Notes under the pieces: model-generated | Database searches by the model: none | The model's input: the letters and a program-made list of their open reading frames with translations, nothing else | Told to the model about the DNA's origin: nothing | Source: Sulfuritalea hydrogenivorans sk43H | GTDB taxonomy: Bacteria; Pseudomonadota; Gammaproteobacteria; Burkholderiales; Rhodocyclaceae | Reading direction: 5' to 3' | DNA: 64,000 nucleotides | Assembly: GCF_000828635.1 (NCBI RefSeq) | Contig: NZ_AP012547.1 | Span: 2,728,001-2,792,000 of the forward strand | Program-made: the position numbers and the translations under genes | In this document: one piece after another, positions 1-64,000 of the stretch | How positions within the stretch are numbered: the first letter of the stretch is position 1 | Layout: each line of letters starts with the position of its first letter

Positions 1-135
1 GCCTCCGGAATGGCTGAGGCAATTGAAGCAGCGTTGCCGGCCCAAAAAATCGCGGAGCTTGGTCAAAGCATTGAAGCTGAAATAGCGGCGAGAACCGAGT
101 CCAAAGCCAAGAATCGACGAAAAGCACAGAAGTAG
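1..135 (+). CDS. C-terminal end of an unidentified protein (partial)
   Basis: The window opens inside a reading frame whose last 44 residues are visible before a TAG stop. The tail is alanine-, glutamate- and lysine-rich and predicted helical, ending in a run of basic residues. No domain can be recognised from so little. The segment KIAEL shares 18 identical bases with the coiled-coil part of the serine recombinase at 5498-5515, so a distant or truncated relative of that gene is possible but not shown. A rho-independent terminator follows directly, so this is the last gene of its transcription unit and probably also belongs to the integrated element. Confidence 0.5.
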   Translation, partial: ASGMAEAIEAALPAQKIAELGQSIEAEIAARTESKAKNRRKAQK

Positions 136-153
136 TAGCCGCGTGGCTAGGAG

Positions 154-181
154 AGCCCGGCATATTTGGCCGGGCTTTTTG
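154..181 (+). terminator. Rho-independent terminator
   Basis: An 8-bp GC-rich stem, AGCCCGGC (154-161) with GCCGGGCT (169-176), closes a 7-nt loop and is followed by a T run. It ends the transcription unit of the partial gene at the window start and insulates the regulator gene downstream. Confidence 0.85.
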
Positions 182-207
182 TTGACTACTACAACCTCGT
201 TTATGAA

Positions 208-256
208 CAGTTGCACTCAGTTGAATTTTGTGGTTCAATTCATTTGTGTTCAACTG
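208..256. promoter_or_regulatory. Candidate operator with repeated CAGTTGAA half-sites
   Basis: CAGTTGAA (218-225) and TTCAACTG (249-256) form a perfect 8-bp inverted repeat. Between them lies TTCAATT (234-240), which pairs with GTTGAA (220-225), and CAGTTG recurs at 208-213. The array ends 20 bp upstream of the regulator start. Clustered symmetric half-sites directly before an XRE-type gene suggest an autoregulatory operator; that role is inference. Confidence 0.45.
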
Positions 257-275
257 TACCCATTCGAGGAAATAT

Positions 276-929
276 ATGAATATCCCGCAAAACCTACCCA
301 TCACACCCCTTCAATCGAAGGCGGCCCGTTACCAACTCGGCCTGACGCAGGCGAACGTAATCCAAGAATCCAGCCTGCCCGGTCACAAGCTCAAGGGCTT
401 CGAGACCGGCCGCCTGATCCCGGACATGAAGTTTCTTGAAGGCTTGGCAAATTTCTACCAGGCCAAAGGCATCGAGCTTTCTGACCTCACGGAAGGCGAA
501 GGCTTGACGCCGGTGAATGCCGCCGCGGTGAAGCCGATGTCCGACAAGCTGCAATCTGTCTCTGGCATGGCCTTCCGCATCGCCGTTCCATTCGACCAGG
601 TGGATACCCTGTTGGAGCGGATGGAGGCCAACGACGAGCGCATTGACGAAATTCTTGCCCAACCGGCGAAGGCGGGATTCCTGTCTGACTATGACGAGTC
701 CACCGAAGCGCTACAGCGCGAACTCTTCGGCCTGATGTCCGCGAACTATCTTCTCTTCCGTGCCCTGCAAGGCAGGTCCCTCACAGCCCGCACCGTGAAG
801 ACAGGCGACAAGAGGATTCAGCTCGATCTGCTCAATGCCTGGATGAGTACCGCCGAACTTACTTCCCTCTTGGACTCGGCAAGCACTCCAACTGCCGACG
901 CCTCAGATGACGAAGGGGATGAAGAATGA
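276..929 (+). CDS. XRE-type helix-turn-helix regulator of the integrated element
   Basis: This 217-residue protein starts at ATG 276, 5 nt after the Shine-Dalgarno sequence GAGGA. Residues about 10-60 resemble an XRE/Cro HTH: SKAARYQLGLTQANV, then GFETGRLIPD and a final helix (EGLANFYQAKGIEL). The rest is helical, acidic at the C-terminus (DDEGDEE), and matches no enzyme fold I recognise. It is the first gene of the element's operon and overlaps the next ORF by 4 nt (ATGA). Symmetric half-sites lie just upstream, so it probably controls its own operon. A role as phage-like repressor is inferred from position and fold only. Confidence 0.7.
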   Translation: MNIPQNLPITPLQSKAARYQLGLTQANVIQESSLPGHKLKGFETGRLIPDMKFLEGLANFYQAKGIELSDLTEGEGLTPVNAAAVKPMSDKLQSVSGMAFRIAVPFDQVDTLLERMEANDERIDEILAQPAKAGFLSDYDESTEALQRELFGLMSANYLLFRALQGRSLTARTVKTGDKRIQLDLLNAWMSTAELTSLLDSASTPTADASDDEGDEE

Positions 930-1054
930 ATATCGCCGCCCCTGTTGCAATGCTCATCGGCCGAGGCAGTGTCCCTGCCTTACTGGTCGCCGGCCTGATC
1001 GTCGCCGCGTGGCTGGCCCAGCAACCGAAAATCCAGCAGCCCCCGACCCGCTGA
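926..1054 (+). CDS. Small single-pass membrane protein
   Basis: A 42-residue ORF starts with an ATGA overlap with the preceding regulator, which suggests translational coupling. Residues about 15-32 (VPALLVAGLIVAAWLAQQ) form one hydrophobic segment, and the tail is proline- and glutamine-rich. No family is recognisable. Small one-helix proteins are common in filamentous-phage-like replicons, for example as minor coat proteins, but size and topology alone cannot show this. Compactness and the overlap are the main arguments that it is real. Confidence 0.5.
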   Translation: MNIAAPVAMLIGRGSVPALLVAGLIVAAWLAQQPKIQQPPTR

Positions 1055-1065
1055 CCGGGGGCCAC

Positions 1066-1311
1066 ATGGCTTGCCACACACCTGAAGCGGCGGCGGGTTC
1101 ATCCGCCCCGCACTATCGCGTCTATGACCCATTGCGGGCTGAATGGGCGGCGCCCCATCCCGCCGCTCATCCCATGACGTCAAACCGGCCTGAAGCGGCC
1201 CTACACGCTTCAGAGCCGGTCGCTGTCATGCATGGCCGGCAACTGATTGGCCCGTCCCGGCCGTGGCTGGTTGTGCAGCCTGTGTGTCCAATCTGCGAGG
1301 ACGCTGAATAG
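1066..1311 (+). CDS. Hypothetical 81-aa protein with C-terminal CPIC motif
   Basis: ATG 1066 follows a G-rich stretch that could serve as ribosome binding site, and the stop lies 2 nt before the Rep start codon. The protein is rich in alanine, proline and histidine and ends PWLVVQPVCPICEDAE; the Cys-Pro-x-Cys pair could bind metal. I recognise no family. It fills the space between two better-supported genes, and the Rep ribosome binding site (GAGGA) lies inside its 3' end, which supports a coupled operon. Confidence 0.4.
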   Translation: MACHTPEAAAGSSAPHYRVYDPLRAEWAAPHPAAHPMTSNRPEAALHASEPVAVMHGRQLIGPSRPWLVVQPVCPICEDAE

Positions 1312-1313
1312 CC

Positions 1314-3083
1314 ATGGGACGGATATCGAATTTGGCTGTCGCCGTCCGCAACGGCTATGACCCGTTCGAGGCTCAGCAACGAGATTGGCTTGAAGACACC
1401 ACGGCGAAATGGCCAGCACGCTGGAAGCGCGATGCCATCACCAGACACAGCCAGTTGTGCACAACGAAAAGTCATGTTGCCGCAAACGAATGGCTGCTCG
1501 GTATCGCCGACCAGGTCGCGGCCTGCAAGATCGCGCCGAATGCCTCGGATTCAGACATCACCGACATCGCTTCAAAGCTGGCGAAGCGCGCAAACAGTCG
1601 TGCCGCCAGGTGGTCGACCTTGGGCCTCGCCGAAGCCCGCCGGGAAATCGACAAGCTCTGCATAGCCTCAGGTATCCAGCCCCCGACCCCCGACATCCCC
1701 GACAGTGGGGCAGTCGCCCGCATGACAGATGCCCTTTGGTGGCGGCGCAAACTGCGCCGCGAACAGGGCCGCGAGCGCGAAGCCATCGCCATCGCCCTGG
1801 GCTACGTCCACAAGAAACGAGACATCTACATCAGCGCCGAATCCTTCGCAGCCGAGCAACACAAGGTGCGACGTAATGCCGACATCCTCAAGGGAACCGA
1901 GGCCATCAGCGAGGATGGAGAAATCGTCACTCTCTCCGATCTGGCGGAGCACAGCCTGTCGAACCCCACCCTGCGCCGGGGTGAAATGATGGTCCGCATC
2001 AAAGGCTATGAGGATGTGTCGCGAGAGCGGGGCCATGCCGGGCTTTTCGTTACTCTGACCTGTCCCAGTCGCATGCATGCACGGCTCGCCAGCACAGGCG
2101 CATCGAACCCGGCCTACGACAGCACCACGCCAAGGCAGGCGCAGGCCTATCTCTGCAACCTGTGGGAAGACATCCGCTCCAACTTCAAAAATCGCTACGT
2201 CGACGTCTACGGCCTGCGCATTGCCGAGGCCCATCACGATGGCACGCCCCATTGGCATCTGTTGCTGTTTGTCTCGCCTCTGCATGTGGATGCCGTCAGG
2301 AACACCATCCGCCGCTATGCGCTGGCCGACTCGCCCGACGAAGCGGGCGCGCAGCAGTACCGCGTCAAGTTCGAGAACATCGATCCACTGAAGGGCAGCG
2401 CGGTGCAGTACGTTGCCAAATACATCGGCAAGAACGTCGACGGCACCGGTATCGACCTGGACGAAAACGGTGTGCTCGCCGCCGAATCGCTCGCCCGCGT
2501 CACGGCCTGGGCGCGCCTGCATGGCATTCGTCAGTTTCAATTCATCGGCGGCCCGCCGGTGGGCTTGTGGCGCGAAATACGCCGCATCAAGGCGCCAGTG
2601 ATTGCCGACGCACCCGAAGCCATCGGCAGCGCGTGGCGCGCCGCGCAGAAGGCCGAGGACCGCCAAGCCGACTATGCCGGCCTTATCCGTGCTGTGGGCG
2701 GCCCGACCGTCAAGCGTGCAGAACAAGCCATCCAGTTGGCGACGGCCAGCGACGAGCGGCCCGGCCGTTACGGCTGGCAAACCATGGTCAAGCCGGTCGG
2801 CGTGTTCCACCTGGACAAGCCGCGACGGGTTTATGCCTCCGAGCGCAAAGTCTGGCAAATCCGCATGCGAGCCGGCGAATTTGGACGGCGTTTTGCTGGT
2901 GATCCGGCCGCCGCTCATCGCCCTTGGACTCGTGTCAATAACTGTGCGGGCCGCGCCGCACAAGGCTTTTCAGGCGATCAATTGCGCCCGATGGTGGGTA
3001 ACGTCATTCCGTTTCCGGGGCTTGGGCCGGCAAGGCCGCCAGGGCAGACCGAAACACCGAATTTCAGCCTGGGGCCACCGTGA
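1314..3083 (+). CDS. HUH-family replication initiation endonuclease (phage gene A / Rep type)
   Basis: A 589-residue protein with the hallmarks of the replication gene A superfamily of phages and rolling-circle replicons. The middle carries HAGLFVTLTCPS, then the metal-binding HUH motif PHWHLLLF (His313, His315), and AVQYVAKYIGKN with two tyrosines four residues apart (Tyr366, Tyr370). Paired tyrosines mark the gpA/phiX-type branch, which nicks the double-strand origin and joins 5' DNA ends during strand transfer. The N-terminal third and basic C-terminal tail are unassigned. The stop overlaps the next gene by GTGA. It implies that the element replicates, or once replicated, by a rolling-circle route; I did not locate the nick site. 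Confidence 0.88.
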   Translation: MGRISNLAVAVRNGYDPFEAQQRDWLEDTTAKWPARWKRDAITRHSQLCTTKSHVAANEWLLGIADQVAACKIAPNASDSDITDIASKLAKRANSRAARWSTLGLAEARREIDKLCIASGIQPPTPDIPDSGAVARMTDALWWRRKLRREQGREREAIAIALGYVHKKRDIYISAESFAAEQHKVRRNADILKGTEAISEDGEIVTLSDLAEHSLSNPTLRRGEMMVRIKGYEDVSRERGHAGLFVTLTCPSRMHARLASTGASNPAYDSTTPRQAQAYLCNLWEDIRSNFKNRYVDVYGLRIAEAHHDGTPHWHLLLFVSPLHVDAVRNTIRRYALADSPDEAGAQQYRVKFENIDPLKGSAVQYVAKYIGKNVDGTGIDLDENGVLAAESLARVTAWARLHGIRQFQFIGGPPVGLWREIRRIKAPVIADAPEAIGSAWRAAQKAEDRQADYAGLIRAVGGPTVKRAEQAIQLATASDERPGRYGWQTMVKPVGVFHLDKPRRVYASERKVWQIRMRAGEFGRRFAGDPAAAHRPWTRVNNCAGRAAQGFSGDQLRPMVGNVIPFPGLGPARPPGQTETPNFSLGPP

Positions 3084-3799
3084 AAACGACCAATACGACA
3101 CTGATAAAAGACGCTACGCACAAGCGGCAGGCGCCTACTCGGGTGTGGGTTCTCGAAGAAATGCCATCGAAATCTTGGGGCGAGATGAACCGGTACATCA
3201 GGAAGAACAGCGATGCAATGCACTTGCCGCCCTGGATGGAGCAGGCGGATGAGTGGCCGGAAATCACGCCGGAAAGATTTATTGAGTTGCGCAAGTTCAT
3301 GCTTCAACTTAAGGCTGTCCAATGCGCGGCGCTGCTTCGCGTGAATCCGAGCACCGTTTGGCGCTGGGAAAATGGTTCGATCCCGATCCCGTTTGCCGCT
3401 TACATGGCGCTGCGCCTTTTGCTCGATGTGCGCTTTCTGCCCCACCAAGTGAAGGAGTGGGAAGGGTGGCAGATCATCAATGCCGGACCTGACGTCGGCA
3501 TGCTCTACGACTCCAAACGCTCGGGAACCATGGTTTCCCCTGGCGACATCCGCGCCGCTCGCTATGCGAAAGGCGAGCGCGATGCCTGGCAGCGCAGGGC
3601 TGAGAAAGCTGAAACCAAAGCCGCCGAACTCGAAGCTGAAAACACCCGCCTGCGCCAGTTATTCAACGCCCAAGGCGTCACCAAAGAACTGCGCCAGATG
3701 CAGGAAAAGCTGTCCGCCATGCTTGACGACATCGGCACAGCGGAAATCATCGACTACCGGCCCGCCGCAGCGAGTCACCACCAGGAGAAAGCCGCATGA
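3080..3799 (+). CDS. Phage-type HTH protein with C-terminal coiled coil
   Basis: A 239-residue protein translated from GTG 3080, coupled to the Rep gene by a GTGA overlap. Around residues 75-110 a helix-turn-helix is visible (LKAVQCAALLRVNPSTVWRWENG), followed by a basic region with the phrase MVSPGDIRAARY. Residues about 165-210 form a charged heptad-like helix. The layout resembles phage proteins grouped under DUF3653, although I cannot confirm the match. A DNA-binding accessory factor for replication or regulation is plausible. The next ORF starts inside its stop codon (ATGA). Confidence 0.6.
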   Translation: MKTTNTTLIKDATHKRQAPTRVWVLEEMPSKSWGEMNRYIRKNSDAMHLPPWMEQADEWPEITPERFIELRKFMLQLKAVQCAALLRVNPSTVWRWENGSIPIPFAAYMALRLLLDVRFLPHQVKEWEGWQIINAGPDVGMLYDSKRSGTMVSPGDIRAARYAKGERDAWQRRAEKAETKAAELEAENTRLRQLFNAQGVTKELRQMQEKLSAMLDDIGTAEIIDYRPAAASHHQEKAA

Positions 3800-3984
3800 C
3801 GAAAAACGCACGCCACTGCAAATCGCAGAAGGCCGTTACCGCCAAGGTAATCAACCTGGTCCGGCCAATGCCTACCGTCGCCAAAACCAGCGACTCCGTG
3901 TCCGCGGTGGCCACCGATCCCCGCCGCAACCACTTCGCCAACTCGAACGGCTCCCGCTGGGGCCGCACCTTCAGGAGTAATTGA
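3796..3984 (+). CDS. Small basic hypothetical protein (62 aa)
   Basis: This ORF begins with an ATGA overlap with the HTH/coiled-coil gene and ends 2 nt before the next ORF. The product is basic, rich in serine and asparagine, and has no recognisable domain. Support comes only from its coupled position in a tightly packed plus-strand operon. Confidence 0.4.
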   Translation: MTKNARHCKSQKAVTAKVINLVRPMPTVAKTSDSVSAVATDPRRNHFANSNGSRWGRTFRSN

Positions 3985-3986
3985 CT

Positions 3987-4166
3987 ATGCGCTCACACCA
4001 GTTCGATCTCAACCCGACTCTATTCCCTCTCGAAATCGTTGTGCAGCGCTTGCGCTCGTATTGCCGCAACCGCTTTGGCCACAAGGCGCTGACGAAGAAA
4101 GGTGGCTGGGCGCGAGCCAGAGCCTTCCGCCTCCTGACCTGCAAGCCGTGGAAGCGTCGTTCCTGA
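3987..4166 (+). CDS. Small arginine-rich hypothetical protein (59 aa)
   Basis: ATG 3987 is preceded by AGGAG at 3973-3977. The product is strongly basic, with arginine and lysine clusters (KKGGWARARAF and KPWKRRS at the end) that could bind nucleic acid. No family is recognised. About 130 bp without a convincing ORF separate it from the recombinase gene. Confidence 0.4.
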   Translation: MRSHQFDLNPTLFPLEIVVQRLRSYCRNRFGHKALTKKGGWARARAFRLLTCKPWKRRS

Positions 4167-4296
4167 TACTCCGCATCGATCCTCGCCGCCGTCGTGTCCG
4201 CCCCCATCATCACCATGTTGCCGTCTATCGGGTTGCCAAGCCCGAAGGTCGCGGCTAGGCTGGTGGCACCGGTACTACTTTCTCTTTGGGAGCATC

Positions 4297-5802
4297 ATGG
4301 ACAGCGCAGCCCTCTACCTGAGATCGAGCAAGGATCGCCACGATGTGAGCCTCGACGCGCAGCGCCGGGAACTGATTGCACTGGCGAAGGCCCGCAACCT
4401 CACCATCGTTGAAACCTTCCAGGACGCGGTTGAATCCGGCAAGGATGACCAGCGCCCCGGCTTCCAGACACTGCTGCGGCGAATGAAGGACAAGGATCGC
4501 TCCTGGACCTTCCTGCTCGCGCTCGATACCTCGCGCATCGCCCGTAATCAATACCTCGCGCACGCGCTGCATTTCGAGTGTGAGAAACGCGGAATCAAGG
4601 TGCTCTATGCCAAGGTGCCGGAAACCAACACCGTGATGGATGTGGTGATTCGCGCCGTCATGCAGTCGTTCGACGAACTGCATAGCCTGATGAGCAAGGA
4701 GAAAGGGCTGGGAGGCATGGCGGAGAATGTGCGCCAAGGCTGGCGTGCTGGCGGCAGGGCACCGCTGGGTTACCGCCTGGAGCATATCGCCACGGGAGCG
4801 ATGCGCGACGGCGCAGCAGTCACCAAATCACGTTTGGTGCGCTCCCCCGAGGCGCATAAGGTGGGGGCGTACATGACGGCCCGAGCAGCCGGCGCAAGCC
4901 GCGCCCAGGCAGCAAGTGCGGCGGGCCTGCGCGATATTTCGGATTCATCGCTGATCGGGATGGAATGGAACGCCCTCACCTATGCCGGGCACACGGTCTG
5001 GAACGTTCATACCGAGCGGCTGTCGGGCGGAGGCTACAAAGGTGGGACCAAACGCCGGCCGCGTGCCGACTGGGTGATTCAGTACGACACCCACGATCGA
5101 CTGATAGGCACCGAAGAAGCCGAGGCTATCCTCGCGCGCCTCGAAAAAGGCCGCCCGAAGAGCTACCGGACAAAGGCTGATTACCTGCTCTCAGGCCTGC
5201 TGCTGACACCTGAAGGTAAAGCCTGGCACGACGACGGAGACGGCAGCTATCGCCTTGCCGGAAAAGGCCGGCGCATCAGCCAGCAGGCGATTGAGACCGC
5301 TGTGGTCGCCAAGTTGCAGGCGGACATGATTTCCGATGCCTTCGTTGCTGAACTGCTGACGGAAGCCAGGCGCATGAGTGCAGCGCCGCCAGATGAACGG
5401 CTCAAGCCGCTGCGGACTGAAGTCACCGCAATGACGGTCAAGATCGGGAAGCTAGCCGGCTTCGCCGCCGAGTCGGAGTCTCCGCGCCCTTTCCTCGAAA
5501 AAATCGCGGAGCTTGAGCGTCAGCGCGGGCAGATCGCCGACGAGCTGCGCACATTGGAAGATCAGCAGAACGCCGCTGACGTGCTCCGTGCCATCAGCGA
5601 GAAAGACATCCGCACGCTGCTGGCCGGTCTGGCCGATCATCTGCATGAAGTCGACCGCGAAGCTCTGAAGGAAATGATCGGCGGAATGGTTGAGCGCGTC
5701 GAGCTATGCTCGACTTCGCTCAACGCCCGGCTGCACTACAACTTTGCAGCCGGGGATTTTGTGGCGTCCCCACGGGGATTCGAACCCCGGTTCATACCGT
5801 GA
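4297..5802 (+). CDS. Large serine recombinase (element integrase)
   Basis: A 501-residue site-specific recombinase with its start just after GGGAGC. The N-terminal resolvase domain begins with YLRSSKDR (catalytic serine most likely Ser11), followed by SLDAQRREL and DTSRIARN. Residues about 145-290 match the recombinase domain (GWRAGGRAPLGY), and residues about 385-440 form a coiled coil. The zinc-ribbon position (SGLLLTPEGKAWHDDGD) has lost the usual cysteine pairs. The last codons (VASPRGFEPRFIP) are the antisense of tRNA-Glu, so the stop codon lies inside the tRNA gene, and the native C-terminus probably ended near LHYNF. It is the likely integrase of the element to its left. Confidence 0.92.
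   Translation: MDSAALYLRSSKDRHDVSLDAQRRELIALAKARNLTIVETFQDAVESGKDDQRPGFQTLLRRMKDKDRSWTFLLALDTSRIARNQYLAHALHFECEKRGIKVLYAKVPETNTVMDVVIRAVMQSFDELHSLMSKEKGLGGMAENVRQGWRAGGRAPLGYRLEHIATGAMRDGAAVTKSRLVRSPEAHKVGAYMTARAAGASRAQAASAAGLRDISDSSLIGMEWNALTYAGHTVWNVHTERLSGGGYKGGTKRRPRADWVIQYDTHDRLIGTEEAEAILARLEKGRPKSYRTKADYLLSGLLLTPEGKAWHDDGDGSYRLAGKGRRISQQAIETAVVAKLQADMISDAFVAELLTEARRMSAAPPDERLKPLRTEVTAMTVKIGKLAGFAAESESPRPFLEKIAELERQRGQIADELRTLEDQQNAADVLRAISEKDIRTLLAGLADHLHEVDREALKEMIGGMVERVELCSTSLNARLHYNFAAGDFVASPRGFEPRFIP
5726..5754. repeat. Perfect 10-bp inverted repeat next to the tRNA-Glu 3' end
   Basis: CCCGGCTGCA (5726-5735) and TGCAGCCGGG (5745-5754) flank a 9-nt loop, 7 bp from the tRNA-Glu CCA end and inside the recombinase reading frame. 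In the tRNA direction no T run follows, so it is a poor intrinsic terminator. It may be part of the recombinase attachment site or may define the 3' end of the tRNA transcript. Confidence 0.6.
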
Positions 5803-5837
5803 AAGGGTATTGTCCTAGGCCTCTAGACGATAGGGAC
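5762..5837 (-). tRNA. tRNA-Glu (TTC)
   Basis: The 76-nt minus-strand sequence folds as a standard cloverleaf: acceptor GTCCCTA, anticodon loop with TTC in CCCTTTCACGG, T-arm GGTTCGAATCC and an encoded CCA. It is the downstream member of a pair with tRNA-Ala and forms the boundary of the integrated element. The last 41 nt of the serine recombinase gene lie antisense to it. Confidence 0.97.
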
Positions 5838-5845
5838 TTATCGTT

Positions 5846-5921
<76 letters not shown>

Positions 5922-5935
5922 ACAAGAGAGCGCGC

Positions 5936-5964
5936 ATTATAGGGAGGCGGGGTCGGCATGTAAA
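5936..5964 (-). promoter_or_regulatory. Sigma-70 promoter of the tRNA-Ala/tRNA-Glu operon
   Basis: On the minus strand, TTTACA (5964-5959) and a perfect TATAAT (5941-5936) are separated by 17 bp and followed by a GC-rich discriminator (GCGCGC), as is usual for stable RNA. The -35 box lies inside the end of the FAD oxidase gene, whose stop codon overlaps the -10 region. Confidence 0.85.
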
Positions 5965-7388
5965 GCCCCCGCGCCGACTTTCGACAAGAGTTTTCCGGGA
6001 TTCATCAAACCACGCGGATCCAGGGCCTGTTTTACCGCCCGCATCAGGTCCATCTCGGTCTGGCTCTTGTAGCGCAGCACCTCTTCCCGCTTCAATTGCC
6101 CCAAGCCATGTTCGGCGGAAATCGAACCGCCGAGCCCATGTACCAGGTCATGCACGATGCGATTGACCGCCCCGGTCTGCGCAATGAATTCGTCGTTCGA
6201 CTGCGCATCGGACCTGGACTGGTTGTAGTGCAGGTTGCCATCGCCGATGTGGCCGAAGCAGACGATGCGCACCTCGGGGAAGGCGGCCCGCAAGGCCGCA
6301 TCGGCGCGGGCGATGAATTCGGCGATGCACGAGACAGGCACCGCGATGTCGTGCTTGATCGAGATGCCCTCGATCTTCTGCGCCTCGGAAACGTTTTCGC
6401 GCAAGGCCCACAACGCGGCCGTCTGCGCCTCGCTGGTGGCCAGCACGGCATCGTTCACGATGCCGTCTTCGGCGGCCGCCTCCAGCGCCCGTTCCAGCGT
6501 TGCCGACAAATCGCCGCCCATGTCACTCGATCCGCCGAGTTCGATCAGCACCTGCCAGGCAGGTTTGCCGAGCAGCGGATCGCGCGCGTTCGGAATGTGT
6601 CGCAGCACGAGTTCGAGGGCCGGGCGGCCGACGATCTCAAAGGCCGTCACGTTGTCGCCGGCCGCGTCGCGCAGGCGTCCGAGCAGGCGCACCGCCGATG
6701 CGGGATCGGGCACGGCGACCCAGGCGGTGGCATGCGTTCGCGGTCGCGGAAACAGCTTCAGCGTCGCCGCCGTGATCAGGCCCAGCGTGCCTTCGGCGCC
6801 GATGAACAGATGTTTGAGGTCGTAGCCGGTGTTGTCCTTTCGCAGGGCGCGCAGGCCGTTCCAGATGCGGCCGTCGGCCAGCACCACTTCGAGGCCCAGC
6901 GTCAGTTCGCGGGCATTGCCGTAGCGCAGCACCTGCACGCCGCCGGCGTTGGTGGACAGGTTGCCGCCGATCGTGGCACTGCCCTCGGCCGCCAGCGACA
7001 GCGGGAACAGGCGATCCGCCTCGCGCGCGGCCTCCTGCACCGCATGCAGCGTGCAGCCCGCCTCGACCGTGATCGAATTGTTGTCGGCATCGACGGCGCG
7101 GATGCGGTTCATGCGTCGCAGGCTGACCACCACTTCGCCGCCCGTCGGCGTTGCGCCGCCGCACAAGCCGGTGTTGCCGCCCTGCGGCACGACGGCCACG
7201 CCGGCAGCGACACAGGCGCGCACCACGGCGGCAACTTCTTCCGTGCTGCCGGGCAGCGCCACGCACAAGGCGTTGCCCGAATAGCGGCCGCGCCAGTCGG
7301 TGCAGAAGGGCGCGACATCGTCGGCGGCGACGAGCACGCGCGACGCGCCGATGATGAGCCCCAGTTCGCGATGAAAGTCGGCGCTCAC
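5937..7388 (-). CDS. FAD-linked oxidase (D-lactate / D-2-hydroxy acid dehydrogenase, GlcD type)
   Basis: A 483-residue flavoprotein of the vanillyl-alcohol oxidase superfamily. The FAD-binding half carries [14 protein letters not shown] (around residue 70) and [10 protein letters not shown] (around 140). The C-terminal half contains [12 protein letters not shown] and [13 protein letters not shown], typical of D-lactate, glycolate and D-2-hydroxyglutarate dehydrogenases. The reaction is probably oxidation of a D-2-hydroxy acid to the 2-oxo acid; the substrate cannot be read from sequence. Its ATG overlaps the rimO stop (ATGA), so the two are co-translated. The C-terminal codons KVGAGA contain a partial copy of the dispersed repeat and the tRNA operon promoter. 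Confidence 0.9.
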
Positions 7389-8743
7389 GATACGGCGACC
7401 GTGGCACTCAGCTGGGCATAAAGGTCGTGCACGTCGCAGTCGATGACATTGACCTCGGCAAACTCGCCGATTTCGAGGTCGTGGCCGTCAGTGATGTACA
7501 CGAGGCCATCGACATCCGGCGCGTCGCCCTCCGAGCGGGCGATGGCGCCCTCTTCGTCGATGTCGTCGACCAGCACCTTGATGCGGCGGCCGATCTTGCG
7601 TTCGAGGCGTTGCGTGGAAATGTCTTCCTGATGCCGCAGCAGGCGCGCCTTGCGCTCCTCGCGGACTTCCTCGGGCAAGGCGCCGGGCAAGTCGTTGGCC
7701 GCGGCGCCTGCGACGGGCGAATAGGAGAAGGCGCCGACGCGATCGAGCTGGGCCTCGTCGAGGAAATCCAGCAACTCGTTGAACTCGGCCTCGGTCTCGC
7801 CGGGAAAGCCGGTGATGAAGGTGGAGCGGATCGCCAGGTCGGGCACTTCCCTGCGCCAGGCGGCGATGCGGTCGAGCACCTTCTCGGCGGACGCCGGGCG
7901 CTTCATCAGCTTGAGGATGCGCGAGCTGGCATGCTGGAAGGGGGCATCGAGGTAAGGCAGGATTTTGCCTTCGGCCATCAGCGGAATCAGGTCGTCGACG
8001 CTGGGATAGGGATAGACGTAATGCAGGCGCACCCAGATGCCCAGCTTGCCGAGTTCGCTGCACAGCTCGAACAGCCGCGTCTTGACCGGCTTGCCACCCC
8101 AGAAGCCGGTGCGGTATTTCACATCGACGCCGTAGGCGCTGGTGTCCTGCGAGATCACCAGCAGTTCCTTGACGCCGGACTCGGCCAGCACTTCGGCTTC
8201 GCGCAGCACCTCGCCGATCGGCCGTGAGACGAGGTCGCCGCGCAGCGAGGGAATGATGCAGAAGCTGCAGCGATGGTTGCAGCCTTCGGAAATCTTGAGG
8301 TAAGCGTAGTGGTCGGGCGTCAGGCGGATGCCCTGTGGCGGCACCAGATCGACGAAGGGATCATGCAGCGGCGGCAGATGCTGGTGCACGGCCGCCATGA
8401 CTTCGGGCATCGCATGCGGCCCGGTGACGGCCAGCACTTTCGGATGCACGGCGCGCACGATGTCCTTGCCTGCCGCATCCTTCTTCGCGCCGAGGCAGCC
8501 GGTGACGATCACCTTGCCGTTTTCGGCCAGGGCCTCGCCGATGGCATCGAGCGATTCCTCGACGGCCGCATCGATGAAGCCGCAGGTATTGACCACCACG
8601 AGATCGGCGCCGTCATGGCTGCCGGAGATTTCGTAACCCTCGGCGCGCAGCCGGGTGAGGATCTGTTCCGCGTCGGACGCCGCCTTGGGACAGCCCAGTG
8701 ACACAAAGCCGACTGTCGGCGTCTTGGCTTTGCGTCGCGTCAC
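7385..8743 (-). CDS. rimO: Ribosomal protein S12 methylthiotransferase RimO
   Basis: A 452-residue radical-SAM methylthiotransferase that adds a methylthio group to the conserved aspartate of ribosomal protein S12. The N-terminal domain shows [12 protein letters not shown] (Cys18) and further cysteines near residues 54 and 83 for one iron-sulfur cluster. The radical-SAM motif CNHRCSFC lies at residues 155-162, and a TRAM domain closes the C-terminus. I place the start at GTG 8743 because it overlaps the phaR stop (GTGA) and gives the family N-terminus; the longer open frame upstream is only the shadow of phaR. Confidence 0.95.
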
Positions 8744-9291
8744 TTCTTTTCGGACTTTTCTTCCGGCTTGGGGTAAATGCCCGGGAATATCTTGCGCGTC
8801 TGTTCCTGCATGGTGTCCTGCATCTGCTGGAACATCTTCTGGCTCTGTTCGACGTAGGTGCCCATCATGTGCTGCATGGCGGGTCCCTGGAACTTGAGGA
8901 ACTGCGCCCACAGGTCCTGGCTGTCGCCGGCATTTTCGCCGTACATCGAGGCGGCCTGCTCCTTGAGCTTGGCCTGCACCTCGGTGAAGGACCTGATGTT
9001 GTTCTCGATGTAGCTGCCCATCATGCCCTGCATCGCATTGCCGTAGAAACGGATCATCTGCGACAGCAGTTCCGAGGAGAACATCGGCGCGCCGCCGGCT
9101 TCTTCTTCAAGAATGACCTGCAACAGGATGGCCCGCGTCAAATCGTCGCCGGACTTGGCGTCGACGACCTGAAAGGACTCGTGCGCCAGCACCAGCTGCT
9201 TGATATCGGCCAGCGTGATGTAGGTACTGGTCCGCGTGTCATACAGGCGGCGATTCGGATATTTCTTGATCAATCGGCTCTGTCCGGCCAT
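8740..9291 (-). CDS. phaR: Polyhydroxyalkanoate synthesis regulator PhaR
   Basis: A 183-residue PhaR. It begins [19 protein letters not shown], the conserved DNA-binding domain, followed by [11 protein letters not shown]-type sequence and two repeats of the PHB-accumulation regulatory domain, rich in methionine and glutamine ([19 protein letters not shown]). PhaR represses phasin and PHA genes and is released when it binds nascent polymer granules. The start at 9291 follows a strong GGAGGGG. It is downstream of phaC-phaB-phaB and translationally coupled to rimO. The charged tail (KPEEKSEKK) is typical of the family. Confidence 0.95.
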
Positions 9292-9384
9292 TGTGTTCCC
9301 CTCCGAAAAAACCATTTTAATACAAGGGCAGGCAATCCCAAACTGCAACGACCCCCGCCGCAGCGGGAGCCGTTCATGCCTGTA

Positions 9385-10125
9385 TCAGCAGTAATGCAAG
9401 CCGCCGTTGATGTTCAGCGTCGCGCCCGTCATGTAACCGGCGAGGTCGGACACCAGATAGGCGCACAGCGCGCCGATTTCTTCCGGCTTGCCCAGGCGGC
9501 CGACAGGAATGGTCGCCACGATCGAGTCGCGCACTTCCTGCTTGATCGCCATGACCATGTCCGTGCCGATGTAGCCGGGGGCGATGGCGTTGACGGTGAC
9601 ACCCTTCTTCGCCACTTCGGCGGCGATGGCGCGCGTGAAGCCGAGGATGCCGGCCTTGGCGGCCGAATAGTTGGCCTGGCCGAACTGGCCCTTGATGCCA
9701 TTCACCGACGACATGTTGATGACGCGGCCCCAGCCGCGGTCGGCCATGCCGGCCAGCACCTGGTGGGTGACGTTGAACACGGAATCGAGGTTGGTGGACA
9801 ACACGGCATCCCACTGGCCCTTGTCCATTTTCTTGAACACGGAGTCGCGGGTAATGCCGGCGTTGTTCACCAGCACGTCGATCGGACCGACTTCCGCTTC
9901 GATCTTCTTCACCATCGCGGCGCAACCTTCGTAGTCGGTGACATCCGCCTCGGCGACGATGAAATTGAAACCTTCCGCCTTCATGTTCGCCAGCCATTCG
10001 TCCTTCGGCGGAAAGTTCGGCAGGCAGTTCGCCACCACCGTCATGCCGCTCTGCGACAGCGCCTTGCAGATCGCCGTGCCCAGGCCGCCCATCGCGCCCG
10101 TTACCAATGCAATTCTCTTTGTCAT
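9385..10125 (-). CDS. phaB: Acetoacetyl-CoA reductase PhaB (second copy)
   Basis: A 246-residue short-chain dehydrogenase that reduces acetoacetyl-CoA to (R)-3-hydroxybutyryl-CoA with NADPH for PHA synthesis. Visible are the cofactor motif TGAMGGLG, VNNAGITRD, catalytic Ser in INMSSVNG, YSAAKAG (Tyr/Lys) and the C-terminal NINGGLHYC. GGGAG lies before ATG 10125. It is the second of two tandem phaB genes and is separated from the first by a terminator-like hairpin, so its level may be tuned independently. The two paralogues share the family core but differ clearly, so the duplication is not recent. Confidence 0.93.
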   Translation of the reverse strand: MTKRIALVTGAMGGLGTAICKALSQSGMTVVANCLPNFPPKDEWLANMKAEGFNFIVAEADVTDYEGCAAMVKKIEAEVGPIDVLVNNAGITRDSVFKKMDKGQWDAVLSTNLDSVFNVTHQVLAGMADRGWGRVINMSSVNGIKGQFGQANYSAAKAGILGFTRAIAAEVAKKGVTVNAIAPGYIGTDMVMAIKQEVRDSIVATIPVGRLGKPEEIGALCAYLVSDLAGYMTGATLNINGGLHYC

Positions 10126-10148
10126 TTCTTGTACTCCCTTTGATACGT

Positions 10149-10201
10149 AAAAAAAACCTTGCGCGGGCGCAGGGCGGGCTGCAAGCCCCGCCCTGCGCCC
10201 G
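10149..10201 (-). terminator. Terminator-like hairpin between the two phaB genes
   Basis: A perfect 15-bp GC-rich stem (10164-10178 with 10187-10201) with an 8-nt loop lies in the 83-bp gap. In the minus direction it is followed, after 7 nt, by eight Ts (10156-10149). It could attenuate or end transcripts from phaC-phaB, leaving the distal phaB-phaR-rimO genes on read-through or on their own promoter. Confidence 0.7.
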
Positions 10202-10208
10202 GTGACGA

Positions 10209-10949
10209 TCAGTACATGTGCTGACCGCCGTTGATCGAAATATTGGCGCCGGTGACAAACGCGGCTTCTTCGGATGACAGGTAGGCCACCAGGCCGGCGA
10301 CTTCTTCCGGCTTGCCCAGGCGCGACTGCGGAATCTGCGGCAGGATCTTGCTTTCCAGAACTTCCTGCGGGATCGCCATGACCATCTTGGTGCCGATGTA
10401 GCCCGGCGAAATGGTATTCACGGTGACGCCCTTTTTCGCCACTTCGAGGGCCAGCGCCTTGGTGAAACCGTGCATGCCGGCCTTGGCCGCCGAATAGTTG
10501 GTCTGGCCAAACGCGCCCTTCTGGCCGTTCACCGAGGAGATGTTGATGACCCGGCCCCAGCCGCGTTCCATCATGCCGTCCATGACCTGCTTGGTCATGT
10601 TGAAGCAGGAGTCGAGGTTGGTGTGGATCACCGCGTCCCAGTCGGCCTTGGTCATCTTCTTGAAGGTCATGTCGCGCGTGATGCCGGCATTGTTCACCAG
10701 CACTTCCACCGCGCCGACGTCCTTGCTCACCTGCTCGACGCAGGCCTTGCAGGAGTCGAAGTCGCCCACGTCGCAGGGGTAGGCCTTGAAGCCGTAGCCC
10801 ATGTCGTTCATGGTGCGCAGCCATTCGTGCGCCTTGGTGTTGCTGGGGCTGTATGTCGTCACCACCTTGTAGCCGAGCGCCGCCAGCTTGATACAGATCG
10901 CCTCGCCCAGACCGCCCATTCCGCCAGTTACCAGTGCAACTCGTAGCAT
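10209..10949 (-). CDS. phaB: Acetoacetyl-CoA reductase PhaB (first copy)
   Basis: A 246-residue SDR-family NADPH-dependent acetoacetyl-CoA reductase. It shows TGGMGGLGEA, VLVNNAGITRDMTF, INISSVNGQ, YSAAKAGMHGFTK and the end SINGGQHMY, all typical of PhaB. GAGGAG precedes ATG 10949. It follows phaC by 85 bp on the same strand. Together with the copy downstream it supplies (R)-3-hydroxybutyryl-CoA to PhaC. No phaA thiolase is present in the window, so acetoacetyl-CoA must come from a gene elsewhere. Confidence 0.95.
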   Translation of the reverse strand: MLRVALVTGGMGGLGEAICIKLAALGYKVVTTYSPSNTKAHEWLRTMNDMGYGFKAYPCDVGDFDSCKACVEQVSKDVGAVEVLVNNAGITRDMTFKKMTKADWDAVIHTNLDSCFNMTKQVMDGMMERGWGRVINISSVNGQKGAFGQTNYSAAKAGMHGFTKALALEVAKKGVTVNTISPGYIGTKMVMAIPQEVLESKILPQIPQSRLGKPEEVAGLVAYLSSEEAAFVTGANISINGGQHMY

Positions 10950-11034
10950 TTTGCTTCTCCTCTCACTTTATTGTCGGGATGGGGCTTGCATTGCCAGACC
11001 GGAAGCGGCGCCCCGCGCCGACATCCGTTTTTGA

Positions 11035-12774
11035 TTATGCCTTTTCCTTCACGTAACGCCCGGGAGCCGGCTCGCCGGGCGGACAGGCCTTGCTGCCGAG
11101 CTTTCCACGCGCCGGGACTTCCTTGCCGCCGTGGCTCTTGAGCCACTTCGCCCACACCGGCCACCAGCTGCCGGGCTGCTCGGTCGCGGTCTCGAACCAT
11201 TCATCGGCATTGGCGGTCTTGCTGTCGTTGACCCAGTAGTTGCGCTTGTTCTTGGTCGCCGGATTGATGACGCCGGCAATGTGTCCCGAAGCACCGAGGA
11301 CAAAGGTGGTTTCGCCGCCGAGCAGGCTGCGCGTCTGGTAGGAGGTCTTCCACGGCACGATGTGGTCTTCGCGGCTGGCGTAGAGGAAGGCGGGCATGTC
11401 CACCCGTCCGAGGTCTGCCTTGACGCCGCACATCTCCAGCTTGCCGGGTACCCGCAGGTTGTTTTCGAGATACAGGTTGCGCAGATACCAGGCGAGGAAG
11501 GGGCCGGGCAGGTTGGTCGCGTCGGCGTTCCAGTAGAGCAGGTCGAAAGCCGGCGGCGTGTTGCCCTTGAGGTAATTGCCGACCACGTACTGCCAGATCA
11601 GGTCGTTGGCGCGCAGCGCCGAAAACACCGTGGCGAGTTCGCTGCCGCGCAACAGGCCGCCCTTGCCGATGGTGGCTTCGCGCGCCTGCACCGCTTTCTC
11701 GTCGACGAAATAGCCGATCTCGCCGGTGTCGGAAAAATCCAGCAGCGTGGTCAGCAGCGTGAGCGACGCGACCGGGTTTTCGCCGCGTATGCGCGCCACG
11801 GATAGCGCGGCGCCGAGGATGGTGCCGCCGACGCAGAAGCCCAGCGCGTTGATCTGCTTCACCTTGCAGATGTCCTGCACGGTCTTGATCGCGGTCAGCG
11901 CGCCCTTCTCGATGTAGTCGTCCCAGGTCAGGTGCCCGCAATCGGCCTGCACGTTGCGCCAGGAAACCAGGAACACCGTGTTGCCCTGCTCCACCGCATA
12001 GCGCACCAGCGAATTTTCGGGTTGCAGGTCGAGGATGTAGTACTTGTTGATGCAGGGCGGCACCATCAGGAAGGGCCGCTCCGAAACCTTTTCGGTCGTC
12101 GGCGAATACTGGATCAGCTGCATCAGCTCGTTTTCGAACACCACCGCGCCGGGCGTAACGGCCAGATTGCGGCCGACTTCGAAGGCGCTGTCGTCGGTCA
12201 TCGAGATGCGGCCCTTGTCGAGGTCGCCGAGCAGGTTCTGGATGCCCTTCTGGATGCTTTCGCCCTTGGTTTCAAGAGCCTTCTTGACGAACTCCGGATT
12301 GGTGGCGAGGAAATTGGACGGCGCCATCGCGTCCACCATCTGCCGCGTCATGAAGCGCATGCGGTTCTTCGCCTGGCCGTCGGTCACGGGGGCCGCTTCG
12401 GCCATGCGCTTCATGTACTCGGCGTTGATCAGGTAGGCCTGGCGCAGGTAGTCATAGACCGGGCTCTCGGCCCAGGCCGGATGATCGAAGCGCTTGTCGC
12501 CGGGTGCGGGGCTCGCGACCTGGGGGGCCGGCTGGTCGGGTGCCTTGCCCAGCATGCCTTGCCAGAGCTTGGCGTGACGCTCCATCCACTCCTGCTGCAA
12601 GGCCTTCATCGCTTCCGACTCGGCGGCCCACGCCGCTGGATTGGTACCGGCGGGCGCCGCCGCGGACAGCTGCTGTTGCTGCTCGGCGAGGAACTTGTTG
12701 AATCCTTGCGCCATGGCACCGCCAGCCTGAAACATGGCTTGCAGCGCGGCATTCTGATCGGGGGTTGAGGGCAT
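11035..12774 (-). CDS. phaC: Class I polyhydroxyalkanoate synthase PhaC
   Basis: A 579-residue class I PHA synthase, which polymerises (R)-3-hydroxyacyl-CoA at the surface of carbonosomes. The N-terminal domain is variable and glutamine-rich. The lipase-box variant GFCVGGT places the nucleophile at Cys314. The catalytic Asp and His are in the regions DHIVPW and GASGHIAGVINP, and the tryptophan-rich end (WWPVW) is characteristic. I take ATG 12774, preceded by AGGAG, over the upstream frame extension. It leads the phaC-phaB-phaB-phaR-rimO cluster. A TGCACTGCA palindrome upstream may be a PhaR site. Confidence 0.97.
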   Translation of the reverse strand: MPSTPDQNAALQAMFQAGGAMAQGFNKFLAEQQQQLSAAAPAGTNPAAWAAESEAMKALQQEWMERHAKLWQGMLGKAPDQPAPQVASPAPGDKRFDHPAWAESPVYDYLRQAYLINAEYMKRMAEAAPVTDGQAKNRMRFMTRQMVDAMAPSNFLATNPEFVKKALETKGESIQKGIQNLLGDLDKGRISMTDDSAFEVGRNLAVTPGAVVFENELMQLIQYSPTTEKVSERPFLMVPPCINKYYILDLQPENSLVRYAVEQGNTVFLVSWRNVQADCGHLTWDDYIEKGALTAIKTVQDICKVKQINALGFCVGGTILGAALSVARIRGENPVASLTLLTTLLDFSDTGEIGYFVDEKAVQAREATIGKGGLLRGSELATVFSALRANDLIWQYVVGNYLKGNTPPAFDLLYWNADATNLPGPFLAWYLRNLYLENNLRVPGKLEMCGVKADLGRVDMPAFLYASREDHIVPWKTSYQTRSLLGGETTFVLGASGHIAGVINPATKNKRNYWVNDSKTANADEWFETATEQPGSWWPVWAKWLKSHGGKEVPARGKLGSKACPPGEPAPGRYVKEKA

Positions 12775-12802
12775 CCGGAGCTCCTGGAAACGGATTCGAT
12801 TT

Positions 12803-12811
12803 TGCACTGCA
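12803..12811. promoter_or_regulatory. Possible PhaR operator upstream of phaC
   Basis: The palindrome TGCACTGCA sits 29 bp upstream of the phaC start. TGC/GCA-type palindromes are described as PhaR sites in other PHA producers. Assignment here is inference from motif and position. Confidence 0.35.
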
Positions 12812-12864
12812 CAATTTGCGGTGTCAAGCAAGGCAAACGCCTTCCTTGTCCGTAGAATCGGCCC

Positions 12865-13092
12865 ATGTATGTAATCGCAATCGGGTGGCTCTACGTCACC
12901 CTGCTGATGGCGGCCACGGAAGAGAATCTTACCGCCGGCGTGTTGACGTTTGTCTTCTACGGCCTTGCGCCGCTGGCCCTGCTGCTCTGGCTGTTCGGCA
13001 CGCCGCAGCGCAGGCGCAAGCGCCTAGCCCGCGAGATGGTCGACGACGTGGTGGGTCAGGACGATGGTGCCGATGCCCGCCGCGATCAATAG
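12865..13092 (+). CDS. Small membrane protein (75 aa, two hydrophobic segments)
   Basis: Residues 1-17 and about 23-46 are hydrophobic (IAIGWLYVTLLMA and LTFVFYGLAPLALLLWLFG), followed by a strongly basic stretch (PQRRRKRLAREM), so two membrane helices with a cytoplasmic tail are likely. It resembles short conserved membrane proteins of betaproteobacteria that I remember only as hypothetical. The 3' end overlaps the convergent ZIP gene by 69 bp, which is unusual. No strong ribosome binding site is visible, so translation is less certain than for the neighbours. Confidence 0.5.
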   Translation: MYVIAIGWLYVTLLMAATEENLTAGVLTFVFYGLAPLALLLWLFGTPQRRRKRLAREMVDDVVGQDDGADARRDQ

Positions 13093-13827
13093 CACCTGCT
13101 GCACCGTGGCGCGGATTTCTGTGCGCTTGTGCAGGCCCGGAATCAGATCGGCCACGGCGACGTAGATCATGCTCGCCGCCGCCAGCGCCAGCAGCACCGG
13201 CACGGCGCTCTGCACCTGGCCCAGCGCCACATAGGCCAGCAGCGCGCCGACCAGCGTCGCCAGGCTCGACAGGAGGTTGAAGGCCAGGGCACGGCCCCTC
13301 GAATAACCCGAATGCAGCAGGATCACGAAGTCGCCCACTTCCTGCGGAATCTCGTGGGCGATCATCGCCAGCGCGGTGACAATGCCCAGGCGCACGTCTT
13401 CCATGAAGGCCGCCGCGATCAACACGCCATCGACAAAGTTGTGGAAGGTGTCGCCGACCAGGATCATCAGTCCGCTGCGGCCGTGGTCGTGGGCATCGTG
13501 ATGCCCGTGGCCGTGCACATGCACCACCGGTTCGTGCCCTTCGCAGGCCTCGATGTGGCAATGGCGCCAGAGCACCAGCTTTTCCAGGACAAAGAAGGCC
13601 AGGATGCCGCCCAGCACCGTCGCCGTGGTGGTCGCCGCATCGCCGCTGGCGGTAATGGCATGCGGCAGCACTTCGAGGAAAGACGCGCCGAGCAGTGCGC
13701 CGATGGCATAGCTGATCAGCAGCGACACCCACTGCACCCGCGCCGTCAGCGCGAATGCCGCGGCGGCGAGAACGCTGAGCGCGCCGCCGACCAGCGACAT
13801 GAGAATGATCCAGGAAAGTACCGACAT
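13024..13827 (-). CDS. ZIP-family metal transporter
   Basis: A 267-residue inner-membrane transporter with about eight hydrophobic segments. A histidine-rich cytoplasmic loop (HVHGHGHHDAHDHG, around residues 102-116) and the metal-site helices containing HNFVDG (about 128) and HEIPQEVGD (about 160) are diagnostic of the ZIP family, which imports zinc or related divalent metals. Length fits the bacterial members. It is transcribed alone, between phaC and pgeF, and its 3' end overlaps a small convergent ORF. The metal cannot be deduced from sequence. Confidence 0.92.
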   Translation of the reverse strand: MSVLSWIILMSLVGGALSVLAAAAFALTARVQWVSLLISYAIGALLGASFLEVLPHAITASGDAATTTATVLGGILAFFVLEKLVLWRHCHIEACEGHEPVVHVHGHGHHDAHDHGRSGLMILVGDTFHNFVDGVLIAAAFMEDVRLGIVTALAMIAHEIPQEVGDFVILLHSGYSRGRALAFNLLSSLATLVGALLAYVALGQVQSAVPVLLALAAASMIYVAVADLIPGLHKRTEIRATVQQVLLIAAGIGTIVLTHHVVDHLAG

Positions 13828-13846
13828 GGGCCGGGGATTATAGGTG

Positions 13847-14572
13847 CTATTCCAGCCAGATCAGGCTGGCCATGCGCCCGGTAACGCCGTCGCGGCGATA
13901 GGAAAAGAATTGCTCTGCGCTACCCACGGTACATAAGTCGGCGCTGGCGGTACGGCGAATCCCCAGCGCATTGAGTCGCTGCCGCGCCAATTGGCAAATG
14001 TCGCACAGCCACTTTCCTTCGGTAGCCGGCTTGAACGCACTCACCGCCTGCGCATCGTGAGCGATGAACTGATCGCGAACCTCGCCGCCGACTTCGAAGG
14101 CCTGCGGCCCGATCGCGGGGCCGAGCCACGCCATCAAACGCTCACCCGGCTCGCCCATCGCGGCCACCGTCGCTTCAATCACGCCGGCCGCGAGTCCGCG
14201 CCAGCCGGCGTGCGCGATGCCGACCACGCTCGCCTGATCGTCGCAGAGCAGCACCGGCAGGCAATCGGCGGTGAGCACGGCGCAGACCACGCCGCGCTCC
14301 CGGGTGAAGCTGGCATCGGCTTCGACGCCGGGCGCAGCCGTTGCCGCATCGACGCAGCGCGTGCCATGCACCTGGGTCAGCCACAACGGCTCGGCGGGCA
14401 ATTCGCGGCGCAGCAGCGCGCGGTTCGCCGCCACGGCGGCGGGGTCGTCGCCGACATGGTCGCCGAGATTGAAACCGTGCCACGGCGCGCCGCTCATGCC
14501 GCCATTGCGCGTCGTCGCCAGCGCGCGCACGCCTTGCGGCGCGGGCCACTCGGGAAGAATGAAGCTAGCCAC
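13847..14572 (-). CDS. pgeF: Purine nucleoside phosphorylase / multicopper-fold protein PgeF (YfiH family)
   Basis: A 241-residue protein of the YfiH/DUF152 family, known as PgeF (peptidoglycan editing) and biochemically as a purine nucleoside phosphorylase/adenosine deaminase. Metal-site motifs are visible: QVHGTRCV, VLTADCLPVLLCD, GIAHAGWRGLAAG and DLCTVG with SYRRDG near the end. GTG 14572 is chosen because the following residues (ASFILPEWP) align with the E. coli start and because it overlaps the rluD stop. A copy of the dispersed repeat encodes IRRTASAD near residues 203-212, replacing a variable loop. Confidence 0.9.
   Translation of the reverse strand: MASFILPEWPAPQGVRALATTRNGGMSGAPWHGFNLGDHVGDDPAAVAANRALLRRELPAEPLWLTQVHGTRCVDAATAAPGVEADASFTRERGVVCAVLTADCLPVLLCDDQASVVGIAHAGWRGLAAGVIEATVAAMGEPGERLMAWLGPAIGPQAFEVGGEVRDQFIAHDAQAVSAFKPATEGKWLCDICQLARQRLNALGIRRTASADLCTVGSAEQFFSYRRDGVTGRMASLIWLE
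13935..13960 (+). repeat. Dispersed 24-bp repeat, copy inside pgeF
   Basis: This copy matches the full consensus (AAGTCGGCGCTGG, CGGTACGGCGAAT). It lies in pgeF and is read on the minus strand as IRRTASAD. Confidence 0.75.
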
Positions 14573-15578
14573 GCCGCAACTCATCCAGAAGCTGCGAAAA
14601 ATCGGCCGGCAGCGGCGATTCCCAGGCCATTTCCGCGCCGGTTGCCGGATGCACCAGGGCCAGCCGCCAGGCATGCAGCGCCTGACGCGGAAACGCATCG
14701 AGCCGCGCATCGCCGCTCTTCGTTTTGCCATACGTGGCATCGCCGGCCAGGGGATGCTTGATCGACGCCAGATGGACGCGGATCTGGTGTGTGCGCCCGG
14801 TCTCCAGCCGGCATTCGAGCAGCGTCGCTTTGGCGAAGCGTTCGAGCACCGCATAGTGCGTGCGCGCCTCCTTGCCGCCGGCGCGCACGATGGCCATCTT
14901 GGTGCGCTGCACGGCATGGCGCCCGAGAGGCGCATCGACGGTGCCGTCGCGCTCGACCGTGCCCAGCGCCAGGGCGAGGTAATGCCGCTTCACCGAACGC
15001 GCCTGCATCTGGCGCACCAGGTCGGTCTGCGCAGTCAGTGTCTTCGCCACCACCAGCAGGCCGCTGGTGTCCTTGTCGAGCCGATGCACGATGCCGGCGC
15101 GGGGGATGCCGGCGAGTTGCGGCGCGTGGTGCAACAGCGCGTTCATCATGGTGCCCGAGGCGTTGCCGTTGCCCGGGTGCACCACCAGGCCGGCCGGCTT
15201 GTCGATCACGATCAGGTGTTCGTCCTCGAACACCACGACGAGCCCGATGTCCTCGGCGGCGTTGGCAAGAGTTATGTGTCCGGCGAAGCCGGACACGGTA
15301 TCCCCTGCGGACGGCGCTGGCGCGACGGCAATGTCGGCATCGAAATCGATGCGCTCGCCGCCATACACCTTGCGTTTCCCCTCCGCCGCGCCGCCGTCGA
15401 GGCGGATCAGCCCGGCCTTGAGCCAGCCTTGCAGGCGGCTGCGCGAGTGTTCGGGAAAGAGTGTGGCCAGCGTCGCGTCGAGGCGCCAGCCGGCGCAGTC
15501 CGCGGGGACCTGGACCGTCCGGGGCGGGCAGGGGCTTCGGCTATAATCGACCGGATGTTCATGCGAGGTTTTCACCAT
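14565..15578 (-). CDS. rluD: 23S rRNA pseudouridine synthase RluD
   Basis: A 337-residue RluA-family synthase that modifies uridines of helix 69 in 23S rRNA. It has an N-terminal S4 domain (WRLDATLATLFPEHSRSRLQGWL) and the catalytic motif HRLDKDTSGLLVV, then GRTHQIRVHL and HPLAGDATYG. Between the S4 and catalytic domains is an unusual segment (from IAVAPAP to GHITLANA) encoded by a perfect hairpin and a degenerate dispersed repeat; E. coli RluD has a shorter linker there. ATG 15578 shares its CATG with the divergent bamD start, so a shorter N-terminus is possible. Confidence 0.93.
   Translation of the reverse strand: MVKTSHEHPVDYSRSPCPPRTVQVPADCAGWRLDATLATLFPEHSRSRLQGWLKAGLIRLDGGAAEGKRKVYGGERIDFDADIAVAPAPSAGDTVSGFAGHITLANAAEDIGLVVVFEDEHLIVIDKPAGLVVHPGNGNASGTMMNALLHHAPQLAGIPRAGIVHRLDKDTSGLLVVAKTLTAQTDLVRQMQARSVKRHYLALALGTVERDGTVDAPLGRHAVQRTKMAIVRAGGKEARTHYAVLERFAKATLLECRLETGRTHQIRVHLASIKHPLAGDATYGKTKSGDARLDAFPRQALHAWRLALVHPATGAEMAWESPLPADFSQLLDELRRG
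15276..15330. repeat. Perfect hairpin plus degenerate dispersed repeat inside rluD
   Basis: GTGTCCGGC (15276-15284) and GCCGGACAC (15288-15296) flank a GAA loop; ACGGTATCCC follows, and then a degenerate dispersed repeat (about 15307-15330). A related hairpin followed by the same ACGGTATCCC occurs upstream of mutL. REP-like remnants are one explanation. Confidence 0.6.
15542..15547 (+). promoter_or_regulatory. -10 box likely serving bamD
   Basis: A perfect TATAAT lies 30 bp upstream of the bamD start, within the first codons of rluD on the other strand. No good -35 is seen at 16-18 bp. CGAGG before the bamD ATG is a reasonable ribosome binding site. Confidence 0.5.
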
Positions 15579-16410
15579 GCGTAGTTTAGCGGCATTCCTG
15601 CGGGCGCTCGCCCCCATTCTGGTCATCGGTGCCAGCCTCGGCACGACCCTGCTTGGCGGTTGCGGCCTGCTGCCCGACGAGATCGACGAAACCTCCGGCT
15701 GGTCGCCCAACAGGCTCTACAGCGAGGCCAAAAGCTCCATGGCCGACGGCGCCTACGACAAGGCCATCAAGTATTTCGAAAAGCTCGAAGCGCGCTTCCC
15801 CTACGGCCGCTATGCGCAGCAGGCGCAGCTCGAAGTTGCCTACGCCTATTTCCGCCAGCAGGAACCGGCCTCCGCCATTGCCGCCTGCGACCGCTTCATC
15901 CGCCTGCATCCGAACCATCCCAACGTCGACTACGCCTACTACCTGAAGGGCCTCGCCAACTTCAACGAAGACCTCGGCCTGCTCGGCTACGTCAGCATGC
16001 AGGACCTCACCGAGCGCGACCCCAAGGCGGCGCGCGATTCCTTCGATGCCTTCAAGGTGCTGGTCAACAAATACCCCGAGAGCAAATACACGCCCGACGC
16101 CACGGCGCGCATGAAGTACCTGGTCAATGCGCTGGCTTCGCACGAAGTGCATGTCGCCCGCTACTACATGAAGCGCGAAGCCTATGTCGCCGCGGTGAAT
16201 CGCGCGCAGACCGCGATCAAGACCTACCCCGACGCGCCGGCCAACGAGGAGGCGCTGTTCATCATGATCAAGGCCTACGACAAGCTGGGCATGAACGACC
16301 TGCGCGACGATACCGAACGCGTCATGCGCAAGAATTTCCCCAAGAGCGAGTACTACGCACGCGGCCTCAACCGCGCCGAGCCGTGGTGGAAGGCTCTGGT
16401 AGGTCGCTGA
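15577..16410 (+). CDS. bamD: Outer membrane assembly lipoprotein BamD (ComL)
   Basis: A 277-residue lipoprotein of the BAM complex, which folds beta-barrel proteins into the outer membrane. It starts with a long signal peptide and the lipobox LLGGC (Cys near residue 29), and TPR-like repeats follow (YDKAIKYFEKLEARFPYGRYAQQAQLEVAYAYF; DRFIRLHPNHPNVDYAYYLKGL). Length and the C-terminal EPWWKAL match betaproteobacterial BamD. It is divergent from rluD with overlapping start codons, an arrangement that puts each promoter inside the other gene. Confidence 0.96.
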   Translation: MRSLAAFLRALAPILVIGASLGTTLLGGCGLLPDEIDETSGWSPNRLYSEAKSSMADGAYDKAIKYFEKLEARFPYGRYAQQAQLEVAYAYFRQQEPASAIAACDRFIRLHPNHPNVDYAYYLKGLANFNEDLGLLGYVSMQDLTERDPKAARDSFDAFKVLVNKYPESKYTPDATARMKYLVNALASHEVHVARYYMKREAYVAAVNRAQTAIKTYPDAPANEEALFIMIKAYDKLGMNDLRDDTERVMRKNFPKSEYYARGLNRAEPWWKALVGR

Positions 16411-16476
16411 GCGGCCCTCCCGGCCCGGCCGGCATCGCAGCCACGCCGGGCGCATCAACTCCCAGGAGAACTCGTC

Positions 16477-18015
16477 ATGCCCGTCGACATCCAGTCGCCT
16501 TCCCTGTGCATCGGCATCGTCGGCACCGGCGCCATGGGCCGCGGCATTGCCCAGATCGCTGCGCAGGCCGGCATCCGCGTGCTGCTGTTCGACGCGCTGC
16601 ACGGCGCGGCGACCAGCGCGCGCGAAACGGTGATCGCCACGCTGGGCAAGCTCGCCGAAAAGGGCAAGATCTCCGCCGAGGCGCTCGCCGCCGCATCGGC
16701 CAAACTTGAAGTCGTGCCCAAACTGGACGCCATGGCGTCGGCGCAGGTCGTCGTCGAGGCCATCGTCGAAAACCTCGACGTCAAGAAAGCCCTGTTCCAG
16801 CAGCTGGAAGACATCATCGCCGCGGACTGCATACTCGCCACCAATACCTCGTCGCTCTCGGTGACTTCGATTGCCGCCGCCTGCAAACGCCCCGAGCGCG
16901 TCGGCGGCTTCCACTTCTTCAACCCCGTGCCGCTGATGAAAATCGTCGAGGTCATCGACGGCCTGGTCACCGCGCCCTGGGTGTCGGAAGCACTGCTGGC
17001 GCTGGGTCGCCGCATGGGCCACACCGCGGTCGGCGCCCGCGACACGCCGGGCTTCATCGTCAATCATGCCGGGCGCGGCTTCGTCACCGAAGCGCTGCGC
17101 GTCCTCGGCGAAAGCGTCGCCGAATTCCACGAAATCGACCGCATCATGCGCGAGGCCGCCGGCTTCCGCATGGGACCCTTCGAACTGCTTGACCTCACCG
17201 GGCTCGACGTCTCGCAGCCGGTCATGGAATCGATCTACAACCAGTACTACCAGGAACCGCGCTACCGGCCCTCGGCAATCGCCGCGCAACGGCTGGCGGG
17301 TGGACTGCTGGGGCGCAAGACCGGGCGCGGCTTTTATGCCTACGCCAACGGCACCGCCGCGGCGATGCCCGTGGCATCGGTGCCGGCCGGTAAACCCGCC
17401 AGCGTCTGGATCAGCCAGACCCATCCGGAATGGGCCGAGGTTCTGCGCGACATCGTGGCCGCCGCCGGCGTAACGGTCGAGATCGACCACGATCCCGGCC
17501 CCGAGGCCCTATGCATCGTCACCCCGCTGGGCGGCGACGCCACCACCAGCTGCCTGATGCAGGGGCTCGACCCGCAACGCACGGTGGCCATCGACGGCCT
17601 GTTCGGACTCGCCGCCGGCACAACGAAACGGCGCACCCTGATGACCACGCCGCTGACCACGGCCGCCATGCGCGATGCCGCGCACGCCCTGTTTGCCGTC
17701 GACGGCACCGCCGTCAGCGTGATCCGCGACAGTGCCGGCTTCGTCGCCCAGCGCATCGTCGCCTGCATCGTCAACATCGGTTGCGACATCGCCCAGCAGC
17801 GCGTCGCCAGCCCGGCCGACATCGACCGCGCGGTGAGCCTCGGCCTGGGCTATCCCAGGGGGCCGCTGGCATTCGGCGACGCATTGGGCGCGAGGAACGT
17901 GCTGGCCGTGCTGGAAAACATGCAGCAGTTCTACGGCGACCCGCGTTACCGCCCCAGTCCCTGGCTCAAGCGCCGCGCCCTGCTCGGCGTGTCGCTGCTC
18001 ACCGAGGAGACCTGA
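16477..18015 (+). CDS. 3-hydroxyacyl-CoA dehydrogenase (PaaH-like)
   Basis: A 512-residue NAD-dependent 3-hydroxyacyl-CoA dehydrogenase. The Rossmann motif IGIVGTGAMGRGIAQIAAQAGI lies near residue 10, NTSSLSV near 125, the catalytic region GFHFFNPVPLMK near 145, and the C-terminal dimerisation domain is duplicated, as in PaaH/PaaC-type enzymes of phenylacetate catabolism. It oxidises 3-hydroxyacyl-CoA to 3-oxoacyl-CoA. AGGAG precedes the start. The next gene, 2 nt downstream, is an acyl-CoA thioesterase. No other phenylacetate genes are near, so the role may be general beta-oxidation or adipyl-type degradation. Confidence 0.9.
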   Translation: MPVDIQSPSLCIGIVGTGAMGRGIAQIAAQAGIRVLLFDALHGAATSARETVIATLGKLAEKGKISAEALAAASAKLEVVPKLDAMASAQVVVEAIVENLDVKKALFQQLEDIIAADCILATNTSSLSVTSIAAACKRPERVGGFHFFNPVPLMKIVEVIDGLVTAPWVSEALLALGRRMGHTAVGARDTPGFIVNHAGRGFVTEALRVLGESVAEFHEIDRIMREAAGFRMGPFELLDLTGLDVSQPVMESIYNQYYQEPRYRPSAIAAQRLAGGLLGRKTGRGFYAYANGTAAAMPVASVPAGKPASVWISQTHPEWAEVLRDIVAAAGVTVEIDHDPGPEALCIVTPLGGDATTSCLMQGLDPQRTVAIDGLFGLAAGTTKRRTLMTTPLTTAAMRDAAHALFAVDGTAVSVIRDSAGFVAQRIVACIVNIGCDIAQQRVASPADIDRAVSLGLGYPRGPLAFGDALGARNVLAVLENMQQFYGDPRYRPSPWLKRRALLGVSLLTEET

Positions 18016-18017
18016 AG

Positions 18018-18464
18018 ATGCACGCACCGTCCGAACTCGCCGCCTTCCGCCTGCGCCACACCCTGCGCGTGCGCTGGGCCGAAGTCGATCCGCAGAACAT
18101 CGTCTTCAACGGCCACTACCTGAGCTACTTCGACATCGGCATCACCGAATACTGGCGCGCCATCGGCCTGCCCTACCCGGAAGGCATTGCCGGCACCGGC
18201 GGCGACCTGTTCGCGGTGCGCAGCGTGATCAACTACCACGCCTCGGCGCGCTACGACGAGTTCATCGACATCTGCGCGCGCGCCGCCAAGCTGGGCAACT
18301 CCAGCATGACCTTCGAAATGGCCATCTTCCGCGACGGCGAACGCCTGGTCAGCGGCGAGATGGTCTATGTCAATGCCGATCCGGAAACAAAAAAATCGCG
18401 CCCGCTGCCGGAGAAGCTGCGCAAGGCGATCGAGGCCTGGGAAGCGGGTAAAGCTGTCGCCTGA
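18018..18464 (+). CDS. Acyl-CoA thioesterase, 4-hydroxybenzoyl-CoA thioesterase (YbgC/FadM) type
   Basis: A 148-residue hot-dog fold thioesterase. The motif RVRWAEVDPQNIVFNGHYLSYFD corresponds to the active-site helix with the catalytic aspartate (about residue 22). The remaining strands are conserved in outline (VRSVINYHASARYDEFI; LVSGEMVYVNAD). ATG 18018 follows GAGGAG, and only 2 nt separate it from the dehydrogenase gene, so they form one operon. It probably hydrolyses an acyl-CoA produced or handled by that pathway; chain or ring specificity is unknown. Confidence 0.85.
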   Translation: MHAPSELAAFRLRHTLRVRWAEVDPQNIVFNGHYLSYFDIGITEYWRAIGLPYPEGIAGTGGDLFAVRSVINYHASARYDEFIDICARAAKLGNSSMTFEMAIFRDGERLVSGEMVYVNADPETKKSRPLPEKLRKAIEAWEAGKAVA

Positions 18465-18785
18465 GTTTCGTCGCATCCCGAAAGTCGGCGCTGATGAAAC
18501 AACTGCGCTACAAGGCGGCCGAGCAAAAGACGCTCTGATCAAGCCCCTGCGCAGCAGGGCGGTCGAGCAAAATGCGCTCTCCTCGCCGCTGCGGATCCTC
18601 GCCGTAGCGGATGGCGGGACGGCGCCGCAATTCGCTTGCTCGCCGGTTGATCTGAATCAGTTCCGCAGTGCATCAATCTGGATATCCTGTTAATTTGGGC
18701 GGTCTTCAACGGCGACCGTGGAGCAAGGCGCGCGCCATCGGGATTCAATCCGGTAGCTTCAATCCAAACCGTGGAGCAATTTGTC
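18465..18785. other. Repeat-bearing intergenic region (321 bp)
   Basis: No gene is visible here. The region starts with the 5' half of the dispersed repeat (AAAGTCGGCGCTG, 18481-18493). A 25-bp imperfect direct repeat follows (18512-18536 and 18556-18580, about 21 of 25 identical, extended by a shared CTGCGC before it), and a rough inverted echo (TTCGCTTGCTCGCC) lies near 18632. ACCGTGGAGCAA also occurs twice (about 18716 and 18768), the second copy giving the GGAG ribosome binding site of the next gene. Confidence 0.5.
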
Positions 18786-19982
18786 ATGACAGGCCGATCC
18801 CGTTTCAGAGCCCTCATCCTTTTCGTAATCTTTATCGCCGCGCGTGCCACGGCGTTCGCGGCGGGAAATATCAAGATTGCGATCGACGCCGAATTCGGCA
18901 TCCCCCACAGCACGTCAGCCCAGGCGGTTCGCACTGGTGCTCAAGTGGCCGTCAATGAGATCAATTCCGCGGGCGGTGTGCTGGGACGCAAGCTGGAAAT
19001 AATCGAGCGGGATAACCGTGCGGTTCCTGCGCGCTCTCTGAACAATATCCGGGAGCTTGCGGCCGACCCTGATGTCGTCGCCGTAATGTGCGGCCGCTAC
19101 AGTCCGGTCGTGGTCGAATTGCTGCCTGAGATCCACCGCCTCAAAATGCCGATGCTGGACCCATGGGCGGCTGCCGATCCGATTACCGAGAACGACTATT
19201 CGCCCAACTATGTGTTTCGCCTGTCGCTGAGGGATTCATGGGCTCTACAGGTAATGATGCGTCACGCCCTCAAGATGGGGATTCGCAAGGTCGGCATTCT
19301 TCTGCCCAATACGGAGTGGGGACGCAGCAGTCTGAAGGCTGCCGAAAAAACGGCGACCACGGACACGCACCAGGAAATTGCAGCCACTCAATGGTACAAC
19401 TGGGGGGACTCGGGAACAATCATGGCTGAACGCTATGACGCGGTGCGCAAAACGGGGGCGGAAGCGCTCATATTCGTCGCCAACGACCGGGAAGCCGTAA
19501 TTCTGACCAGGGAAATGTCCAGGATGCCGAAGGAACAACGCTTGCCGATCATCGCGCACTGGGGCCTGACGGGGGGGCAGTTCTTCGAGCAATCCGGGAC
19601 GGCCTTGAAGGCCATTGACCTGACGGTCGTGCAAACCTACTCCTTCCTGGGCAAGTCCGATCCGATCGCAAGGCGCGTCCTGACCGGCTTGAAATCAGTC
19701 ACCGGAAGCGACGATCCTCGCAAGGTGGTTTCACCGGTGGGTGTCGCGCATGCCTACGATTTGGTGCATCTGCTGGCCAGGGCCATCAAACAGGCCAGGA
19801 GTACGGATCGACAGGCAGTACGCAACGCCATGGAAAATCTCGGTCCATACCAGGGGCTCGTGCGGCAACTCGACAAGCCATTTACCGCAAAGCGCCACGA
19901 TGCGCTCACCGTCAATGAAGCATTCATGGCGCGGTTCGCCGATGATGGCGCCATCGAGCCCGTCATCAAGATCAGGCACTGA
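18786..19982 (+). CDS. Periplasmic branched-chain-amino-acid-type binding protein (sensory partner)
   Basis: A 398-residue exported protein with a signal peptide (RALILFVIFIAARATAFA) followed by a Peripla_BP_6 fold: IKIAIDAEFGIPHSTSAQAVRTG, then EINSAGGVLGRKLEIIERD, typical of LivJ-like binding proteins. No permease or ATPase gene is near. Instead two histidine kinases follow at 11 nt and by 4-nt overlap, so it probably senses a ligand for them, as TorT does for TorS. ATG 18786 is chosen because GGAG lies about 10 nt upstream and the signal peptide follows directly. Confidence 0.85.
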   Translation: MTGRSRFRALILFVIFIAARATAFAAGNIKIAIDAEFGIPHSTSAQAVRTGAQVAVNEINSAGGVLGRKLEIIERDNRAVPARSLNNIRELAADPDVVAVMCGRYSPVVVELLPEIHRLKMPMLDPWAAADPITENDYSPNYVFRLSLRDSWALQVMMRHALKMGIRKVGILLPNTEWGRSSLKAAEKTATTDTHQEIAATQWYNWGDSGTIMAERYDAVRKTGAEALIFVANDREAVILTREMSRMPKEQRLPIIAHWGLTGGQFFEQSGTALKAIDLTVVQTYSFLGKSDPIARRVLTGLKSVTGSDDPRKVVSPVGVAHAYDLVHLLARAIKQARSTDRQAVRNAMENLGPYQGLVRQLDKPFTAKRHDALTVNEAFMARFADDGAIEPVIKIRH

Positions 19983-19993
19983 ACGGCTCTTCC

Positions 19994-22528
19994 GTGAACC
20001 TCAAGGCATTGCGGCAATGGAACGATCGCAGTCTTGCAAATTCGTTTGCGCTGCGTGCGGGGCTGATTGCCATTGGCAGCAGCCTGGTGGTCGCACTGAT
20101 TTCACTGATTGTGATCTTCTCGGTCGAACACGCCACGCTCCGGTCAAGCCTCCAGGAAAAAGCCTGGCGACTGGCGGAGCGCGTTGAAGGAACGATCAAT
20201 ACGGTCGAGAGTGCCGTGATCGATCTTTCAAGGAATCCGATGTTCACCACGGCCCTCCTCGATTCAAAGGGGCGCGACACCTACGTCGTCCCTTTTCTTG
20301 AGAACTACAGGTTTCCCGTCTCCGCGAGCAGCGGATTGGCCCTGTGTGACATCAATGGCCAGCGCCTGGCTGGAATGCGGACCGCACTATCAGACTGCCG
20401 CGCAAGTTCGCCATTATTCAAAGAGGTCATCGCCACCGGAAGGACTCAGAGGGAATTGGTGACGCACGAGAATGGACATCTTTCATGGACTATCTATCAA
20501 GGGGTCGTCTTCACTTACACCAGTACCGTTGAAGGTGTCGTGGTAACCCAGCTTGATCTGAATGAGGTCTTGCGCGATGTTCCGAGAGACTTCGAGCTTG
20601 ACGGAGTCGCGCTGCTGCGGACCGGTGATTTGGCCAACCTCGTTGACATAAATGTTAATGAAACACCCGGTGATGGTTCCGACACGGCGCGAACACGACT
20701 GTTCAAGAACAGGCCGGATGCCGTCCCATTTCCGATCGAGGTGGCGACCTATAAGCATCTATCCCCTTTTCAGGACAAGCTGATTCCTCTCGTCCTCGGC
20801 TATGGTTTGGGCAGTTTGTTGCTGGTGCTCCTGGTCGCGTTCTGGGCACGCCGGGTCTCGCAACAATTGATCGCGCCGTTGGCAAAATTGACGGATGCAG
20901 CACACGTCATCGCCGATTCGGGAGATCTGAGTATCGAAGTCCCGAGCGTTGAAACGGGCGAGGTGGGCCACCTCGCCAGCGCCTTCAATTTCATGATCAG
21001 GACGCTCCAGGCTTCCGAAGCAACGCTTGAGCGCAAAGTTGCGGAACGTACCGAGGCATTGAAAGAATCGCAGGCCGCGGCCGAAGCTGCCAATATTGCC
21101 AAGAGCCGCTTCCTGGCGACGATGAGCCACGAGATCCGCACCCCGATGAACGGAATTCTCGGCATGGCGCAACTGCTGCTGGCGCCGAAGCTCACGGATG
21201 CTGAACGCCTCGACTATGCGCGGACCGTCCTCGGTTCAGGGCAAACGCTGCTTGCCCTGCTCAACGACATTCTCGACCTGTCGAAAGTGGAAGCGGGCAA
21301 GATCGAGCTGGAGACAACGGCCTTCGATCCCGCGCAGATCATCCAGGAAACCATGGCCTTGTTCGTCCAGGCAGCGGACAACAAGGCGCTGCGACTCGAA
21401 AGCGACGGGTTCGATGCCAACGGCCAACGCTACCAGGGCGACCCGCAGCGCCTGCGCCAGATGTTGTCCAATCTGGTGGGTAATGCCATCAAGTTCACGG
21501 CGCGGGGTCATGTTCGCATCCGCGCACGCGAGGTTGATCGCAACATTCAGGGAGCGGTGCTCGAATTCAGTGTCGCCGACACCGGAATTGGCATAGCGGC
21601 AGACAAACAGGAGCTTCTGTTCAAGCCTTTCTCGCAAACCGACAGTTCAACCACGCGCCAATTCGGCGGTACGGGACTCGGTCTGTCGATCGTGTATGGC
21701 CTGGCCCGGTTGATGGGGGGTGACGTCGGCGTCGAGAGCGAAGCCGGACAAGGCTCGCGATTCTGGTTCCGCGTTCGTGTCCGTCCGGTGGTCGCAGGAT
21801 CGGAAGCCATCGGCGAGCCGAAGGCGCAGGGCCACGAGCCACGCCACGTGGATTCACCCCCGCAATATTCAGGTCGGGTACTCGTCGTCGAAGATAACCT
21901 GACCAACCGCAAGGTCATCGAGGCCCTGCTGAAAAGGCTGGGCCTGGCCGTGGTTATAGCCGAAGACGGTCAGCGGGGTGTGGATGTGGTGACCAGCGGC
22001 GAGGCAATCGACCTGATCCTGATGGACCTGCAGATGCCGGTCATGAACGGCTATGTCGCGACCACGCGGATCAGGCAATGGGAGGCCGCGAAGGACCGAC
22101 CACACCATGCGATCATTGCCCTGACGGCCGATGCCTTCGACGAAGATCGCCAGCGTTGCCTGGCGGCGGGTATGGATGACTTCCTTCCGAAGCCGATCGC
22201 ATTCGATATGCTGATCGAAACGCTGGGCAAGTGGTTGCCTGCCAAACGGGAGGAACCGCTATTGATTCCCTCGTCCGCGCCGACGCGAAAAGCGGTTGAT
22301 GTTGCCGACATCGTCGCCTTGTGGCGGGAACTTGAACCCTTGCTGGTCGAGAACAAGTTTGATGCGGTGAACCGGTTCAGAGCCCTGCAGCACGCCGTTG
22401 CGGAAACCGATGCAGCCGCCGAGATCGACGAGGTGGCGCGGCTGCTGGAGGAATTCCGTTTTGACGCCGCACATCAGCGCATGTGCAGCATAGTGACAGC
22501 CCACGGCTGGGAAGAAAAGGCATCATGA
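19994..22528 (+). CDS. Hybrid sensor histidine kinase (HAMP-HisKA-HATPase-REC)
   Basis: An 844-residue membrane kinase starting at GTG 19994. Transmembrane helices lie at about residues 22-45 and 262-285 around a periplasmic sensor of about 215 residues. HAMP, coiled coil, and a HisKA domain with the phospho-acceptor in [11 protein letters not shown] (His379) follow, then the ATPase N, G1 and G2 boxes ([23 protein letters not shown]) and a receiver domain with Asp678 in LILMDLQMP. The C-terminal helices lack an Hpt-like histidine motif. It sits between a binding protein and a second kinase in one operon. Confidence 0.93.
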
Positions 22529-23718
22529 GCGACCCACGCCCCAAAATCCTGGTTATCGACGACACGCCGGCGAATCTGGGCACGCTCGGAGCGGCACTGG
22601 AATCCGACTTCGAATTGCAGATTGCGACTTCGGGCTCCATGGGACTCGCTCTGGCCCGGAAAACACTCCCCGATCTGATTCTGCTCGATGTGATGATGCC
22701 GGAGATGGATGGTTACGAAACCTGCCGGCGGATCATGGCCGACCCACATCTGCACATGATCCCGGTGATCTTTGTCACCGCACTGACGGACGATGAGGCC
22801 GAGAGTGCCGGGCTTGCCCGGGGTGCGGCGGACTACCTGACCAAGCCGATCAAGGTGAGCACCGCACGGCAGCGCATCCGCAACCTGCTGGAACGCGAGC
22901 GACTGCGCAAAGAAGTCGAGCAGCACCGCCATCATCTTGAGGAGCTCGTCCTCGCCCGCACTGCTGAACTTGTCACCGCCCGTGACGCCGCCGAAGCCGC
23001 CAACCGGGCCAAGACGATTTTCCTTGCGAACATGAGCCATGAACTGCGAACCCCCATGAACGGCATCATGGGCATGACCGATCTGGCGTTGCGCCGAATT
23101 ACCGATCCCAGGGCAATCGATCAGCTTGGCAAGGCCAGGCAATCTGCCCAGCACCTGCTCTCCATCATCAACAATGTCCTTGACATCGCTTCGCTCGAAG
23201 CCGAGCAGCTGACGCTGGAGCCGGCCAACTTCACTCCAGGCAGTGTTCTCGCGAACATCCGGAGCCTGTTCGGCGAGGACGCAAAGGCAAAGGGGTTGGC
23301 GCTCATCATGGAGCTATCGCCGGAGCTGGACGATAAAACCGTTCGGGGCGATCCCGCAAGACTGGAACAGATACTTCAGAATCTGGTGGAGAATGCGATC
23401 AAATTCACCGCCCAGGGCAGTGTCAATGTCCGCATGTCGGCCGTATCGGAGACCCCGACAGACATTCTGCTTCGCTTCGAGGTTGCGGATACCGGCATCG
23501 GAATTTCACCCGAGGACAAGAATGGAATTTTCGAGGCTTTCGCGCAGGCAGACGGCTCCTCGACGCGAAAATATGGCGGAACGGGACTCGGACTGGTCAT
23601 AAGCAGGCACCTGTCCGTACTGATGGGTGGTGCGATTGGCGTCGAGAGCCAGGCCGGCGCCGGAAGCTGTTTCTGGTTTACCGCGCTGTTGCACAAACCC
23701 GTCGGCCTGCCTGTTTAG
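22525..23718 (+). CDS. Receiver-histidine kinase (REC-HisKA-HATPase)
   Basis: A 397-residue soluble kinase with an N-terminal receiver domain ([11 protein letters not shown]; phospho-acceptor Asp55 in [13 protein letters not shown]; Lys in LTKPI), then a coiled coil and a HisKA domain with His172 in [11 protein letters not shown]. The ATPase boxes [16 protein letters not shown] and [10 protein letters not shown] follow. It has no output domain. The start overlaps the preceding hybrid kinase by ATGA. The likely path is binding protein to hybrid kinase to this receiver, with an unknown final regulator encoded elsewhere. Confidence 0.92.
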
Positions 23719-23797
23719 CCGCAGGGTCCGCCGCTCTCGATGCCAGATGCGCGGACCTGCGACGGCGCCAGCCGCATGAGCACTTTCCAGCTTTTGA

Positions 23798-23823
23798 ACG
23801 CCGTGCCGCCAGCGCCGACTTTC
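23798..23823 (-). repeat. Dispersed 24-bp repeat, intergenic copy downstream of rlmB
   Basis: A reverse-orientation copy in the 122-bp gap between the convergent receiver-kinase and rlmB genes. On the minus strand it reads GAAAGTCGGCGCTGG then CGGCACGGCGT. Confidence 0.75.
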
Positions 23824-23840
23824 CCGACGGCGCGCAAGAC

Positions 23841-24578
23841 TCACCTGCCCCGCTGCCGCCTTGCCTCGAACAGACAAATCCCGGCGGACACGGAAACGTT
23901 GAGGCTTTCGACGCTGCCGTGCATCGGAATCTTCGCCAGTTCGTCGCAGGTCTCGCGCGTCAGGCGGCGCATGCCGGCGCCTTCGGCGCCAAGCACCCAG
24001 GCGCAGGGGCCTTTCTGGTCGATGGCATAGAGTTCCTTGTCGGCCTCGCCCGCCGCCCCGATGACCCAGATGCCGCGTTCCTGCATCTCGCGCAAGGACC
24101 GCGCCAGGTTGGTGACGACGATATAGGGCACGGTGTCGGCGGCGCCGCTGGCAACCTTGATCACGGTCGCATTGAGGCCGCAGGCCTTGTCCTTGGGCGT
24201 CACCACCGCGTGCGCGCCGGCGGCATCCGCCACGCGCAGGCAGGCGCCGAGATTGTGCGGATCGGTGACGCCATCCAGCACCAGCAACAGGGGCGGTTCG
24301 GTAAGGCCGTCGAGCACGTCGTCCAGCGTCACATGCTTCGCCTGTGCGGCGACCTTCGCCACCACGCCCTGGTGCTGCGTGCCGCCGGCGAGGCCATCGA
24401 GCCGCTTGGCGTCGGAGAGGATGACGCGCACGCCGTGGGCTTCGGCCAGCTTCAGCAGCTCGCGCATGCGGCCGTCCTGGCGGCCCTCGGCGACGGTGAT
24501 TTCCTTGACGTCGTCGGCGGCGTGGCGCAGCTTGGCGGTGATGGCATGGAAGCCGTGGATCAAGCGGGTGTCAGTCAT
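23841..24578 (-). CDS. rlmB: 23S rRNA (guanosine-2'-O-)-methyltransferase RlmB
   Basis: A 245-residue SpoU-family methyltransferase that modifies G2251 of 23S rRNA. The N-terminal substrate-binding domain ([15 protein letters not shown]) is followed by the SPOUT knot with [36 protein letters not shown] and [17 protein letters not shown]. The start overlaps the mscS stop by ATGA, so it is co-translated with the channel gene. The end is followed by a dispersed-repeat copy rather than a clear terminator. Confidence 0.95.
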
Positions 24579-25846
24579 TGCTGTGCTCCACCAAGAATTC
24601 GAATTTCGCGTTGCGGGAAGGGAATTGCGATACCGGCCTGCTTGAATTCGCGCCAGATGGCGAGATTGATGTCCGAGCGCAGGCCGCCGACGCCTTTCTC
24701 CTGGTCTTCGACCCAGAAACCTAGTTCGAGATTGATGCCCGAATCAGCGAATTCCCTGAGCAATACCGCCGGTTCCGGGTCGGCCAGCACGCGTGGCTGG
24801 GCGCGTGCCGCCGCCACCATGATGGCCATGGCGCGCTCCAGGTCGCTTTCGTAGCCGACCTGCACCGGCAGCGCGATGCGCACCCGCGGGCTGCTGTAGG
24901 ACTGGTTCTGCACCACCGAGCCGACCAGCAGTTCGTTGGGCACCAGCGCCTCGACGCCGTCGAGGTTCTTCAGCACCGTGTAGCGCGTGGTGATGCGCGT
25001 CACTTCACCGCGGTCGTTGCCGACGGCGATGACATTGCCGATGCGGATGGAATCATCGAGCAGGATGATGAAGCCCGAGACATAGTTGCTGGCGATCTTT
25101 TGCAGGCCGAAACCGAGGCCGACACCGAGCGCGCCGCCGAACACGGAAAGCGTGGTGAGGTCGATGCCGACCATCGGCAGGCCGATCAGCACCGCCAGCA
25201 AGATCAGCAGCGCCTTGGACAGCCGGACGAAGACCGCCCGCAGGTTGTTGTCGAGCCCGGCGGCGGCGTTCAGCCGTGCCTCGATCATGCTCGACAGCCA
25301 GAGCGCGACCAGCAGCGTCGCCAGCACCGCGACGACGCCCTGCAGCACGTTCCACAGCGTCAGCTTCTGCTTGCCGGCGCTGAATTTGACCGACTCCAGC
25401 ACCTCGATTGCCTCGGGCAGCAGGCCGGTGATGTGCAAGGCGACGATGCCCCACACCAGCCCGGCGAAGATGCGCTCGAACTGGCCGAGCCAGGTGGCGC
25501 CGATGAAGCTGACGCGCAGCACATAGAACACCACGCGAATCACCGCCAGCGACGACAGCAGCGGCAGCGCGAGCGACAACAGGCTGACGTGCACCCACTG
25601 CTGTGCAACGGGGCGCGCCAGCAGCACCAGCACCAGCGCCAGCAGCGGAAAGGCGATCCGTTTCAGTCCGCCATGGCCGAGCTCCCATGCCCGCCCGGCG
25701 GCGACGTGGCGGGCGCGCACCAGGCGCTCGCCCAGCTTGGCCAGCAGCAGGCAGCCCGCCAGCACCAGCAGTTGCCAGACCAGGTCGGGCTGGCGCAGAT
25801 CGGCAAGAACGCCGCGCCAGAGGCTGGCCAGTTCGTGTTCGCTCAT
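24575..25846 (-). CDS. Mechanosensitive channel of the MscS family
   Basis: A 423-residue membrane protein with several N-terminal helices and a typical MscS core: the pore helix region ([22 protein letters not shown]), then the beta domain ([37 protein letters not shown]) and a C-terminal alpha/beta domain. It opens on membrane tension and releases solutes under osmotic downshock. It is longer than E. coli MscS because of extra N-terminal helices. It lies between a phospholipase-D-like gene (1 nt upstream) and rlmB (4-nt overlap) in one minus-strand operon. Confidence 0.9.
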
Positions 25847-25847
25847 C

Positions 25848-26387
25848 TCAGTTCGTTCCGCTCATTTTTTCGGCCTGCTCGCGATGTCGTTGCCAGTTGT
25901 CCAGATAGCGCCGCACCAGCGCCGGATTGTCGCGCAGGATCAGCAGGTTCTCGGCATTGCGCGCCTGCGCCGACCAGGTGAAATTGTAGCTGCCGGTGAT
26001 GACGAATCCGTTTGCGGCGAGCGCGTCGATCAGCAGCACCTTGTTGTGCGCCGAGGCATAGCGGGTTTCCAGCCAGACCGGAATGCCACCCTCGCGCAGC
26101 AGCGGCAGCAGGGACTTGTCGCTCTTTTCCAGCATCTCGCGGTCGGCGAGGATTTCCACCGCCACGCCACGCGCCTTCGCCTCCTGCAGCGCCCTGGCGA
26201 TCGAGCGGCTGGTGAGCAGGTAGGCCTGCACATGGATGCTCTTTCGCGCTTCGCCCAGCGCGCGCACGATGGCGCCCTCGGCATCGTCCCAGGGCGTGAA
26301 CAGCACTTCGACCGTGCCCGTCGCCGGCAGCGGCGCGGCGCCGGCGCTGGCGCTGAAAGGCAGCGCCAGCGCCAGCGCAATTAACAA
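25848..26387 (-). CDS. Exported phospholipase D-like endonuclease (single HKD motif)
   Basis: A protein of about 179 residues of the Nuc/PLD type: one HKD motif (HNKVLLID, then GSYNFTWSA) implies an active dimer. Family members hydrolyse phosphodiester bonds of nucleic acids or lipids. A signal peptide (LIALALALPFSASA) precedes the domain (VEVLFTPWDDAEGAIV), so it is probably periplasmic. No in-frame ATG suits the start; TTG 26387 after a G-rich stretch is my best choice, and the start is uncertain. The ATG at 26394 is in another frame. It is co-oriented with mscS, 1 nt apart. Confidence 0.75.
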   Translation of the reverse strand: MLIALALALPFSASAGAAPLPATGTVEVLFTPWDDAEGAIVRALGEARKSIHVQAYLLTSRSIARALQEAKARGVAVEILADREMLEKSDKSLLPLLREGGIPVWLETRYASAHNKVLLIDALAANGFVITGSYNFTWSAQARNAENLLILRDNPALVRRYLDNWQRHREQAEKMSGTN

Positions 26388-26464
26388 CGACCATCCCCCC
26401 AGCCCCCTTCCCGTGGAAGGGGGGGGCCTCGGTTCGCGGCCTGCGGCCGCTCCGTGTTGCACGA

Positions 26465-27865
26465 TCACTTGGCGCGTTCCAGCACTGCCGCATAGAAGGC
26501 ATCCGTGCCGTGCTGCTGCGGCGACAGGCGCATGTCTTCGCCGCAATCGATGACGATGCCCTGCGCCGCGAGAATCTCCTGCGCCGAGAGGCGATGGAAA
26601 TCGGCATGCGCGGCGAGGAAGGCATCGACAATGGCTTCGTTCTCTTCGGCGAGGATGCTGCAGGTGGCATACACCAGCCGGCCGCCGGGCCGCAGCAGCT
26701 TCGCCGCGGCGGCGAGGATGGCGGCCTGCTTGGCGCTCAGTTCATCGACGCTCTGCGGCGACTGCCGCCACTTGAGGTCGGGGTTGCGGCGCAGCGTGCC
26801 CAGCCCCGAGCATGGCGCATCGACCAGCACGCGGTCGACCTTGCCCTGCAGCCGCTTCACCCGCGTGTCGTTCTCGCCGGAAAGGCAGGCCGGATGCACG
26901 TTCGACAGCCCCGCTCGCGCTGCGCGCGGCTTGAGTTTCGCCAGCCGCTTGTCGGATACGTCAAACGCATACAGCCGCCCGGTGGAACGCATCAGCGCAC
27001 CGAGGATCAGTGTCTTGCCGCCAGCGCCGGCGCAGAAATCCACCACCATTTCGCTGCGCTTGGGCGCCAGCAGCAAGCCGAGCAGCTGCGAGCCCTCGTC
27101 CTGCACTTCGATGCTGCCGTCGAGGTAGGCCGGATGCTTTGCCAGGTAGGGCTTGGTCTTGAGGCGCAGCCCCAGCGGCGAATACGGGCAGGGCGTGGCG
27201 GCAATGTTGTCGGCGGCGAGGCGCTTGATCACGTCTTCGCGCTCGGCCTTCAGCGTATTCACGCGCAGGTCGAGCGGCGCCGGCGTGTTCAGCGCGCGGG
27301 CCAGCGCCAACAGTTCCTCGGCCGGCATGCGCGGCGCCAGGCGCTCGACCAGCCAGTCGGGAAAATCCAGTTGTTCGGCCAGCGTCAGTTCCGGTTCCGG
27401 CTGGCGCCGGATCTCCGCCAACCACTCGGCTTCGCCGGGCATCAGGGCGTTTTCGAGCTGGCGCTGCGACATGCCGCGCACACGCGACAGCGACAGCAGC
27501 ACCAGCTCGCGAGGAGAAATGCGACGCGCGCCGGGGGTCTTCGGCGCACGCTTCGGCGTCGCACCTGGCGCGAGAAACGAGGGCTCGAGGTTTGGCCCGC
27601 AGGCGGCCAACCGTTCCAGCAAACGCTTCCTGCGCAGCACCGCATAGGCGGTTTCGGCGATGAAGGCGCGGTCCTTCGCGCCGCTCTTGCGCGCGCGGAA
27701 GAAGGCCGAGAGCGCGGCATCGGCCGGCTGGTTGAAGGTGAGCAATTGCGCGGTGGCGGCCACCGCGGCGTTCAGCAGGTCGGCGGCAAGGCCGTCCGCC
27801 GTCGGTGCTTCGCTGCCGGCCGGCTTCTGCCCCCGGTCGTCTGTTCTCTGTCTTCTGGCAATCAT
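26465..27865 (-). CDS. rsmB: 16S rRNA m5C methyltransferase RsmB (Sun/NOP2 family)
   Basis: A 466-residue RNA cytosine-C5 methyltransferase, most likely RsmB, which modifies C967 of 16S rRNA. The N-terminal NusB-like domain is followed by the SAM-binding motif VDFCAGAGGKTLILG, DAPCSGLGTLRRNPD (catalytic cysteine region) and YATCSILAEEN with the second cysteine. The start at 27865 follows GGGAG and overlaps the stop of the DUF3108 gene (ATGA). The order DUF3108-rsmB downstream of purN is common in betaproteobacteria. Confidence 0.9.
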   Translation of the reverse strand: MIARRQRTDDRGQKPAGSEAPTADGLAADLLNAAVAATAQLLTFNQPADAALSAFFRARKSGAKDRAFIAETAYAVLRRKRLLERLAACGPNLEPSFLAPGATPKRAPKTPGARRISPRELVLLSLSRVRGMSQRQLENALMPGEAEWLAEIRRQPEPELTLAEQLDFPDWLVERLAPRMPAEELLALARALNTPAPLDLRVNTLKAEREDVIKRLAADNIAATPCPYSPLGLRLKTKPYLAKHPAYLDGSIEVQDEGSQLLGLLLAPKRSEMVVDFCAGAGGKTLILGALMRSTGRLYAFDVSDKRLAKLKPRAARAGLSNVHPACLSGENDTRVKRLQGKVDRVLVDAPCSGLGTLRRNPDLKWRQSPQSVDELSAKQAAILAAAAKLLRPGGRLVYATCSILAEENEAIVDAFLAAHADFHRLSAQEILAAQGIVIDCGEDMRLSPQQHGTDAFYAAVLERAK

Positions 27866-28842
27866 TGGGTCTCCCGTGGGTCGATGTCTTGCGCGAGCTG
27901 ATCGAAGATTTCGCCCTTGCGGTCTGTGAAACGGATTTTCAGCGGCAGGCCGCGCATGTCGGCGGCTATCCACAGTTCAATGGTGTCATTTCCGCTGCGC
28001 GTCCTCAAGCGCATTGCCCGGCGCTCGCCCGACGGCAACGCGACGGCTTCCTCGCCGAGGACTTCGAAGCGGTAGTTCTCCAGTTTGCGCCCGGTGGCGA
28101 TGGGCATCTCCAGCGCGCCGCCCTTCGGCGCCAGCAGCACCAACTGGTAATACATCGAGAGCATGTCCTGCGCGCCGGCGGCGATCGCGTCTTCGCGTCC
28201 GGCATAGGCGACCACGCGGCGCGTCCAGTCGAAGCTCGCGGTATCCAGTCCATTGACGCGCTCATGGCGGAACTCGCGCGGTGTCAGGCCGTCCGCCGTC
28301 ACGTCGCCCTGGCTGCTCTGGACCACGCGCGCCGGCTTGAACACGGCGGCCAGCCCGGTGGTCTCGGTTACGCTTTGCAGCTTGTAGGTGAGACCGTCGT
28401 GTTCCCACGTGTGGGTGGCTTGGCCGACGACGAAGCCGCCTTCGCCGCGCGTGATGGTGTAGCGTACCCGCCCCTTGCCCGGCAGCGCGATGCTGGCCGG
28501 AGTCGGCGCTGGCGGGACGGCGACTGGTGGCGGAGCCTCGACCGGCAGCACCGCCTGGGGCGCTGGCTGGGGCACCCCAGCGGCGGGCGCATCGGCCACG
28601 ACCGGGGATGTCGCCGCGGGCTGCCGGCGCGGCTTTTCCGTCGGCGGCTTTGGTGCCGGCCTGGCGACGGCTACAGCCTCCTGCGGGAGCGGCGGCCTGG
28701 CCAGCACCGCTTCGATGGTCGGCGGCGGCTCATTGTCGTGGGTGCCGGGCAACGCCCAGCCCGGCCCCAGCAGCGCGGCGGCATGGATCAGGGCTGAGGC
28801 GGCGAGCGCCAGGACGAAGGGCATGTCAAGCCGGCGTCTCAA
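27862..28842 (-). CDS. DUF3108 domain protein with TonB-like proline-rich linker
   Basis: A 326-residue protein: a membrane anchor at the N-terminus (MPFVLALAASALIHAAAL), a long proline/alanine linker (residues about 35-115, with [14 protein letters not shown]), then a soluble beta-rich DUF3108 domain that probably lies in the periplasm. The function of the domain is not established. TTG 28842 overlaps the purN stop (TTGA); ATG 28824 is an alternative. The linker contains a full copy of the dispersed repeat, which encodes VAVPPAPTP. The arrangement recalls TonB-type reach across the periplasm, but no TonB C-terminal motif is present. Confidence 0.8.
   Translation of the reverse strand: MRRRLDMPFVLALAASALIHAAALLGPGWALPGTHDNEPPPTIEAVLARPPLPQEAVAVARPAPKPPTEKPRRQPAATSPVVADAPAAGVPQPAPQAVLPVEAPPPVAVPPAPTPASIALPGKGRVRYTITRGEGGFVVGQATHTWEHDGLTYKLQSVTETTGLAAVFKPARVVQSSQGDVTADGLTPREFRHERVNGLDTASFDWTRRVVAYAGREDAIAAGAQDMLSMYYQLVLLAPKGGALEMPIATGRKLENYRFEVLGEEAVALPSGERRAMRLRTRSGNDTIELWIAADMRGLPLKIRFTDRKGEIFDQLAQDIDPRETQ
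28501..28525 (+). repeat. Dispersed 24-bp repeat, copy in the DUF3108 linker
   Basis: AGTCGGCGCTGGCGG then GACGGCGACT, read on the minus strand as VAVPPAPTP in a proline-rich linker. The mutL copy is read in the same frame. Confidence 0.75.
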
Positions 28843-29474
28843 TCGATTCGCGGCACATGCAGCGAACCGCTCACCGTCGCCTCGCCGGCCAAGCGCGCGC
28901 GGCCATCGACCAGATGCAATCGGCCTTCGAGAAACCAGCGTGCAACGCGCGGATAGATCAGGTGTTCCTCGACCAGCACGCGCTGCCCCAGCGTCGCCTC
29001 GTCGTCGTCGGCCCGCACCGGCACCGCCGCCTGCGCGATGATCGGCCCGCCGTCCAGCGCCGGCGTCACGAAATGCACGCTGCAGCCGTGCAGCCTGACG
29101 CCGGCCGCCAGCGCCTGCGCATGCGTCTTGACGCCGGGGAAAGCCGGCAGCAGCGAGGGATGGATGTTCAGCAGGCGGCCTTCGAAGCGCCGCACGAAAC
29201 CGTCGGTGAGGATGCGCATGAAACCGGCGAGCAGCACCAGATCCGGCGCGTGACGTTCGATCTCCGCCGCCAGCGCGGCGTCGAATTCCTCGCGCGAAGC
29301 GAAGCCACGATGATCGATGGCGATGGCGGGGATGCCGCGACCGGCGGCATACGCGAGGCCTGCGGCATCGGGGCGGTTGCTGATGACCGCGGCACAGGTG
29401 CCGGGCAGCGCGGCGCCGAGCAGCGCCTCCATGTTGCTGCCGCGCCCCGAAATGAGGATGACGTAGCGCTTCAT
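28839..29474 (-). CDS. purN: Phosphoribosylglycinamide formyltransferase PurN
   Basis: A 211-residue GAR transformylase of purine synthesis that uses 10-formyl-THF. It opens with VILISGRGSNMEAL (phosphate loop), and the catalytic region is present as LLNIHPSLLPAFPG with the histidine of HGCSVHFVTPALDGGPII and the conserved aspartate. It overlaps both neighbours by 4 nt, showing a co-translated minus-strand operon lipoprotein-purN-DUF3108-rsmB. The partner purM lies 11 kb away on the same strand. Confidence 0.96.
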   Translation of the reverse strand: MKRYVILISGRGSNMEALLGAALPGTCAAVISNRPDAAGLAYAAGRGIPAIAIDHRGFASREEFDAALAAEIERHAPDLVLLAGFMRILTDGFVRRFEGRLLNIHPSLLPAFPGVKTHAQALAAGVRLHGCSVHFVTPALDGGPIIAQAAVPVRADDDEATLGQRVLVEEHLIYPRVARWFLEGRLHLVDGRARLAGEATVSGSLHVPRID

Positions 29475-30220
29475 CGCAGGGCCGCCACTGGAAGGAACAT
29501 CGCCGTGGCGACGCTTTGCGCCACCCGGGCGATGGTGCGATGCCCCTTGTCGGCGATCAGCGTGGACAGCAGGTCGAGGTTGGCGATCATCTTGCCGAAT
29601 TCGCGCTCGAAGCTGAGGTTGGCCGGTTGCGGCGCCACCGCCATCTCGTTGGAGAGCAGCAGCAGGGCCCCGCTCGCATCGCGCGCGGTGGCCAGCTTCC
29701 AGGCGGCGATTTCAAGGTTGCGCGCGCTGTTGTACAGCATTTGCGGATCGAGTTCGTCGAGCATGAAGAATTCCGTCTTTTCGGCGAAGGCGAGGTTCAG
29801 CATGCCGCCCAGGCCGGCGATGAAGGCCGCCACCCGGTCGCCGGCGAAATCCTCGCGCAGGGCCAGCAGGATCGCGTCGGTGCCGCGCCGGCCGGCGGTT
29901 TCGGGCAGTCGCCAGCCCGTGCGCGGATCGAGCAGGCGGTCCAGCGCCGCCTCGACGCTGGCGTGGCCACCCTTTTTCCACTCGCGCGGATTGCGTCGAT
30001 AGAGCTTTTCGGCCAGCACCCGCACGCTGGCGAATATTTCGCGCCGATGGATGTCGGCGATGCGGTCGACATCGCTCTTGCCGATCTGCTTCGGGTCGAA
30101 TGTCGCCACCGAGTTGCCAACTGATTCACTGGCGGTGCGTCCCTTGTTACCGGGTTGCGCACCGGTTTGCGCGCAGCCGGCCAGCAACAGAAACAGGCAG
30201 GCGGTTGCCGCGCCGCGCAT
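29471..30220 (-). CDS. Conserved lipoprotein of unknown function
   Basis: A 249-residue protein whose start gives a short signal peptide and lipobox (LLLAGCAQT, Cys near residue 16), so it should be lipid-anchored. The mature part is mostly helical (FDPKQIGKSDVDRIADIHRREI; GGMLNLAFAEKTEFFMLDELDPQMLYN), with no enzymatic motif I can name. It lies 2 nt after dedA and overlaps purN, so it is expressed with them. A role in the envelope is implied only by its signal sequence. Confidence 0.75.
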   Translation of the reverse strand: MRGAATACLFLLLAGCAQTGAQPGNKGRTASESVGNSVATFDPKQIGKSDVDRIADIHRREIFASVRVLAEKLYRRNPREWKKGGHASVEAALDRLLDPRTGWRLPETAGRRGTDAILLALREDFAGDRVAAFIAGLGGMLNLAFAEKTEFFMLDELDPQMLYNSARNLEIAAWKLATARDASGALLLLSNEMAVAPQPANLSFEREFGKMIANLDLLSTLIADKGHRTIARVAQSVATAMFLPVAALR

Positions 30221-30222
30221 GC

Positions 30223-30879
30223 TCAGGAAGCCTTCGGCGCCAGACGGTGGCGCAGCCAGGCCAGAACCAGCGGCGCCAGCGACAGGCCGATGGTGCCGAA
30301 GATGATCAGCGACAGGTTGGCCTTGACCCACGGAATGTTGCCGAACCAGTAACCGGCGAGGCACAGCGAAAACACCCAGAGCACGGCGCCGGCGAGGTCG
30401 AAGGCAAAGTAGCGCGGATAGCTCATGTTGCCGACGCCGGCGACGAAGGGCGCGAAGGTGCGCACGAAGGGCATGAAGCGCGCCACCAGCATGGTCTTGC
30501 CGCCGTGCGACTCGTAGTAGGCGTGCGTCAGGTCGAAGGCCTTGCGGTTGAAATAACGCGAATGCTCGCCCCAGGCCAGGATGCGCTTGCCGGCCCAGCG
30601 CCCGATCCAGTAGTTGGTGTTGTCGCCGAGGATCGCGGCGGCGAGCAGCACGGCGATCACGATGTTGATGTCGAAGCTGCCGCCACTGGTGGCGGCCAGC
30701 GCGCCGGCAACGAACAGCAGCGAATCGCCGGGCAGGAAGGGCGTCACCACCAGGCCGGTCTCGCAGAACACGATGAGAAACAGGATCGCGTAGATCCAGA
30801 TGCCATACTGCGCCAGCAGCATGGCCAGATACTTGTCCACGTGCAGGATGATGTCGATGAATTGGGCGAGAAGTTCCAC
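30223..30879 (-). CDS. DedA family membrane protein
   Basis: A protein of about 218 residues with the DedA/SNARE-associated signature: ETGLVVTPFLPGDSLLFVAGALA, then GDNTNYWIGRWAG and ARFMPFVRTFAPFVAGVGNMSYPRY. DedA proteins flip polyprenyl- or glycerophospholipids and affect membrane energetics. I prefer GTG 30879 (VELLAQFIDIILHVDKYLA fits the family N-terminus), because a TAAAAT promoter box at 30913-30908 lies upstream of it but downstream of the other candidate, ATG 30924. It leads the operon that ends with rsmB. Confidence 0.88.
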   Translation of the reverse strand: MELLAQFIDIILHVDKYLAMLLAQYGIWIYAILFLIVFCETGLVVTPFLPGDSLLFVAGALAATSGGSFDINIVIAVLLAAAILGDNTNYWIGRWAGKRILAWGEHSRYFNRKAFDLTHAYYESHGGKTMLVARFMPFVRTFAPFVAGVGNMSYPRYFAFDLAGAVLWVFSLCLAGYWFGNIPWVKANLSLIIFGTIGLSLAPLVLAWLRHRLAPKAS

Positions 30880-30907
30880 GGGGCGGCGCGGTCGAAGGAA
30901 AGGCGCG

Positions 30908-30913
30908 ATTTTA
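30908..30913 (-). promoter_or_regulatory. -10 element for dedA operon
   Basis: The minus strand reads CCGGTAAAATCGCG, with TAAAAT as -10 box about 29 bp before the GTG start at 30879. The same 12-bp string (ATTTTACCGGAA) precedes purM on the minus strand. No clear -35 is seen. Confidence 0.5.
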
Positions 30914-30926
30914 CCGGAAGCCATAT

Positions 30927-30960
30927 GTCCCCGAACCTGTGGTGCGGGGACGGTATCCCG
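30927..30960. repeat. Hairpin upstream of mutL (REP-like)
   Basis: GTCCCCG (30927-30933) and CGGGGAC (30945-30951) enclose 11 nt, and ACGGTATCCC follows (overlapping the last two stem bases). The last ten bases also follow the perfect hairpin inside rluD (15294-15303). It lies in the divergent mutL/dedA gap. Confidence 0.5.
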
Positions 30961-30977
30961 GCGATAATTCGGACCCC

Positions 30978-32738
30978 ATGGGAATCATCAAGCCGCTGCC
31001 TGACCTCCTGATCAGCCAGATCGCCGCCGGCGAGGTGGTCGAACGTCCCGCCTCGGTGCTCAAGGAACTGCTGGAAAACAGTCTCGACGCCGGCGCCACG
31101 CGGATCGACGTACAGCTCGAAGAAGGCGGCGTGCGCCTGATCCGCGTCGTCGACGACGGTGGCGGCATCGCCCCCGACGACCTGCCGCTGGCGCTGGCGC
31201 GCCACGCCACCAGCAAGATCGCCAGCCTCGCCGACCTGGAACAGGTCGGCAGTTATGGTTTTCGCGGCGAGGCGCTGGCCTCGATCGCTTCCGTCGCGCG
31301 AGTTTCAATCACCAGCCGCCATGCCTCGCAATCCCACGCCCATCGCCTGCGCAGCGATGCCGACAAGGCGGAACCGGCGGCATTGGCCGGCGGCACGGTG
31401 ATCGAAGTCGCCGACCTGTATTTCAACACCCCGGCACGGCGCAAGTTCCTCAAGACCGAGGCCACCGAGTTCGCGCATTGCGACGAAGTCATGCGGCGCA
31501 TGGCGCTGGCGCGGCCCGATGTCGCCTTCACGCTCGCCCACAACGGCAGCGCGAAACGCCGTCTCGCCAGCGCCGACTTTTCGCGGCGCGCAAGGGACAT
31601 CATCGGCGAAGATTTCTTCCCGCATGCGCGCCCGCTCGACGCCACGGCTGGACCGCTACGCCTTTCCGGCCTCGCCGCCCTGCCCGCCTATTCGCGCTCG
31701 GGACGCGACGAGCAATACTTCTTCGTCAACGGCCGCTTCGTCCGCGACAAGCTGCTGACCCACGCCGCGCGCCAGGCCTGGGCCGACATCCTGCACGGCG
31801 CGCGGCACCCGGCCTACGTGCTGTTCCTCGAACTCGACCCGGCCGGCGTCGATGTGAATGTGCATCCGGCCAAGACCGAAGTGCGCTTCCGCGATGCGCG
31901 CGGCATCCACCAGTTCGTGTTCCACGCGCTGCAACGCACGCTGGCGACGCCGCTGAGCAGTGCGGAAAGCCGGGAAGAGGCAGCGCCAGCCGCATCGGCA
32001 TACACACCCTCCGCGTTCTCCTACGCCCGCCAGTCGGGCCTCGGTGTCGGCGAGCCGGCGGCGCGGCCCTATCTGGAATTCGCCCGCGCGGCTTTCTCCG
32101 ACAGTGGAATCGCCGTCCCGCCAGCACCGACTCCCGTTGCAACGGATGGTGCGGCCCCGCTGCTCGGCTACGCCATCGCCCAACTGCATGGCGTGTATAT
32201 CCTGGCCCAGAATGACGCCGGCCTCGTGCTGGTGGACATGCACGCGGCGCACGAACGCATCCTCTACGAAAAGCTCAAGCAGAGCCTCGATGCCGGACCG
32301 CCGGCGACGCAAGCGCTGCTGGTGCCGCTGCTGATCTCGGCCAGCGAAGCCGAGATGGCGACCGCCAGCGAACAGAACGAAGCACTGGGCCAGCTCGGCT
32401 TCGCCATCGCCGCCGCCGGCCCGCGCGAGCTAGCGGTGCGCGCCCTGCCGGCGCTGCTGGCCGGCGGCAACGCGGTGGACCTGGTGCGCTCGCTGCTCCG
32501 CGACCTGGCCGAGCATCCCGCCAGCCGCGTGGTGGAAACCCGGCGCAACGAACTGCTGGCGACCATGGCCTGCCACGGCGCGGTGCGCGCGCATCGGCTG
32601 CTGAGCCTGCCGGAAATGAACGCGCTGCTGCGCCAGATGGAAGCCACCGAACGCGCCGACCAGTGCAACCACGGCCGGCCGACCTGGGTTCAGTTGTCGA
32701 TGGCGGAGCTCGACCGGCTGTTCATGCGCGGTCGCTGA
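30978..32738 (+). CDS. mutL: DNA mismatch repair protein MutL
   Basis: A 586-residue mismatch-repair ATPase that links MutS recognition to downstream nicking and helicase steps. GHKL ATPase motifs are intact: KELLENSLDAGAT, VVDDGGGI, RHATSKI, GSYGFRGEALASI. The N-terminal transducer domain follows, then a proline-rich linker (which carries a dispersed-repeat copy, IAVPPAPTP, near residue 380) and the dimerisation domain ending WVQLSMAELDRLFMRGR. The last 57 bp recur at 35503-35559, after the CHAT gene, indicating that a DNA segment was gained at the mutL 3' end. Confidence 0.97.
   Translation: MGIIKPLPDLLISQIAAGEVVERPASVLKELLENSLDAGATRIDVQLEEGGVRLIRVVDDGGGIAPDDLPLALARHATSKIASLADLEQVGSYGFRGEALASIASVARVSITSRHASQSHAHRLRSDADKAEPAALAGGTVIEVADLYFNTPARRKFLKTEATEFAHCDEVMRRMALARPDVAFTLAHNGSAKRRLASADFSRRARDIIGEDFFPHARPLDATAGPLRLSGLAALPAYSRSGRDEQYFFVNGRFVRDKLLTHAARQAWADILHGARHPAYVLFLELDPAGVDVNVHPAKTEVRFRDARGIHQFVFHALQRTLATPLSSAESREEAAPAASAYTPSAFSYARQSGLGVGEPAARPYLEFARAAFSDSGIAVPPAPTPVATDGAAPLLGYAIAQLHGVYILAQNDAGLVLVDMHAAHERILYEKLKQSLDAGPPATQALLVPLLISASEAEMATASEQNEALGQLGFAIAAAGPRELAVRALPALLAGGNAVDLVRSLLRDLAEHPASRVVETRRNELLATMACHGAVRAHRLLSLPEMNALLRQMEATERADQCNHGRPTWVQLSMAELDRLFMRGR
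32108..32133 (-). repeat. Dispersed 24-bp repeat, copy in the MutL linker
   Basis: A reverse-orientation copy with one change in the core (GTCGGTGCTGG). On the plus strand it reads IAVPPAPTP in the linker between the ATPase and dimerisation domains. Confidence 0.7.
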
Positions 32739-32740
32739 GC
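32684..32740 (+). repeat. Direct repeat A: authentic mutL 3' end
   Basis: These 57 bp span the last MutL codons, the stop codon and 2 bp beyond. 55 of 57 bases match repeat B at 35503-35559. The two copies flank the CHAT gene exactly. Confidence 0.9.
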
Positions 32741-32786
32741 GAAACACGCAAGGGACTCGTCCTCCAACATTTCCAGCGGAATCGCC

Positions 32787-35501
32787 ATGAATCGAAACAC
32801 GCGACGCGCCCATCCCGTTCGTTCACCGGCCGCCCTGGCCGCCATGCTCGCGGCGCTGTTCCTGGGCAGCGGGGCACGGGCCGAGGAAGTCGCCTTCGCC
32901 ACTGAAACCGGCCCGCTGAAAATCGAGCGCGGCGAGATTCCGCAGATGTACAAGGACGAAGTGCTGAACAACGAATACCTGGGCTTTCTGGCCCGGGCGT
33001 TTCCCGCCGGGATCCCGAAGGACCCCGTCCCCGTCGAGCGCCAGCCCTTCCTGTACCGCTACTGCGCGGCGCTGTTCGAACAGCGCGATTTCGGCCAGGC
33101 GCTGCGTTGCCTCGATGCCGTGCGCGACTCCGTGGCCGCGCACGGCGACCCCCGGCCGATAGGGGTAAAGGCCTTCTCCTGGGCGCTCGCGGCATTGGGC
33201 ATGAAGACGCAGGCGCCCGGCGCCGAATATCCACTCGCGGTTCGCGAGCCCATGCTGCGCGCCGAGATTCACATGGAACTCGGCGAGATTTCGCAGTCGG
33301 CGAAATTTGCCGGGCTGGCGATCCAGCGATGGAAGGCCATCGATGCCTCCAAGCTGCCGCCGCCGATGAGCATGGCCGGCGAAATTCCCGTGCTGCCCCG
33401 TACCCTGTGCGAATCGAGCGCGGTTTGGGGGCCGTTTTCCTGCGGCCAGCGCCTGGGCGGCGATATCGACATGACGGCCTTCGCCGCTGTCGCCTTCATC
33501 CTGAACGACGACGCCAAGCAGGCCGAGGAACTGGTGGCCTACCTGGAAAAGGCGGCCGACTCCTTCATCCTCAAGCTCGCCAGCAAGCAGTTCTGGGCCA
33601 GGACGCGCGCCGCGCTGGTGCGCATCCACATGGCGCGCAAGGACTACGCCAGCGCCCTGAAGATCGCCGACGACGAAAGCCATTTCCTGGTCGACGTGGT
33701 CAACATCGGCTGGTTCCTGTTTACCTTTTCCAAGGGCAGTACCTCCGGCGGCGACATGCTTTTCCGCACCTTGCAGAGCCAGCACACCTTGCTGACCCGC
33801 TTCCAGGTCGCCCATGCGCGCATCGAAGTGGGGCGGCTGGCCGACGCCAAGGCCTATCTCGACGAGATTCTCGGCAAGGAAGAGCTCAAGGCGCTCGCCG
33901 GAATCTACTGGGCGGCGCTCTACGACCGGGGCCGCATCGCCGAAGGGGAAGACAAGGCCGACGAGGCCATCGCCCTGTACCAGACCGCCGTCGACGAAAT
34001 CGAGCGCCAGCGATCCACCATCAACACCGAGAACGCCAAGATCGGCTTCTTCGGCGACAAGCAGGCCGTCTATCAGGCGCTGGTCCGCCTGTTGTTCCAG
34101 TCCGGGCGCCACGAAGATGCCTTCCTGGTCGGCGAGCGCTCCAAGTCGCGCGCCCTGGTCGACATGCTGGCCGGCAAGCAGGATTTCCACCTCGGCAGCA
34201 GCCAGACCGACAAGGTCCGTCTGCTGCTGGCGAAAGCCCAGGCCACCGAGGTGGCGCTGGCGCGCGATACGACGGTGGACGGCGAAGTCGTCGAGCGCAT
34301 CCGGCGCGCTCTGCCGGACACGGCCGGGAGCCAACCCGGCGACGCCGGCAAAATCCTGGCCGAGGCACGCAACTTCAAGCTGGAAGCCCGCGTGGCACTG
34401 GCCGACCAGGCGCCCGAACTTTCCTCGCTGGTGACCGTGTCGAAAATCGCCCTGGCCGAAATCCAGGGCGCCTTGCCGGCGGACCAGGCCCTCGTCAGCT
34501 ATTACCACGACGCCGCGCAGCTCTATGCGTTCATCATCGACGCCGATGGACTGCAAGCGGTGAAGCTGCGGCGCGAGGGGCTCGAAGAGGAAATCCAGGC
34601 GTTTCGCCAGGCCATCGCCGGGCGCAACGAAGGCTACGCCGTGGCGGCGAAGTCGCTCCACTTGCGCCTGATCGCTCCGCTGGCCGGTGCCATCCGCCAC
34701 CAGAGGCTGTTGATCGCCGGCCACGGCGCGCTGCACTACCTGCCCTTCGCCGCCCTGCACGACGGCGAGCACTTTTTGCTCGACCGTTACGAATTGTCCT
34801 TCCTGCCCAGCGCCTCGACCCTGAAGTTCATCGGCCGGATCGACGCCTCGGGCAAGCCGGGAACGGTGCTCGCCTTCGGCAATCCCGATCTTGGCGACCC
34901 CCGCTACGACCTGGCGTTCGCGGAGCGCGAAGCGCGGGAAGTCTCCGCGCTGTTCCCCGACTCGGCGCTGTTCGTCCGCCGCGACGCCAGCAAGCGCAGC
35001 CTGCTTGAGTTCGGCACCGGGTTCCGCTACCTGCACTTCGCCACCCACGGCAAGTTCGATGCCGCCAACCCGCTCGGCTCGGCGCTGCTGCTGGCCACCG
35101 ACTCGGCCGGCAACGAACGGGACCGGCTCACCATCGGCGAGCTGTATTCGATGCGGCTCGACGCCGACCTCGTCACGCTGAGCGCCTGCGAGACCGGGCT
35201 GGGCAAGGTGGCGAACGGCGACGACGTGGTTGGGCTGGTACGCGGTTTCCTTTACGCCGGGGCGAACCAGATCGTCTCGACGCTGTGGGAAATCGACGAC
35301 GAAGCCACGTCGTCCCTGATGACCGACTTCTACGCAAAACTCAAGGCCGGAACGAACAAGACCCGGGCGCTGCGCGAGGCCCAGCTTGCGGCGCGCGCGA
35401 AGTATCCTCACCCGGCGTACTGGGCGGCGTTCCAGATCACCGGGGAGCCGGCGCGGAGAGCCGCGACGCCGGCGCCCGGCGCGAAACGGAGGACGAATTG
35501 A
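32787..35501 (+). CDS. Exported CHAT-domain (caspase-like) protease, CHAT1
   Basis: A 904-residue protein with a signal peptide (AALAAMLAALFLGSGARA). Residues about 60-480 are helical and TPR-like (DKADEAIALYQTAVDEI). The C-terminal CHAT domain shows YLHFATHGKFD (catalytic His754) and LVTLSACETGLG (catalytic Cys801), then VRGFLYAGANQIVSTLWEI. Known CHAT proteins are caspase-clan cysteine proteases, often in regulated cell-death or defence contexts; those are mostly cytoplasmic, whereas this one appears exported. It starts 48 bp after mutL, and its stop codon touches a second copy of the mutL 3' end. No obvious partner gene is adjacent except a second CHAT gene facing it. Confidence 0.9.
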   Translation: MNRNTRRAHPVRSPAALAAMLAALFLGSGARAEEVAFATETGPLKIERGEIPQMYKDEVLNNEYLGFLARAFPAGIPKDPVPVERQPFLYRYCAALFEQRDFGQALRCLDAVRDSVAAHGDPRPIGVKAFSWALAALGMKTQAPGAEYPLAVREPMLRAEIHMELGEISQSAKFAGLAIQRWKAIDASKLPPPMSMAGEIPVLPRTLCESSAVWGPFSCGQRLGGDIDMTAFAAVAFILNDDAKQAEELVAYLEKAADSFILKLASKQFWARTRAALVRIHMARKDYASALKIADDESHFLVDVVNIGWFLFTFSKGSTSGGDMLFRTLQSQHTLLTRFQVAHARIEVGRLADAKAYLDEILGKEELKALAGIYWAALYDRGRIAEGEDKADEAIALYQTAVDEIERQRSTINTENAKIGFFGDKQAVYQALVRLLFQSGRHEDAFLVGERSKSRALVDMLAGKQDFHLGSSQTDKVRLLLAKAQATEVALARDTTVDGEVVERIRRALPDTAGSQPGDAGKILAEARNFKLEARVALADQAPELSSLVTVSKIALAEIQGALPADQALVSYYHDAAQLYAFIIDADGLQAVKLRREGLEEEIQAFRQAIAGRNEGYAVAAKSLHLRLIAPLAGAIRHQRLLIAGHGALHYLPFAALHDGEHFLLDRYELSFLPSASTLKFIGRIDASGKPGTVLAFGNPDLGDPRYDLAFAEREAREVSALFPDSALFVRRDASKRSLLEFGTGFRYLHFATHGKFDAANPLGSALLLATDSAGNERDRLTIGELYSMRLDADLVTLSACETGLGKVANGDDVVGLVRGFLYAGANQIVSTLWEIDDEATSSLMTDFYAKLKAGTNKTRALREAQLAARAKYPHPAYWAAFQITGEPARRAATPAPGAKRRTN

Positions 35502-35502
35502 A

Positions 35503-35559
35503 CTGGGTTCAGTTGTCGATGGCGGAGCTCGACCGGCTCTTCATGCGCGGCCGCTGAGC
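35503..35559 (+). repeat. Direct repeat B: second copy of the mutL 3' end
   Basis: Two mismatches against repeat A. The copy begins right after the CHAT1 stop codon and still ends with the mutL stop. It has no start codon or domain of its own and is a duplication scar. Confidence 0.9.
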
Positions 35560-35675
35560 AGCGGCCGTTTCATCCCCCAAATCGCCATCGGCAAGAAACC
35601 GATGGGTTGAGAGCCGCGCGGACTTCTGAGATACTGGGTCTTTGTAACTTGCGACTGTGACGGAAGGCGACGACC

Positions 35676-36011
35676 ATGGCGAATGCAGCGTATTCGAGGT
35701 TTCCAGCCAGCAGTCGGGCCGACGCTCCGGACTGCGGCCCCTTCGATGCTGAAGGCATCGAGGAGGTGATCGGCATGCTGAAGTCAATGGCCGAAGGAAC
35801 CGGTGAGGCCTGCGCCAAGGGCGAGTTGAATCGTCTGGCATCGAGTCAGCTGCATCGTTTGGAATGGATACTATGCCAGCGGACAGGCCACGCTTGTGCA
35901 AGGGCAACCGAGTTGCGAGCCCGATGCGCCAAGAGGCAGCAGTGCTTGCGGAACGAAACGAGCATCCCCAGGCGCGGATCGAGCGCAAGGGGCGAACCGA
36001 TTACTGATTGA
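35676..36011 (+). CDS. Doubtful 111-aa ORF between the CHAT genes
   Basis: The 494-bp gap after repeat B contains a 7-bp hairpin (35585-35605, no T run) and this ORF. The start follows a GGAAGG sequence at about 10 nt. Residues 1-70 have a plausible globular composition (EGIEEVIGMLKSMAEGTGEACAKGELNRLASSQLHRLEWIL), while the end is arginine-rich and may be out of frame. I recognise no family. It could be a small real gene, or the remnant of one with a frameshift near its end. Confidence 0.3.
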   Translation: MANAAYSRFPASSRADAPDCGPFDAEGIEEVIGMLKSMAEGTGEACAKGELNRLASSQLHRLEWILCQRTGHACARATELRARCAKRQQCLRNETSIPRRGSSARGEPITD

Positions 36012-36053
36012 CCGGTTTTAGGTCGCCACGCCGGTGGCGGCAAAACGGGGGCC

Positions 36054-39000
36054 CTACCGCCCCGGATCGCCGTACAGCGCATACGGCGCCCAGAACGCGG
36101 GATGCGCGTATGAGAATTCCGCCTTGCCGCGGCCGTCCAGCGACACACCCTTGTCGATGACTTCCAGCATGGCCTGCTGCAGCGCCTTGGCGCGGGTCAG
36201 CTTGCCGTCTTTGGCGTAGTGCTGGAACACATGCGTCACCAGCTCCCGCGCCGAAACGGTTTCCACCGGCCAGTGGGTGGCCAGCACGGCGCGGGCACCG
36301 GCATAGAAGAATCCGCGACCCAAACCGGAGACGGCTTCGGCACCGCTGCCATCCGCTGCCGCCGTGTTGCAGGCGGAGAGCACCACCAGGTCGGCGCTCA
36401 GCGATAGCTTGAGAATGTCCTCCAGCTTCAGCAGGCCGTCATGGATGTCTCGACCGGGCTGGGGTGCCAGCGCCAGCGCCGGCTGATCGAGGCCCGGCAG
36501 ATCGCCGGCGATCAGGCCGTGGGTAGCGAAGGCGACCACGCGATGTTTCTGCATATCCGCCCGCAGCGCGTTCGCGCGGCTGGCCTGGGCGCCGAAGAAG
36601 GTGTGCGTGGGGATGTCGGCGCCCAGTGCGGTGCCGATGGCAAGAATTTCGTCGCGCGTGTCCGGCAGCGGCGTCAGCATTGGCGTTCCGGGCTGGGCCG
36701 GAGGCGCCGGCGGAATCGCGTCGGCGCTGGTGAGGTTCTCGTCCCATACCGGGGCGTGGCTGATCTTGAGGTTACGGGTGCCGCGCGCCACTTCTCCGGC
36801 GCCGCGATTTCCTCCGGGACCCGACGCCGCCTTTTCGGCACTCGCGCCGAAGTCCGGATCGCCGAAGCCGATGAAGGGGTCGCGCTGTCCCATGATCGCG
36901 GGCAGCGAACGCAATGTCACCAGCGCACTGATCGAGGGCGCGTAGGCGATGGCGACCTTGCGCGCCAGCCAGGGTGTCTGGCGGAACTGCGCCAGCGGCG
37001 GTCCGGCCGGCGCCGCGCCCGGCGCGACGTTTGCCGTCGGCAAGAGAGAAAATGGAATCTGGCCCAGGGATTCATTGGCCACTACCAGCAGCGTGTCGGC
37101 CTTGCCCCACGCCGCCTGAACCGGGGCCAGCAGTTCCTGGTACAGCGCCGATGCGGCTTCCAGGTCGAAGCGCATCTGCTCCGGCCCGACGCCGCCGAGC
37201 TCGACCGACGCGCGCAGGCGTTTGACCATGCCGCCCACCCAGTCCGCCGTCCTCGGGCTGAAGTGGAAATGCAGGGCGCCGTCCTTGCCCGTCGCCCAGA
37301 CATAGCTGCCGCCCGGCGTGACATAGACCGACAGCAGCGCTTCATTGGGCCGCAGCGCCTTGCGCGCTGTAGCCATATCTGCCGGACGCGGGTTGACCAG
37401 TGCGTCGTACTGCGGAAACTGGCGGCGAATCTCGGCCAGATCGCTTTGCTGTTCCTTTTGCAGGGTGGCAATGCGGGACTCCATGGTCGCGATCACCGCG
37501 GGCAGTTGCCGGTCCGGCGGCGCCGAGCGCTGGCTGATCAGATTCTTGTAGACCGCTTCGAGTTCATCGTCGGCATCCTGGACCTTCTTGATCCGCGCAC
37601 CGAGTTCGGAACTGCCGGCCGCCGCGCGCAGAGCCGACCCGGTGACTGCCTTCTGCACGCTCTGCCAGCGCGCCACGTCGGCGACGCGGAAGGCTTCCGC
37701 GATGTCTTTCTGGTTATTCGTGCCCTTCTTGCCGACCAGTACATTGAGATATTCGTTGAGAATCACACGCAAGCGTCGTGCGCGCGCGGCGCTGGTCTGC
37801 TGCTTGCCGACCAGCTTCGCCGGATCGACCAGCACGCCCACGGCACGCTCGAATTCGCGTCGAGCGTCGCCGAGGCGACCATTGCGGTGCAAAGCCATGG
37901 CTCGGAAAGCGCGCGCCTCCGCCGTGAAGTAATGGTCCGCGCCGTAATACCGGATACCATTCTGCAACAGCTTGTCGCCGTCACGCAGTGCTTCGGCATT
38001 GCGCCCGACGGTGATATAGGCGCGCAACGAGTTCAGCGTGGCGACGGTGTAGCCCTCTTCCAGCCGGCTGTCATCGCTCACCACCTTGCGCACTTCGTCG
38101 AATAGCGCCACCGCCTCGGCGCTGCGCCCATTCACCGCCAGCATGTTGGCCTGCAGGATTCGGGCATGCAAACGCTCCTGACTGACACGAGCCAGCCCTG
38201 CCTCGGCCAGGGATTGATCCGCCCAACCGGCCAGCACCAAGGCCTCGGCAAAGCGGCCGCGCTGGATGAAAGTGGCACACAGCCCGGAAAGGGCATCGCC
38301 AGTTACGCGCGAGTTGCGGCCGTTGCGCTTGAGTGAGGCCTTGAGCACTTCCCGCTGCAGGAGTTCGGCCTCGTCCAGCCGCTGCTGATCGAGATAAACC
38401 TTCGCCAGGGCCAGTCGAGCCAATTCCACCATGTTCTCGACACGCTCGACAGGCATGGCCCACATGCCCTGGGTGCGACGCGCCTCGTTGTTCTTTACCT
38501 CGGCCTCGACCTGGCGGATAGCCGCCGTATAGGCGCGCTCGGCCTCGTCGAGGCGCCCCTGACGCCGCAGCCATTGTCCTCGAGCACGCTCAATGAACTG
38601 CGACCAGTTGGAGAAAAGCAGCGAAAGGCGCCGTCGGCTGCGCAGCGTGCGAAACACATTCTCCGCGTTGTCGATGGCCGTCTTGGCGCGATCGAGATCT
38701 CCCATCAGCGTGTACATCGTGGCGATATGGAAGTTCACCCCGATCATCCTGCCGTTTGGAATCCCCTTCTCCTCTTCCAGTATCTTTTCGAAAGCATTCA
38801 GCGAGGCGCCGATGCCGCGCCCGCTGCGCAAGGCGAATGCATGGTCTTGACGCATGCGCCGATAGGAGCCGACCTCGTTGCCGCTGCCGGACGAATCCAA
38901 CGGCTTGGCATACTCAAGTCCCTTTTCCAGCGATGCCATCCAGGCTTCGGTCTCGCCCAATTCTTCAGCGGCTATCGCCCGCCGGTGCCAGGCCAGAGCC

Positions 39001-39281
39001 AGTTCCGCCGGGGCGGCCGAGTCGGGAATCGGCCTCTCCAGCTCGGTGCGCAGTTCCTGCACCTTTGCTGGATCGGGCTTGTAGCTTTGCAGCAGCAACA
39101 CGAGGTCGGCAATGGTGGCGGGGGGCGGCTTCGATGCATCGACTATCGGACCGGTGGACAGTGGAGCGGTCGCCGGCTCTTCATCGGCCGCCGGCGCCTT
39201 GTCCGCCTTGAGATTTCGGACCTGGGCCGACGACGTGACGACCGTGAGTCCCAGCAATACAGCAAATAGTTGCTTCCGCAT
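36054..39281 (-). CDS. Exported CHAT-domain (caspase-like) protein with TPR region, CHAT2
   Basis: A 1075-residue protein with a signal peptide (MRKQLFAVLLGLTVVTSSAQ) and a long TPR-like helical region (residues about 90-560; AYTAAIRQVEAEV, AFRAMALHRNGRLGDARREFERA). The C-terminal CHAT domain contains VVAFATHGLIAG (His921) and LVVLSACNTAAADG (Cys971), then SGLGRGFFYAGARAVLATHW. The start 39281 follows GGGGAGG. It is convergent with CHAT1 and only distantly similar to it. Both genes lie between mutL and miaA. Export of both suggests an envelope function such as processing of a periplasmic substrate; this is inference. Confidence 0.9.
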   Translation of the reverse strand: MRKQLFAVLLGLTVVTSSAQVRNLKADKAPAADEEPATAPLSTGPIVDASKPPPATIADLVLLLQSYKPDPAKVQELRTELERPIPDSAAPAELALAWHRRAIAAEELGETEAWMASLEKGLEYAKPLDSSGSGNEVGSYRRMRQDHAFALRSGRGIGASLNAFEKILEEEKGIPNGRMIGVNFHIATMYTLMGDLDRAKTAIDNAENVFRTLRSRRRLSLLFSNWSQFIERARGQWLRRQGRLDEAERAYTAAIRQVEAEVKNNEARRTQGMWAMPVERVENMVELARLALAKVYLDQQRLDEAELLQREVLKASLKRNGRNSRVTGDALSGLCATFIQRGRFAEALVLAGWADQSLAEAGLARVSQERLHARILQANMLAVNGRSAEAVALFDEVRKVVSDDSRLEEGYTVATLNSLRAYITVGRNAEALRDGDKLLQNGIRYYGADHYFTAEARAFRAMALHRNGRLGDARREFERAVGVLVDPAKLVGKQQTSAARARRLRVILNEYLNVLVGKKGTNNQKDIAEAFRVADVARWQSVQKAVTGSALRAAAGSSELGARIKKVQDADDELEAVYKNLISQRSAPPDRQLPAVIATMESRIATLQKEQQSDLAEIRRQFPQYDALVNPRPADMATARKALRPNEALLSVYVTPGGSYVWATGKDGALHFHFSPRTADWVGGMVKRLRASVELGGVGPEQMRFDLEAASALYQELLAPVQAAWGKADTLLVVANESLGQIPFSLLPTANVAPGAAPAGPPLAQFRQTPWLARKVAIAYAPSISALVTLRSLPAIMGQRDPFIGFGDPDFGASAEKAASGPGGNRGAGEVARGTRNLKISHAPVWDENLTSADAIPPAPPAQPGTPMLTPLPDTRDEILAIGTALGADIPTHTFFGAQASRANALRADMQKHRVVAFATHGLIAGDLPGLDQPALALAPQPGRDIHDGLLKLEDILKLSLSADLVVLSACNTAAADGSGAEAVSGLGRGFFYAGARAVLATHWPVETVSARELVTHVFQHYAKDGKLTRAKALQQAMLEVIDKGVSLDGRGKAEFSYAHPAFWAPYALYGDPGR

Positions 39282-39368
39282 TTCGCCTCCCCTGTTCGCA
39301 ATGGCGCCGACGCAACGTATCATTCGAAGCCGTAAGTCTATCGCGCCGCTCCCTTGCCTTCCAGTTCG

Positions 39369-40304
39369 ATGCAACTGCCCCCCGCTATCCTCCTGATCGG
39401 CCCCACCGCCAGCGGCAAGACCGCGCTGGCCTTCGAACTGGCGACGCGCCTGCCCTGCGACATCGTCAGCGTCGATTCGGCGCAGGTTTTCCGCGACATG
39501 GACATCGGTACCGCCAAGCCCGACGCGGCGACGCTGGCGCGCTTTCCGCACCGGCTGATCGACCTGATCACGCCTGAGGAGCGCTACTCGGCGGCGGCTT
39601 TCCGCAGCGACGCGTTGCGCGAAATGGCGGCCATCACGGCGGCCGGGCGCATTCCGCTGCTGGTTGGCGGCACCATGCTCTATGTCAAGGCCTTGCGCGA
39701 GGGGCTGGCCGACCTGCCGCAGGCCGACGCAACGCTGCGCGCCACCATCGATGCGGAAGCCGCCGAGCACGGCTGGCCGGCCCTGCATGAAGAGCTGGCG
39801 CGGTTCGATCCGGAAACCGCGGCACGACTCAAGCCCAATGATGCCCAGCGCATCCAGCGCGCCGTCGAAGTGCTGCGCCTTTCCGGCCGCACCCTGGGCA
39901 GTTTCTTTGCCGAACAGAAGACCGCCGCGCCGCCCTTTCGCATCCTGACCCTGGCGCTGGTGCCGGGCGATCGCGGCGTGCTGCACCAGCGCATCGGCGA
40001 ACGCTTCGACGCGATGCTGGCCGCCGGTCTGGTCGATGAAGTGAAGATGCTGCGCGGGAAGTACCGGCTCGATGCCGGCCTGCCGTCGATGCGCTGCGTC
40101 GGCTATCGCCAGGCGTGGGAAATGCTTGAGGGGCGGATTCCGCTTGCCGAACTGCGCGATCGCGGCGTGTTCGCCACGCGCCAGTTCGCCAAGCGGCAAC
40201 TGACCTGGCTGAAGGACATGGATGACTTGCAGATCATCGATCCGCTGGCGACAGACCCCATGGCTGCGGTATTCGCAGCGGTTGACACCCACCTCGCGCC
40301 CTGA
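39369..40304 (+). CDS. miaA: tRNA dimethylallyltransferase MiaA
   Basis: A 311-residue enzyme that transfers a dimethylallyl group to A37 of tRNAs reading codons that start with U. The P-loop GPTASGKT lies at residues 11-18, SVDSAQVFRDMDIGTAKP near 36, LVGGTMLYVKAL near 102, and the C-terminal RCVGYRQAWEML and FATRQFAKRQLTWLKD are typical. ATG 39369 is used (TTG 39354 is possible). In relatives miaA follows mutL closely; here CHAT genes separate them. The stop codon TGA abuts a dispersed-repeat copy. Confidence 0.96.
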   Translation: MQLPPAILLIGPTASGKTALAFELATRLPCDIVSVDSAQVFRDMDIGTAKPDAATLARFPHRLIDLITPEERYSAAAFRSDALREMAAITAAGRIPLLVGGTMLYVKALREGLADLPQADATLRATIDAEAAEHGWPALHEELARFDPETAARLKPNDAQRIQRAVEVLRLSGRTLGSFFAEQKTAAPPFRILTLALVPGDRGVLHQRIGERFDAMLAAGLVDEVKMLRGKYRLDAGLPSMRCVGYRQAWEMLEGRIPLAELRDRGVFATRQFAKRQLTWLKDMDDLQIIDPLATDPMAAVFAAVDTHLAP

Positions 40305-40330
40305 AAAGTCGGCGCTGGCGCTACGGCGAT
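40304..40330 (+). repeat. Dispersed 24-bp repeat between miaA and purM
   Basis: AAAGTCGGCGCTGG then CGCTACGGCGAT fills the whole gap between the convergent miaA and purM stop codons, so one or both native gene ends may have been altered by it. Confidence 0.75.
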
Positions 40331-41379
40331 CAGACCACCACGGTCTGCGCCTGCCCTTCGCCGCGCGCCTCGATCCGTCCGATGTGATGCACGGTCTCGC
40401 CCGCCGCGGCGAGCAACTGCATCGCCACGCCGGCATCGGCCTCGGCGACGATCACCACCATGCCGATGCCGCAGTTGAAGACGCGATGCATTTCGGCGTC
40501 GGCCACCTGGCCTTCCTGTTGCAGCCACCGGAACAACGGCGGCAGGGTCCAGTGCTTGCGCTCGATGATCGCGGTCAGGTGATCGCCCAGCACGCGCGGA
40601 ATGTTCTCGGTCAGCCCGCCGCCGGTGATATGCGCCATGCCCTTGACATGGATCGCCTGCATCAGTGCCAGCAGCGGCTTGACGTAAATTCGTGTCGGCG
40701 CCATCACGGCGTCGGCCAGTGGCACGCCGCCCATGTCCATCGTCAGGTCGGGTTTGGCGCGCTCGATGATCTTGCGAATCAGCGAATAGCCGTTGGAGTG
40801 CGCGCCGGACGAGGCCAGGCCGAGCACCACGTCGCCCGGCCGGATCGATTTGCCGTCGATGATCGCCGACTTTTCCACGGCGCCGACGGCGAAGCCGGCG
40901 AGGTCGTATTCGCCGTCCGGATACATGCTGGGCATTTCCGCCGTCTCGCCGCCGATCAGCGCGCAGCCGGCGAGTTCGCACCCCTTGGCGATGCCTTCGA
41001 CCACCGTCGCCGCCGTATTCACGTCGAGCCGGCCGCAGGCGAAGTAGTCGAGGAAGAACAGCGGTTCGGCGCCCTGCACCAGGATGTCATTGACGCTCAT
41101 CGCAACGAGGTCCTGGCCGACCGTGTCGTGGCGGTTCCACTGGAAGGCCAGCTTGAGCTTGGTGCCGACGCCGTCGGTGCCGGACACCAGCACCGGCTCG
41201 CGGTACTTCTTCGAAATCTCGAACAGTGCGCCGAAGCCGCCGATGCCGGCCAGCACTTCCGGGCGCATGGTGCGCTTCGCCGCCGGCTTGATGCGCTCGA
41301 CCAGGGCATCGCCGGCATCGATATCGACTCCCGCATCGCGGTAGGTGAGCGGGGACGGAGAGGCGGTAGAAGCAGTCAA
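40330..41379 (-). CDS. purM: Phosphoribosylformylglycinamidine cyclo-ligase PurM
   Basis: A 349-residue AIR synthetase of purine biosynthesis. Typical motifs are [73 protein letters not shown] and [16 protein letters not shown]. No ATG fits the N-terminus; TTG 41379, with AAGGA 8 nt upstream, gives the family length and start. A TAAAAT -10 box lies about 100 bp upstream, in the gap before the divergent permease gene. It is transcribed alone, towards miaA. Confidence 0.95.
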
Positions 41380-41477
41380 GATGAAGTCCTTGAAAACGCA
41401 GACGGAATGAATGGCGGAAGCACGGTTTGCTGCCGGATCGGCGATAATCCGCGCTGCCCGCCACAGCGAACCCGCGA

Positions 41478-41483
41478 ATTTTA
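41478..41483 (-). promoter_or_regulatory. -10 element for purM
   Basis: The minus strand reads CCGGTAAAATTCGCG, giving a TAAAAT box about 100 bp upstream of the TTG start and so a leader of roughly 90 nt. The context is shared with the dedA promoter. No PurR-type operator was recognised. Confidence 0.45.
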
Positions 41484-41489
41484 CCGGAA

Positions 41490-42581
41490 ATGACCGCACC
41501 TCCCGAAGCCGACCACAGCGACCCCAGCGACCGCTTGCAGACCACCCTGTGGATCGCGGCCGGGCTGGCTGTGCTCGCGCTGTTCTATGCCCTGTCGCCG
41601 ATTCTCACGCCCTTCCTGCTGGCCGCGATCCTCGCCTATGTCTGCAACCCGGTAACCGACCGCCTCACGCGCTGGGGTCTGCCACGCATGCTGGCAGTGG
41701 TGCTCGTCATGCTGGCGCTGGCCGCGCTGGGGGCCGGCCTGATGCTGATCGTCCTGCCGCTGCTCTATGAAGAGGCGGCCGTCATCAGCGCAAAAATGCC
41801 CGAGGCGATGACCCTGGCCAACGAAAAACTGGCGCCCTGGCTGCGGCAGCACTTCGGCATCCGGCTGCGCTTCGATTCCGCCTCGCTGCAGAAACTCGCC
41901 GCCGGCAACTGGGACACCGTGCAGCTCGTTCTGGAGCGAATCTACAGCTCGCTCAAGATCGGCGGCGTGGCGCTGGTCGGGCTTGCCGTCAACCTGATGC
42001 TGGCCCCGGTGGTGATGTTCTACCTGCTGCTCGACTGGCAGGACATGATGGCGCGCCTCTCCGCCATCGTTCCGCGCCCCTGGCATGACAAGCTGGTCAG
42101 CGTGGCCAGCGACATCGATGTCGTGCTCTCGCAATACCTGCGCGGCCAGATCCTGGTCATGGCGATCCTCGCCGCTTACTACTGCGTCGCGCTGTGGCTG
42201 GCCGACATCCCTTCCGCGCTGTCGATCGGCGTCGTCACCGGCCTCTTGATCTTCATCCCCTATCTCGGGTTTGCCACCGGCCTGATCCTCGCGCTGCTGG
42301 TCGCCACGCTGCAGTTCGCCGGCTGGGGGCCGATCGTCGCCGTGCTGATCGTGTATGGCATCGGCCAGTTGCTGGAAGGCTTTCTGCTCACGCCATTTCT
42401 GGTCGGCGAACGCATCGGCCTGCACCCGCTGGCGGTGATTTTTGCCCTGATGGCCTTCGGCCAGCTGTTCGGCTTCTTCGGCGTCCTCGCCGCGCTGCCG
42501 GCCTCGGCGGCGCTGCTGGTCGGCCTGCGCGAAGTGCGCGCGCTGTACCTCTCCAGCCGCTTTTATCGGGGCAATGCTTGA
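41490..42581 (+). CDS. AI-2E family permease (PerM)
   Basis: A 363-residue membrane protein with about eight helices and the family features [22 protein letters not shown] (N-terminal), [27 protein letters not shown] and [16 protein letters not shown], ending in [20 protein letters not shown]. Members export diverse solutes (autoinducer-2, sodium, organic acids); the substrate here is unknown. The gene between purM and hda is a conserved betaproteobacterial neighbour. Its stop lies 19 nt before the hda start, or overlaps it if hda starts at ATG 42574. Confidence 0.9.
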
Positions 42582-42600
42582 AAATGCGTTTGAAAACGCG

Positions 42601-43296
42601 ATGAACACGCCCCAGCAACAAATGCTGCTCGACCTCAAGCCCGAGCAGCCGCCGACGCTGGAAAATTTTGTCGTCGGCGCCAACGCCGAGCTGGTGGCGC
42701 GCCTGCGCGGCCTGCGCGAAACCAGCAGCTACGAAGCGATCTACGTCTGGGGCGCGCCAGGCGGCGGCAAGAGCCACCTGCTGGCCGCCGCCGCCGAGGC
42801 CGCGCGTGGCAGGCGGCCCACGACATTCCTGCGCGGCGCGGAAGTCGGCGCCGAGCTGACGCCGACTTCCGGCAGCCTGCTGGTGATCGACGACGTGCAA
42901 GGACTCGGGGCCGAAGCGCAGATCGCCCTGTTCCGCGCCTTCAACGCCGCGCGCTTCCTCGGCCTCGCCCTGCTGCTCGCCGGCAACGAGCCACCGCTGC
43001 GGCTGGACCTGCGCGAAGACCTGCGCACCCGCATCGGCCAGACCCTGATCTACGAAATCCAGTCGCTGTCAGACGACGAAAAAGCCGCGGCCCTGCGCCG
43101 CCATGCCATCGAGCGCGGCATGCTGATGGATCCCGGCGTGGTGCACTACCTGCTGCGCCACGGCCGCCGCGACCTGCCCTCGCTGATGGCGGTGCTCAAC
43201 CACCTCGACCGCGCCTCGCTGGAACAAAAGCGCCCGCCCACCCTGCCCCTGCTGCGCGAACTGATGCAGACCTCACTTGACCTGGACAAAGAATGA
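42601..43296 (+). CDS. hda: DnaA regulatory inactivator Hda
   Basis: A 231-residue DnaA-like AAA+ protein that promotes ATP hydrolysis by DnaA after replication starts. The clamp-binding motif QMLLDL is at the N-terminus; Walker A is GAPGGGKSHLL, Walker B LLVIDDVQ, and sensor/arginine motifs follow (LRTRIGQTLIYEIQ). I take ATG 42601 because it places the clamp motif as in the family; ATG 42574, which overlaps the permease stop, is an alternative. A perfect 10-bp inverted repeat (42841-42850, 42860-42869) lies inside the gene. Confidence 0.92.
   Translation: MNTPQQQMLLDLKPEQPPTLENFVVGANAELVARLRGLRETSSYEAIYVWGAPGGGKSHLLAAAAEAARGRRPTTFLRGAEVGAELTPTSGSLLVIDDVQGLGAEAQIALFRAFNAARFLGLALLLAGNEPPLRLDLREDLRTRIGQTLIYEIQSLSDDEKAAALRRHAIERGMLMDPGVVHYLLRHGRRDLPSLMAVLNHLDRASLEQKRPPTLPLLRELMQTSLDLDKE
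42841..42869. repeat. Perfect inverted repeat inside hda
   Basis: GAAGTCGGCG and CGCCGACTTC, 9 nt apart. The arm equals the 5' part of the dispersed repeat, so this may be a head-to-head or strongly degenerate copy. It encodes EVGAELTPTS. Confidence 0.55.
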
Positions 43297-43958
43297 AACT
43301 CGCCCTCTTCGACCTCGACAACACGCTCCTCTCCGGCGACTCGGATTTCGAGTGGGCGCAATTCCTGATCGGCAAGGGCGTGCTCGACCGTGAAGTGCAC
43401 GAAGCCCGCAACATCGAATTCTTCGAACAGTACAAGGCCGGCACGCTGGACATCCACGCCTTCCTCGATTTCCAGCTCGCCCCGCTGTCGCGCCACTCGC
43501 GCAGCGAACTCGACACCTGGCACGGGGAATTCCTCGCCACCCGCATCCGGCCGCTGATCAGCACCGCCGCCCGCGAACTGGTGGCTAAGCACGCGGCCAA
43601 TGGCGACCTGCTCGCCATCGTCACCGCCACCAACAGCTTCGTCACCGGGCCGATCGCGCGGGAATTCAACATCCCGCACCTGATCGCCACCATCCCGGCC
43701 CAGGAAAACGGCCGCTTCACCGGCCAGCCGCGCGGCACGCCATCGTTTCGCGAAGGCAAGATCGTTCGCGTCGACGCCTGGCTCGAATCGCTCGGCCTGT
43801 GGCTCGGCGGCTTCGAGCAAAGCTGGTTCTACAGCGATTCGCACAACGACCTGCCGCTGCTGGAAAAAGTCACCAATCCCGTCGCGGTCGATGCCGATGC
43901 CACGCTGGCCGAAGCCGCCGCCCGGCGCGGCTGGCCGCATATCAGCCTGCGCGCCTGA
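43293..43958 (+). CDS. HAD-superfamily phosphatase, subfamily IB
   Basis: A 221-residue phosphoserine-phosphatase-like hydrolase: DxD nucleophile in LALFDLDNTLLSGDS, IVTATNS as motif II, and YSDSHNDLPLLEKVTNPVAVDAD as motif IV. Similar proteins are annotated as histidinol-phosphate or phosphoserine phosphatase; the substrate is not certain. The start overlaps the hda stop by ATGA, so it is co-translated. In betaproteobacteria this gene commonly follows hda. Confidence 0.9.
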   Translation: MKLALFDLDNTLLSGDSDFEWAQFLIGKGVLDREVHEARNIEFFEQYKAGTLDIHAFLDFQLAPLSRHSRSELDTWHGEFLATRIRPLISTAARELVAKHAANGDLLAIVTATNSFVTGPIAREFNIPHLIATIPAQENGRFTGQPRGTPSFREGKIVRVDAWLESLGLWLGGFEQSWFYSDSHNDLPLLEKVTNPVAVDADATLAEAAARRGWPHISLRA

Positions 43959-43986
43959 AGCGGGCTCACGCCGCCGCCGATTCGGG

Positions 43987-43992
43987 TATACT
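43987..43992 (+). promoter_or_regulatory. -10 box for tRNA-Ser
   Basis: TATACT, preceded by GG, lies about 47 bp upstream of tRNA-Ser. A recognisable -35 is missing at 16-18 bp spacing, so confidence is limited. Confidence 0.4.
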
Positions 43993-44038
43993 CCGCCCCC
44001 TGCAAACAGCGGCGGGCTTCATGTTCAACGCTGTTTTC

Positions 44039-44131
44039 GGAGACGTGGCCGAGTGGTCGAAGGCACACCCCTGCTAAGGGTGCATCTGGGCAAAACCTGG
44101 ATCCAGGGTTCGAATCCCTGCGTCTCCGCCA
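44039..44131 (+). tRNA. tRNA-Ser (GCT)
   Basis: A 93-nt class II tRNA with a long variable arm: acceptor GGAGACG pairing with CGTCTCC, anticodon GCT within CACCCCTGCTAAGGGTG, T-arm GGTTCGAATCC and encoded CCA. A strong terminator follows after 14 nt, so it is transcribed alone. Confidence 0.97.
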
Positions 44132-44145
44132 GTGAATCAGACAGG

Positions 44146-44173
44146 ACGCCCCTTTCGGGGCGTTTTGTTTTTC
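44146..44173 (+). terminator. Rho-independent terminator after tRNA-Ser
   Basis: Stem ACGCCCC (44146-44152) with GGGGCGT (44157-44163), loop TTTC, then a T-rich run interrupted by one G. Confidence 0.92.
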
Positions 44174-44214
44174 TACCCACTGGCCAACCCATCAAATCGC
44201 CGTACCGCCATCCG

Positions 44215-44715
44215 CTACGGATTCGGGTCGGCGCCCAGATATTGCTCAGGTCTGACCATCGTGCTGCGCACCTTCCCGGTCGTGGCATCGAACAGGACGA
44301 TCATGCGCCAGGGCTCGCTGGAGATGCCGCGATAGCGCCAATCCCAGGCCAACTCGTCGCGGGCCTTGAAATAGGCGGTGGCGTTGGCGTCCGACGGGCC
44401 GAGAATGCGCAGCACCTCCTCCTTGCTCATGCCGGGGCGGACAGTGGCGAGATGCGCTTCGTCGAGCACATTCTCTATCGTATGCAGCTTCCCGTTCGAA
44501 TCCAGCCGCACCATGAAGGTGTCGAAGCCGGCCGGACCCCGCGGGTAGGCCAGTTGCCGGGAGCCATCCGGATTCTGCCACTGCATCGCCGGCGGACCCA
44601 TCGTCGCCTGCACATCCTCAAGGCGCGCCTCTCCCGGCTTGAGACTGCTGCCGCTATAGGAAGCGCAAGCCGCAACGATCAACGAAGACCATAAAAGCAG
44701 CAGTCGTTGCCACAT
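44215..44715 (-). CDS. SmpA/OmlA (BamE-like) lipoprotein
   Basis: A 166-residue lipoprotein with signal peptide and lipobox (SSLIVAACAS, Cys near residue 18). The mature part contains the SmpA/OmlA-like pattern of two related segments: LKPGEARLEDVQATMGPPAMQW and VRPGMSKEEVLRILGPSDA, each a short helix followed by a beta hairpin. BamE is the founding member, but this protein is longer and duplicated, so it is a relative rather than BamE itself. It is transcribed alone on the minus strand, convergent with tRNA-Ser. Confidence 0.8.
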   Translation of the reverse strand: MWQRLLLLWSSLIVAACASYSGSSLKPGEARLEDVQATMGPPAMQWQNPDGSRQLAYPRGPAGFDTFMVRLDSNGKLHTIENVLDEAHLATVRPGMSKEEVLRILGPSDANATAYFKARDELAWDWRYRGISSEPWRMIVLFDATTGKVRSTMVRPEQYLGADPNP

Positions 44716-44860
44716 GATGGATTCCGGTTCTGGATATGGACGAATCAGGATAGCACTTCGATTCGAAAGTTCAGGTCGCGACAAGGCACGGGGTGCGATA
44801 CGTTATAGTCTTTGCTGAAGATTAAAGTATCGGCCATTCCAACTTCCCCTCGATACCAGC

Positions 44861-45295
44861 ATGGCAATCTGGCACACCACCTTCCCCCTCGACGAAGCCA
44901 ACCGGCGCGGCCAGGACTGCGCGAACGGCCATCTCGGCATCGAATTGATCGAGGCCGGCGAGGACTACCTCAAGGGGCGCATGCCCGTTGACCAGCGCAC
45001 CCGGCAGCCGGCGGGCGTCCTGCACGGAGGCGTTTCGATGGTGCTGGCGGAAACGCTGAGTTCATGGGCCGCGGCGTATGTCGTCGATCCCGAAAAGTTC
45101 CACTGCGTCGGACAGGAAATCAATGCCAACCATGTTCGCGCGGTGAAAAGCGGCTGGGTCCATGGAGTGGCCAGGCCCCTGCACCTGGGACGCACCAGCC
45201 ATGTCTGGGATGTGCGCATTCAAGACGAGTCGGAGCGGCTGATTTGCGTATCGCGCGTTACGATGGCCGTTCTCTCAACCCCGAATCGCTACTGA
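44861..45295 (+). CDS. PaaI-type hot-dog thioesterase
   Basis: A 144-residue hot-dog protein of the YdiI/EntH/PaaI group. The catalytic helix reads QPAGVLHGGVSMVLAETLSSWAA, with the glutamate of AET as the general base. Members hydrolyse aryl- or acyl-CoA thioesters such as 1,4-dihydroxy-2-naphthoyl-CoA. The pathway here cannot be told. An alpha/beta hydrolase gene follows 24 nt downstream on the same strand, which makes an operon likely. Confidence 0.88.
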   Translation: MAIWHTTFPLDEANRRGQDCANGHLGIELIEAGEDYLKGRMPVDQRTRQPAGVLHGGVSMVLAETLSSWAAAYVVDPEKFHCVGQEINANHVRAVKSGWVHGVARPLHLGRTSHVWDVRIQDESERLICVSRVTMAVLSTPNRY

Positions 45296-45319
45296 CGAAG
45301 ATCGCCAGCGAGGATTCCC

Positions 45320-46168
45320 ATGGAACGCATCACCCTCACCGCCAGGGACGGCCACAAGCTTGCCGCCTACCGTTTCGACCCGGATGGCCCGGCCCGGGGC
45401 CACGTCATCATTGCCGCGGCGATGGCCGTGCCGCAATCCTTTTACGCGGCCTTCGCCCGGCATCTCGCCACGCGCGGCTACACCGCATGGACTTTCGATT
45501 ACCGCGGCATCGGCGAATCGCGGACCGGCTCGATGCGCCGCGTCAAGGCGGACCTCAGCGACTGGCTGAACAAGGACTACGACGCGCTGGTGCAGGAGGT
45601 CGGCGAGATGTCGCCGAAGTTGCCGGTGTTCGTCGTCGGCCACAGCTTCGGCGGCCAGGTCGCGCCGCTGCTGCCTTCGCGCGAGTGCCTCGCGGGCCTG
45701 GTCAATATCGCCGTCGGCAGCGGCTCGTTGCGCCACAATACGCCACGCATCCGTCGTTCGGCGCCGCTGATGTGGCACGTGCTGGCGCCGGTGTTCTGCC
45801 CGATTTTCGGCTACTTCCCCGGCGAACGCCTCGGCGTCATCGGCGATCTGCCCACCGGCGCAATGTTCCAGTGGCGGCGCTGGTGCCTGACGCCGGACTA
45901 TCTGCTGAGCGGCGAACCCGGCGCGCGCGAAGCCTATGCCAGCGCCGATTATCCGGTGCTCGCGCTCACCTTCGCCGACGACGAATTGCTGCTCGAAGAC
46001 GGCTCGCGCCTGATTCACGGCGCCTACCGCAAGCGGCCGGTCGACTACCGCCTGGTCGACCCCGCGCATCACGACCTGCCGCGCATCGGCCACTTCGGCT
46101 TTTTCAAGCCGCAAAGCGAAGCGGCGTTGTGGCCGCTGGTCACCGACTGGCTGGACAGTACAAGCTGA
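45320..46168 (+). CDS. Alpha/beta hydrolase
   Basis: A 282-residue serine hydrolase. The nucleophile elbow GHSFGG is near residue 112, with an oxyanion region at HVIIAAAMAVPQSFY, a DYRGIGES strand and a final histidine in HHDLPRIGHFGFF. The domain order fits a COG4757-type predicted esterase or peptidase. The natural substrate is unknown. It sits between the thioesterase gene and a GlcG-like gene. Confidence 0.85.
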   Translation: MERITLTARDGHKLAAYRFDPDGPARGHVIIAAAMAVPQSFYAAFARHLATRGYTAWTFDYRGIGESRTGSMRRVKADLSDWLNKDYDALVQEVGEMSPKLPVFVVGHSFGGQVAPLLPSRECLAGLVNIAVGSGSLRHNTPRIRRSAPLMWHVLAPVFCPIFGYFPGERLGVIGDLPTGAMFQWRRWCLTPDYLLSGEPGAREAYASADYPVLALTFADDELLLEDGSRLIHGAYRKRPVDYRLVDPAHHDLPRIGHFGFFKPQSEAALWPLVTDWLDSTS

Positions 46169-46200
46169 CGCTGCCGGTCCGAACCATTCATTCACTCATC

Positions 46201-46602
46201 ATGGAGCATGGCATGCTGACTCTCGAAGACGCACAGCGCATTTCCCTGGCGGCCCGCAATGCCGCCGCCGAAAACAACTGGAACGTGGTGATTGCCGTGG
46301 TCGACGACGGCGGTCACCTGGTTTCGCTGGAACGCATGGATGGAACCCAGAAGGGCTCCGTGCGCATCGCCGAACAAAAGGCCAGAACCGCCATCATGTT
46401 CAAGCGCCCCACCAAGGCCTTCGAGGAAGCGGTGTTGCAGGGACGCCCGGTGTTCATGACCATGCCCGACGTGATCTGCCTGGAGGGCGGCGTGCCCCTG
46501 ATCCGCGACGGGGTTTACGTCGGCGCGATCGGCGTTTCCGGCGTCAAGTCATCCGAGGATGGAATCGTCGCGGCGCAAGGGGCGGCCGCATTAGGCGCAT
46601 AG
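46201..46602 (+). CDS. GlcG/HbpS-like protein
   Basis: A 133-residue member of the heme-binding HbpS/GlcG family: LTLEDAQRISLAARNAAAENNWNVVIAVVDDGGHLVSLERMDG, then AEQKARTAIMFKRPTKAFEE, and the glycine-rich end GGVPLIRDGVYVGAIGVSG. Function varies; some members bind heme or tetrapyrroles, others sit in glycolate or cobalamin operons. The start may also be ATG 46213. It lies 32 nt after the hydrolase gene and may be the end of that operon. Confidence 0.88.
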   Translation: MEHGMLTLEDAQRISLAARNAAAENNWNVVIAVVDDGGHLVSLERMDGTQKGSVRIAEQKARTAIMFKRPTKAFEEAVLQGRPVFMTMPDVICLEGGVPLIRDGVYVGAIGVSGVKSSEDGIVAAQGAAALGA

Positions 46603-46627
46603 ACGACCATAATTTATTTTGCGCGCC

Positions 46628-46653
46628 GGAATAAACGCAGGCATCTCCCCGTT
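46628..46653 (+). promoter_or_regulatory. Candidate ECF-sigma promoter (GGAAT-N17-CGTT)
   Basis: GGAAT (46628-46632) and CGTT (46650-46653) are spaced by 17 bp, the layout of many ECF promoters (GGAAC-N16/17-CGTT). It lies 39 bp upstream of the secreted YxFxxD gene that opens the operon with the sigma and anti-sigma genes, suggesting autoregulation. Confidence 0.55.
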
Positions 46654-46692
46654 CATGCAATGGCAACACCCCCAACCCCAACGGAGATGAAC

Positions 46693-47049
46693 ATGAAAAA
46701 ACTCGCACTCGCCCTGCTTGCATCCGCTTCGCTCGCCGCCCATGCCGCCGCGCCGGCCATGGTGTCCAAGGGCATGCTCACCGGCAGCAACGGCATGACG
46801 CTCTACACCTTCGACAAGGACGCCGGCGGCAAGAGCGCCTGCAACGGCCCCTGCGCCGCCAACTGGCCGCCGCTGCTTGCAATGGACGGCGATACCGCCA
46901 GCGGCGACTACAGCATCGTCACCCGCGACGACGGCAAGAAGCAGTGGGCGCTGAAGGGCAAGCCGCTGTACTACTGGGTCAAGGACCAGAAGCCGGGTGA
47001 CGCAACCGGTGACGGCTTCAACGGCGTCTGGCACGCTGCCAAACCCTGA
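46693..47049 (+). CDS. Secreted protein with YxFxxD repeat (COG4315 type)
   Basis: A 118-residue exported protein with the signal peptide KKLALALLASASLAAHA. The body has the repeated pattern of predicted lipoproteins with Yx(FWY)xxD motifs: GMTLYTFDKDAGGKSACNGPCAANWPPL and KPLYYWVKDQKPGDATG. A CNGPC cysteine pair is present. The function of the family is not settled. It is the first gene of an operon with an ECF sigma factor and its anti-sigma factor, so it is likely a target of that sigma factor in envelope stress. Confidence 0.88.
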   Translation: MKKLALALLASASLAAHAAAPAMVSKGMLTGSNGMTLYTFDKDAGGKSACNGPCAANWPPLLAMDGDTASGDYSIVTRDDGKKQWALKGKPLYYWVKDQKPGDATGDGFNGVWHAAKP

Positions 47050-47055
47050 CGCAGA

Positions 47056-47556
47056 GTGGACAGCAGCGCGATCCTGGCCGAGATTCCCCGCCTGCGCCGT
47101 TACGCGCGGGCGCTGGTCGGCGATCGCGCGGCGGCGGACGACCTCGTGCAGGACACCCTGGAACGCGCCTGGACGCGCCAGCATCAGTGGCGGGAAGGTA
47201 GCAACCTGCGCGCCTGGCTGTTCGGCATCATGCACAACCTGCGGGTCGATCAATTGCGCCGGCCGCGGCTGGCGACACACTCCTTCGACGACAACGACTA
47301 CGAGATGCCGACACGCCCCACCCAGGCCGATGCGCTGGAACTGAGGGATCTCGAATCCGCGCTGAACCACCTCGCCGACGAACAGCGCGAAGTCCTGCTG
47401 CTGGTTGGGCTGGAAGAAATGAGTTATGCGGATATCGCGGCGACGCTGCGCATTCCCGTCGGAACCGTCATGTCGCGGCTTTCCCGCGGACGGGAAAGGC
47501 TGCGCCTGATCATGGATGGCCAGACGCCAACCGCCAGATTGAAAGTCGTGCGATGA
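47056..47556 (+). CDS. ECF RNA polymerase sigma factor
   Basis: A 166-residue extracytoplasmic-function sigma-70 protein starting at GTG 47056. Region 2 is visible as LRRYARALVGDRAAADDLVQDTLERAWTR and NLRAWLFGIMHNLRVDQLRR. Region 4 is LADEQREVLLLVGLEEMSYADIAATLRIPVGTVMSRLSRGRERL. It overlaps the anti-sigma gene by ATGA. The upstream GGAAT-N17-CGTT promoter is a probable self-target. The stress it answers is unknown. Confidence 0.95.
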   Translation: MDSSAILAEIPRLRRYARALVGDRAAADDLVQDTLERAWTRQHQWREGSNLRAWLFGIMHNLRVDQLRRPRLATHSFDDNDYEMPTRPTQADALELRDLESALNHLADEQREVLLLVGLEEMSYADIAATLRIPVGTVMSRLSRGRERLRLIMDGQTPTARLKVVR

Positions 47557-48359
47557 ACGCTCTTCCGATCACCGAAGCCGATCTGCAGGCCTACGTCGAT
47601 GCCGCCCTGCCCGAAGCGCGGCGTGCCGAAGTGGAGGCCTATCTGGCCGCCGATCCGGCCGAAGCCGAACGCCTGCGTAGTTACCAGACGCAGACGCAGG
47701 CCTTGCGGGGCTTGTACAACCCGGTACTCGACGAGCCCGTGCCGGAGAGCTTGCTCGCGCTGGCGTCACGGCCACCTGCCGGCGGCGGCAGCGACAAGGC
47801 CTTGCTCGCCCGCTGGTCGCTGCAACGCATCGCGGCGGGCTTCGTCATCGCGCTGGTCAGCGGCCTGGCCGGCTGGATGATCCATGACCGCTACCCGCCG
47901 GCGGAAAGCCTGGCCCGTGCGCAACCGGCCTCGCTGTCGCATCAGGCGGCGGTGGCCCACGCGGTGTTCAGCCCCGACGTGCGGCGCCCGGTCGAAGTCG
48001 CGGCGCAGCAGGAAGACCAGCTGGTCGCCTGGCTCAGCAAGCGCCTGGGCACGCCGGTGCGCCCGCCAAAACTCGGTGCCCAGGGGTTCGAGCTGATCGG
48101 CGGCCGCCTGTTGCCGGGGAACAGCGGCCCCGTGGCCCAGTTCATGTACCAGGATGCCAGCGGCCAGCGCCTGACGCTCTATGTCTCGACCGAGAACACC
48201 GCCAACCGCGATACGGCCTTCCGCTTCGCGCAGGAGGGCTCGGTCAACGTCTTCTACTGGATCGACGGCAAGTTCGGCTACGCGCTCTCGGCGGGGATGG
48301 ACAAAGGCAAACTGGCCGCCGTGGCGACGGCGGTGTACGACCAGATCGAACGCAGGTAA
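47553..48359 (+). CDS. Transmembrane anti-sigma factor
   Basis: A 268-residue protein whose first residues (ITEADLQAYVDAALPEARRAEVEAYLAADPAEAERL) match a cytoplasmic sigma-binding helical domain. One transmembrane helix lies at about residues 92-112 (IAAGFVIALVSGLAGWMI), and a periplasmic domain follows (GFELIGGRLLPGNSGPVAQFMYQ). It should hold the ECF factor at the membrane and release it on an envelope signal. The zinc motif HxxxCxxC of ZAS proteins is not present. It is coupled to the sigma gene by ATGA. Confidence 0.92.
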   Translation: MNALPITEADLQAYVDAALPEARRAEVEAYLAADPAEAERLRSYQTQTQALRGLYNPVLDEPVPESLLALASRPPAGGGSDKALLARWSLQRIAAGFVIALVSGLAGWMIHDRYPPAESLARAQPASLSHQAAVAHAVFSPDVRRPVEVAAQQEDQLVAWLSKRLGTPVRPPKLGAQGFELIGGRLLPGNSGPVAQFMYQDASGQRLTLYVSTENTANRDTAFRFAQEGSVNVFYWIDGKFGYALSAGMDKGKLAAVATAVYDQIERR

Positions 48360-48418
48360 CGCCTTCCCCGACAAATACGGGCTTCAGCGGCCCGGCGCAG
48401 CCGTGACGCTGCCGCTGC

Positions 48419-49120
48419 TCATTTATCCCTGGCTGCGGCAGTTGCCTGCCTGGCAGCCGCTTCGGCTTCCCGTCGCTTCAGGAGATCGGCATATTGCCGT
48501 TCCCGCTCATCGATTTTTTTCACGAGCTCGGCATGTTGCCGCTTCCGTTCCGCGGCTTTCCTGGCGTTCTCCGGCGCTTTTTCCGCTCGCTCCGCATCTT
48601 CCTTGCGCCGCTCGGCAATCCTCTGCTGCTGGGCGGCCCGCTCTGCTGTCGCCTTGCTGCGGCGGGTCTCAAGGCTGTTCGCCGCGTCGGCCCGGTTCCG
48701 TTCGCGCTCGGCCGCCCGAAGGGACTCCTTCTCGCGATGGCGTTCGACATCCGCCTGCTCCTTCGCTTCGCGGGCCGGCGCCTCGGCTTCGCGTTTCGCG
48801 GTCTTGGCCTCGCGTTCGTTGCGGCGGATTTCACGTTCGGCCTTGCGCCCGCCCTGCTCCAGCGCCGTGGCTTCCTTCACTGCCGCGGAATGCCGTTCTT
48901 TCGCCGAACTCAGGCAATTGAAGGCGATAAGCTTGCTTTGACAAATCGCCTTGTCTTCCGTGTATCGGGCTTCCGCCTCGCTTTTCAGCGCCTTGCCCCG
49001 AACCTGTCGGGCACGTGCTTCATCGAGCGAGGGCGCAGGCGGCGCCTCCGCCGTTTGCGCCGCGGCCCATGTCTGGGCAAGCACGAGGCCGACGGCCGCC
49101 AAATTTCTGATCCGCATCAT
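48419..49120 (-). CDS. Exported charged coiled-coil protein
   Basis: A 233-residue protein with a signal peptide (NLAAVGLVLAQTWAAAQ) and then one long, highly charged helix rich in Arg, Glu, Lys and Ala (REIRRNEREAKTAKREAEA; ERERNRADAANSLETRRS). Two cysteines in ICQSKLIAFNCLSSA (near residues 60-70) could form a disulfide in the periplasm. No family is recognised beyond low-complexity coiled-coil similarity. It is convergent with the anti-sigma gene, with a 59-bp gap. Confidence 0.7.
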   Translation of the reverse strand: MMRIRNLAAVGLVLAQTWAAAQTAEAPPAPSLDEARARQVRGKALKSEAEARYTEDKAICQSKLIAFNCLSSAKERHSAAVKEATALEQGGRKAEREIRRNEREAKTAKREAEAPAREAKEQADVERHREKESLRAAERERNRADAANSLETRRSKATAERAAQQQRIAERRKEDAERAEKAPENARKAAERKRQHAELVKKIDERERQYADLLKRREAEAAARQATAAARDK

Positions 49121-49197
49121 CTCTCCTTTGCGGAAAGGAGCTTAGCCGGTTCTCCCGGCGTTTGCCATGTTCCGCTCTCCTGCCAACTTGCACCCAC

Positions 49198-49224
49198 GCC
49201 GCCGTCCCGCCAGCGCCGACTCTT
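49198..49224 (-). repeat. Dispersed 24-bp repeat upstream of the FAD dehydrogenase
   Basis: A reverse-orientation copy, AAGAGTCGGCGCTGG then CGGGACGGCGGC on the minus strand. It lies in the 195-bp gap between divergent genes. Confidence 0.75.
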
Positions 49225-49315
49225 GAGCGATGCCTACCAGCGCCCACCCATCGACATGATTCGGAGGGGAATGATTTCAAGCTAAACTTCCATGACAATA
49301 AAAGGAGGAGCGACA

Positions 49316-50914
49316 GTGAGCGAAGTCATCGTCATCGGCGGCGGCATTGCGGGCATCTGTGCCGCGCTGGAGCTTCTCGACGCCGGGCGCCGGGTGCTGA
49401 TGCTGGAGCGCGACTGCGCGGAAAAATTCGGCGGACTGGCGAAGGAAAGCTTCGGCGGCATCTTTCTGGTCGGCACGCCCGAACAGCGGCGCGCCGGCAT
49501 TCGCGACACCCCCGAACTGGCGCTGGCCGACTGGAAGGCCTTCGGTGAACTCGACCCGAACGACCGCTGGCCCCTGGCCTGGGCCGAAGCCTATGTGCAG
49601 CGCTGCCACGACGACGTCGGCCTCTGGCTGCGCAAGCGCGGCGTCGGCTTCCTGCCGGCGCCGCACTGGATCGAACGCGGCCTGTTCACTCCCGGCAACT
49701 CCGTTCCGCGCTTTCATATCGTCTGGGGCACCGGCCACGAGCTGGCGCTGCGCCTGATCGACCGGCTTGAAAACCACCCGCAACGCGAACGGCTCGACAT
49801 CAGGTTCGACCACCGGGTCGAGAATCTCTTGTCATCGAATGGCGCAATTACAGGATGCAGCGGCGTCACCGAAAGCGAGCAGCGGCCCTTCGAGCTGCAT
49901 GCCGGCAGCGTGATCGTCGCAGCCGGAGGGTTCAACGGCAACATCGAACGGGTGCGGCAGCATTGGCATCGCGACTGGGGAACGCCCCCGCCGGTGATCC
50001 TCAACGGCTCCCACCGCTATGCCGACGGTCGGCTGCACGACGCCGTAAGCGCTGCGGGCGGCCGGCTGACCCATCTCGATTCGATGTGGAACTACGCCGC
50101 CGGGGTGCATCATCCGCGGCCGCGCAAACCGGGGCATGGCCTCTCGCTGGTGCCGCCGCGCTCCGCCCTGTGGCTTGACTGGCGCGGCCGGCGCATCGGC
50201 CCGATGCCGCTGGTGACGGGCTTCGACACGCGCGACCTGGTGGCGCAGGTGTGCGCGCAGGAACGGCAGTATTCCTGGCAACTGATGAACCGGCGCATTG
50301 CGCTGAAGGAGCTTGCGGTCTCGGGCGCGGAGCACAACCCGTCGATCCGCGACAAGAAGAAGTTCGCCTTCCTGCGCGACCTGATCTTCGGCAACCAGTG
50401 GCTCTATGACGAAATGACAGGCAACTGCGAGGATTTCGTGGTCGGCCGCGACCTGCCGGAACTGGTGGCGAAGATGAACGCGCTGCAGGGCGACGACGCA
50501 GTGAGCCTCGACGAGATCCGGCTGGCCGCCGAAAGCTACGACGCACAGATCGACCGCGGCCAGACTTTCCACAACGACGAGCAGTTGCGCCGCATCGCCT
50601 ACGTGCGGCACTGGAAGGGCGACCGCATCCGCACCTGCAAGTTCCAGAAAATCCTCGACCCGAAGGCCGGGCCGCTGATTGCCGTGCGCGAATTCATCAT
50701 CAGCCGCAAGAGCCTCGGCGGCATCCAGACCGATCTGCAAAGCCGCGTGCTCGATGGCGCCGGCCAGCCGATCCCCGGCCTATTTGCGGCGGGCGAAGCC
50801 GCCGGCTTCGGCGGCGGCGGCATGCACGGCTTGCGGGCGCTGGAGGGCAGTTTCCTCGGCGGCTGCATCCTCAGCGGACGCATCGCCGGCCAGGCTGCCG
50901 CGTCGATTACCTGA
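49316..50914 (+). CDS. FAD-dependent dehydrogenase, fumarate reductase / ketosteroid dehydrogenase-like
   Basis: A 532-residue flavoprotein. The Rossmann motif VIVIGGGIAGICAALELLDAG is at the N-terminus and a C-terminal FAD loop reads GLFAAGEAAGFGGGGMHGLRALEGSFLGGCILSGR. The fold is that of the succinate dehydrogenase/KstD group and fits predicted COG3573 oxidoreductases; the substrate is unknown. GTG 49316 is preferred over ATG 49292 because an excellent AAAGGAGGA lies 6 nt upstream. A ThDP-dependent enzyme gene follows 22 nt downstream, suggesting a shared pathway. Confidence 0.88.
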   Translation: MSEVIVIGGGIAGICAALELLDAGRRVLMLERDCAEKFGGLAKESFGGIFLVGTPEQRRAGIRDTPELALADWKAFGELDPNDRWPLAWAEAYVQRCHDDVGLWLRKRGVGFLPAPHWIERGLFTPGNSVPRFHIVWGTGHELALRLIDRLENHPQRERLDIRFDHRVENLLSSNGAITGCSGVTESEQRPFELHAGSVIVAAGGFNGNIERVRQHWHRDWGTPPPVILNGSHRYADGRLHDAVSAAGGRLTHLDSMWNYAAGVHHPRPRKPGHGLSLVPPRSALWLDWRGRRIGPMPLVTGFDTRDLVAQVCAQERQYSWQLMNRRIALKELAVSGAEHNPSIRDKKKFAFLRDLIFGNQWLYDEMTGNCEDFVVGRDLPELVAKMNALQGDDAVSLDEIRLAAESYDAQIDRGQTFHNDEQLRRIAYVRHWKGDRIRTCKFQKILDPKAGPLIAVREFIISRKSLGGIQTDLQSRVLDGAGQPIPGLFAAGEAAGFGGGGMHGLRALEGSFLGGCILSGRIAGQAAASIT

Positions 50915-50936
50915 ACACTTTCCGGAGGAAACCGGC

Positions 50937-52670
50937 ATGAAACGAACTGGCGCCTGGCTCGCGGTACGAGCCCTCGAAGCCCTCGGCATCAAATACACCT
51001 TCGGCATTCCCGGCGTGCACAACACCGAGCTGTACGACGAACTCAACAGTTCGGATCTGATCACGCCGATACTGGTGACCCACGAAGGCGGCGCCTCGTT
51101 CATGGCCGACGGCGTCAGCCGCACCTCGGGGCAGACCGGCACGCTGGTGATCGTCCCCGCCGCCGGCGCCACCCATGCCGCCAGCGGCATCGGCGAAGCC
51201 TTTCTCGATGGCGTGCCGATGCTGGTGATCTGCGGTGGCATCCGCACCGATCTGGACAAGCGCTACCAGTTGCACCAGATGGATCAGCACGCCTTCCTCA
51301 AGCCCCTGACCAAGGCCACCTTTCTCGTCACCGCTCACGCCGACATCGTGCCGACGCTGTTCAAGGCCTGGGAAATTGCCCACTCCGGCGAGCCGGGCCC
51401 GGTCTTCGTCGAGATTCCGGTGAACCTGCAAATGTTTCCCGGCGAAGCAGGCGACATTCCGGCGCCGCCTGCAATCGCCAGGCCGCAGCCGACGGTTGCG
51501 ACAGACATCCGGCGCGCGGCGGAAATGCTGCTGGCTGCAAAGCATCCGGCAATGTTCGTCGGCTGGGGGGCCCGCGATGCGCATGAGCAAACGCGGGCCA
51601 TCGCCGAATTCCTCCAGGCGCCGGTGGCCACCACCCTGCAAGGCCTGTCGGTGTTCTCCGCTGCCCACCCGCTGCACACCGGGTTCAGCTTCGGCGCCTC
51701 GGCCGTGCCGGCGGCGCGCAACGCATTCGCCGACTGCGACTGCCTGCTGGCGGTCGGCACCCGCTTTGCCGAAATCGCCACGGGCAGCTTCGGCGTCACG
51801 GTGCCGCCGAACCTGATCCACGCCGACATCAATCCGGCGGTGTTCAGTGCCAACTATCCGGCGGCCGTGGCGCTGGAAGGCGACGCGGCCGCGGTACTGA
51901 CCGCGCTGCTGGAGGAACTGCGAAGAGTCGGCGCTGGCGCCACGGCGAATGTGGAGCTGCAGCAGCGCATCGCCCGCGACAAGGCGGCCTACAACGAGGA
52001 ATGGCTGCGCCACGACAGCGGCGGCAAGGTCAATCCGGCGGTGTTCTTCAACGCGCTGCGCGCGGCGGTGCCCGACGATGCGATCGCCGTGGTCGATGAC
52101 GGCAACCACACCTACCTGACGGCGGAGCTGTTCCCGGTTCGGCAACCCAAGGCGCTGATCGTGCCGACCGATTTCAACAGCATGGGCTACGCGGTGCCGG
52201 CCGCCATCGGCGCCAAGCTGGCCAACCCCGGCCGTGAAGTGTTCGCCATCATCGGCGACGGCGCCTTCACCATGACCTGCATGGAAATCGTTTCCGCCAC
52301 GCGCATCGGCCTCGGCCTGGTGTTCTACGTGTTCCACGACGGCGAACTGTCGCAGATTGCCCAGGCCCAGGAGATTCCGTTCAATCGCAAGCCCTGCACG
52401 GCGCTGGGCGCCATCGACTTCAGCGGTGTCGCCATCGCCACCGGCGCCGAGTACCTGCCGGTGCCGTCAAACGATGGCGTAGCGGCTGCGATCGCACGAG
52501 CGCGCGAACTGGCCGCCGCCGGGCGGCCGGTAATCGTCGACCTGATCATGGACTATTCGAAGCGCACGACCTTCACCCTCGGCGCGGTCAAGACCAACTT
52601 CAGGCGTTTCCCCCTCGCCCAGCGCCTGCGCATGGTGACCCGCGCGATCAAGCGCAAGATTACCGGCTGA
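50937..52670 (+). CDS. Thiamine-diphosphate-dependent enzyme (acetolactate synthase-like)
   Basis: A 577-residue enzyme with three typical domains. The catalytic glutamate is in VTHEGGASFMADG (near residue 48), the central domain begins with VATDIRRAAEMLLAAKHPAMFVGWGA, and ThDP/Mg binding is at IIGDGAFTMTCMEI with FHDG where most relatives have NN. It belongs to the acetolactate synthase/benzoylformate decarboxylase/glyoxylate carboligase group; the reaction is undetermined. GGAGGA precedes the start. A dispersed-repeat copy encodes RVGAGATAN near residues 330-338, between domains. It is paired with the upstream FAD dehydrogenase. Confidence 0.88.
   Translation: MKRTGAWLAVRALEALGIKYTFGIPGVHNTELYDELNSSDLITPILVTHEGGASFMADGVSRTSGQTGTLVIVPAAGATHAASGIGEAFLDGVPMLVICGGIRTDLDKRYQLHQMDQHAFLKPLTKATFLVTAHADIVPTLFKAWEIAHSGEPGPVFVEIPVNLQMFPGEAGDIPAPPAIARPQPTVATDIRRAAEMLLAAKHPAMFVGWGARDAHEQTRAIAEFLQAPVATTLQGLSVFSAAHPLHTGFSFGASAVPAARNAFADCDCLLAVGTRFAEIATGSFGVTVPPNLIHADINPAVFSANYPAAVALEGDAAAVLTALLEELRRVGAGATANVELQQRIARDKAAYNEEWLRHDSGGKVNPAVFFNALRAAVPDDAIAVVDDGNHTYLTAELFPVRQPKALIVPTDFNSMGYAVPAAIGAKLANPGREVFAIIGDGAFTMTCMEIVSATRIGLGLVFYVFHDGELSQIAQAQEIPFNRKPCTALGAIDFSGVAIATGAEYLPVPSNDGVAAAIARARELAAAGRPVIVDLIMDYSKRTTFTLGAVKTNFRRFPLAQRLRMVTRAIKRKITG
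51924..51950 (+). repeat. Dispersed 24-bp repeat, copy in the ThDP enzyme
   Basis: AGAGTCGGCGCTGG then CGCCACGGCGAAT, read in frame as RVGAGATAN in an interdomain stretch. Confidence 0.75.
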
Positions 52671-52726
52671 GCGGGCAACGCGGATTCTCCCTATCATGAA
52701 CGCGGATTCTTGACCGGACATTCTTC

Positions 52727-52754
52727 TTGAAATTTGCTGTCGCGGTGCTAGATT
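52727..52754 (+). promoter_or_regulatory. Sigma-70-like promoter of the small exported protein
   Basis: TTGAAA (52727-52732) and TAGATT (52749-52754) with a 16-bp spacer lie 33 bp upstream of the 46-aa ORF. Confidence 0.5.
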
Positions 52755-52787
52755 CCTATTTCCGCACCCACCCCACGGAGGTCACAC

Positions 52788-52928
52788 ATGAAGAGAATCG
52801 CCGCCCTCATGCTTGTCGTGTTTTCCCTTGCGGCCACGTCGGCCTGGGCTTGCCCGGGCGACAAGGCCAAGGATGACGGCAAGCAGTCGACGCCGAAGAA
52901 GCCCACGACATCGCTCACGATCGACTGA
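52788..52928 (+). CDS. Small exported protein (46 aa)
   Basis: The ORF is short but well supported: GGAG 7-10 nt before ATG 52788, a promoter-like sequence upstream and a strong terminator 22 nt downstream. The product has a signal peptide (MKRIAALMLVVFSLAATSAWA) and a mature part of about 25 residues that is lysine-rich and starts with a single cysteine (CPGDKAKDDGK). The cysteine follows the probable cleavage site, so it could be a periplasmic peptide; the lipobox is not convincing. I know no family. It is transcribed as a separate monocistronic unit. Confidence 0.65.
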   Translation: MKRIAALMLVVFSLAATSAWACPGDKAKDDGKQSTPKKPTTSLTID

Positions 52929-52950
52929 GTTCTTCGCCTGTTTCAAACCA

Positions 52951-52988
52951 CAAGAGCCGCCGCACCGAAATGCGGCGGCTCTTGTTTT
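52951..52988 (+). terminator. Strong rho-independent terminator
   Basis: A perfect 14-bp stem, CAAGAGCCGCCGCA (52951-52964) with TGCGGCGGCTCTTG (52971-52984), loop CCGAAA, then TTTT. It separates the small exported gene from the convergent diguanylate cyclase. Confidence 0.93.
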
Positions 52989-53001
52989 GCGCGGTGAACG
53001 A

Positions 53002-55986
53002 TCAGTGGTCTTGGGCCGGTTCTAAGAAATGCAACGCGTTGCGACCGGCCGCCTTGGCCCGGTACATCGCCAAATCCGCCTGCTTCAAAATTTCGTCAAC
53101 GGTTTTCTGGTGGCCGAAAAACAGCGTGCCGCCGATACTGGGCGTACTGCGGTACTCATGCTCCCCCAGCATGTAGGTCTTGTTGAGCGCGGCAAGAATC
53201 TTCCTGCCGGCCAATTCGGCCTGGGTGGCGGCTTCAAGCCGGTTGTCGCTCAAGCCTTCGAATATCACCACGAACTCGTCGCCGCCAAGGCGCGCCACCG
53301 TATCATCCTCGCGAACGCAGGAAACGAGGCGGCGCGCCACCTGTTGCAGCAGGAGGTCGCCCATGTCGTGGCCGAGCGTGTCATTGAGGGTCTTGAAATT
53401 GTCCAGGTCGAGGAACAGCAGCGCACCCTCCCGACCGCTGCGCGCGCTGCACGCCATGGCGTGCTGCAAACGGTCCAGCAGGAGTCGCCGATTGGCCAGC
53501 TGGGTGAGTGAATCGTGATAGGCCATCCGCTCGATTTCGATCTCGGCTTCCTTGCGCTCGGTGATGTCGACCTGCGTGCCAACATAGTGGGTGACCGTGC
53601 CGTCGTCCCGTTTCACTGCGGTAATGGTCAGCCACTGCGGATAAATCTCCCCATTCTTGCGCCGGTTCCAGATTTCGCCCTGCCATGAGCCGTTTGTGGC
53701 GATGGTTTGCCACATAGATTCGTAGAACTCCTTGCCGTGGCGCCCGGAACTCAGCATGCTGGTCCTCTGCCCCACGACCTCCCCGGCGGCGTAGCCGGTG
53801 ATCTCGGAAAATGCCTTGTTGCTCCGCAGAATCACTCCATTGGCGTCGGTGATGACCATGCCCTCCTGCGATTCGAAGGCGATGGCGGCGATGCGCTGCT
53901 CCTGCTCGGCGCGCTTGCGCTCGCTGACATCCCTCACCAGCGCCAGAAAGCCGCTCGCATATTTTCCCGAGCCGGACAATTGGCTCATCGTGACATGGAA
54001 GAAATGCTCCTGGTCGTTTATGCGAAGCTGGAATTCGTGAGTACGGGTTTGCGCATCGGAAAAAATTCCAACCATGGCCTCGGCGATGAAATCGGATAGC
54101 GGCTGCGGCAGCGACTCGGCGAAGTAGTGGCCGAGCGCGGCTTCGGCGTCGACGGGAAAACCAAAGGATGCGGGCAGGTGATACTCGGTGACCTTTCCCT
54201 CGGTATCCACCACCAGGACCAGTTCCTGCAGCGAGCCGATGAGGTTGGCAAGCCGCGCTTCACGGGCCTTGAGCGCCGCCTCGTTGTGCTTGCGCTCCGA
54301 GATGTCGAGGACGGTGCCGACCATGCGCAGCGCCCGGCCATCGTCGCCGCGCTCCACGACCTTGCCGCGGGCGAGTATCCACACCCAGTGGTCGTCCTTG
54401 TGGCGCATGCGCTGTTCCGCCTCGTAGCTCGGCGTTTCGCCCTTGAAGTGGGCCGCGAGTGCCTTGCGCACCTGAGCGCGATCGGCCGGGTGAATCAGCC
54501 AGTCGTATGCTTGGGCGTCGATCTGGAACTCGTCCTTTGCAAAACCCAGCATTTCGAGAAAGCGCTCGTTCTGCACAAAGCGCCCGCTGGCAATATCCCA
54601 ATCCAGCAAGCCCAGATCTGCGCCTGCCAGCGCCAACTCCATGCGCTGCTGGCTCTCTGCAAGCTTCTCCGCGGCCTGCTTACGTTCGGTGATATCCGTG
54701 GCGACGCCGAGGTAGCCTGTAACGCCTCCATCCGAGTCCGCCAGGGCAGTCACCGACAACAGAACCGGCACACGCCGCCCATCCTTGCAAATGTAGGTCC
54801 ATTCGTTTTCGTCCGGCAGCCGGGTGTCGCGCGTCCTCATGACAAACACGTCGAATCCCGGCGCCACGATCCCGCCGGCTTCCTGCGACAGCAGGCCGGC
54901 GTGAGCCGCCACCTCCGCCGCATCGTGGAACAGCGCTGGCGTCTGCGTGCCGATCAATTCGTCGGCCCGATAACCGAGCAACGCCTCCGCACGCGGATTG
55001 AACACCGTGATGATGCCCTGCGGATCCGTGGCGATGATTGCGTAGGCCGCGTGCGTCAACACCGATGTCTTCAGCGCTTCGCTTTCCAATCGAGCCCGTT
55101 CGGCGACCTTGCGCTTGGTCACGTCGCGGAAGGTCCATACGCGACCGGTCACCCGGCCATCCATGCGCTGGGGCCGGGAGTACCTTTCAAAAACGCGACC
55201 ATCCTTGAACTGCAGCGTGTCCGCGGAGGACGCTTCGGGTTGCCCATAGAGTTCGTTCACCTTATTGATGAACTGTTGCGGGTCCTGCAGCTGGTCGAGG
55301 ACGAACTCCATCAAGGCCTTGTCGTCGCTTGCAGCAAGGAGCTCGGCAGAAATGCGCCACAGACTGGCAAACTGGGCGTTATAGGTGACGACCCGCCGCT
55401 TGTTGCTGATCACCAGTATCCCGTCGGACGCGGCTTCCAGGGTCGCACGTTGCAGCGACAGCGCCATCCGCATCTTGCGTATCAGGGTCGGTATGGGCAA
55501 TAGCACCAGCCAGATGGCCAGGGCGCCGATGAACCACAAGACCAGCGGCTTGCCGACGAAATAAGGCGGCGGCGCGATATCGAGCATGCCCAACACGATG
55601 TGGATGAGCCAGGCCAGCATGAACGTGCCGCTGTAGATAACCCCGGCCCGAATGCTGACGACCACGGAAAGCATGACGGCGATGGCCAGCATGGTTGCAG
55701 TGGTGATCGGCGGCAAGCCGCCGAAGATCAGCCCGACCAGGATCAGCCACATCCCGGTGGCGAAGAATTTCAGGGATTTTTGCGGCTGGCCTTTCCGGCT
55801 CATCCGCCAGGCAATCGCCACCAGCCCGATCAGGATCAGGCAGGCGGCAGCGGACACCGCCTTGCGGAAAAAAATGAAGGGCACGCCCACGACGAGGAAG
55901 GTGATCCCCACAGCGAGGAATGTGCCGTAGAAGCGATCCAGCAACTTTATGTTGGCTGTCTGATCGGTGTCTGAGCCGGAGGGCAT
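53002..55986 (-). CDS. Multi-PAS membrane diguanylate cyclase
   Basis: A 994-residue protein. The first 170 residues contain about six transmembrane helices, followed by several PAS/PAC modules (each ending like DVTKRK, DITERK, DISERK, DVSERK, DITERK) and a C-terminal GGDEF domain with intact RLGGDEF near residue 900, so it should make c-di-GMP. REDD, five residues before GGDEF, fits the inhibitory I-site RxxD. No EAL domain is present. It is monocistronic, and the stacked PAS domains suggest integration of redox, oxygen or ligand signals. The N-terminal helices are not a family I can name. Confidence 0.94.
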   Translation of the reverse strand: MPSGSDTDQTANIKLLDRFYGTFLAVGITFLVVGVPFIFFRKAVSAAACLILIGLVAIAWRMSRKGQPQKSLKFFATGMWLILVGLIFGGLPPITTATMLAIAVMLSVVVSIRAGVIYSGTFMLAWLIHIVLGMLDIAPPPYFVGKPLVLWFIGALAIWLVLLPIPTLIRKMRMALSLQRATLEAASDGILVISNKRRVVTYNAQFASLWRISAELLAASDDKALMEFVLDQLQDPQQFINKVNELYGQPEASSADTLQFKDGRVFERYSRPQRMDGRVTGRVWTFRDVTKRKVAERARLESEALKTSVLTHAAYAIIATDPQGIITVFNPRAEALLGYRADELIGTQTPALFHDAAEVAAHAGLLSQEAGGIVAPGFDVFVMRTRDTRLPDENEWTYICKDGRRVPVLLSVTALADSDGGVTGYLGVATDITERKQAAEKLAESQQRMELALAGADLGLLDWDIASGRFVQNERFLEMLGFAKDEFQIDAQAYDWLIHPADRAQVRKALAAHFKGETPSYEAEQRMRHKDDHWVWILARGKVVERGDDGRALRMVGTVLDISERKHNEAALKAREARLANLIGSLQELVLVVDTEGKVTEYHLPASFGFPVDAEAALGHYFAESLPQPLSDFIAEAMVGIFSDAQTRTHEFQLRINDQEHFFHVTMSQLSGSGKYASGFLALVRDVSERKRAEQEQRIAAIAFESQEGMVITDANGVILRSNKAFSEITGYAAGEVVGQRTSMLSSGRHGKEFYESMWQTIATNGSWQGEIWNRRKNGEIYPQWLTITAVKRDDGTVTHYVGTQVDITERKEAEIEIERMAYHDSLTQLANRRLLLDRLQHAMACSARSGREGALLFLDLDNFKTLNDTLGHDMGDLLLQQVARRLVSCVREDDTVARLGGDEFVVIFEGLSDNRLEAATQAELAGRKILAALNKTYMLGEHEYRSTPSIGGTLFFGHQKTVDEILKQADLAMYRAKAAGRNALHFLEPAQDH

Positions 55987-56100
55987 GGCAAATAGTGCGG
56001 CATGGGGAACGAAGTGCCATCTTACGGCACTCTATGTCCTTATGCATACCGGCAGGGCTTGCCATCAAACGTGTCCCGCCTTGGAGCGGGGCGGAGCTTC

Positions 56101-57009
56101 CTAGTCGGTAACCGCCTCGGTATCGGCCCTGCCCGAGAGCATGGTGGCGAACAGGCCACTGGCGACAATCAGCGCCACCCCTGCCCACCCAAACCACGAC
56201 AGGGTCTCACCCCACAACAGCGCGCCAAAAATACTGGAGAAGACCACCGTGGAATAGGCGAGGCTGGCGGAGACCAGGGTCTTGCCGCGCTTGTAGGCAG
56301 CCGTCATGCAGAGCTGGGCCAGCACGCCGAAGCCTCCTACGCCGACCAATAGCAGCCAGCCGCGCAGATCGATGGCATGGAACGGGTTGGCGGCCAGCAA
56401 CCAGGGCAAGCCGCCCAGCGCCGACACGACCGAGAAATAGAATACCGTGCGCCATTCCGGCTCGCCCAGTTCGCCCAGGCGGCGCACGTTGAGATAGGCA
56501 ATGCTGGAAATGATGCCCGAGCCCAGGCCGAAAACCGCACCCAGCCATTCGTCTTGGGCAAACACGGGTTGCAGCAGGAATACAACGCCGATGAAACCCG
56601 CCGCCAGCGCCGCGTAAAAGCCGCGGCGCACCGGCTCTCTAAGCCAAAGGGCCAGCAGCAGCGCCAGAAAGATCGGGGAGGTGTAATTCAAGGTCACTGC
56701 CGCCGCCAGCGGAATCAGGCTGATGGCGTAGAAATACATCACCAGCGAAACGAAGCCCGCCAGGCCGCGCACGGCGTGGGTTCGCGCATGCGGCGTTGCC
56801 AGCGGCAGCCGGCGCACCATGACGTAGGAGCCGATAATCAGCGTGGCGATGAAGCCACGCCAGAACACCAGTTCGGCTGCCGGGAATTGCGCCGAGCCGA
56901 GCTTTACGCAAACGCCCATGCAGGCGAACAGCAGGCTTGCCGCGATCATCCAGAGAGATGCCGCCGTACCGCCAACGCCGACTTTTGCAGCCGACAAATG
57001 CTTCGCCAA
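56101..57009 (-). CDS. EamA/DMT superfamily transporter
   Basis: A protein of about 302 residues with ten predicted helices in two EamA repeats (MIAASLLFACMGVCVKLGSAQFPAAELVFWRGF; LAYSTVVFSSIFGALLWGETLSWFGWAG). Members of this superfamily export amino acids, nucleotides or metabolites. The open frame starts with TTG 57009, directly after the Rieske stop codon; ATG 56949 would remove 20 residues. Those residues (AKVGVGGTAAS) are encoded by a dispersed-repeat copy, so the repeat may have changed the N-terminus. Co-orientation with the Rieske gene suggests an operon. Confidence 0.85.
   Translation of the reverse strand: MAKHLSAAKVGVGGTAASLWMIAASLLFACMGVCVKLGSAQFPAAELVFWRGFIATLIIGSYVMVRRLPLATPHARTHAVRGLAGFVSLVMYFYAISLIPLAAAVTLNYTSPIFLALLLALWLREPVRRGFYAALAAGFIGVVFLLQPVFAQDEWLGAVFGLGSGIISSIAYLNVRRLGELGEPEWRTVFYFSVVSALGGLPWLLAANPFHAIDLRGWLLLVGVGGFGVLAQLCMTAAYKRGKTLVSASLAYSTVVFSSIFGALLWGETLSWFGWAGVALIVASGLFATMLSGRADTEAVTD
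56961..56987 (-). repeat. Dispersed 24-bp repeat at the EamA N-terminus
   Basis: A reverse-orientation copy, AAAAGTCGGCGTTGG then CGGTACGGCGG on the minus strand, read as KVGVGGTAA between the TTG and ATG start candidates. Confidence 0.75.
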
Positions 57010-58110
57010 TCAGATGTGCCCGGCCATCACGCGCCGATAGAACTCATGAAAGTGCTGCATGCCGTCTTCCATGGGCGACTGATAGGGACCGACTTCGCTG
57101 CGGCCCTGCTTCATCAGGGCGCGACGGCCGCGATCCATGCGCTCGCCGATGTCGTCGTCCTCGATCGCGGTTTCCATATACGCGGCCTGCTCGGCCTTGA
57201 TGAACTCCGGCTCGAACAGGGCGATATCCTCCGGATAGTAGAACTCGACCACATTCAGGGTCTTGTCCACATCCTGCGGAATCAGGGTCGACACCACCAG
57301 CACATGGGGATACCACTCGACCATGATATTGGGATAGTAGGTGAGCCAGATCGCGCCATGCCGTGGCAACTTGCCGTTGTAATACTCCAGCACGGCCTTG
57401 TGCCAGCGCTGATACGCGGCGGAACCCGGCTTTGCCAGCGAAGTGACGCCGACACGCTGTACCGAATACCAGTCGCCGAACTGCCAGGTCAGGTCGTCGC
57501 AGGTAACAAAACCGCCGAGTCCGGGATGATAGGGAACGACGTGGTAGTCCTCGAGATACACCTCGATGAAGGTCTTCCAGTTGTAGTTGCACTGATGCAG
57601 CTCGACATGATCGAGTTTGTAGCCTTCGAAGCTGAGCTCGCCCGCCACCTTCATGCCGGACAGGTCGGCGTTGGCCGAACGCGGCCCCCTGAACAACAGG
57701 CCCTGCCAGTTCTCCAGCTTCTGCTTGGCCAGATTGAGACAGGGATTGGCCGGAAAATGCGGCGCGCCGATCAGCTCGCCGCGGGCATCGTAGGTCCAGC
57801 GGTGGATCGGGCAGACGATGTTCTTTGCATTGCCGGAACCTTGCAGCATGATCGCCTGCCGATGGCGGCAAACGTTGGACATTTCGTAGAATCCGTCCGG
57901 CTGATGGACGACCATGCGCGCGTGGTCATGCCATTCCTGGGAGCGATAGTCGTGCACTTCGGGAACCATCAACTGGTGGCCGACATAGCCCGGGCCGGCA
58001 TCGAAGATCAGCTGCTTCTCCAGTTCGAAGAGCTTTTCGTCAAAGTACCACTCTACCGGGAACTGCGAAACGCCCGGAGAGAGAAGTGCGCGGGCGCCTA
58101 CATCGGACAT
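57010..58110 (-). CDS. Rieske oxygenase alpha subunit (aromatic-ring-hydroxylating type)
   Basis: A 366-residue oxygenase. The Rieske motif is Cys81-x-His83 and Cys100-x2-His103 (CRHRQ; CPIHRWTY), and the catalytic domain contains the mononuclear iron ligands in FIEVYLEDYHVVPYHPG. ATG 58110 is supported by GGAGG 9 nt upstream. No ferredoxin or reductase gene is adjacent, so electrons come from elsewhere. The substrate is unknown; this gene type often neighbours xseB-ispA-dxs in Rhodocyclales, so a housekeeping-type role such as hydroxylating a lipid or sterol-like compound is conceivable. Confidence 0.9.
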   Translation of the reverse strand: MSDVGARALLSPGVSQFPVEWYFDEKLFELEKQLIFDAGPGYVGHQLMVPEVHDYRSQEWHDHARMVVHQPDGFYEMSNVCRHRQAIMLQGSGNAKNIVCPIHRWTYDARGELIGAPHFPANPCLNLAKQKLENWQGLLFRGPRSANADLSGMKVAGELSFEGYKLDHVELHQCNYNWKTFIEVYLEDYHVVPYHPGLGGFVTCDDLTWQFGDWYSVQRVGVTSLAKPGSAAYQRWHKAVLEYYNGKLPRHGAIWLTYYPNIMVEWYPHVLVVSTLIPQDVDKTLNVVEFYYPEDIALFEPEFIKAEQAAYMETAIEDDDIGERMDRGRRALMKQGRSEVGPYQSPMEDGMQHFHEFYRRVMAGHI

Positions 58111-58270
58111 GATTCCCAACCTCCAAGAGGGTTTTCCCGAAAACCGGAAATGGACGGAAAACGAAGTTTCAGAGCAGGCTAATGTCTGCGTCAGCGGACG
58201 TTACGCCGAAACTTAAGACCCGTCAGGACTGACTTGCGGGTACAAACCCAACTGTATAATTGTAGCCAAT

Positions 58271-58300
58271 TTGACCAAGCGACGCAGCTTGGGCTATTTT
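58271..58300 (+). promoter_or_regulatory. Promoter for the xseB-ispA-dxs operon
   Basis: TTGACC (58271-58276) and TATTTT (58295-58300) are spaced 18 bp and lie 50 bp before xseB. A second candidate -10 (TATAAT, 58255-58260) with TTGCGG 15 bp before it lies just upstream. The rest of the 240-bp divergent gap holds nothing else clear. Confidence 0.5.
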
Positions 58301-58350
58301 TATACTTTTAACCTGCCCGCTGGTCAGCGCTTCCGGCCAAGGCTTCACTC

Positions 58351-58626
58351 ATGGCCACACTTCCGAACACTGCTACCAACATCGACTCGGCAACCGCCAA
58401 CGCTCCTTCGTTTGAAAGTGCGCTCGCCGAACTCGAGGGCATCGTCGCCGCGATGGAAGCAGGTCAAATGCCGCTGCAGGATGCGCTGGATGCCTACAAA
58501 CGCGGCGTGGCGCTGTTGCGCCACTGCCAGGAAACCCTGACCGTCGCGGAGCAGCAGATACGCATCCTCGACGCGGATGGACTTCGCGACTTCGACCCCG
58601 AGGCCAGCGGAGAACCGGAAAGCTGA
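58351..58626 (+). CDS. xseB: Exodeoxyribonuclease VII small subunit XseB
   Basis: A 91-residue protein with the family core FESALAELEGIVAAMEAGQMPLQDALDAYKRGVALLRHCQETLTVAEQQI. It forms the multi-copy small subunit of ExoVII, which degrades single-stranded DNA. The N-terminal 18 residues are a variable threonine/asparagine-rich extension. It is the first gene of the operon with ispA and dxs, as in most proteobacteria; the ispA start lies 7 nt downstream. Confidence 0.94.
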   Translation: MATLPNTATNIDSATANAPSFESALAELEGIVAAMEAGQMPLQDALDAYKRGVALLRHCQETLTVAEQQIRILDADGLRDFDPEASGEPES

Positions 58627-58633
58627 AGCAACC

Positions 58634-59518
58634 ATGAGTTTCCCGATCTGGATGTCCGGCATCCAGCAACGTACCGAATCCGCCCTGGAGGCCGCCCTGC
58701 CCGCTCCCGGCCTGGCTCCCGCGCGCCTGCATCAAGCGATGCGCTACTCCGTCCTCGGCGGTGGCAAGCGTGTCCGCCCCCTGTTGTGCCACGCGGCCGG
58801 CTCCCTGTTCGAGGCCGATTCCAGCGTGCTGGATGCCCCGTCGATTGCGGTCGAACTGATCCATGCCTATTCGCTGGTGCATGACGACCTGCCCTGCATG
58901 GACGACGATGTCCTGCGTCGCGGCAAGCCGACCTGCCATGTCGAGTATGACGAAGCCACTGCGCTGCTGGTCGGCGATGCCCTGCAAACCCACGCTTTCC
59001 AGGTGCTTTCCAGTCGCCTTCCCGGCATTGCCGCCGCCCGTCAACTCGACATGCTGCATTTGCTCGCCGTCGCCTCGGGATCACGTGGAATGGCGGGGGG
59101 GCAGGCCATCGACCTCGCTGCCGTAGGTGAACAACTGACGATCAGCGAACTGGAGTTCATGCACATACGCAAGACCGGCGCGCTGATTCGCGCCGCAGTA
59201 CTGCTGGGTGCCCATTGCGGCGAGGCCGCGCCGGATGCGCTGGAAAGCCTCGGCCACTTCGCCAACCGCATCGGGCTGCTGTTCCAGGTGGTCGACGATA
59301 TCCTCGACGCAGAAGCAAGCACCGCGACACTGGGCAAAACCGCAGGCAAGGATGCCGCGCAGAACAAGCCTACCTATGTCAACATCCTCGGCGTGAGCGA
59401 AGCCAAAGCGATGGCAGGCAAACTGAGACAGGAGGCGCACGATGCACTGGCTCCATTCGGCCAGTCCGCCTTGCGACTGCACGAACTTACCGACTTCATC
59501 GTCGAGCGAAACTTTTGA
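58634..59518 (+). CDS. ispA: (2E,6E)-farnesyl diphosphate synthase IspA
   Basis: A 294-residue prenyltransferase that condenses IPP with DMAPP and GPP to give farnesyl diphosphate. The first aspartate-rich motif is DDLPCMDDD, with [10 protein letters not shown] before it; the second is DDILD within [11 protein letters not shown]. It feeds ubiquinone, bactoprenol and hopanoid synthesis. It sits between xseB and dxs; its TGA stop shares one base with the dxs ATG, which implies coupled translation. Confidence 0.96.
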
Positions 59519-61380
59519 TGACCTACCCCTTACTCGACAAGATTGATTCCCCGGCGAATCTGCGCGCGCTGGAGCGCGACCAGCTGTCCCAGGTTGCGGA
59601 TGAGTTGCGCGCCTTTTTGCTCGAATCGGTATCCCAGACCGGAGGACACCTGTCCTCCAATCTCGGCACCGTCGAATTGACGATCGCATTGCACTACGTA
59701 TTCGACACCCCCGAAGACCGCCTGGTGTGGGACGTGGGCCATCAAACCTATCCGCACAAAGCGCTGACCGGCAGACGCGCCGGCATGGCGCGCCTGCGCA
59801 TGAAGGATGGCGTCTCTGGCTTCCCGCGCCGCATCGAAAGCGAGTACGACACCTTCGGCGTCGGCCATTCATCGACCTCGATCTCCGCCGCGCTGGGCAT
59901 GGCCGTCGCCGCGCGCAACAAGGGCGAGGAACGGCGCGTGGCGGCCATCATCGGTGACGGTGCGATGTCCGCCGGCCAGGCTTTCGAGGCGCTGAACAAC
60001 GCCGGGGTGATCGATGCCAACCTGCTGGTCATCCTCAACGACAACGACATGTCGATCTCGCCACCGGTCGGCGCGCTCAACAAATATCTGGCGCGCCTGC
60101 TGTCGGGCGGCACCTTCAATGCCGCGCGACGTGCCGGCGAGAAGGTGCTGGCATCGATGCCGAATGTCCTGCAGTTCGCCAATCGCGTCGAGGAACACGT
60201 CAAGGGCATGATCTCGCCGGGTACCCTGTTCGAAGAACTCGGCTTCAACTATCTCGGCCCCATCGATGGCCACGACCTCGATGCGCTGATCCCCACGCTG
60301 CAAAATCTGCGCAAGCTGAAGGGGCCGCAGTTTCTCCATGTCATCACCAGAAAAGGTCAGGGTTACAAGCGTGCCGAAGCCGATCCGATCCTCTACCACG
60401 GCGTCGGCAAGTTCGATGCCGCGAATGGCATAGAGCAGGGCAAGGCCCCCGGCCGGCCGACCTACACCCAGGTGTTCGGCGACTGGTTGTGCGACCAGGC
60501 GCAGGCCGATCCCCGCCTGATGGGCATCACGCCCGCCATGCGCGAGGGTTCCGGCATGGTGCGTTTCGCCCAGGAGTTTCCCGCGCGCTATTTCGATGTC
60601 GGCATTGCCGAACAGCACGCGGTAACCTTTGCCGGCGGACTGGCCTGCGAGGGCATTAAGCCGGTCGTTGCCATCTATTCGACCTTTCTGCAACGCGCCT
60701 ACGATCAATTGATTCATGACATCGCCCTGCAGAATCTGCCCGTGGTGTTCGCCATTGACCGTGGTGGATTGGTGGGCGCTGACGGCGCGACGCACAACGG
60801 CGCCTTTGATCTTTCCTACCTCACCTGCATCCCCAATATGGTGGTGATGACCCCGAGCGACGAGAACGAGTGTCGCAAGATGCTCAGCACCGCCTTCGCC
60901 ATCAACGGTCCCACCGCCGTGCGCTATCCGCGCGGCAGCGGACCGGGAACTGCGATTGAACCAGGACTTCAGATGCTTCCGGTCGGTCGCGGCGAGTTGC
61001 GGCGAACCGGCAAGCGGGTGGCTCTCCTGGCCTTCGGCGCCATGCTTGCACCCGCGCTCAAGGCGGCGGAAACACTCGACGCCACGGTCGCCAACATGCG
61101 CTTCGTCAAGCCGCTGGACGTCGAACTGGTCCGCCAGCTTGCCGCCGACCACGAACTGCTGGTGACGATCGAGGAAAACGCCCTGATCGGCGGCGCAGGC
61201 GCCGAAGTGGCGCGCGCTCTGGAGGAGTCGGGGCTGACTACGCCGCTGCTGCGCCTTGGCCTGCCGGACAGGTTCATCGACCACGGTGATTCCGGGTTGC
61301 TGCTGGCCGAAGCCGGCCTCGACGATGCGGGCATCGTGCGCAGCGTCACCGCAAGACTTGTGGTGGGTAATAATAGTTGA
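59518..61380 (+). CDS. dxs: 1-deoxy-D-xylulose-5-phosphate synthase Dxs
   Basis: A 620-residue ThDP enzyme, the first step of the MEP isoprenoid pathway, joining pyruvate and glyceraldehyde 3-phosphate. ThDP/Mg binding reads [18 protein letters not shown] with NDN; a catalytic histidine is in [12 protein letters not shown], and the glutamate in [12 protein letters not shown]. The transketolase C-terminal domain is complete. ATG 59518 overlaps the ispA stop. It provides IPP and DMAPP for IspA. Confidence 0.97.
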
Positions 61381-61406
61381 GTAAAACCGTCGGATAATGA
61401 TATAGT
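61377..61406 (+). promoter_or_regulatory. Promoter of folE2
   Basis: TTGAGT (61377-61382) and TATAGT (61401-61406), 18 bp apart, sit between dxs and folE2. The -35 overlaps the dxs stop codon. Confidence 0.55.
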
Positions 61407-61453
61407 TCGCTCTCGACATAAAACCGAGAAGCGACATGAATTGCAGGGACCCC

Positions 61454-62260
61454 ATGGCTCCACCCGAAAAATCAGTGATTGCAGACGTTCAGAGCAGCGA
61501 GGATTCACGCCAGTTGCCGATCAACAAGGTCGGCATCAAGGACATACGTCATCCCTTCAAGGTTCTGGACAAGAGTGGCGGCGTGCGCCACACCATCGCC
61601 ACGTTCAACATGTATGTCGGACTGCCCCACAACTTCAAGGGCACCCACATGTCTCGCTTCGTCGAGATTCTCAACGCCCACGAAGATGAAATCTCGGTCG
61701 AGAGCTTCGAGACCATGTTGCGTGAAATGGTGACCCGGCTGGAGGCCGCCACCGGCCATCTCGAAATGAGCTTCCCCTATTTCATCAACAAGGTCGCACC
61801 GGTCTCCGGCGTAAAGAGCCTGATGGATTACGAGGTCACCTTCATCGGCGAAATCATCGAAGGCGGCCGCTACCGGCAGACCATCAAGGTCGTGGTTCCG
61901 GTCACCAGCCTCTGTCCCTGCTCGAAGAAGATATCGGAACGTGGCGCGCACAACCAGCGTTCCCATGTAACGATTTCAGCCACGACCAACCAGCTGGTGT
62001 GGATCGAGGATATCGTGCGCATGGCCGAAACCCAGGCCTCATGCGAACTCTACGGCCTGCTGAAGCGCCCCGACGAGAAGTACGTCACGGAACGCGCCTA
62101 CGACAATCCCAAGTTTGTCGAAGACCTGGTGCGCGACGTTGCCGGCGCCCTGAATGCCGACCCGCGCATCGATGCCTACGTGGTCGAAAGCGAGAACTTC
62201 GAGTCCATCCACAACCACTCGGCCTACGCGCTGATCGAGAGCAACAAGAAGCGCTACTGA
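61454..62260 (+). CDS. folE2: GTP cyclohydrolase FolE2 (type IB)
   Basis: A 268-residue type IB GTP cyclohydrolase that makes 7,8-dihydroneopterin triphosphate for folate and queuosine. Typical motifs are [19 protein letters not shown] at the N-terminus and [20 protein letters not shown] with the metal/active-site cysteine, then [13 protein letters not shown]. The start is ATG 61454 (AGGGA 5 nt upstream); ATG 61436 would add six residues. In many bacteria folE2 is zinc-regulated; I see no Zur box. A terminator follows. Confidence 0.94.
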
Positions 62261-62279
62261 TCTTCGCGCCCCCCAACGA

Positions 62280-62313
62280 AAACGGGCCGCCCGGCATGCC
62301 GGGCGGCCCGTTT
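62280..62313. terminator. Bidirectional terminator between folE2 and rplS
   Basis: A near-palindrome with a 16-bp stem (62280-62295 with 62298-62313) carries AAA on one side and TTT on the other, so it can end transcripts from both convergent genes. Confidence 0.9.
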
Positions 62314-62332
62314 GCATTTGCACGGCGTCGAA

Positions 62333-62695
62333 TCAGGCCTTGCGGGTCAGCTTCTCCTTGATGCGAGCCGACTTGCCGGAACGATCGCGCAGGTAGTACA
62401 GCTTGGCGCGACGCACGTCGCCGCGGCGCTTGAGCTCGATGCTCGCAATCAGCGGCGAGTAAGTCTGGAAGGTGCGCTCGACGCCCTCGCCGGACGAGAT
62501 CTTGCGCACGATGAAATTGGAATTGAGGCCGCGATTGCGCTTGGAGATCACGACGCCCTCGAATGCCTGGACGCGCTTGCGATCGCCTTCGACCACATTC
62601 ACGTTGACGATCACGGTGTCGCCCGGTGCGAACTCGGGAATGGTCTTGCCGACGCGCTGGATTTCTTCGTTTTCAAGTTGCTGAATCAGGTTCAT
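62333..62695 (-). CDS. rplS: 50S ribosomal protein L19
   Basis: A 120-residue L19. It begins [13 protein letters not shown], with the conserved [34 protein letters not shown] and [25 protein letters not shown]. It binds at the 30S-50S interface. I choose ATG 62695, after GGAGCC, over upstream ATG codons. It is the last gene of the rimM-trmD-rplS operon; no separate promoter is evident. Confidence 0.98.
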
Positions 62696-62780
62696 GCTTG
62701 GCTCCATCAATTATGGCTGCGGATACCACCCGCCAACCTTGCGCCCAGAGCAGGACGACATGTCCTGTTGTGCGCCGTTT

Positions 62781-63548
62781 CTAATTGCATTCCCGCTTGA
62801 ATTCCGCCAGCAGGTCCGCTTCTTCCCTACTCAACGCCCTGACCTCGAGAAGCTCAGGGCGCCTTTGCCACGTCCGTCCCAGCGCCTGTTTCAGGCGCCA
62901 GCGCCGGATTCTTTCGTGGTTGCCGGACAACAGCACATCCGGCACCGCACATCCTTCGTACACCTCTGGCCGCGTGTAGTGCGGGCAGTCCAGCAAGCCG
63001 GCGGCGAATGAATCCTCGACCGCCGATGCCTCGTCATTCAACGCCCCCGGCAATTGCCTGATGCACGCATCCATCAAGGCCATCGCCGCCAGTTCGCCGC
63101 CGGAAAGAACAAAATCGCCCAGCGACAGCTCTTCATCGACGCAGCGCTCGATCAACCGCTCATCGACTCCTTCGTAGCGGCCACAGAGCAGGATCGCACC
63201 TTCGCTTGCCGCCAGTTCCACCACGCGCTGCTGATTGATCCGCGCACCTTGCGGCGAAAGATAAATCACTTTCGCCGTACCGCCAGCGCCGACTCCCGCC
63301 GCCGCCGTTGCTGCCTTTTTCGCCGCCGCTACCGCCTGCTCCAGCGGCGACGCCATCATCACCATCCCGGGACCGCCGCCATACGGCCGGTCATCCACCG
63401 TCCGATGCACATCCTGCGTCCACTGCCGGGGATTCCAGCACTCCATCTGCCACAGTCCCCGATCCAGCGCGCGCCGGGTAATTCCCGAGGCCGTGAGCGC
63501 CGCAAACATCTCGGGGAACAGCGTGATGACATCGAAGCGCAAGCTCAC
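62781..63548 (-). CDS. trmD: tRNA (guanine-N1)-methyltransferase TrmD
   Basis: A 255-residue SPOUT methyltransferase forming m1G37. The N-terminal [27 protein letters not shown] and the knot with [13 protein letters not shown] and [15 protein letters not shown] are intact. Between helix KKAATAAA and VIYLSPQG is an extra glycine/alanine stretch (GVGAGGTAK) encoded by a dispersed-repeat copy, where E. coli TrmD has fewer residues. It overlaps the rimM stop by ATGA. The essential catalytic residues lie outside the insertion. Confidence 0.97.
63271..63297 (-). repeat. Dispersed 24-bp repeat inside trmD
   Basis: A reverse-orientation copy, GGAGTCGGCGCTGG then CGGTACGGCGAA on the minus strand, read as GVGAGGTAK in a surface-loop position. 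Confidence 0.8.
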
Positions 63549-64000
63549 CAGTCGCTATCCCAATCGGCGCGAATCGTTCCGCCGGGAACATCCACCGCCT
63601 TTACTACATGTTCGACAAACGGCAGCAATCTTTCACGCTCGCCGTCCACTACCACCAGCACTTCATTCGCACCGGTCTCGATCAAGGACTTGACGCGGCC
63701 CAAAAGCTGGTCCTGCATATTCACGACTGCCAGACCGATCAAGTCGTTCCAGTAGTACTCGCCTGGCGCCGGCGCCGGCAGTGCCTCGCGCGGTGCGCCG
63801 AAATAACAATTGCCCAGCGCTTCCGATGCATCCCGATCATCAATGCCGGCAAGCTTGGCGACGACACCATCGCCGTGGATCTTGACGGCTTCCAGACCAC
63901 ACGCCTTCCAGCCTTCGTCCGGAGCATCAACGTCAGCGGAAAGCCACCACTGCGGCATCTTCCGCCACGCCTCGGGATCATCGCCGAAGGGATGCACCCG
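63545..64000 (-). CDS. rimM: Ribosome maturation factor RimM (5' end outside the window)
   Basis: The frame remains open at the window edge, so the first residues are missing. The visible part has the end of the N-terminal domain ([11 protein letters not shown]) and the PRC-barrel domain ([36 protein letters not shown], ending [24 protein letters not shown]). RimM assists 30S maturation by binding S19 and 16S rRNA. It overlaps trmD by 4 nt within the rpsP-rimM-trmD-rplS operon; rpsP would lie to the right. Confidence 0.95.

Follow-up and report, generated by a model that had tools for sequence, protein, structure and literature searches.

The integrated element and its genes

The window analysed here, a stretch of 64,000 nucleotides from the single-contig genome of Sulfuritalea hydrogenivorans sk43H (3,802,648 bp), begins inside an integrated element of 7,085 bp. 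Positions 1..5775 belong to the element, the left 1.3 kb of which lies outside the window (L007 18672-20000). At its right end stands a tRNA-Glu(UUC) gene on the reverse strand (5762..5837, called by ARAGORN), which is the attB gene and was left whole after integration, followed by a tRNA-Ala gene at 5846..5921. Running into the tRNA-Glu gene on the forward strand is a large serine recombinase (LSR) gene at 4297..5802, an open reading frame of 501 aa in its integrated form, identified by a Pfam Resolvase match (E = 4.6e-20) and by structural-model matches.

The element also encodes a rolling-circle replication initiator of the P2 gpA kind (1314..3083, forward strand; Pfam Phage_GPA 1.4e-84, phrog_91 3.9e-155) and two HTH proteins on the same strand. 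The first of these (228..929) had a weak Pfam HTH_31 match (9e-5) below the cut-off, and the second (3080..3799), with weak matches to phrog_66 (excisionase/regulator, 0.0016) and phrog_3 (repressor, 0.00096), is a candidate regulator or directionality factor. The element further carries a gene for a PIN-domain protein (below the Pfam cut-off), preceded by a small ORF. No structural or capsid genes were found in the 7,085-bp element, which may be a satellite or an integrative plasmid, and the loci searched held no homologues of its replication initiator, HTH, and PIN proteins. About 0.9 kb to the left of attL stands a gene for a DDE-type transposase (L007 16768-17760).

The recombinase and its host-encoded end

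The recombinase matched the PHROG category 'integrase' (4.2e-42), and its Recombinase domain scored below the Pfam cut-off (E = 0.015). Among the 66 aligned rows of its family, Pfam Resolvase was found in all and Pfam Recombinase in 56; the putative active-site residues S10, R9, R68, and R83 were present in 66/66 and R80 in 65/66. The AlphaFold2 model of the window protein (mean pLDDT 88.3) matched the Bxb1, SPbeta-type, and phiC31 integrases over the full length. By sequence and model alike, the protein is a large serine recombinase. The structure matches hardly extended past residue 488, which is no sign of a new fold; residues 488-493 and 495-501 of the integrated form were modelled at pLDDT below 50. 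A Cys4 zinc ribbon in the ZD is a usual, not a defining, feature of large serine integrases. The corresponding region (residues 296-335) contained no Cys in 48/66 and one Cys in 18/66 rows, and the usual zinc-ribbon cysteines were accordingly absent across the 66 aligned members of the family.

As the first-pass annotation of the window had pointed out, the recombinase frame ends antisense within the 3′ half of the tRNA-Glu gene. The final 12 codons and the stop lie inside that gene, as does part of codon 489, which gives a C-terminus of ...FAAGDFVASPRGFEPRFIP and then the stop (the product end is also given as ...FVASPRGFEPRFIP). The frame crosses the tRNA 3′ end, TGGCGTCCCCA on the forward strand (5762-5772), which the element itself contributes in antisense orientation; codon 493 begins at 5773, and the TGA stop (5800-5802) is the antisense of the last two anticodon bases and the next A. 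The codons common to both sides end with R493. The host tRNA supplies the remaining tail GFEPRFIP and its stop (5776..5802, forward strand), so the earlier statement that host DNA completes the gene was correct. A chance antisense extension of the ORF was considered and rejected, because the recombinase itself uses this frame and the ORFs of 32 distinct attR relatives stop at the same tRNA position.

Attachment sites and the empty site

The tRNA 3′ end and its flank form one copy of a 19-bp direct repeat, TTTTGTGGCGTCCCCACGG (5757..5775, forward strand). An upstream search for a second copy, which the first-pass annotation had proposed, located it 7,085 bp away and 1.3 kb left of the window, at genome positions 2726672-2726690 (window −1328 to −1310). 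Because of this partner, an attL, the edge in the window could be assigned as the attR of an integrated element, and an element lacking a left end was ruled out.

A comparison with empty sites, likewise proposed earlier, covered 31 same-genus genomes, the host's own included, and confirmed that the edge is an attachment site. In the non-carrier G010 (locus L433), a terminator hairpin directly follows tRNA-Glu; over 55 nt, this hairpin shares 98% identity with the host flank that lies beyond the attL of the window element. A second same-genus flank (L434) matched the host flank at 88% over 51 nt, and the remaining same-genus flanks listed gave no match. Since the terminator of the empty site now sits beyond attL, integration has moved the native tRNA terminator 7.1 kb away. 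The metagenome-assembled genome (MAG) G101 holds an attP, an attL that has its host terminator, and an unoccupied attB bearing that terminator too. The element in G101, 38.9 kb long, carries head and terminase genes of families that we take to be P2-like, so that one relative with this recombinase is a phage. For the elements in G104, G105, G106, G108, and most viral contigs, no attL was found in the stretches examined.

When the 42 distinct free copies described below were pooled, attP appeared as an imperfect palindrome centred on the junction of TGGCGTCCCCA and CGG (offset 11.0), with a pairing of 0.59 at distances 9-26, compared with a mean of 0.26 across all centres tried. From the position of this centre, we infer that the crossover falls between 5772 and 5773, that is, between codons 492 and 493.

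Close to its 3′ end and immediately ahead of the att core, the recombinase gene contains the inverted repeat CCCGGCTGCA..TGCAGCCGGG (5726..5754). In the relative L010, matching changes were found in both arms. Perfect inverted repeats were enriched in the last 48 nt before the core across the family, with a mean best stem of 6.4 bp compared with 4.2 in shuffles; stems of at least 8 bp occurred in 20 of 75 rows (L010, L078, L373, L384, and others), and their sequence differed between members. These repeats may stand in for the terminator of the tRNA, which integration displaces. Integration also brings the 3′ end of the recombinase gene up against the antisense strand of a transcribed tRNA gene and takes the terminator of that gene away, and on these premises an antisense RNA or the pre-core hairpin could set the recombinase level, with the protein tail being secondary. 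The displacement of the native terminator to attL and the enrichment of hairpins speak for such control at the RNA level, but we regard it as highly improbable, for it leaves unexplained both the coding constraint and the Ala-Ala ends of the free form that are reported below.

Two ends for one gene

When attR was joined to attL in silico, the predicted circle junction kept the recombinase frame open through the core and into element DNA (...FVASPR-RAEQIPACQNLAIRVIQSLKLAA, then stop). The circle form of the protein would continue from ASPR into ...AIRVIQSLKLAA and be 516 aa long, 15 aa longer than the 501 aa of the integrated form.

Relatives were gathered from genome and virus collections, yielding 180 recombinase hits with 83 distinct ORF ends, 75 of which had a forward core. 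The rows were sorted into attR and free copies by the position of the ORF end (30 nt past the core), after which the tRNA motif was checked. The motif TCGAA was present in 31 of the 32 attR rows, with TTGAA in L428; among the 42 free rows, only L414 bears TCGAAC, a partial mimic. L016, the ORF of which ends 30 nt past the core but outside a tRNA, was counted as free. The 42 leave out two rows that lack a core and six in which the core is reversed. L024 is an attR copy that enters tRNA-Glu in another frame; it was also excluded from the 42 and was included in the n = 43 set used for shuffles, codon spellings, and tail lengths. Two attR copies found later, L519 and L520, stand outside the 32.

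All 32 distinct attR copies stop at the same position of tRNA-Glu, antisense, at the anticodon region and 30 nt past the core, and 31 of them end in Pro. The 42 distinct free (attP) copies have non-tRNA DNA after the core and different tails, of 9-40 codons in the n = 43 set. On a tree of 79 rows, free and attR copies were interleaved (19 label changes for 'free'): the window attR copy is sister to the free L203 (support 94/97), and the attR copy L043 is sister to the free L422 (100/99). Had the same C-terminal sequence been carried by relatives at other loci, it would have counted against the earlier reading; within the family, this sequence turned up only in copies whose frame enters tRNA-Glu. 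The suggestion of the first-pass annotation that excision changes the recombinase tail is therefore upheld by the junction read from the sequence, by free relatives with such tails, and by the attP, attL, and attB in MAG G101. At the level of sequence, these comparisons establish that the tail is swapped at integration.

No close relatives were found on plasmids or in cultured phages. The 29 plasmid records were all under 60% identity, as were the 21 records from cultured phages, none of which covered 80%. Among 369 genomes drawn from the class, three had a family match at E ≤ 1e-40, the host's own included. In the six reversed-core rows (L045, L047, L367, and three more), the tRNA-Glu core is opposite in orientation to the recombinase, and integration would bring the frame to the host flank, not to the tRNA; in L045 and L047, the reversed core is part of a long palindrome, beyond which a tRNA-Asp gene follows at a distance of about 90 nt. 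The locus L443 / L057 (G012) is a fossil, in which only about the last 34 recombinase codons were matched, before tRNA-Glu.

Selection on the free tail

The free tails ended in Ala in 30/42 copies, in Ala-Ala in 21/42, and in LAA in 6/42, compared with no Ala-Ala end among the 32 attR copies. The same DNA, translated in the other two frames, gave Ala ends in 2/39 and 4/40 cases (6/79) and Ala-Ala ends in 1/39 and 0/40 (1/79); shuffled free-tail sequences (n = 43 set) gave 8.8% and 0.8%, and neighbouring mechanical ORFs of at least 200 aa gave 28/152 and 9/152, respectively. The rows share kinship, and Fisher values for this comparison of Ala ends overstate their independence. Counting back from the carboxyl end, position −1 was Ala in 71% and −2 in 55% of the free tails, −3 was basic in 62% and −4 in 57%, and acidic residues were rare within the last 11 positions. 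The Ala-Ala-stop was spelled with 17 different codon combinations among 21 copies (n = 43 set), and in three free copies the core is read in another frame, the ends being RKAA, RRAA, and RRARW. With so many spellings, and with such ends reached in another frame, the DNA sequence is not what is kept.

Codon differences were then compared in seven pairs of rows that had tails of equal length and were at least 0.63 identical upstream, drawn from the best 45 pairs; three further equal-length pairs (0.55, 0.53, and 0.50) and all unequal pairs were not used. In the last 8 codons, the differences at positions 1/2/3 numbered 17/9/40, with 31 silent and 14 changing codons. The first 8 codons, which lie over the att arm, gave 18/18/19, with 6 silent and 29 changing codons. 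Since three of the seven pairs share rows, five independent pairs were counted separately, and their distal 8 codons contained 21 silent changes, compared with a simulated mean of 6.7 and a maximum of 14 in 3,000 simulations. L391 and L398 both end in VRIRRAA, and not one codon of this stretch, the stop included, is the same in the two. From these codon-position differences, it follows that the distal tail is kept as protein and the proximal part as att site.

A reading of the free tail as a mere by-product of the att site could draw on the wide variation in tail sequence and length, on the disorder of the tail in the integrated-form model, and on the shaping of its proximal half by the att palindrome rather than by the protein. 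The silent bias of the distal 8 codons and the frequency of Ala ends, far above that in the other frames, tell against it, and on this sequence evidence we consider it unlikely. The same data show that the free tail is under selection at the protein level.

The Ala end was not universal. Non-Ala ends were found in 12/42 free tails (e.g., SRRV, KLTGT, KIV, and RTTP). Five further free tails were predicted from attL, and three of these end in Ala (window, KLAA; G011, RKGA; G102, KFA), unlike those of G057 and G109; the 12 tails and these two count against a universal degron. Among the reversed-core copies, 2/6 end in Ala. Both the selection on the free tail and its basic-basic-Ala-Ala tendency had been overlooked in the first-pass annotation.

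A proposed degradation tag removed by integration

The reading that we favour, with a probability of roughly 0.6, is that integration strips a C-terminal proteolysis tag from the integrase. On this reading, the 7,085-bp element used the large serine recombinase that it encodes to enter the 3′ end of tRNA-Glu. Because attP lies within the 3′ end of the recombinase gene, this gene has two alternative ends. In the free circle or phage, the frame runs through the att core into element DNA and acquires a tail of 9-40 residues, usually ending in basic-basic-Ala-Ala or similar. In the integrated form, it enters the antisense strand of tRNA-Glu and stops at the anticodon region with GFEPxxxP. The free tail would act as a ClpXP-type C-terminal degradation tag, so that the integrase made before integration would be short-lived and the frequency of integration limited. 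The prophage would make a stable enzyme, ready to excise once a directionality factor appears. As far as the sequences go, it is the tendency of the free tail towards basic-basic-Ala-Ala that gives this proposed switch a direction, and the degradation of the free-tailed protein itself is what we infer. Two C-terminal ClpXP signals are reported for E. coli, LAA-COOH and RRKKAI-COOH (PMC7857536), and another source describes phage tags, '--LAA, or similar', that are removed through integration (PMC9262239).

The main alternative is that the tail swap alters the activity of the enzyme and not its lifetime. The free tail would then extend the C-terminal DNA-binding (ZD) domain by a basic strand, and integration would strip this strand, biasing the enzyme to attL x attR or to its directionality factor. 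The AlphaFold2 model of the free form of L010 contains a strand at residues 502-508 within the tail (block mean pLDDT 81), compared with an integrated tail (488-501) mostly below 50, and part of the free tail may accordingly be structural. Basic residues also dominate the free tails, another LSR family has permanent RRAA/QRRI ends, and the directionality factor gp3 binds phiC31 integrase via the zinc domain, to go by the title of PMC5814800. Against an effect on activity stand the anchoring of the signal at the carboxyl end, with Ala at −1 and −2 as a C-degron predicts, the wide range of tail lengths, and the matched LSR structures, most of which end near model residue 488. We consider this alternative somewhat unlikely, and the removal of a degradation tag remains our preferred reading. 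Taking the two readings together, integration probably alters either the lifetime of the enzyme or its activity.

Possible spread to other recombinase families

The first-pass annotation held that tRNA genes are seldom used by large serine recombinases. Another LSR family, only distantly related (26-27% identical to the window protein over partial length), also ends antisense inside tRNA genes. In this family, 29 rows were read, 20 of which were not assigned to either free or tRNA-ended copies. ARAGORN called a tRNA under the stop in five rows, namely tRNA-Asn in L037, tRNA-Arg in L032, L474, and L479, and tRNA-Ser in L478; L467, L470, and L484 read right through tRNA-Ser. L026 enters a tRNA-Asn copy that has no ARAGORN call and is apparently broken after the anticodon. 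The one clear free copy, L462, ends in VRFRRAA. For the L037 element, no second att copy was found in its genome with the pattern used.

In a third LSR family (L027-L031, L038, L040, L490-L492, and L511), there is no tRNA at the end of the gene, and the C-terminus is a permanent, conserved RRAA or KRAA, with QRR[IV] occurring too. Because these ends are permanent, RRAA-type ends are not peculiar to swapped tails, and the RRAA/KRAA terminus of the third family may be a lasting tag.

The switch might be widespread among phages and small elements that target tRNA genes and whose large serine integrases carry attP in their own 3′ end, in at least two distant families (one at tRNA-Glu, the other at tRNA-Asn, -Arg, and -Ser). 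The free form would be degradation-tagged, and the integrated form would have a stable antisense-tRNA tail and a stop at the anticodon region. We would lay even odds on this generalization.

Comparison with known systems

Integration-dependent immunity was reportedly described in 2013 by Broussard and coworkers for mycobacteriophage BPs and its relatives. That system and the one proposed here share an attP within a coding sequence, an attB within a tRNA gene, and a viral form with an ssrA-like ...AA end, which integration replaces by a shorter end whose stop comes from the host. The split gene differs, being the integrase here and the repressor in BPs; the enzyme here is a large serine recombinase, whereas BPs has a tyrosine integrase with a permanent tag of its own, and here the host part is read antisense from tRNA-Glu. 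The excerpts that we drew on state that in mycobacteriophages of the BPs kind, attP is in the repressor gene and integration removes an ssrA-like tag (PMC9262239, PMC8092301, PMC9934374, PMC6109161), and that the integrase carries a permanent ssrA-like tag (PMC9262239, PMC8092301). The exchange of a tagged C-terminus by integration is therefore already known, for repressors with tyrosine integrases. In the open-licence literature, we found no report of a serine integrase with a tail exchanged on integration, or of an antisense-tRNA host end with the anticodon region as its stop.

The window recombinase resembles the Bxb1, phiC31, SPbeta-type, and TP901-1 integrases in its catalytic fold, its full-length domain layout, and its palindromic attP. 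It differs from these large serine integrases in its tRNA-Glu target, in a gene that overlaps attP, in the absence of zinc-ribbon cysteines, and in its host-completed tail. In M. abscessus, all three attB sites of serine integrases are in ORFs, according to a passage of PMC8092301. Should the free tail prove to be a degron, this would go some way towards explaining how integrase dose, and with it lysogeny frequency, is set without a lambda-like circuit. Integrase sequences derived from prophages, e.g., for genome engineering, may bear the host tail and not the native one, and tests of such integrases would thus use a different protein from the integrating one.

The retroregulation of lambda int by sib is said to have been described by Schindler and Echols in 1981. 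The sib element is a hairpin downstream of int, processed by RNase III and present there only in the free form. The scheme proposed here would be its protein-level counterpart: in both cases, integration removes an int-lowering element from downstream of the integrase gene of the free phage. Unlike sib, which acts on the mRNA, the element here is coding and would act on the protein, and the hairpin found here lies upstream of the core, in both forms. An excerpt of PMC6379469 also cites sib retroregulation to Schindler and Echols (1981).

Known integration-dependent switches split the repressor. Here the recombinase is split, and a host tRNA read backwards provides the alternative end and the stop. 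An integrase gene can in this way record that it has integrated, since the reaction catalysed by its product rewrites the C-terminus of that product.

What the first reader, a model, noticed from the sequence alone, without database searches (positions are those of the whole stretch)
32741..39281. Two exported CHAT proteins inserted between mutL and miaA
mutL and miaA are close neighbours in many proteobacteria. Here two large CHAT-domain proteins with intact His/Cys dyads (754/801 and 921/971) and signal peptides face each other in the gap. Known CHAT defence proteases (for example the TPR-CHAT of type III-E CRISPR systems) act in the cytoplasm. A pair of exported, divergent CHAT proteins without a sensor gene could be an undescribed envelope proteolysis or defence module.
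Basis: partly seen in the sequence, partly recalled or inferred. Interest (0 to 1): 0.68.

Follow-up and report, generated by a model that had tools for sequence, protein, structure and literature searches.

The report
Two unlinked exported caspase-like proteases
Two neighbouring genes encode large, probably periplasmic, caspase-like (TPR-CHAT) proteases, but comparison with 30 sister genomes shows that they are two ordinary members of a widespread exported protease family that came to lie side by side in this one bacterium, not a dedicated two-gene system.

Summary
In detail: between mutL and miaA lie two TPR-CHAT proteins, tail to tail, with intact His/Cys dyads (H754/C801, H921/C971; invariant in 10 and 44 relatives) and signal peptides. 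The dedicated-pair reading fails. Among 31 Sulfuritalea genomes mutL and miaA abut in 17. A CHAT2 orthologue sits beside miaA in four others, as a deletion remnant in a fifth, and in a neighbouring genus; CHAT1 is there only in this genome. CHAT1 is flanked by a 57-60 bp direct repeat of the mutL 3' end, the mark of a separate, later insertion. CHAT1 and CHAT2 belong to two old clades of a family in which export is the rule, and this genome has at least 7 CHAT proteins plus 21 caspase C14 matches, many exported. Model folds match Csx29, separase and the transmembrane anti-sigma factor DdvA. Most likely each is an independent envelope protease with a TPR sensor/substrate arm. A better partner for CHAT2 than CHAT1 is an exported CHASE2 / caspase-DUF4384 / DUF4384 trio: it adjoins the CHAT2 orthologue in Comamonadaceae and is present, unlinked, in 4 Sulfuritalea genomes, all with CHAT2 or its remnant. 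Substrate and trigger are unknown. Defence is not supported.

The parts
30978..32738 (+). mutL, left flank; its 3' end is the duplicated stretch
32681..32740 (+). copy 1 of a 60-bp direct repeat: 3' end of mutL (WVQLSMAELDRLFMRGR*)
32787..35501 (+). CHAT1: exported TPR-CHAT cysteine protease, 904 aa, clade A
32787..32882 (+). CHAT1 signal peptide, residues 1-32 (predicted by eye/rule)
34647..35444 (+). CHAT1 CHAT domain (residues 621-886); catalytic H754 at 35046-35048, C801 at 35187-35189
35500..35559 (+). copy 2 of the mutL 3'-end repeat, directly at the CHAT1 stop codon; insertion scar
35676..36011 (+). small ORF, 111 aa, no Pfam match, 58% identical over 96 aa to an ORF directly after mutL in sister genome G020
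36054..39281 (-). CHAT2: exported TPR-CHAT cysteine protease, 1075 aa, clade B
39225..39281 (-). CHAT2 signal peptide, residues 1-19 (predicted by eye/rule)
36066..37160 (-). CHAT2 CHAT domain (residues 708-1072); catalytic H921 at 36519-36521, C971 at 36369-36371
39354..40304 (+). miaA, right flank, divergent from CHAT2

Best explanation
CHAT1 and CHAT2 are two independent, Sec-exported TPR-CHAT (separase/caspase-fold) cysteine endopeptidases of the cell envelope that share a locus by accident of insertion. Shown by sequence: CHAT fold, His/Cys dyad, helical-repeat N-terminal half, conserved signal peptide, separate clades, separate histories (CHAT2 older, patchy and exchanged at the miaA locus; CHAT1 inserted later at the mutL 3' end). 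Inferred: after export each stays in the periplasm or at a membrane surface; the fast-evolving TPR superhelix binds a protein or peptide ligand or the substrate and thereby licenses the conserved CHAT domain to make one or a few specific cuts in an envelope or secreted protein, as the TPR part of Csx29 gates its protease. For CHAT2 the likeliest functional neighbour is an exported CHASE2 / caspase-DUF4384 / DUF4384 trio, not CHAT1.
For: Domains and dyads; dyad invariant in 44 CHAT2 relatives and 10 CHAT1 relatives, and aligned to the His and Cys of Csx29 and DdvA. CHAT2 model pLDDT 82.5; matches DdvA, separase and Csx29, VIA Z 26.9 to Csx29, 23.5 to separase, 19.7 to DdvA. Signal peptides or lipoboxes in most of about 80 family CHAT proteins. 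Two clades. Locus comparison: mutL-miaA contiguous in 17 congeners, CHAT2 alone or with other cargo in four plus one other genus, CHAT1 only here. Direct repeat around CHAT1; in sister G020 mutL runs straight into the small ORF. TPR part 47-60% identical to orthologues, CHAT part 67-89%. Trio next to the CHAT2 orthologue in Comamonadaceae and unlinked in this genome.
Against: Signal peptides were not tested with a trained predictor. The CHAT1 model is weak (pLDDT 60). No substrate, ligand or activity is known. CHAT genes cluster twice in this genome (window; 1171-1182 kb), and carriage of clades A and B is mildly associated across 151 genomes (odds ratio 4.5-6, p 0.005-0.02, not corrected for kinship), so some functional overlap is not excluded.
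Confidence: 0.72

Rival explanations
1. CHAT1 and CHAT2 are a dedicated two-protease envelope module.
For: Adjacent, both exported, both intact; clade A and B genes are also near each other at 1171-1182 kb of this genome and on one contig of G191; mild co-occurrence of the clades.
Against: CHAT1 is absent from the CHAT2-miaA locus of five other genomes; an insertion scar isolates CHAT1; in other genomes with both clades they lie on different contigs or hundreds of kb apart; convergent genes are not an operon.
Confidence: 0.07
2. CHAT2 is the terminal protease of a periplasmic caspase-fold cascade with a CHASE2 sensor, an exported C14-DUF4384 caspase and a small exported DUF4384 protein; CHAT1 is a bystander.
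For: The DUF4384 protein and the trio adjoin the CHAT2 orthologue (60-62%) in L222, L227 and L249 and a 75% fragment in L286, and more distant CHATs in L148 and L295. Same genes interleaved in an Mla-like operon in the own genome. In Sulfuritalea the trio is seen in G000, G002, G020, G024, all with CHAT2 or its remnant, and in none of 17 genomes with an empty site (hypergeometric p 0.0017).
Against: CHAT2-positive G018 and G029 lack the trio; G000, G020 and G024 are one clade, so there are about two independent events; C14 and CHASE2 genes as such are not enriched within 3 genes of CHAT versus 5 or more away (p 0.54 and 0.25); several assemblies are incomplete.
Confidence: 0.22
3. Anti-phage or conflict system at an insertion hotspot.
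For: Patchy presence, variable cargo between mutL and CHAT2, gene exchange (CHAT2 tree disagrees with the mutL/miaA/purM/DedA tree); DdvA and Csx29 are structural relatives.
Against: PADLOC: no hit for CHAT1, only a short 29-bit BovA hit for CHAT2; no nuclease, nucleotide cyclase or cas gene beside the pair; export to the envelope.
Confidence: 0.08
4. Secretion-processing proteases, like the CHAT clade next to two-partner-secretion genes or the A subclade next to an exported 408-aa protein that resembles an outer-membrane barrel.
For: TPS/FhaC genes adjoin one CHAT clade (9 loci) and the 408-aa protein one A subclade (7 loci).
Against: No such gene beside the window pair; the 408-aa protein is absent from the own genome.
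Confidence: 0.12

Closest known systems
Csx29 / TPR-CHAT of type III-E CRISPR (Craspase; PDB 7y9x, 8d9f)
   Same: TPR arm plus C-terminal CHAT protease with a His/Cys dyad; VIA Z 26.9 to CHAT2; top Foldseek match of CHAT1
   Different: Csx29 acts with Cas7-11 and crRNA; NCBIfam Csx29 score of CHAT1 52 against a cut-off of 300; no cas gene beside the pair; ours are exported
DdvA, Myxococcus transmembrane anti-sigma factor (PDB 8rot, 8rw5)
   Same: Best Foldseek match of CHAT2; TPR-CHAT architecture (periplasmic by recollection of the structure paper, not held here); His and Cys aligned
   Different: DdvA is an anti-sigma factor paired with an ECF sigma; ours have a signal peptide and no detected anti-sigma domain or adjacent ECF gene
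Separase (PDB 5fby, 7nj1)
   Same: Helical arm plus caspase-fold protease; Z 23.5
   Different: Eukaryotic, cytosolic/nuclear, about 10-16% identity
HetF of Anabaena (PMC8406250)
   Same: CHAT protein at the cell envelope; putative protease
   Different: Membrane protein with the CHAT domain in its N-terminal half (aa 1-555 by that paper); acts on septal peptidoglycan synthesis and heterocysts
Exported bacterial caspases C14 (metacaspases/orthocaspases; PMC3501461)
   Same: Clan CD dyad, N-terminal export signals in many, WD40/TPR partners; 21 matches in this genome
   Different: Different family (PF00656 versus PF12770)

Membership tests
CHAT peptidase family (PF12770) | CHAT domain over the curated cut-off | tested here: met
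   230.9 and 169.8 bits against a cut-off of 24
CHAT peptidase family (PF12770) | intact His/Cys catalytic dyad | tested here: met
   H754/C801 and H921/C971, invariant in relatives
CHAT peptidase family (PF12770) | peptidase activity | not testable with these tools
   needs purified protein and a substrate
Exported TPR-CHAT proteins | Sec signal peptide or lipobox, conserved in orthologues | tested here: met
   rule-based scan and reading of N-termini; no SignalP
Exported TPR-CHAT proteins | TPR superhelix before CHAT | tested here: met
   CHAT2 over cut-off in Pfam and in a confident model; CHAT1 TPR only sub-threshold, model helical but low confidence
Csx29, type III-E CRISPR | Csx29 model score over cut-off | tested here: not met
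   CHAT1 52.3 against 300; CHAT2 no hit
Csx29, type III-E CRISPR | Cas7-11 and CRISPR array at the locus | tested here: not met
   neighbours are mutL, miaA, purM and other housekeeping genes
DdvA-type anti-sigma factor | cytoplasmic anti-sigma domain and cognate ECF sigma gene adjacent | tested here: not met
   no such Pfam domain in either protein; nearest ECF pair about 8 kb away at 47056-48359
Two-gene CHAT1-CHAT2 module | adjacency conserved in other genomes | tested here: not met
   five other CHAT2-miaA loci lack CHAT1
CHASE2 / C14-DUF4384 / DUF4384 / CHAT set | trio present in genomes with CHAT2 | tested here: inconclusive
   adjacent in Comamonadaceae, unlinked in 4 Sulfuritalea, missing in G018 and G029

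The most novel reading that the evidence does not exclude
CHAT2 and the exported CHASE2 / caspase-DUF4384 / DUF4384 trio form an undescribed, entirely extracytoplasmic caspase-fold proteolytic cascade, in places built into an Mla-like lipid-transport operon, that senses envelope state and cuts envelope proteins; this Sulfuritalea genome carries several variants of it.
Probability: 0.17. Interest if true: 0.65.

Novelty: new member of a known kind. Interest (0 to 1): 0.34.

Why it matters
It corrects a tempting reading (a new two-protease module) with locus history. It also shows that exported TPR-CHAT proteases are a common, uncharacterised group in Rhodocyclaceae and Comamonadaceae with clade-specific envelope neighbours (two-partner secretion, a probable outer-membrane barrel, FecR/CHASE2, exported caspases). 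If the CHASE2/caspase/DUF4384 link is real, bacteria would have caspase-fold signalling in the periplasm that can be tested with single deletions.

Tried and rejected
Dedicated CHAT1-CHAT2 pair: rejected by synteny and the repeat scar. CRISPR III-E membership: rejected by the NCBIfam score and the neighbours. PADLOC: nothing useful. General cassette mechanism for CHAT genes: a scan of 126 CHAT loci for flanking direct repeats found no other duplicated housekeeping 3' end as clear as that of CHAT1; a few weaker or shorter repeats (for example L246, L267) were not analysed in detail. Compositional sign of recent foreign origin: none (GC 0.669 and 0.656 against 0.69 for mutL and 0.677 for miaA). 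Partners of other CHAT clades (148-aa exported protein, 408-aa protein): absent from the own genome (an empty answer without a positive control). Sigma-70-like promoter and terminator scan: nothing useful. Literature searches for exported CHAT proteins and for CHAT with two-partner secretion, FecR or CHASE2 found no paper describing this group in the held library; the DdvA paper is not held. The careful IQ-TREE search did not finish; the quick tree was used.

Full report
OBSERVATION. The window holds CHAT1 (32787-35501, +, 904 aa) and CHAT2 (36054-39281, -, 1075 aa) tail to tail between mutL and miaA, with PF12770 domains at 2.9e-68 and 1.1e-49 and dyads H754/C801 and H921/C971. Both start with a clear Sec-type signal peptide by eye and by a simple rule.

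A COMMON FAMILY. The own genome (3.80 Mb, one contig; genus Sulfuritalea by the record titles) has seven CHAT domains well over the Pfam cut-off plus two weak matches and 21 Peptidase_C14 matches, many of those I fetched also beginning with signal peptides. In the bacterial family, 74 of 151 genomes have CHAT. Of about 80 CHAT proteins extracted, most carry a signal peptide or lipobox; several of the rest are truncated, start-site artefacts or simply missed by the rule. A tree separates clade A (CHAT1-like, 22 rows) from clade B (CHAT2-like) (quick tree). Export and the dyad are therefore family traits and do not single out this pair.

LOCUS HISTORY. In Sulfuritalea relatives mutL and miaA are contiguous in 12 genomes read directly and, from coordinates, in five more (G001, G004, G010, G014, G017). 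A CHAT2 orthologue (65-70%) stands divergent to miaA in G002, G018, G020, G029 and, in another genus, G067 (64%). Between it and mutL lie respectively an antiporter-like gene, small lipoprotein-like genes, three genes including a likely ADP-ribosylglycohydrolase, nothing, and several genes (gene names by reading the sequence). G024 keeps a 68-codon remnant of CHAT2 with a large internal deletion, so the gene is dispensable. CHAT1 is at this place in none of them. The CHAT2 tree groups G002, G020 and G029, against the tree of mutL, miaA, purM and DedA, which groups G020 with the window; identities agree with exchange.

THE SCAR. The last 57-60 bp of mutL (32681-32740) recur at 35500-35559, directly at the CHAT1 stop codon, 55 of 57 bases identical; no shuffle gives such a match. 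In sister genome G020 mutL runs straight into a small ORF whose homologue in the window (35676-36011, 58% identical) lies after the second repeat copy. So CHAT1 plus a duplicated mutL end was inserted between mutL and that ORF, after the ORF-CHAT2 arrangement existed (inference). A decayed second mutL fragment in G020 shows that this junction recombines repeatedly. How CHAT1 integrated is not known: no recombinase is encoded in the inserted stretch, so homology-assisted recombination is as likely as site-specific integration.

FOLD AND MECHANISM. CHAT2 was modelled on 44 sequences at pLDDT 82.5: a long TPR superhelix followed by a CHAT domain. Foldseek ranks DdvA, separase and Csx29 first; VIA gives Z 26.9 to Csx29, 23.5 to separase and 19.7 to DdvA. 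CHAT1 (21 sequences, pLDDT 60) is reliable mainly in the CHAT half and matches Csx29 first. The His and Cys align with those of Csx29 and DdvA. Between orthologues the TPR part is 47-60% identical and the CHAT part 67-89%, as expected if the arm meets changing partners and the protease is fixed. In Csx29 the arm gates the protease and the known cut is in one protein, Csx30 (PMC10028731). By analogy I propose ligand- or substrate-gated limited proteolysis in the envelope. Export, fold and dyad are read from sequence; gating, location after export and substrate are inferred.

PARTNERS. Clade-specific neighbours are all envelope proteins: TPS exoprotein and FhaC, an exported 408-aa protein that looks like a barrel by reading (no Pfam hit), a 148-aa exported protein, FecR-like and CHASE2 proteins. 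Counted by gene distance, the DUF4384, FecR-like, 148-aa, 408-aa and TPS families are enriched near CHAT, C14 and CHASE2 as such are not; none of this is corrected for kinship. For CHAT2 the closest orthologues outside the family (L222, L227, L249; fragment L286) lie convergent to a DUF4384 protein followed by a C14-DUF4384 caspase (motifs YSGHG and DACHSG intact) and a CHASE2 protein; in L222, L249 and L286 these are interleaved with an MlaE/MlaD-like operon. The own genome has the same eight genes at G000:C1:3340027-3349323 without CHAT. In the genus the trio or part of it is seen in G000, G002, G020 and G024 only, all with CHAT2 or its remnant, while empty-site genomes have the Mla-like genes without it; p 0.0017 without correction for kinship, about two independent events. 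G018 and G029 have CHAT2 without the trio. This is a lead, not a result.

VERDICT. Observation confirmed; module reading not supported; defence reading not supported. The pair is two ordinary exported TPR-CHAT proteases with separate histories. Literature context: HetF is a membrane CHAT protein and putative protease (PMC8406250); prokaryotic C14 caspases often carry N-terminal helices that may be signal peptides (PMC3501461). That the DdvA TPR-CHAT part is periplasmic is from memory of the structure paper, which is not held here.

Noticed in passing
window 32681-32740 and 35500-35559: 57-60 bp direct repeat of the mutL 3' end flanking CHAT1; only one other congener (G020) has a second, decayed mutL 3' fragment in this slot.
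   Followed up: yes
window 35676-36011 (+): Small ORF (111 aa, no Pfam match) between the two CHAT genes, 58% identical to one directly after mutL in G020.
   Followed up: partly
L316:5027-14323 (G000:C1:3340027-3349323): Eight-gene cluster: CHASE2-cyclase, MlaE-like, CHASE2, exported C14-DUF4384 caspase, 209 aa, MlaD-like, TPR lipoprotein, exported DUF4384 protein; the caspase/CHASE2/DUF4384 genes look like additions to a transporter operon found across the genus.
   Followed up: partly
G000 (21 places): 21 Peptidase_C14 matches in one 3.8 Mb genome, many of them with signal peptides, some in tandem (572-581 kb).
   Followed up: partly
L239:4807-11081 and L270:5051-11240: In two distant betaproteobacterial contigs a CHAT gene (34-35% to CHAT2) follows mutL-miaA on the other side of miaA; coincidence or shared history not resolved.
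   Followed up: no
L128-L147 (nine loci): A CHAT clade adjacent to two-partner-secretion exoprotein (TPS) and FhaC/ShlB genes.
   Followed up: partly
L109, L114, L115, L116, L120, L121, L124: Clade A subgroup next to a conserved exported 408-aa protein that looks like an outer-membrane barrel (ends in GYWF); no Pfam hit.
   Followed up: partly
window 47056-48359 (+): ECF-type sigma factor (PhyR-sigma2-like) followed by a 268-aa probable anti-sigma gene with a weak NepR match, about 8 kb from CHAT2.
   Followed up: no
window 1314-5802 (+) beside tRNA-Ala/Glu at 5762-5921: Phage GPA-type replication protein and a serine resolvase next to tRNA genes; probably an integrated element.
   Followed up: no
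G078:C99:49036-49908 and many others: A separate class of CHAT open frames about 1800-2060 aa long, widespread in the family; the one read (L168) had no signal peptide by the rule used.
   Followed up: no
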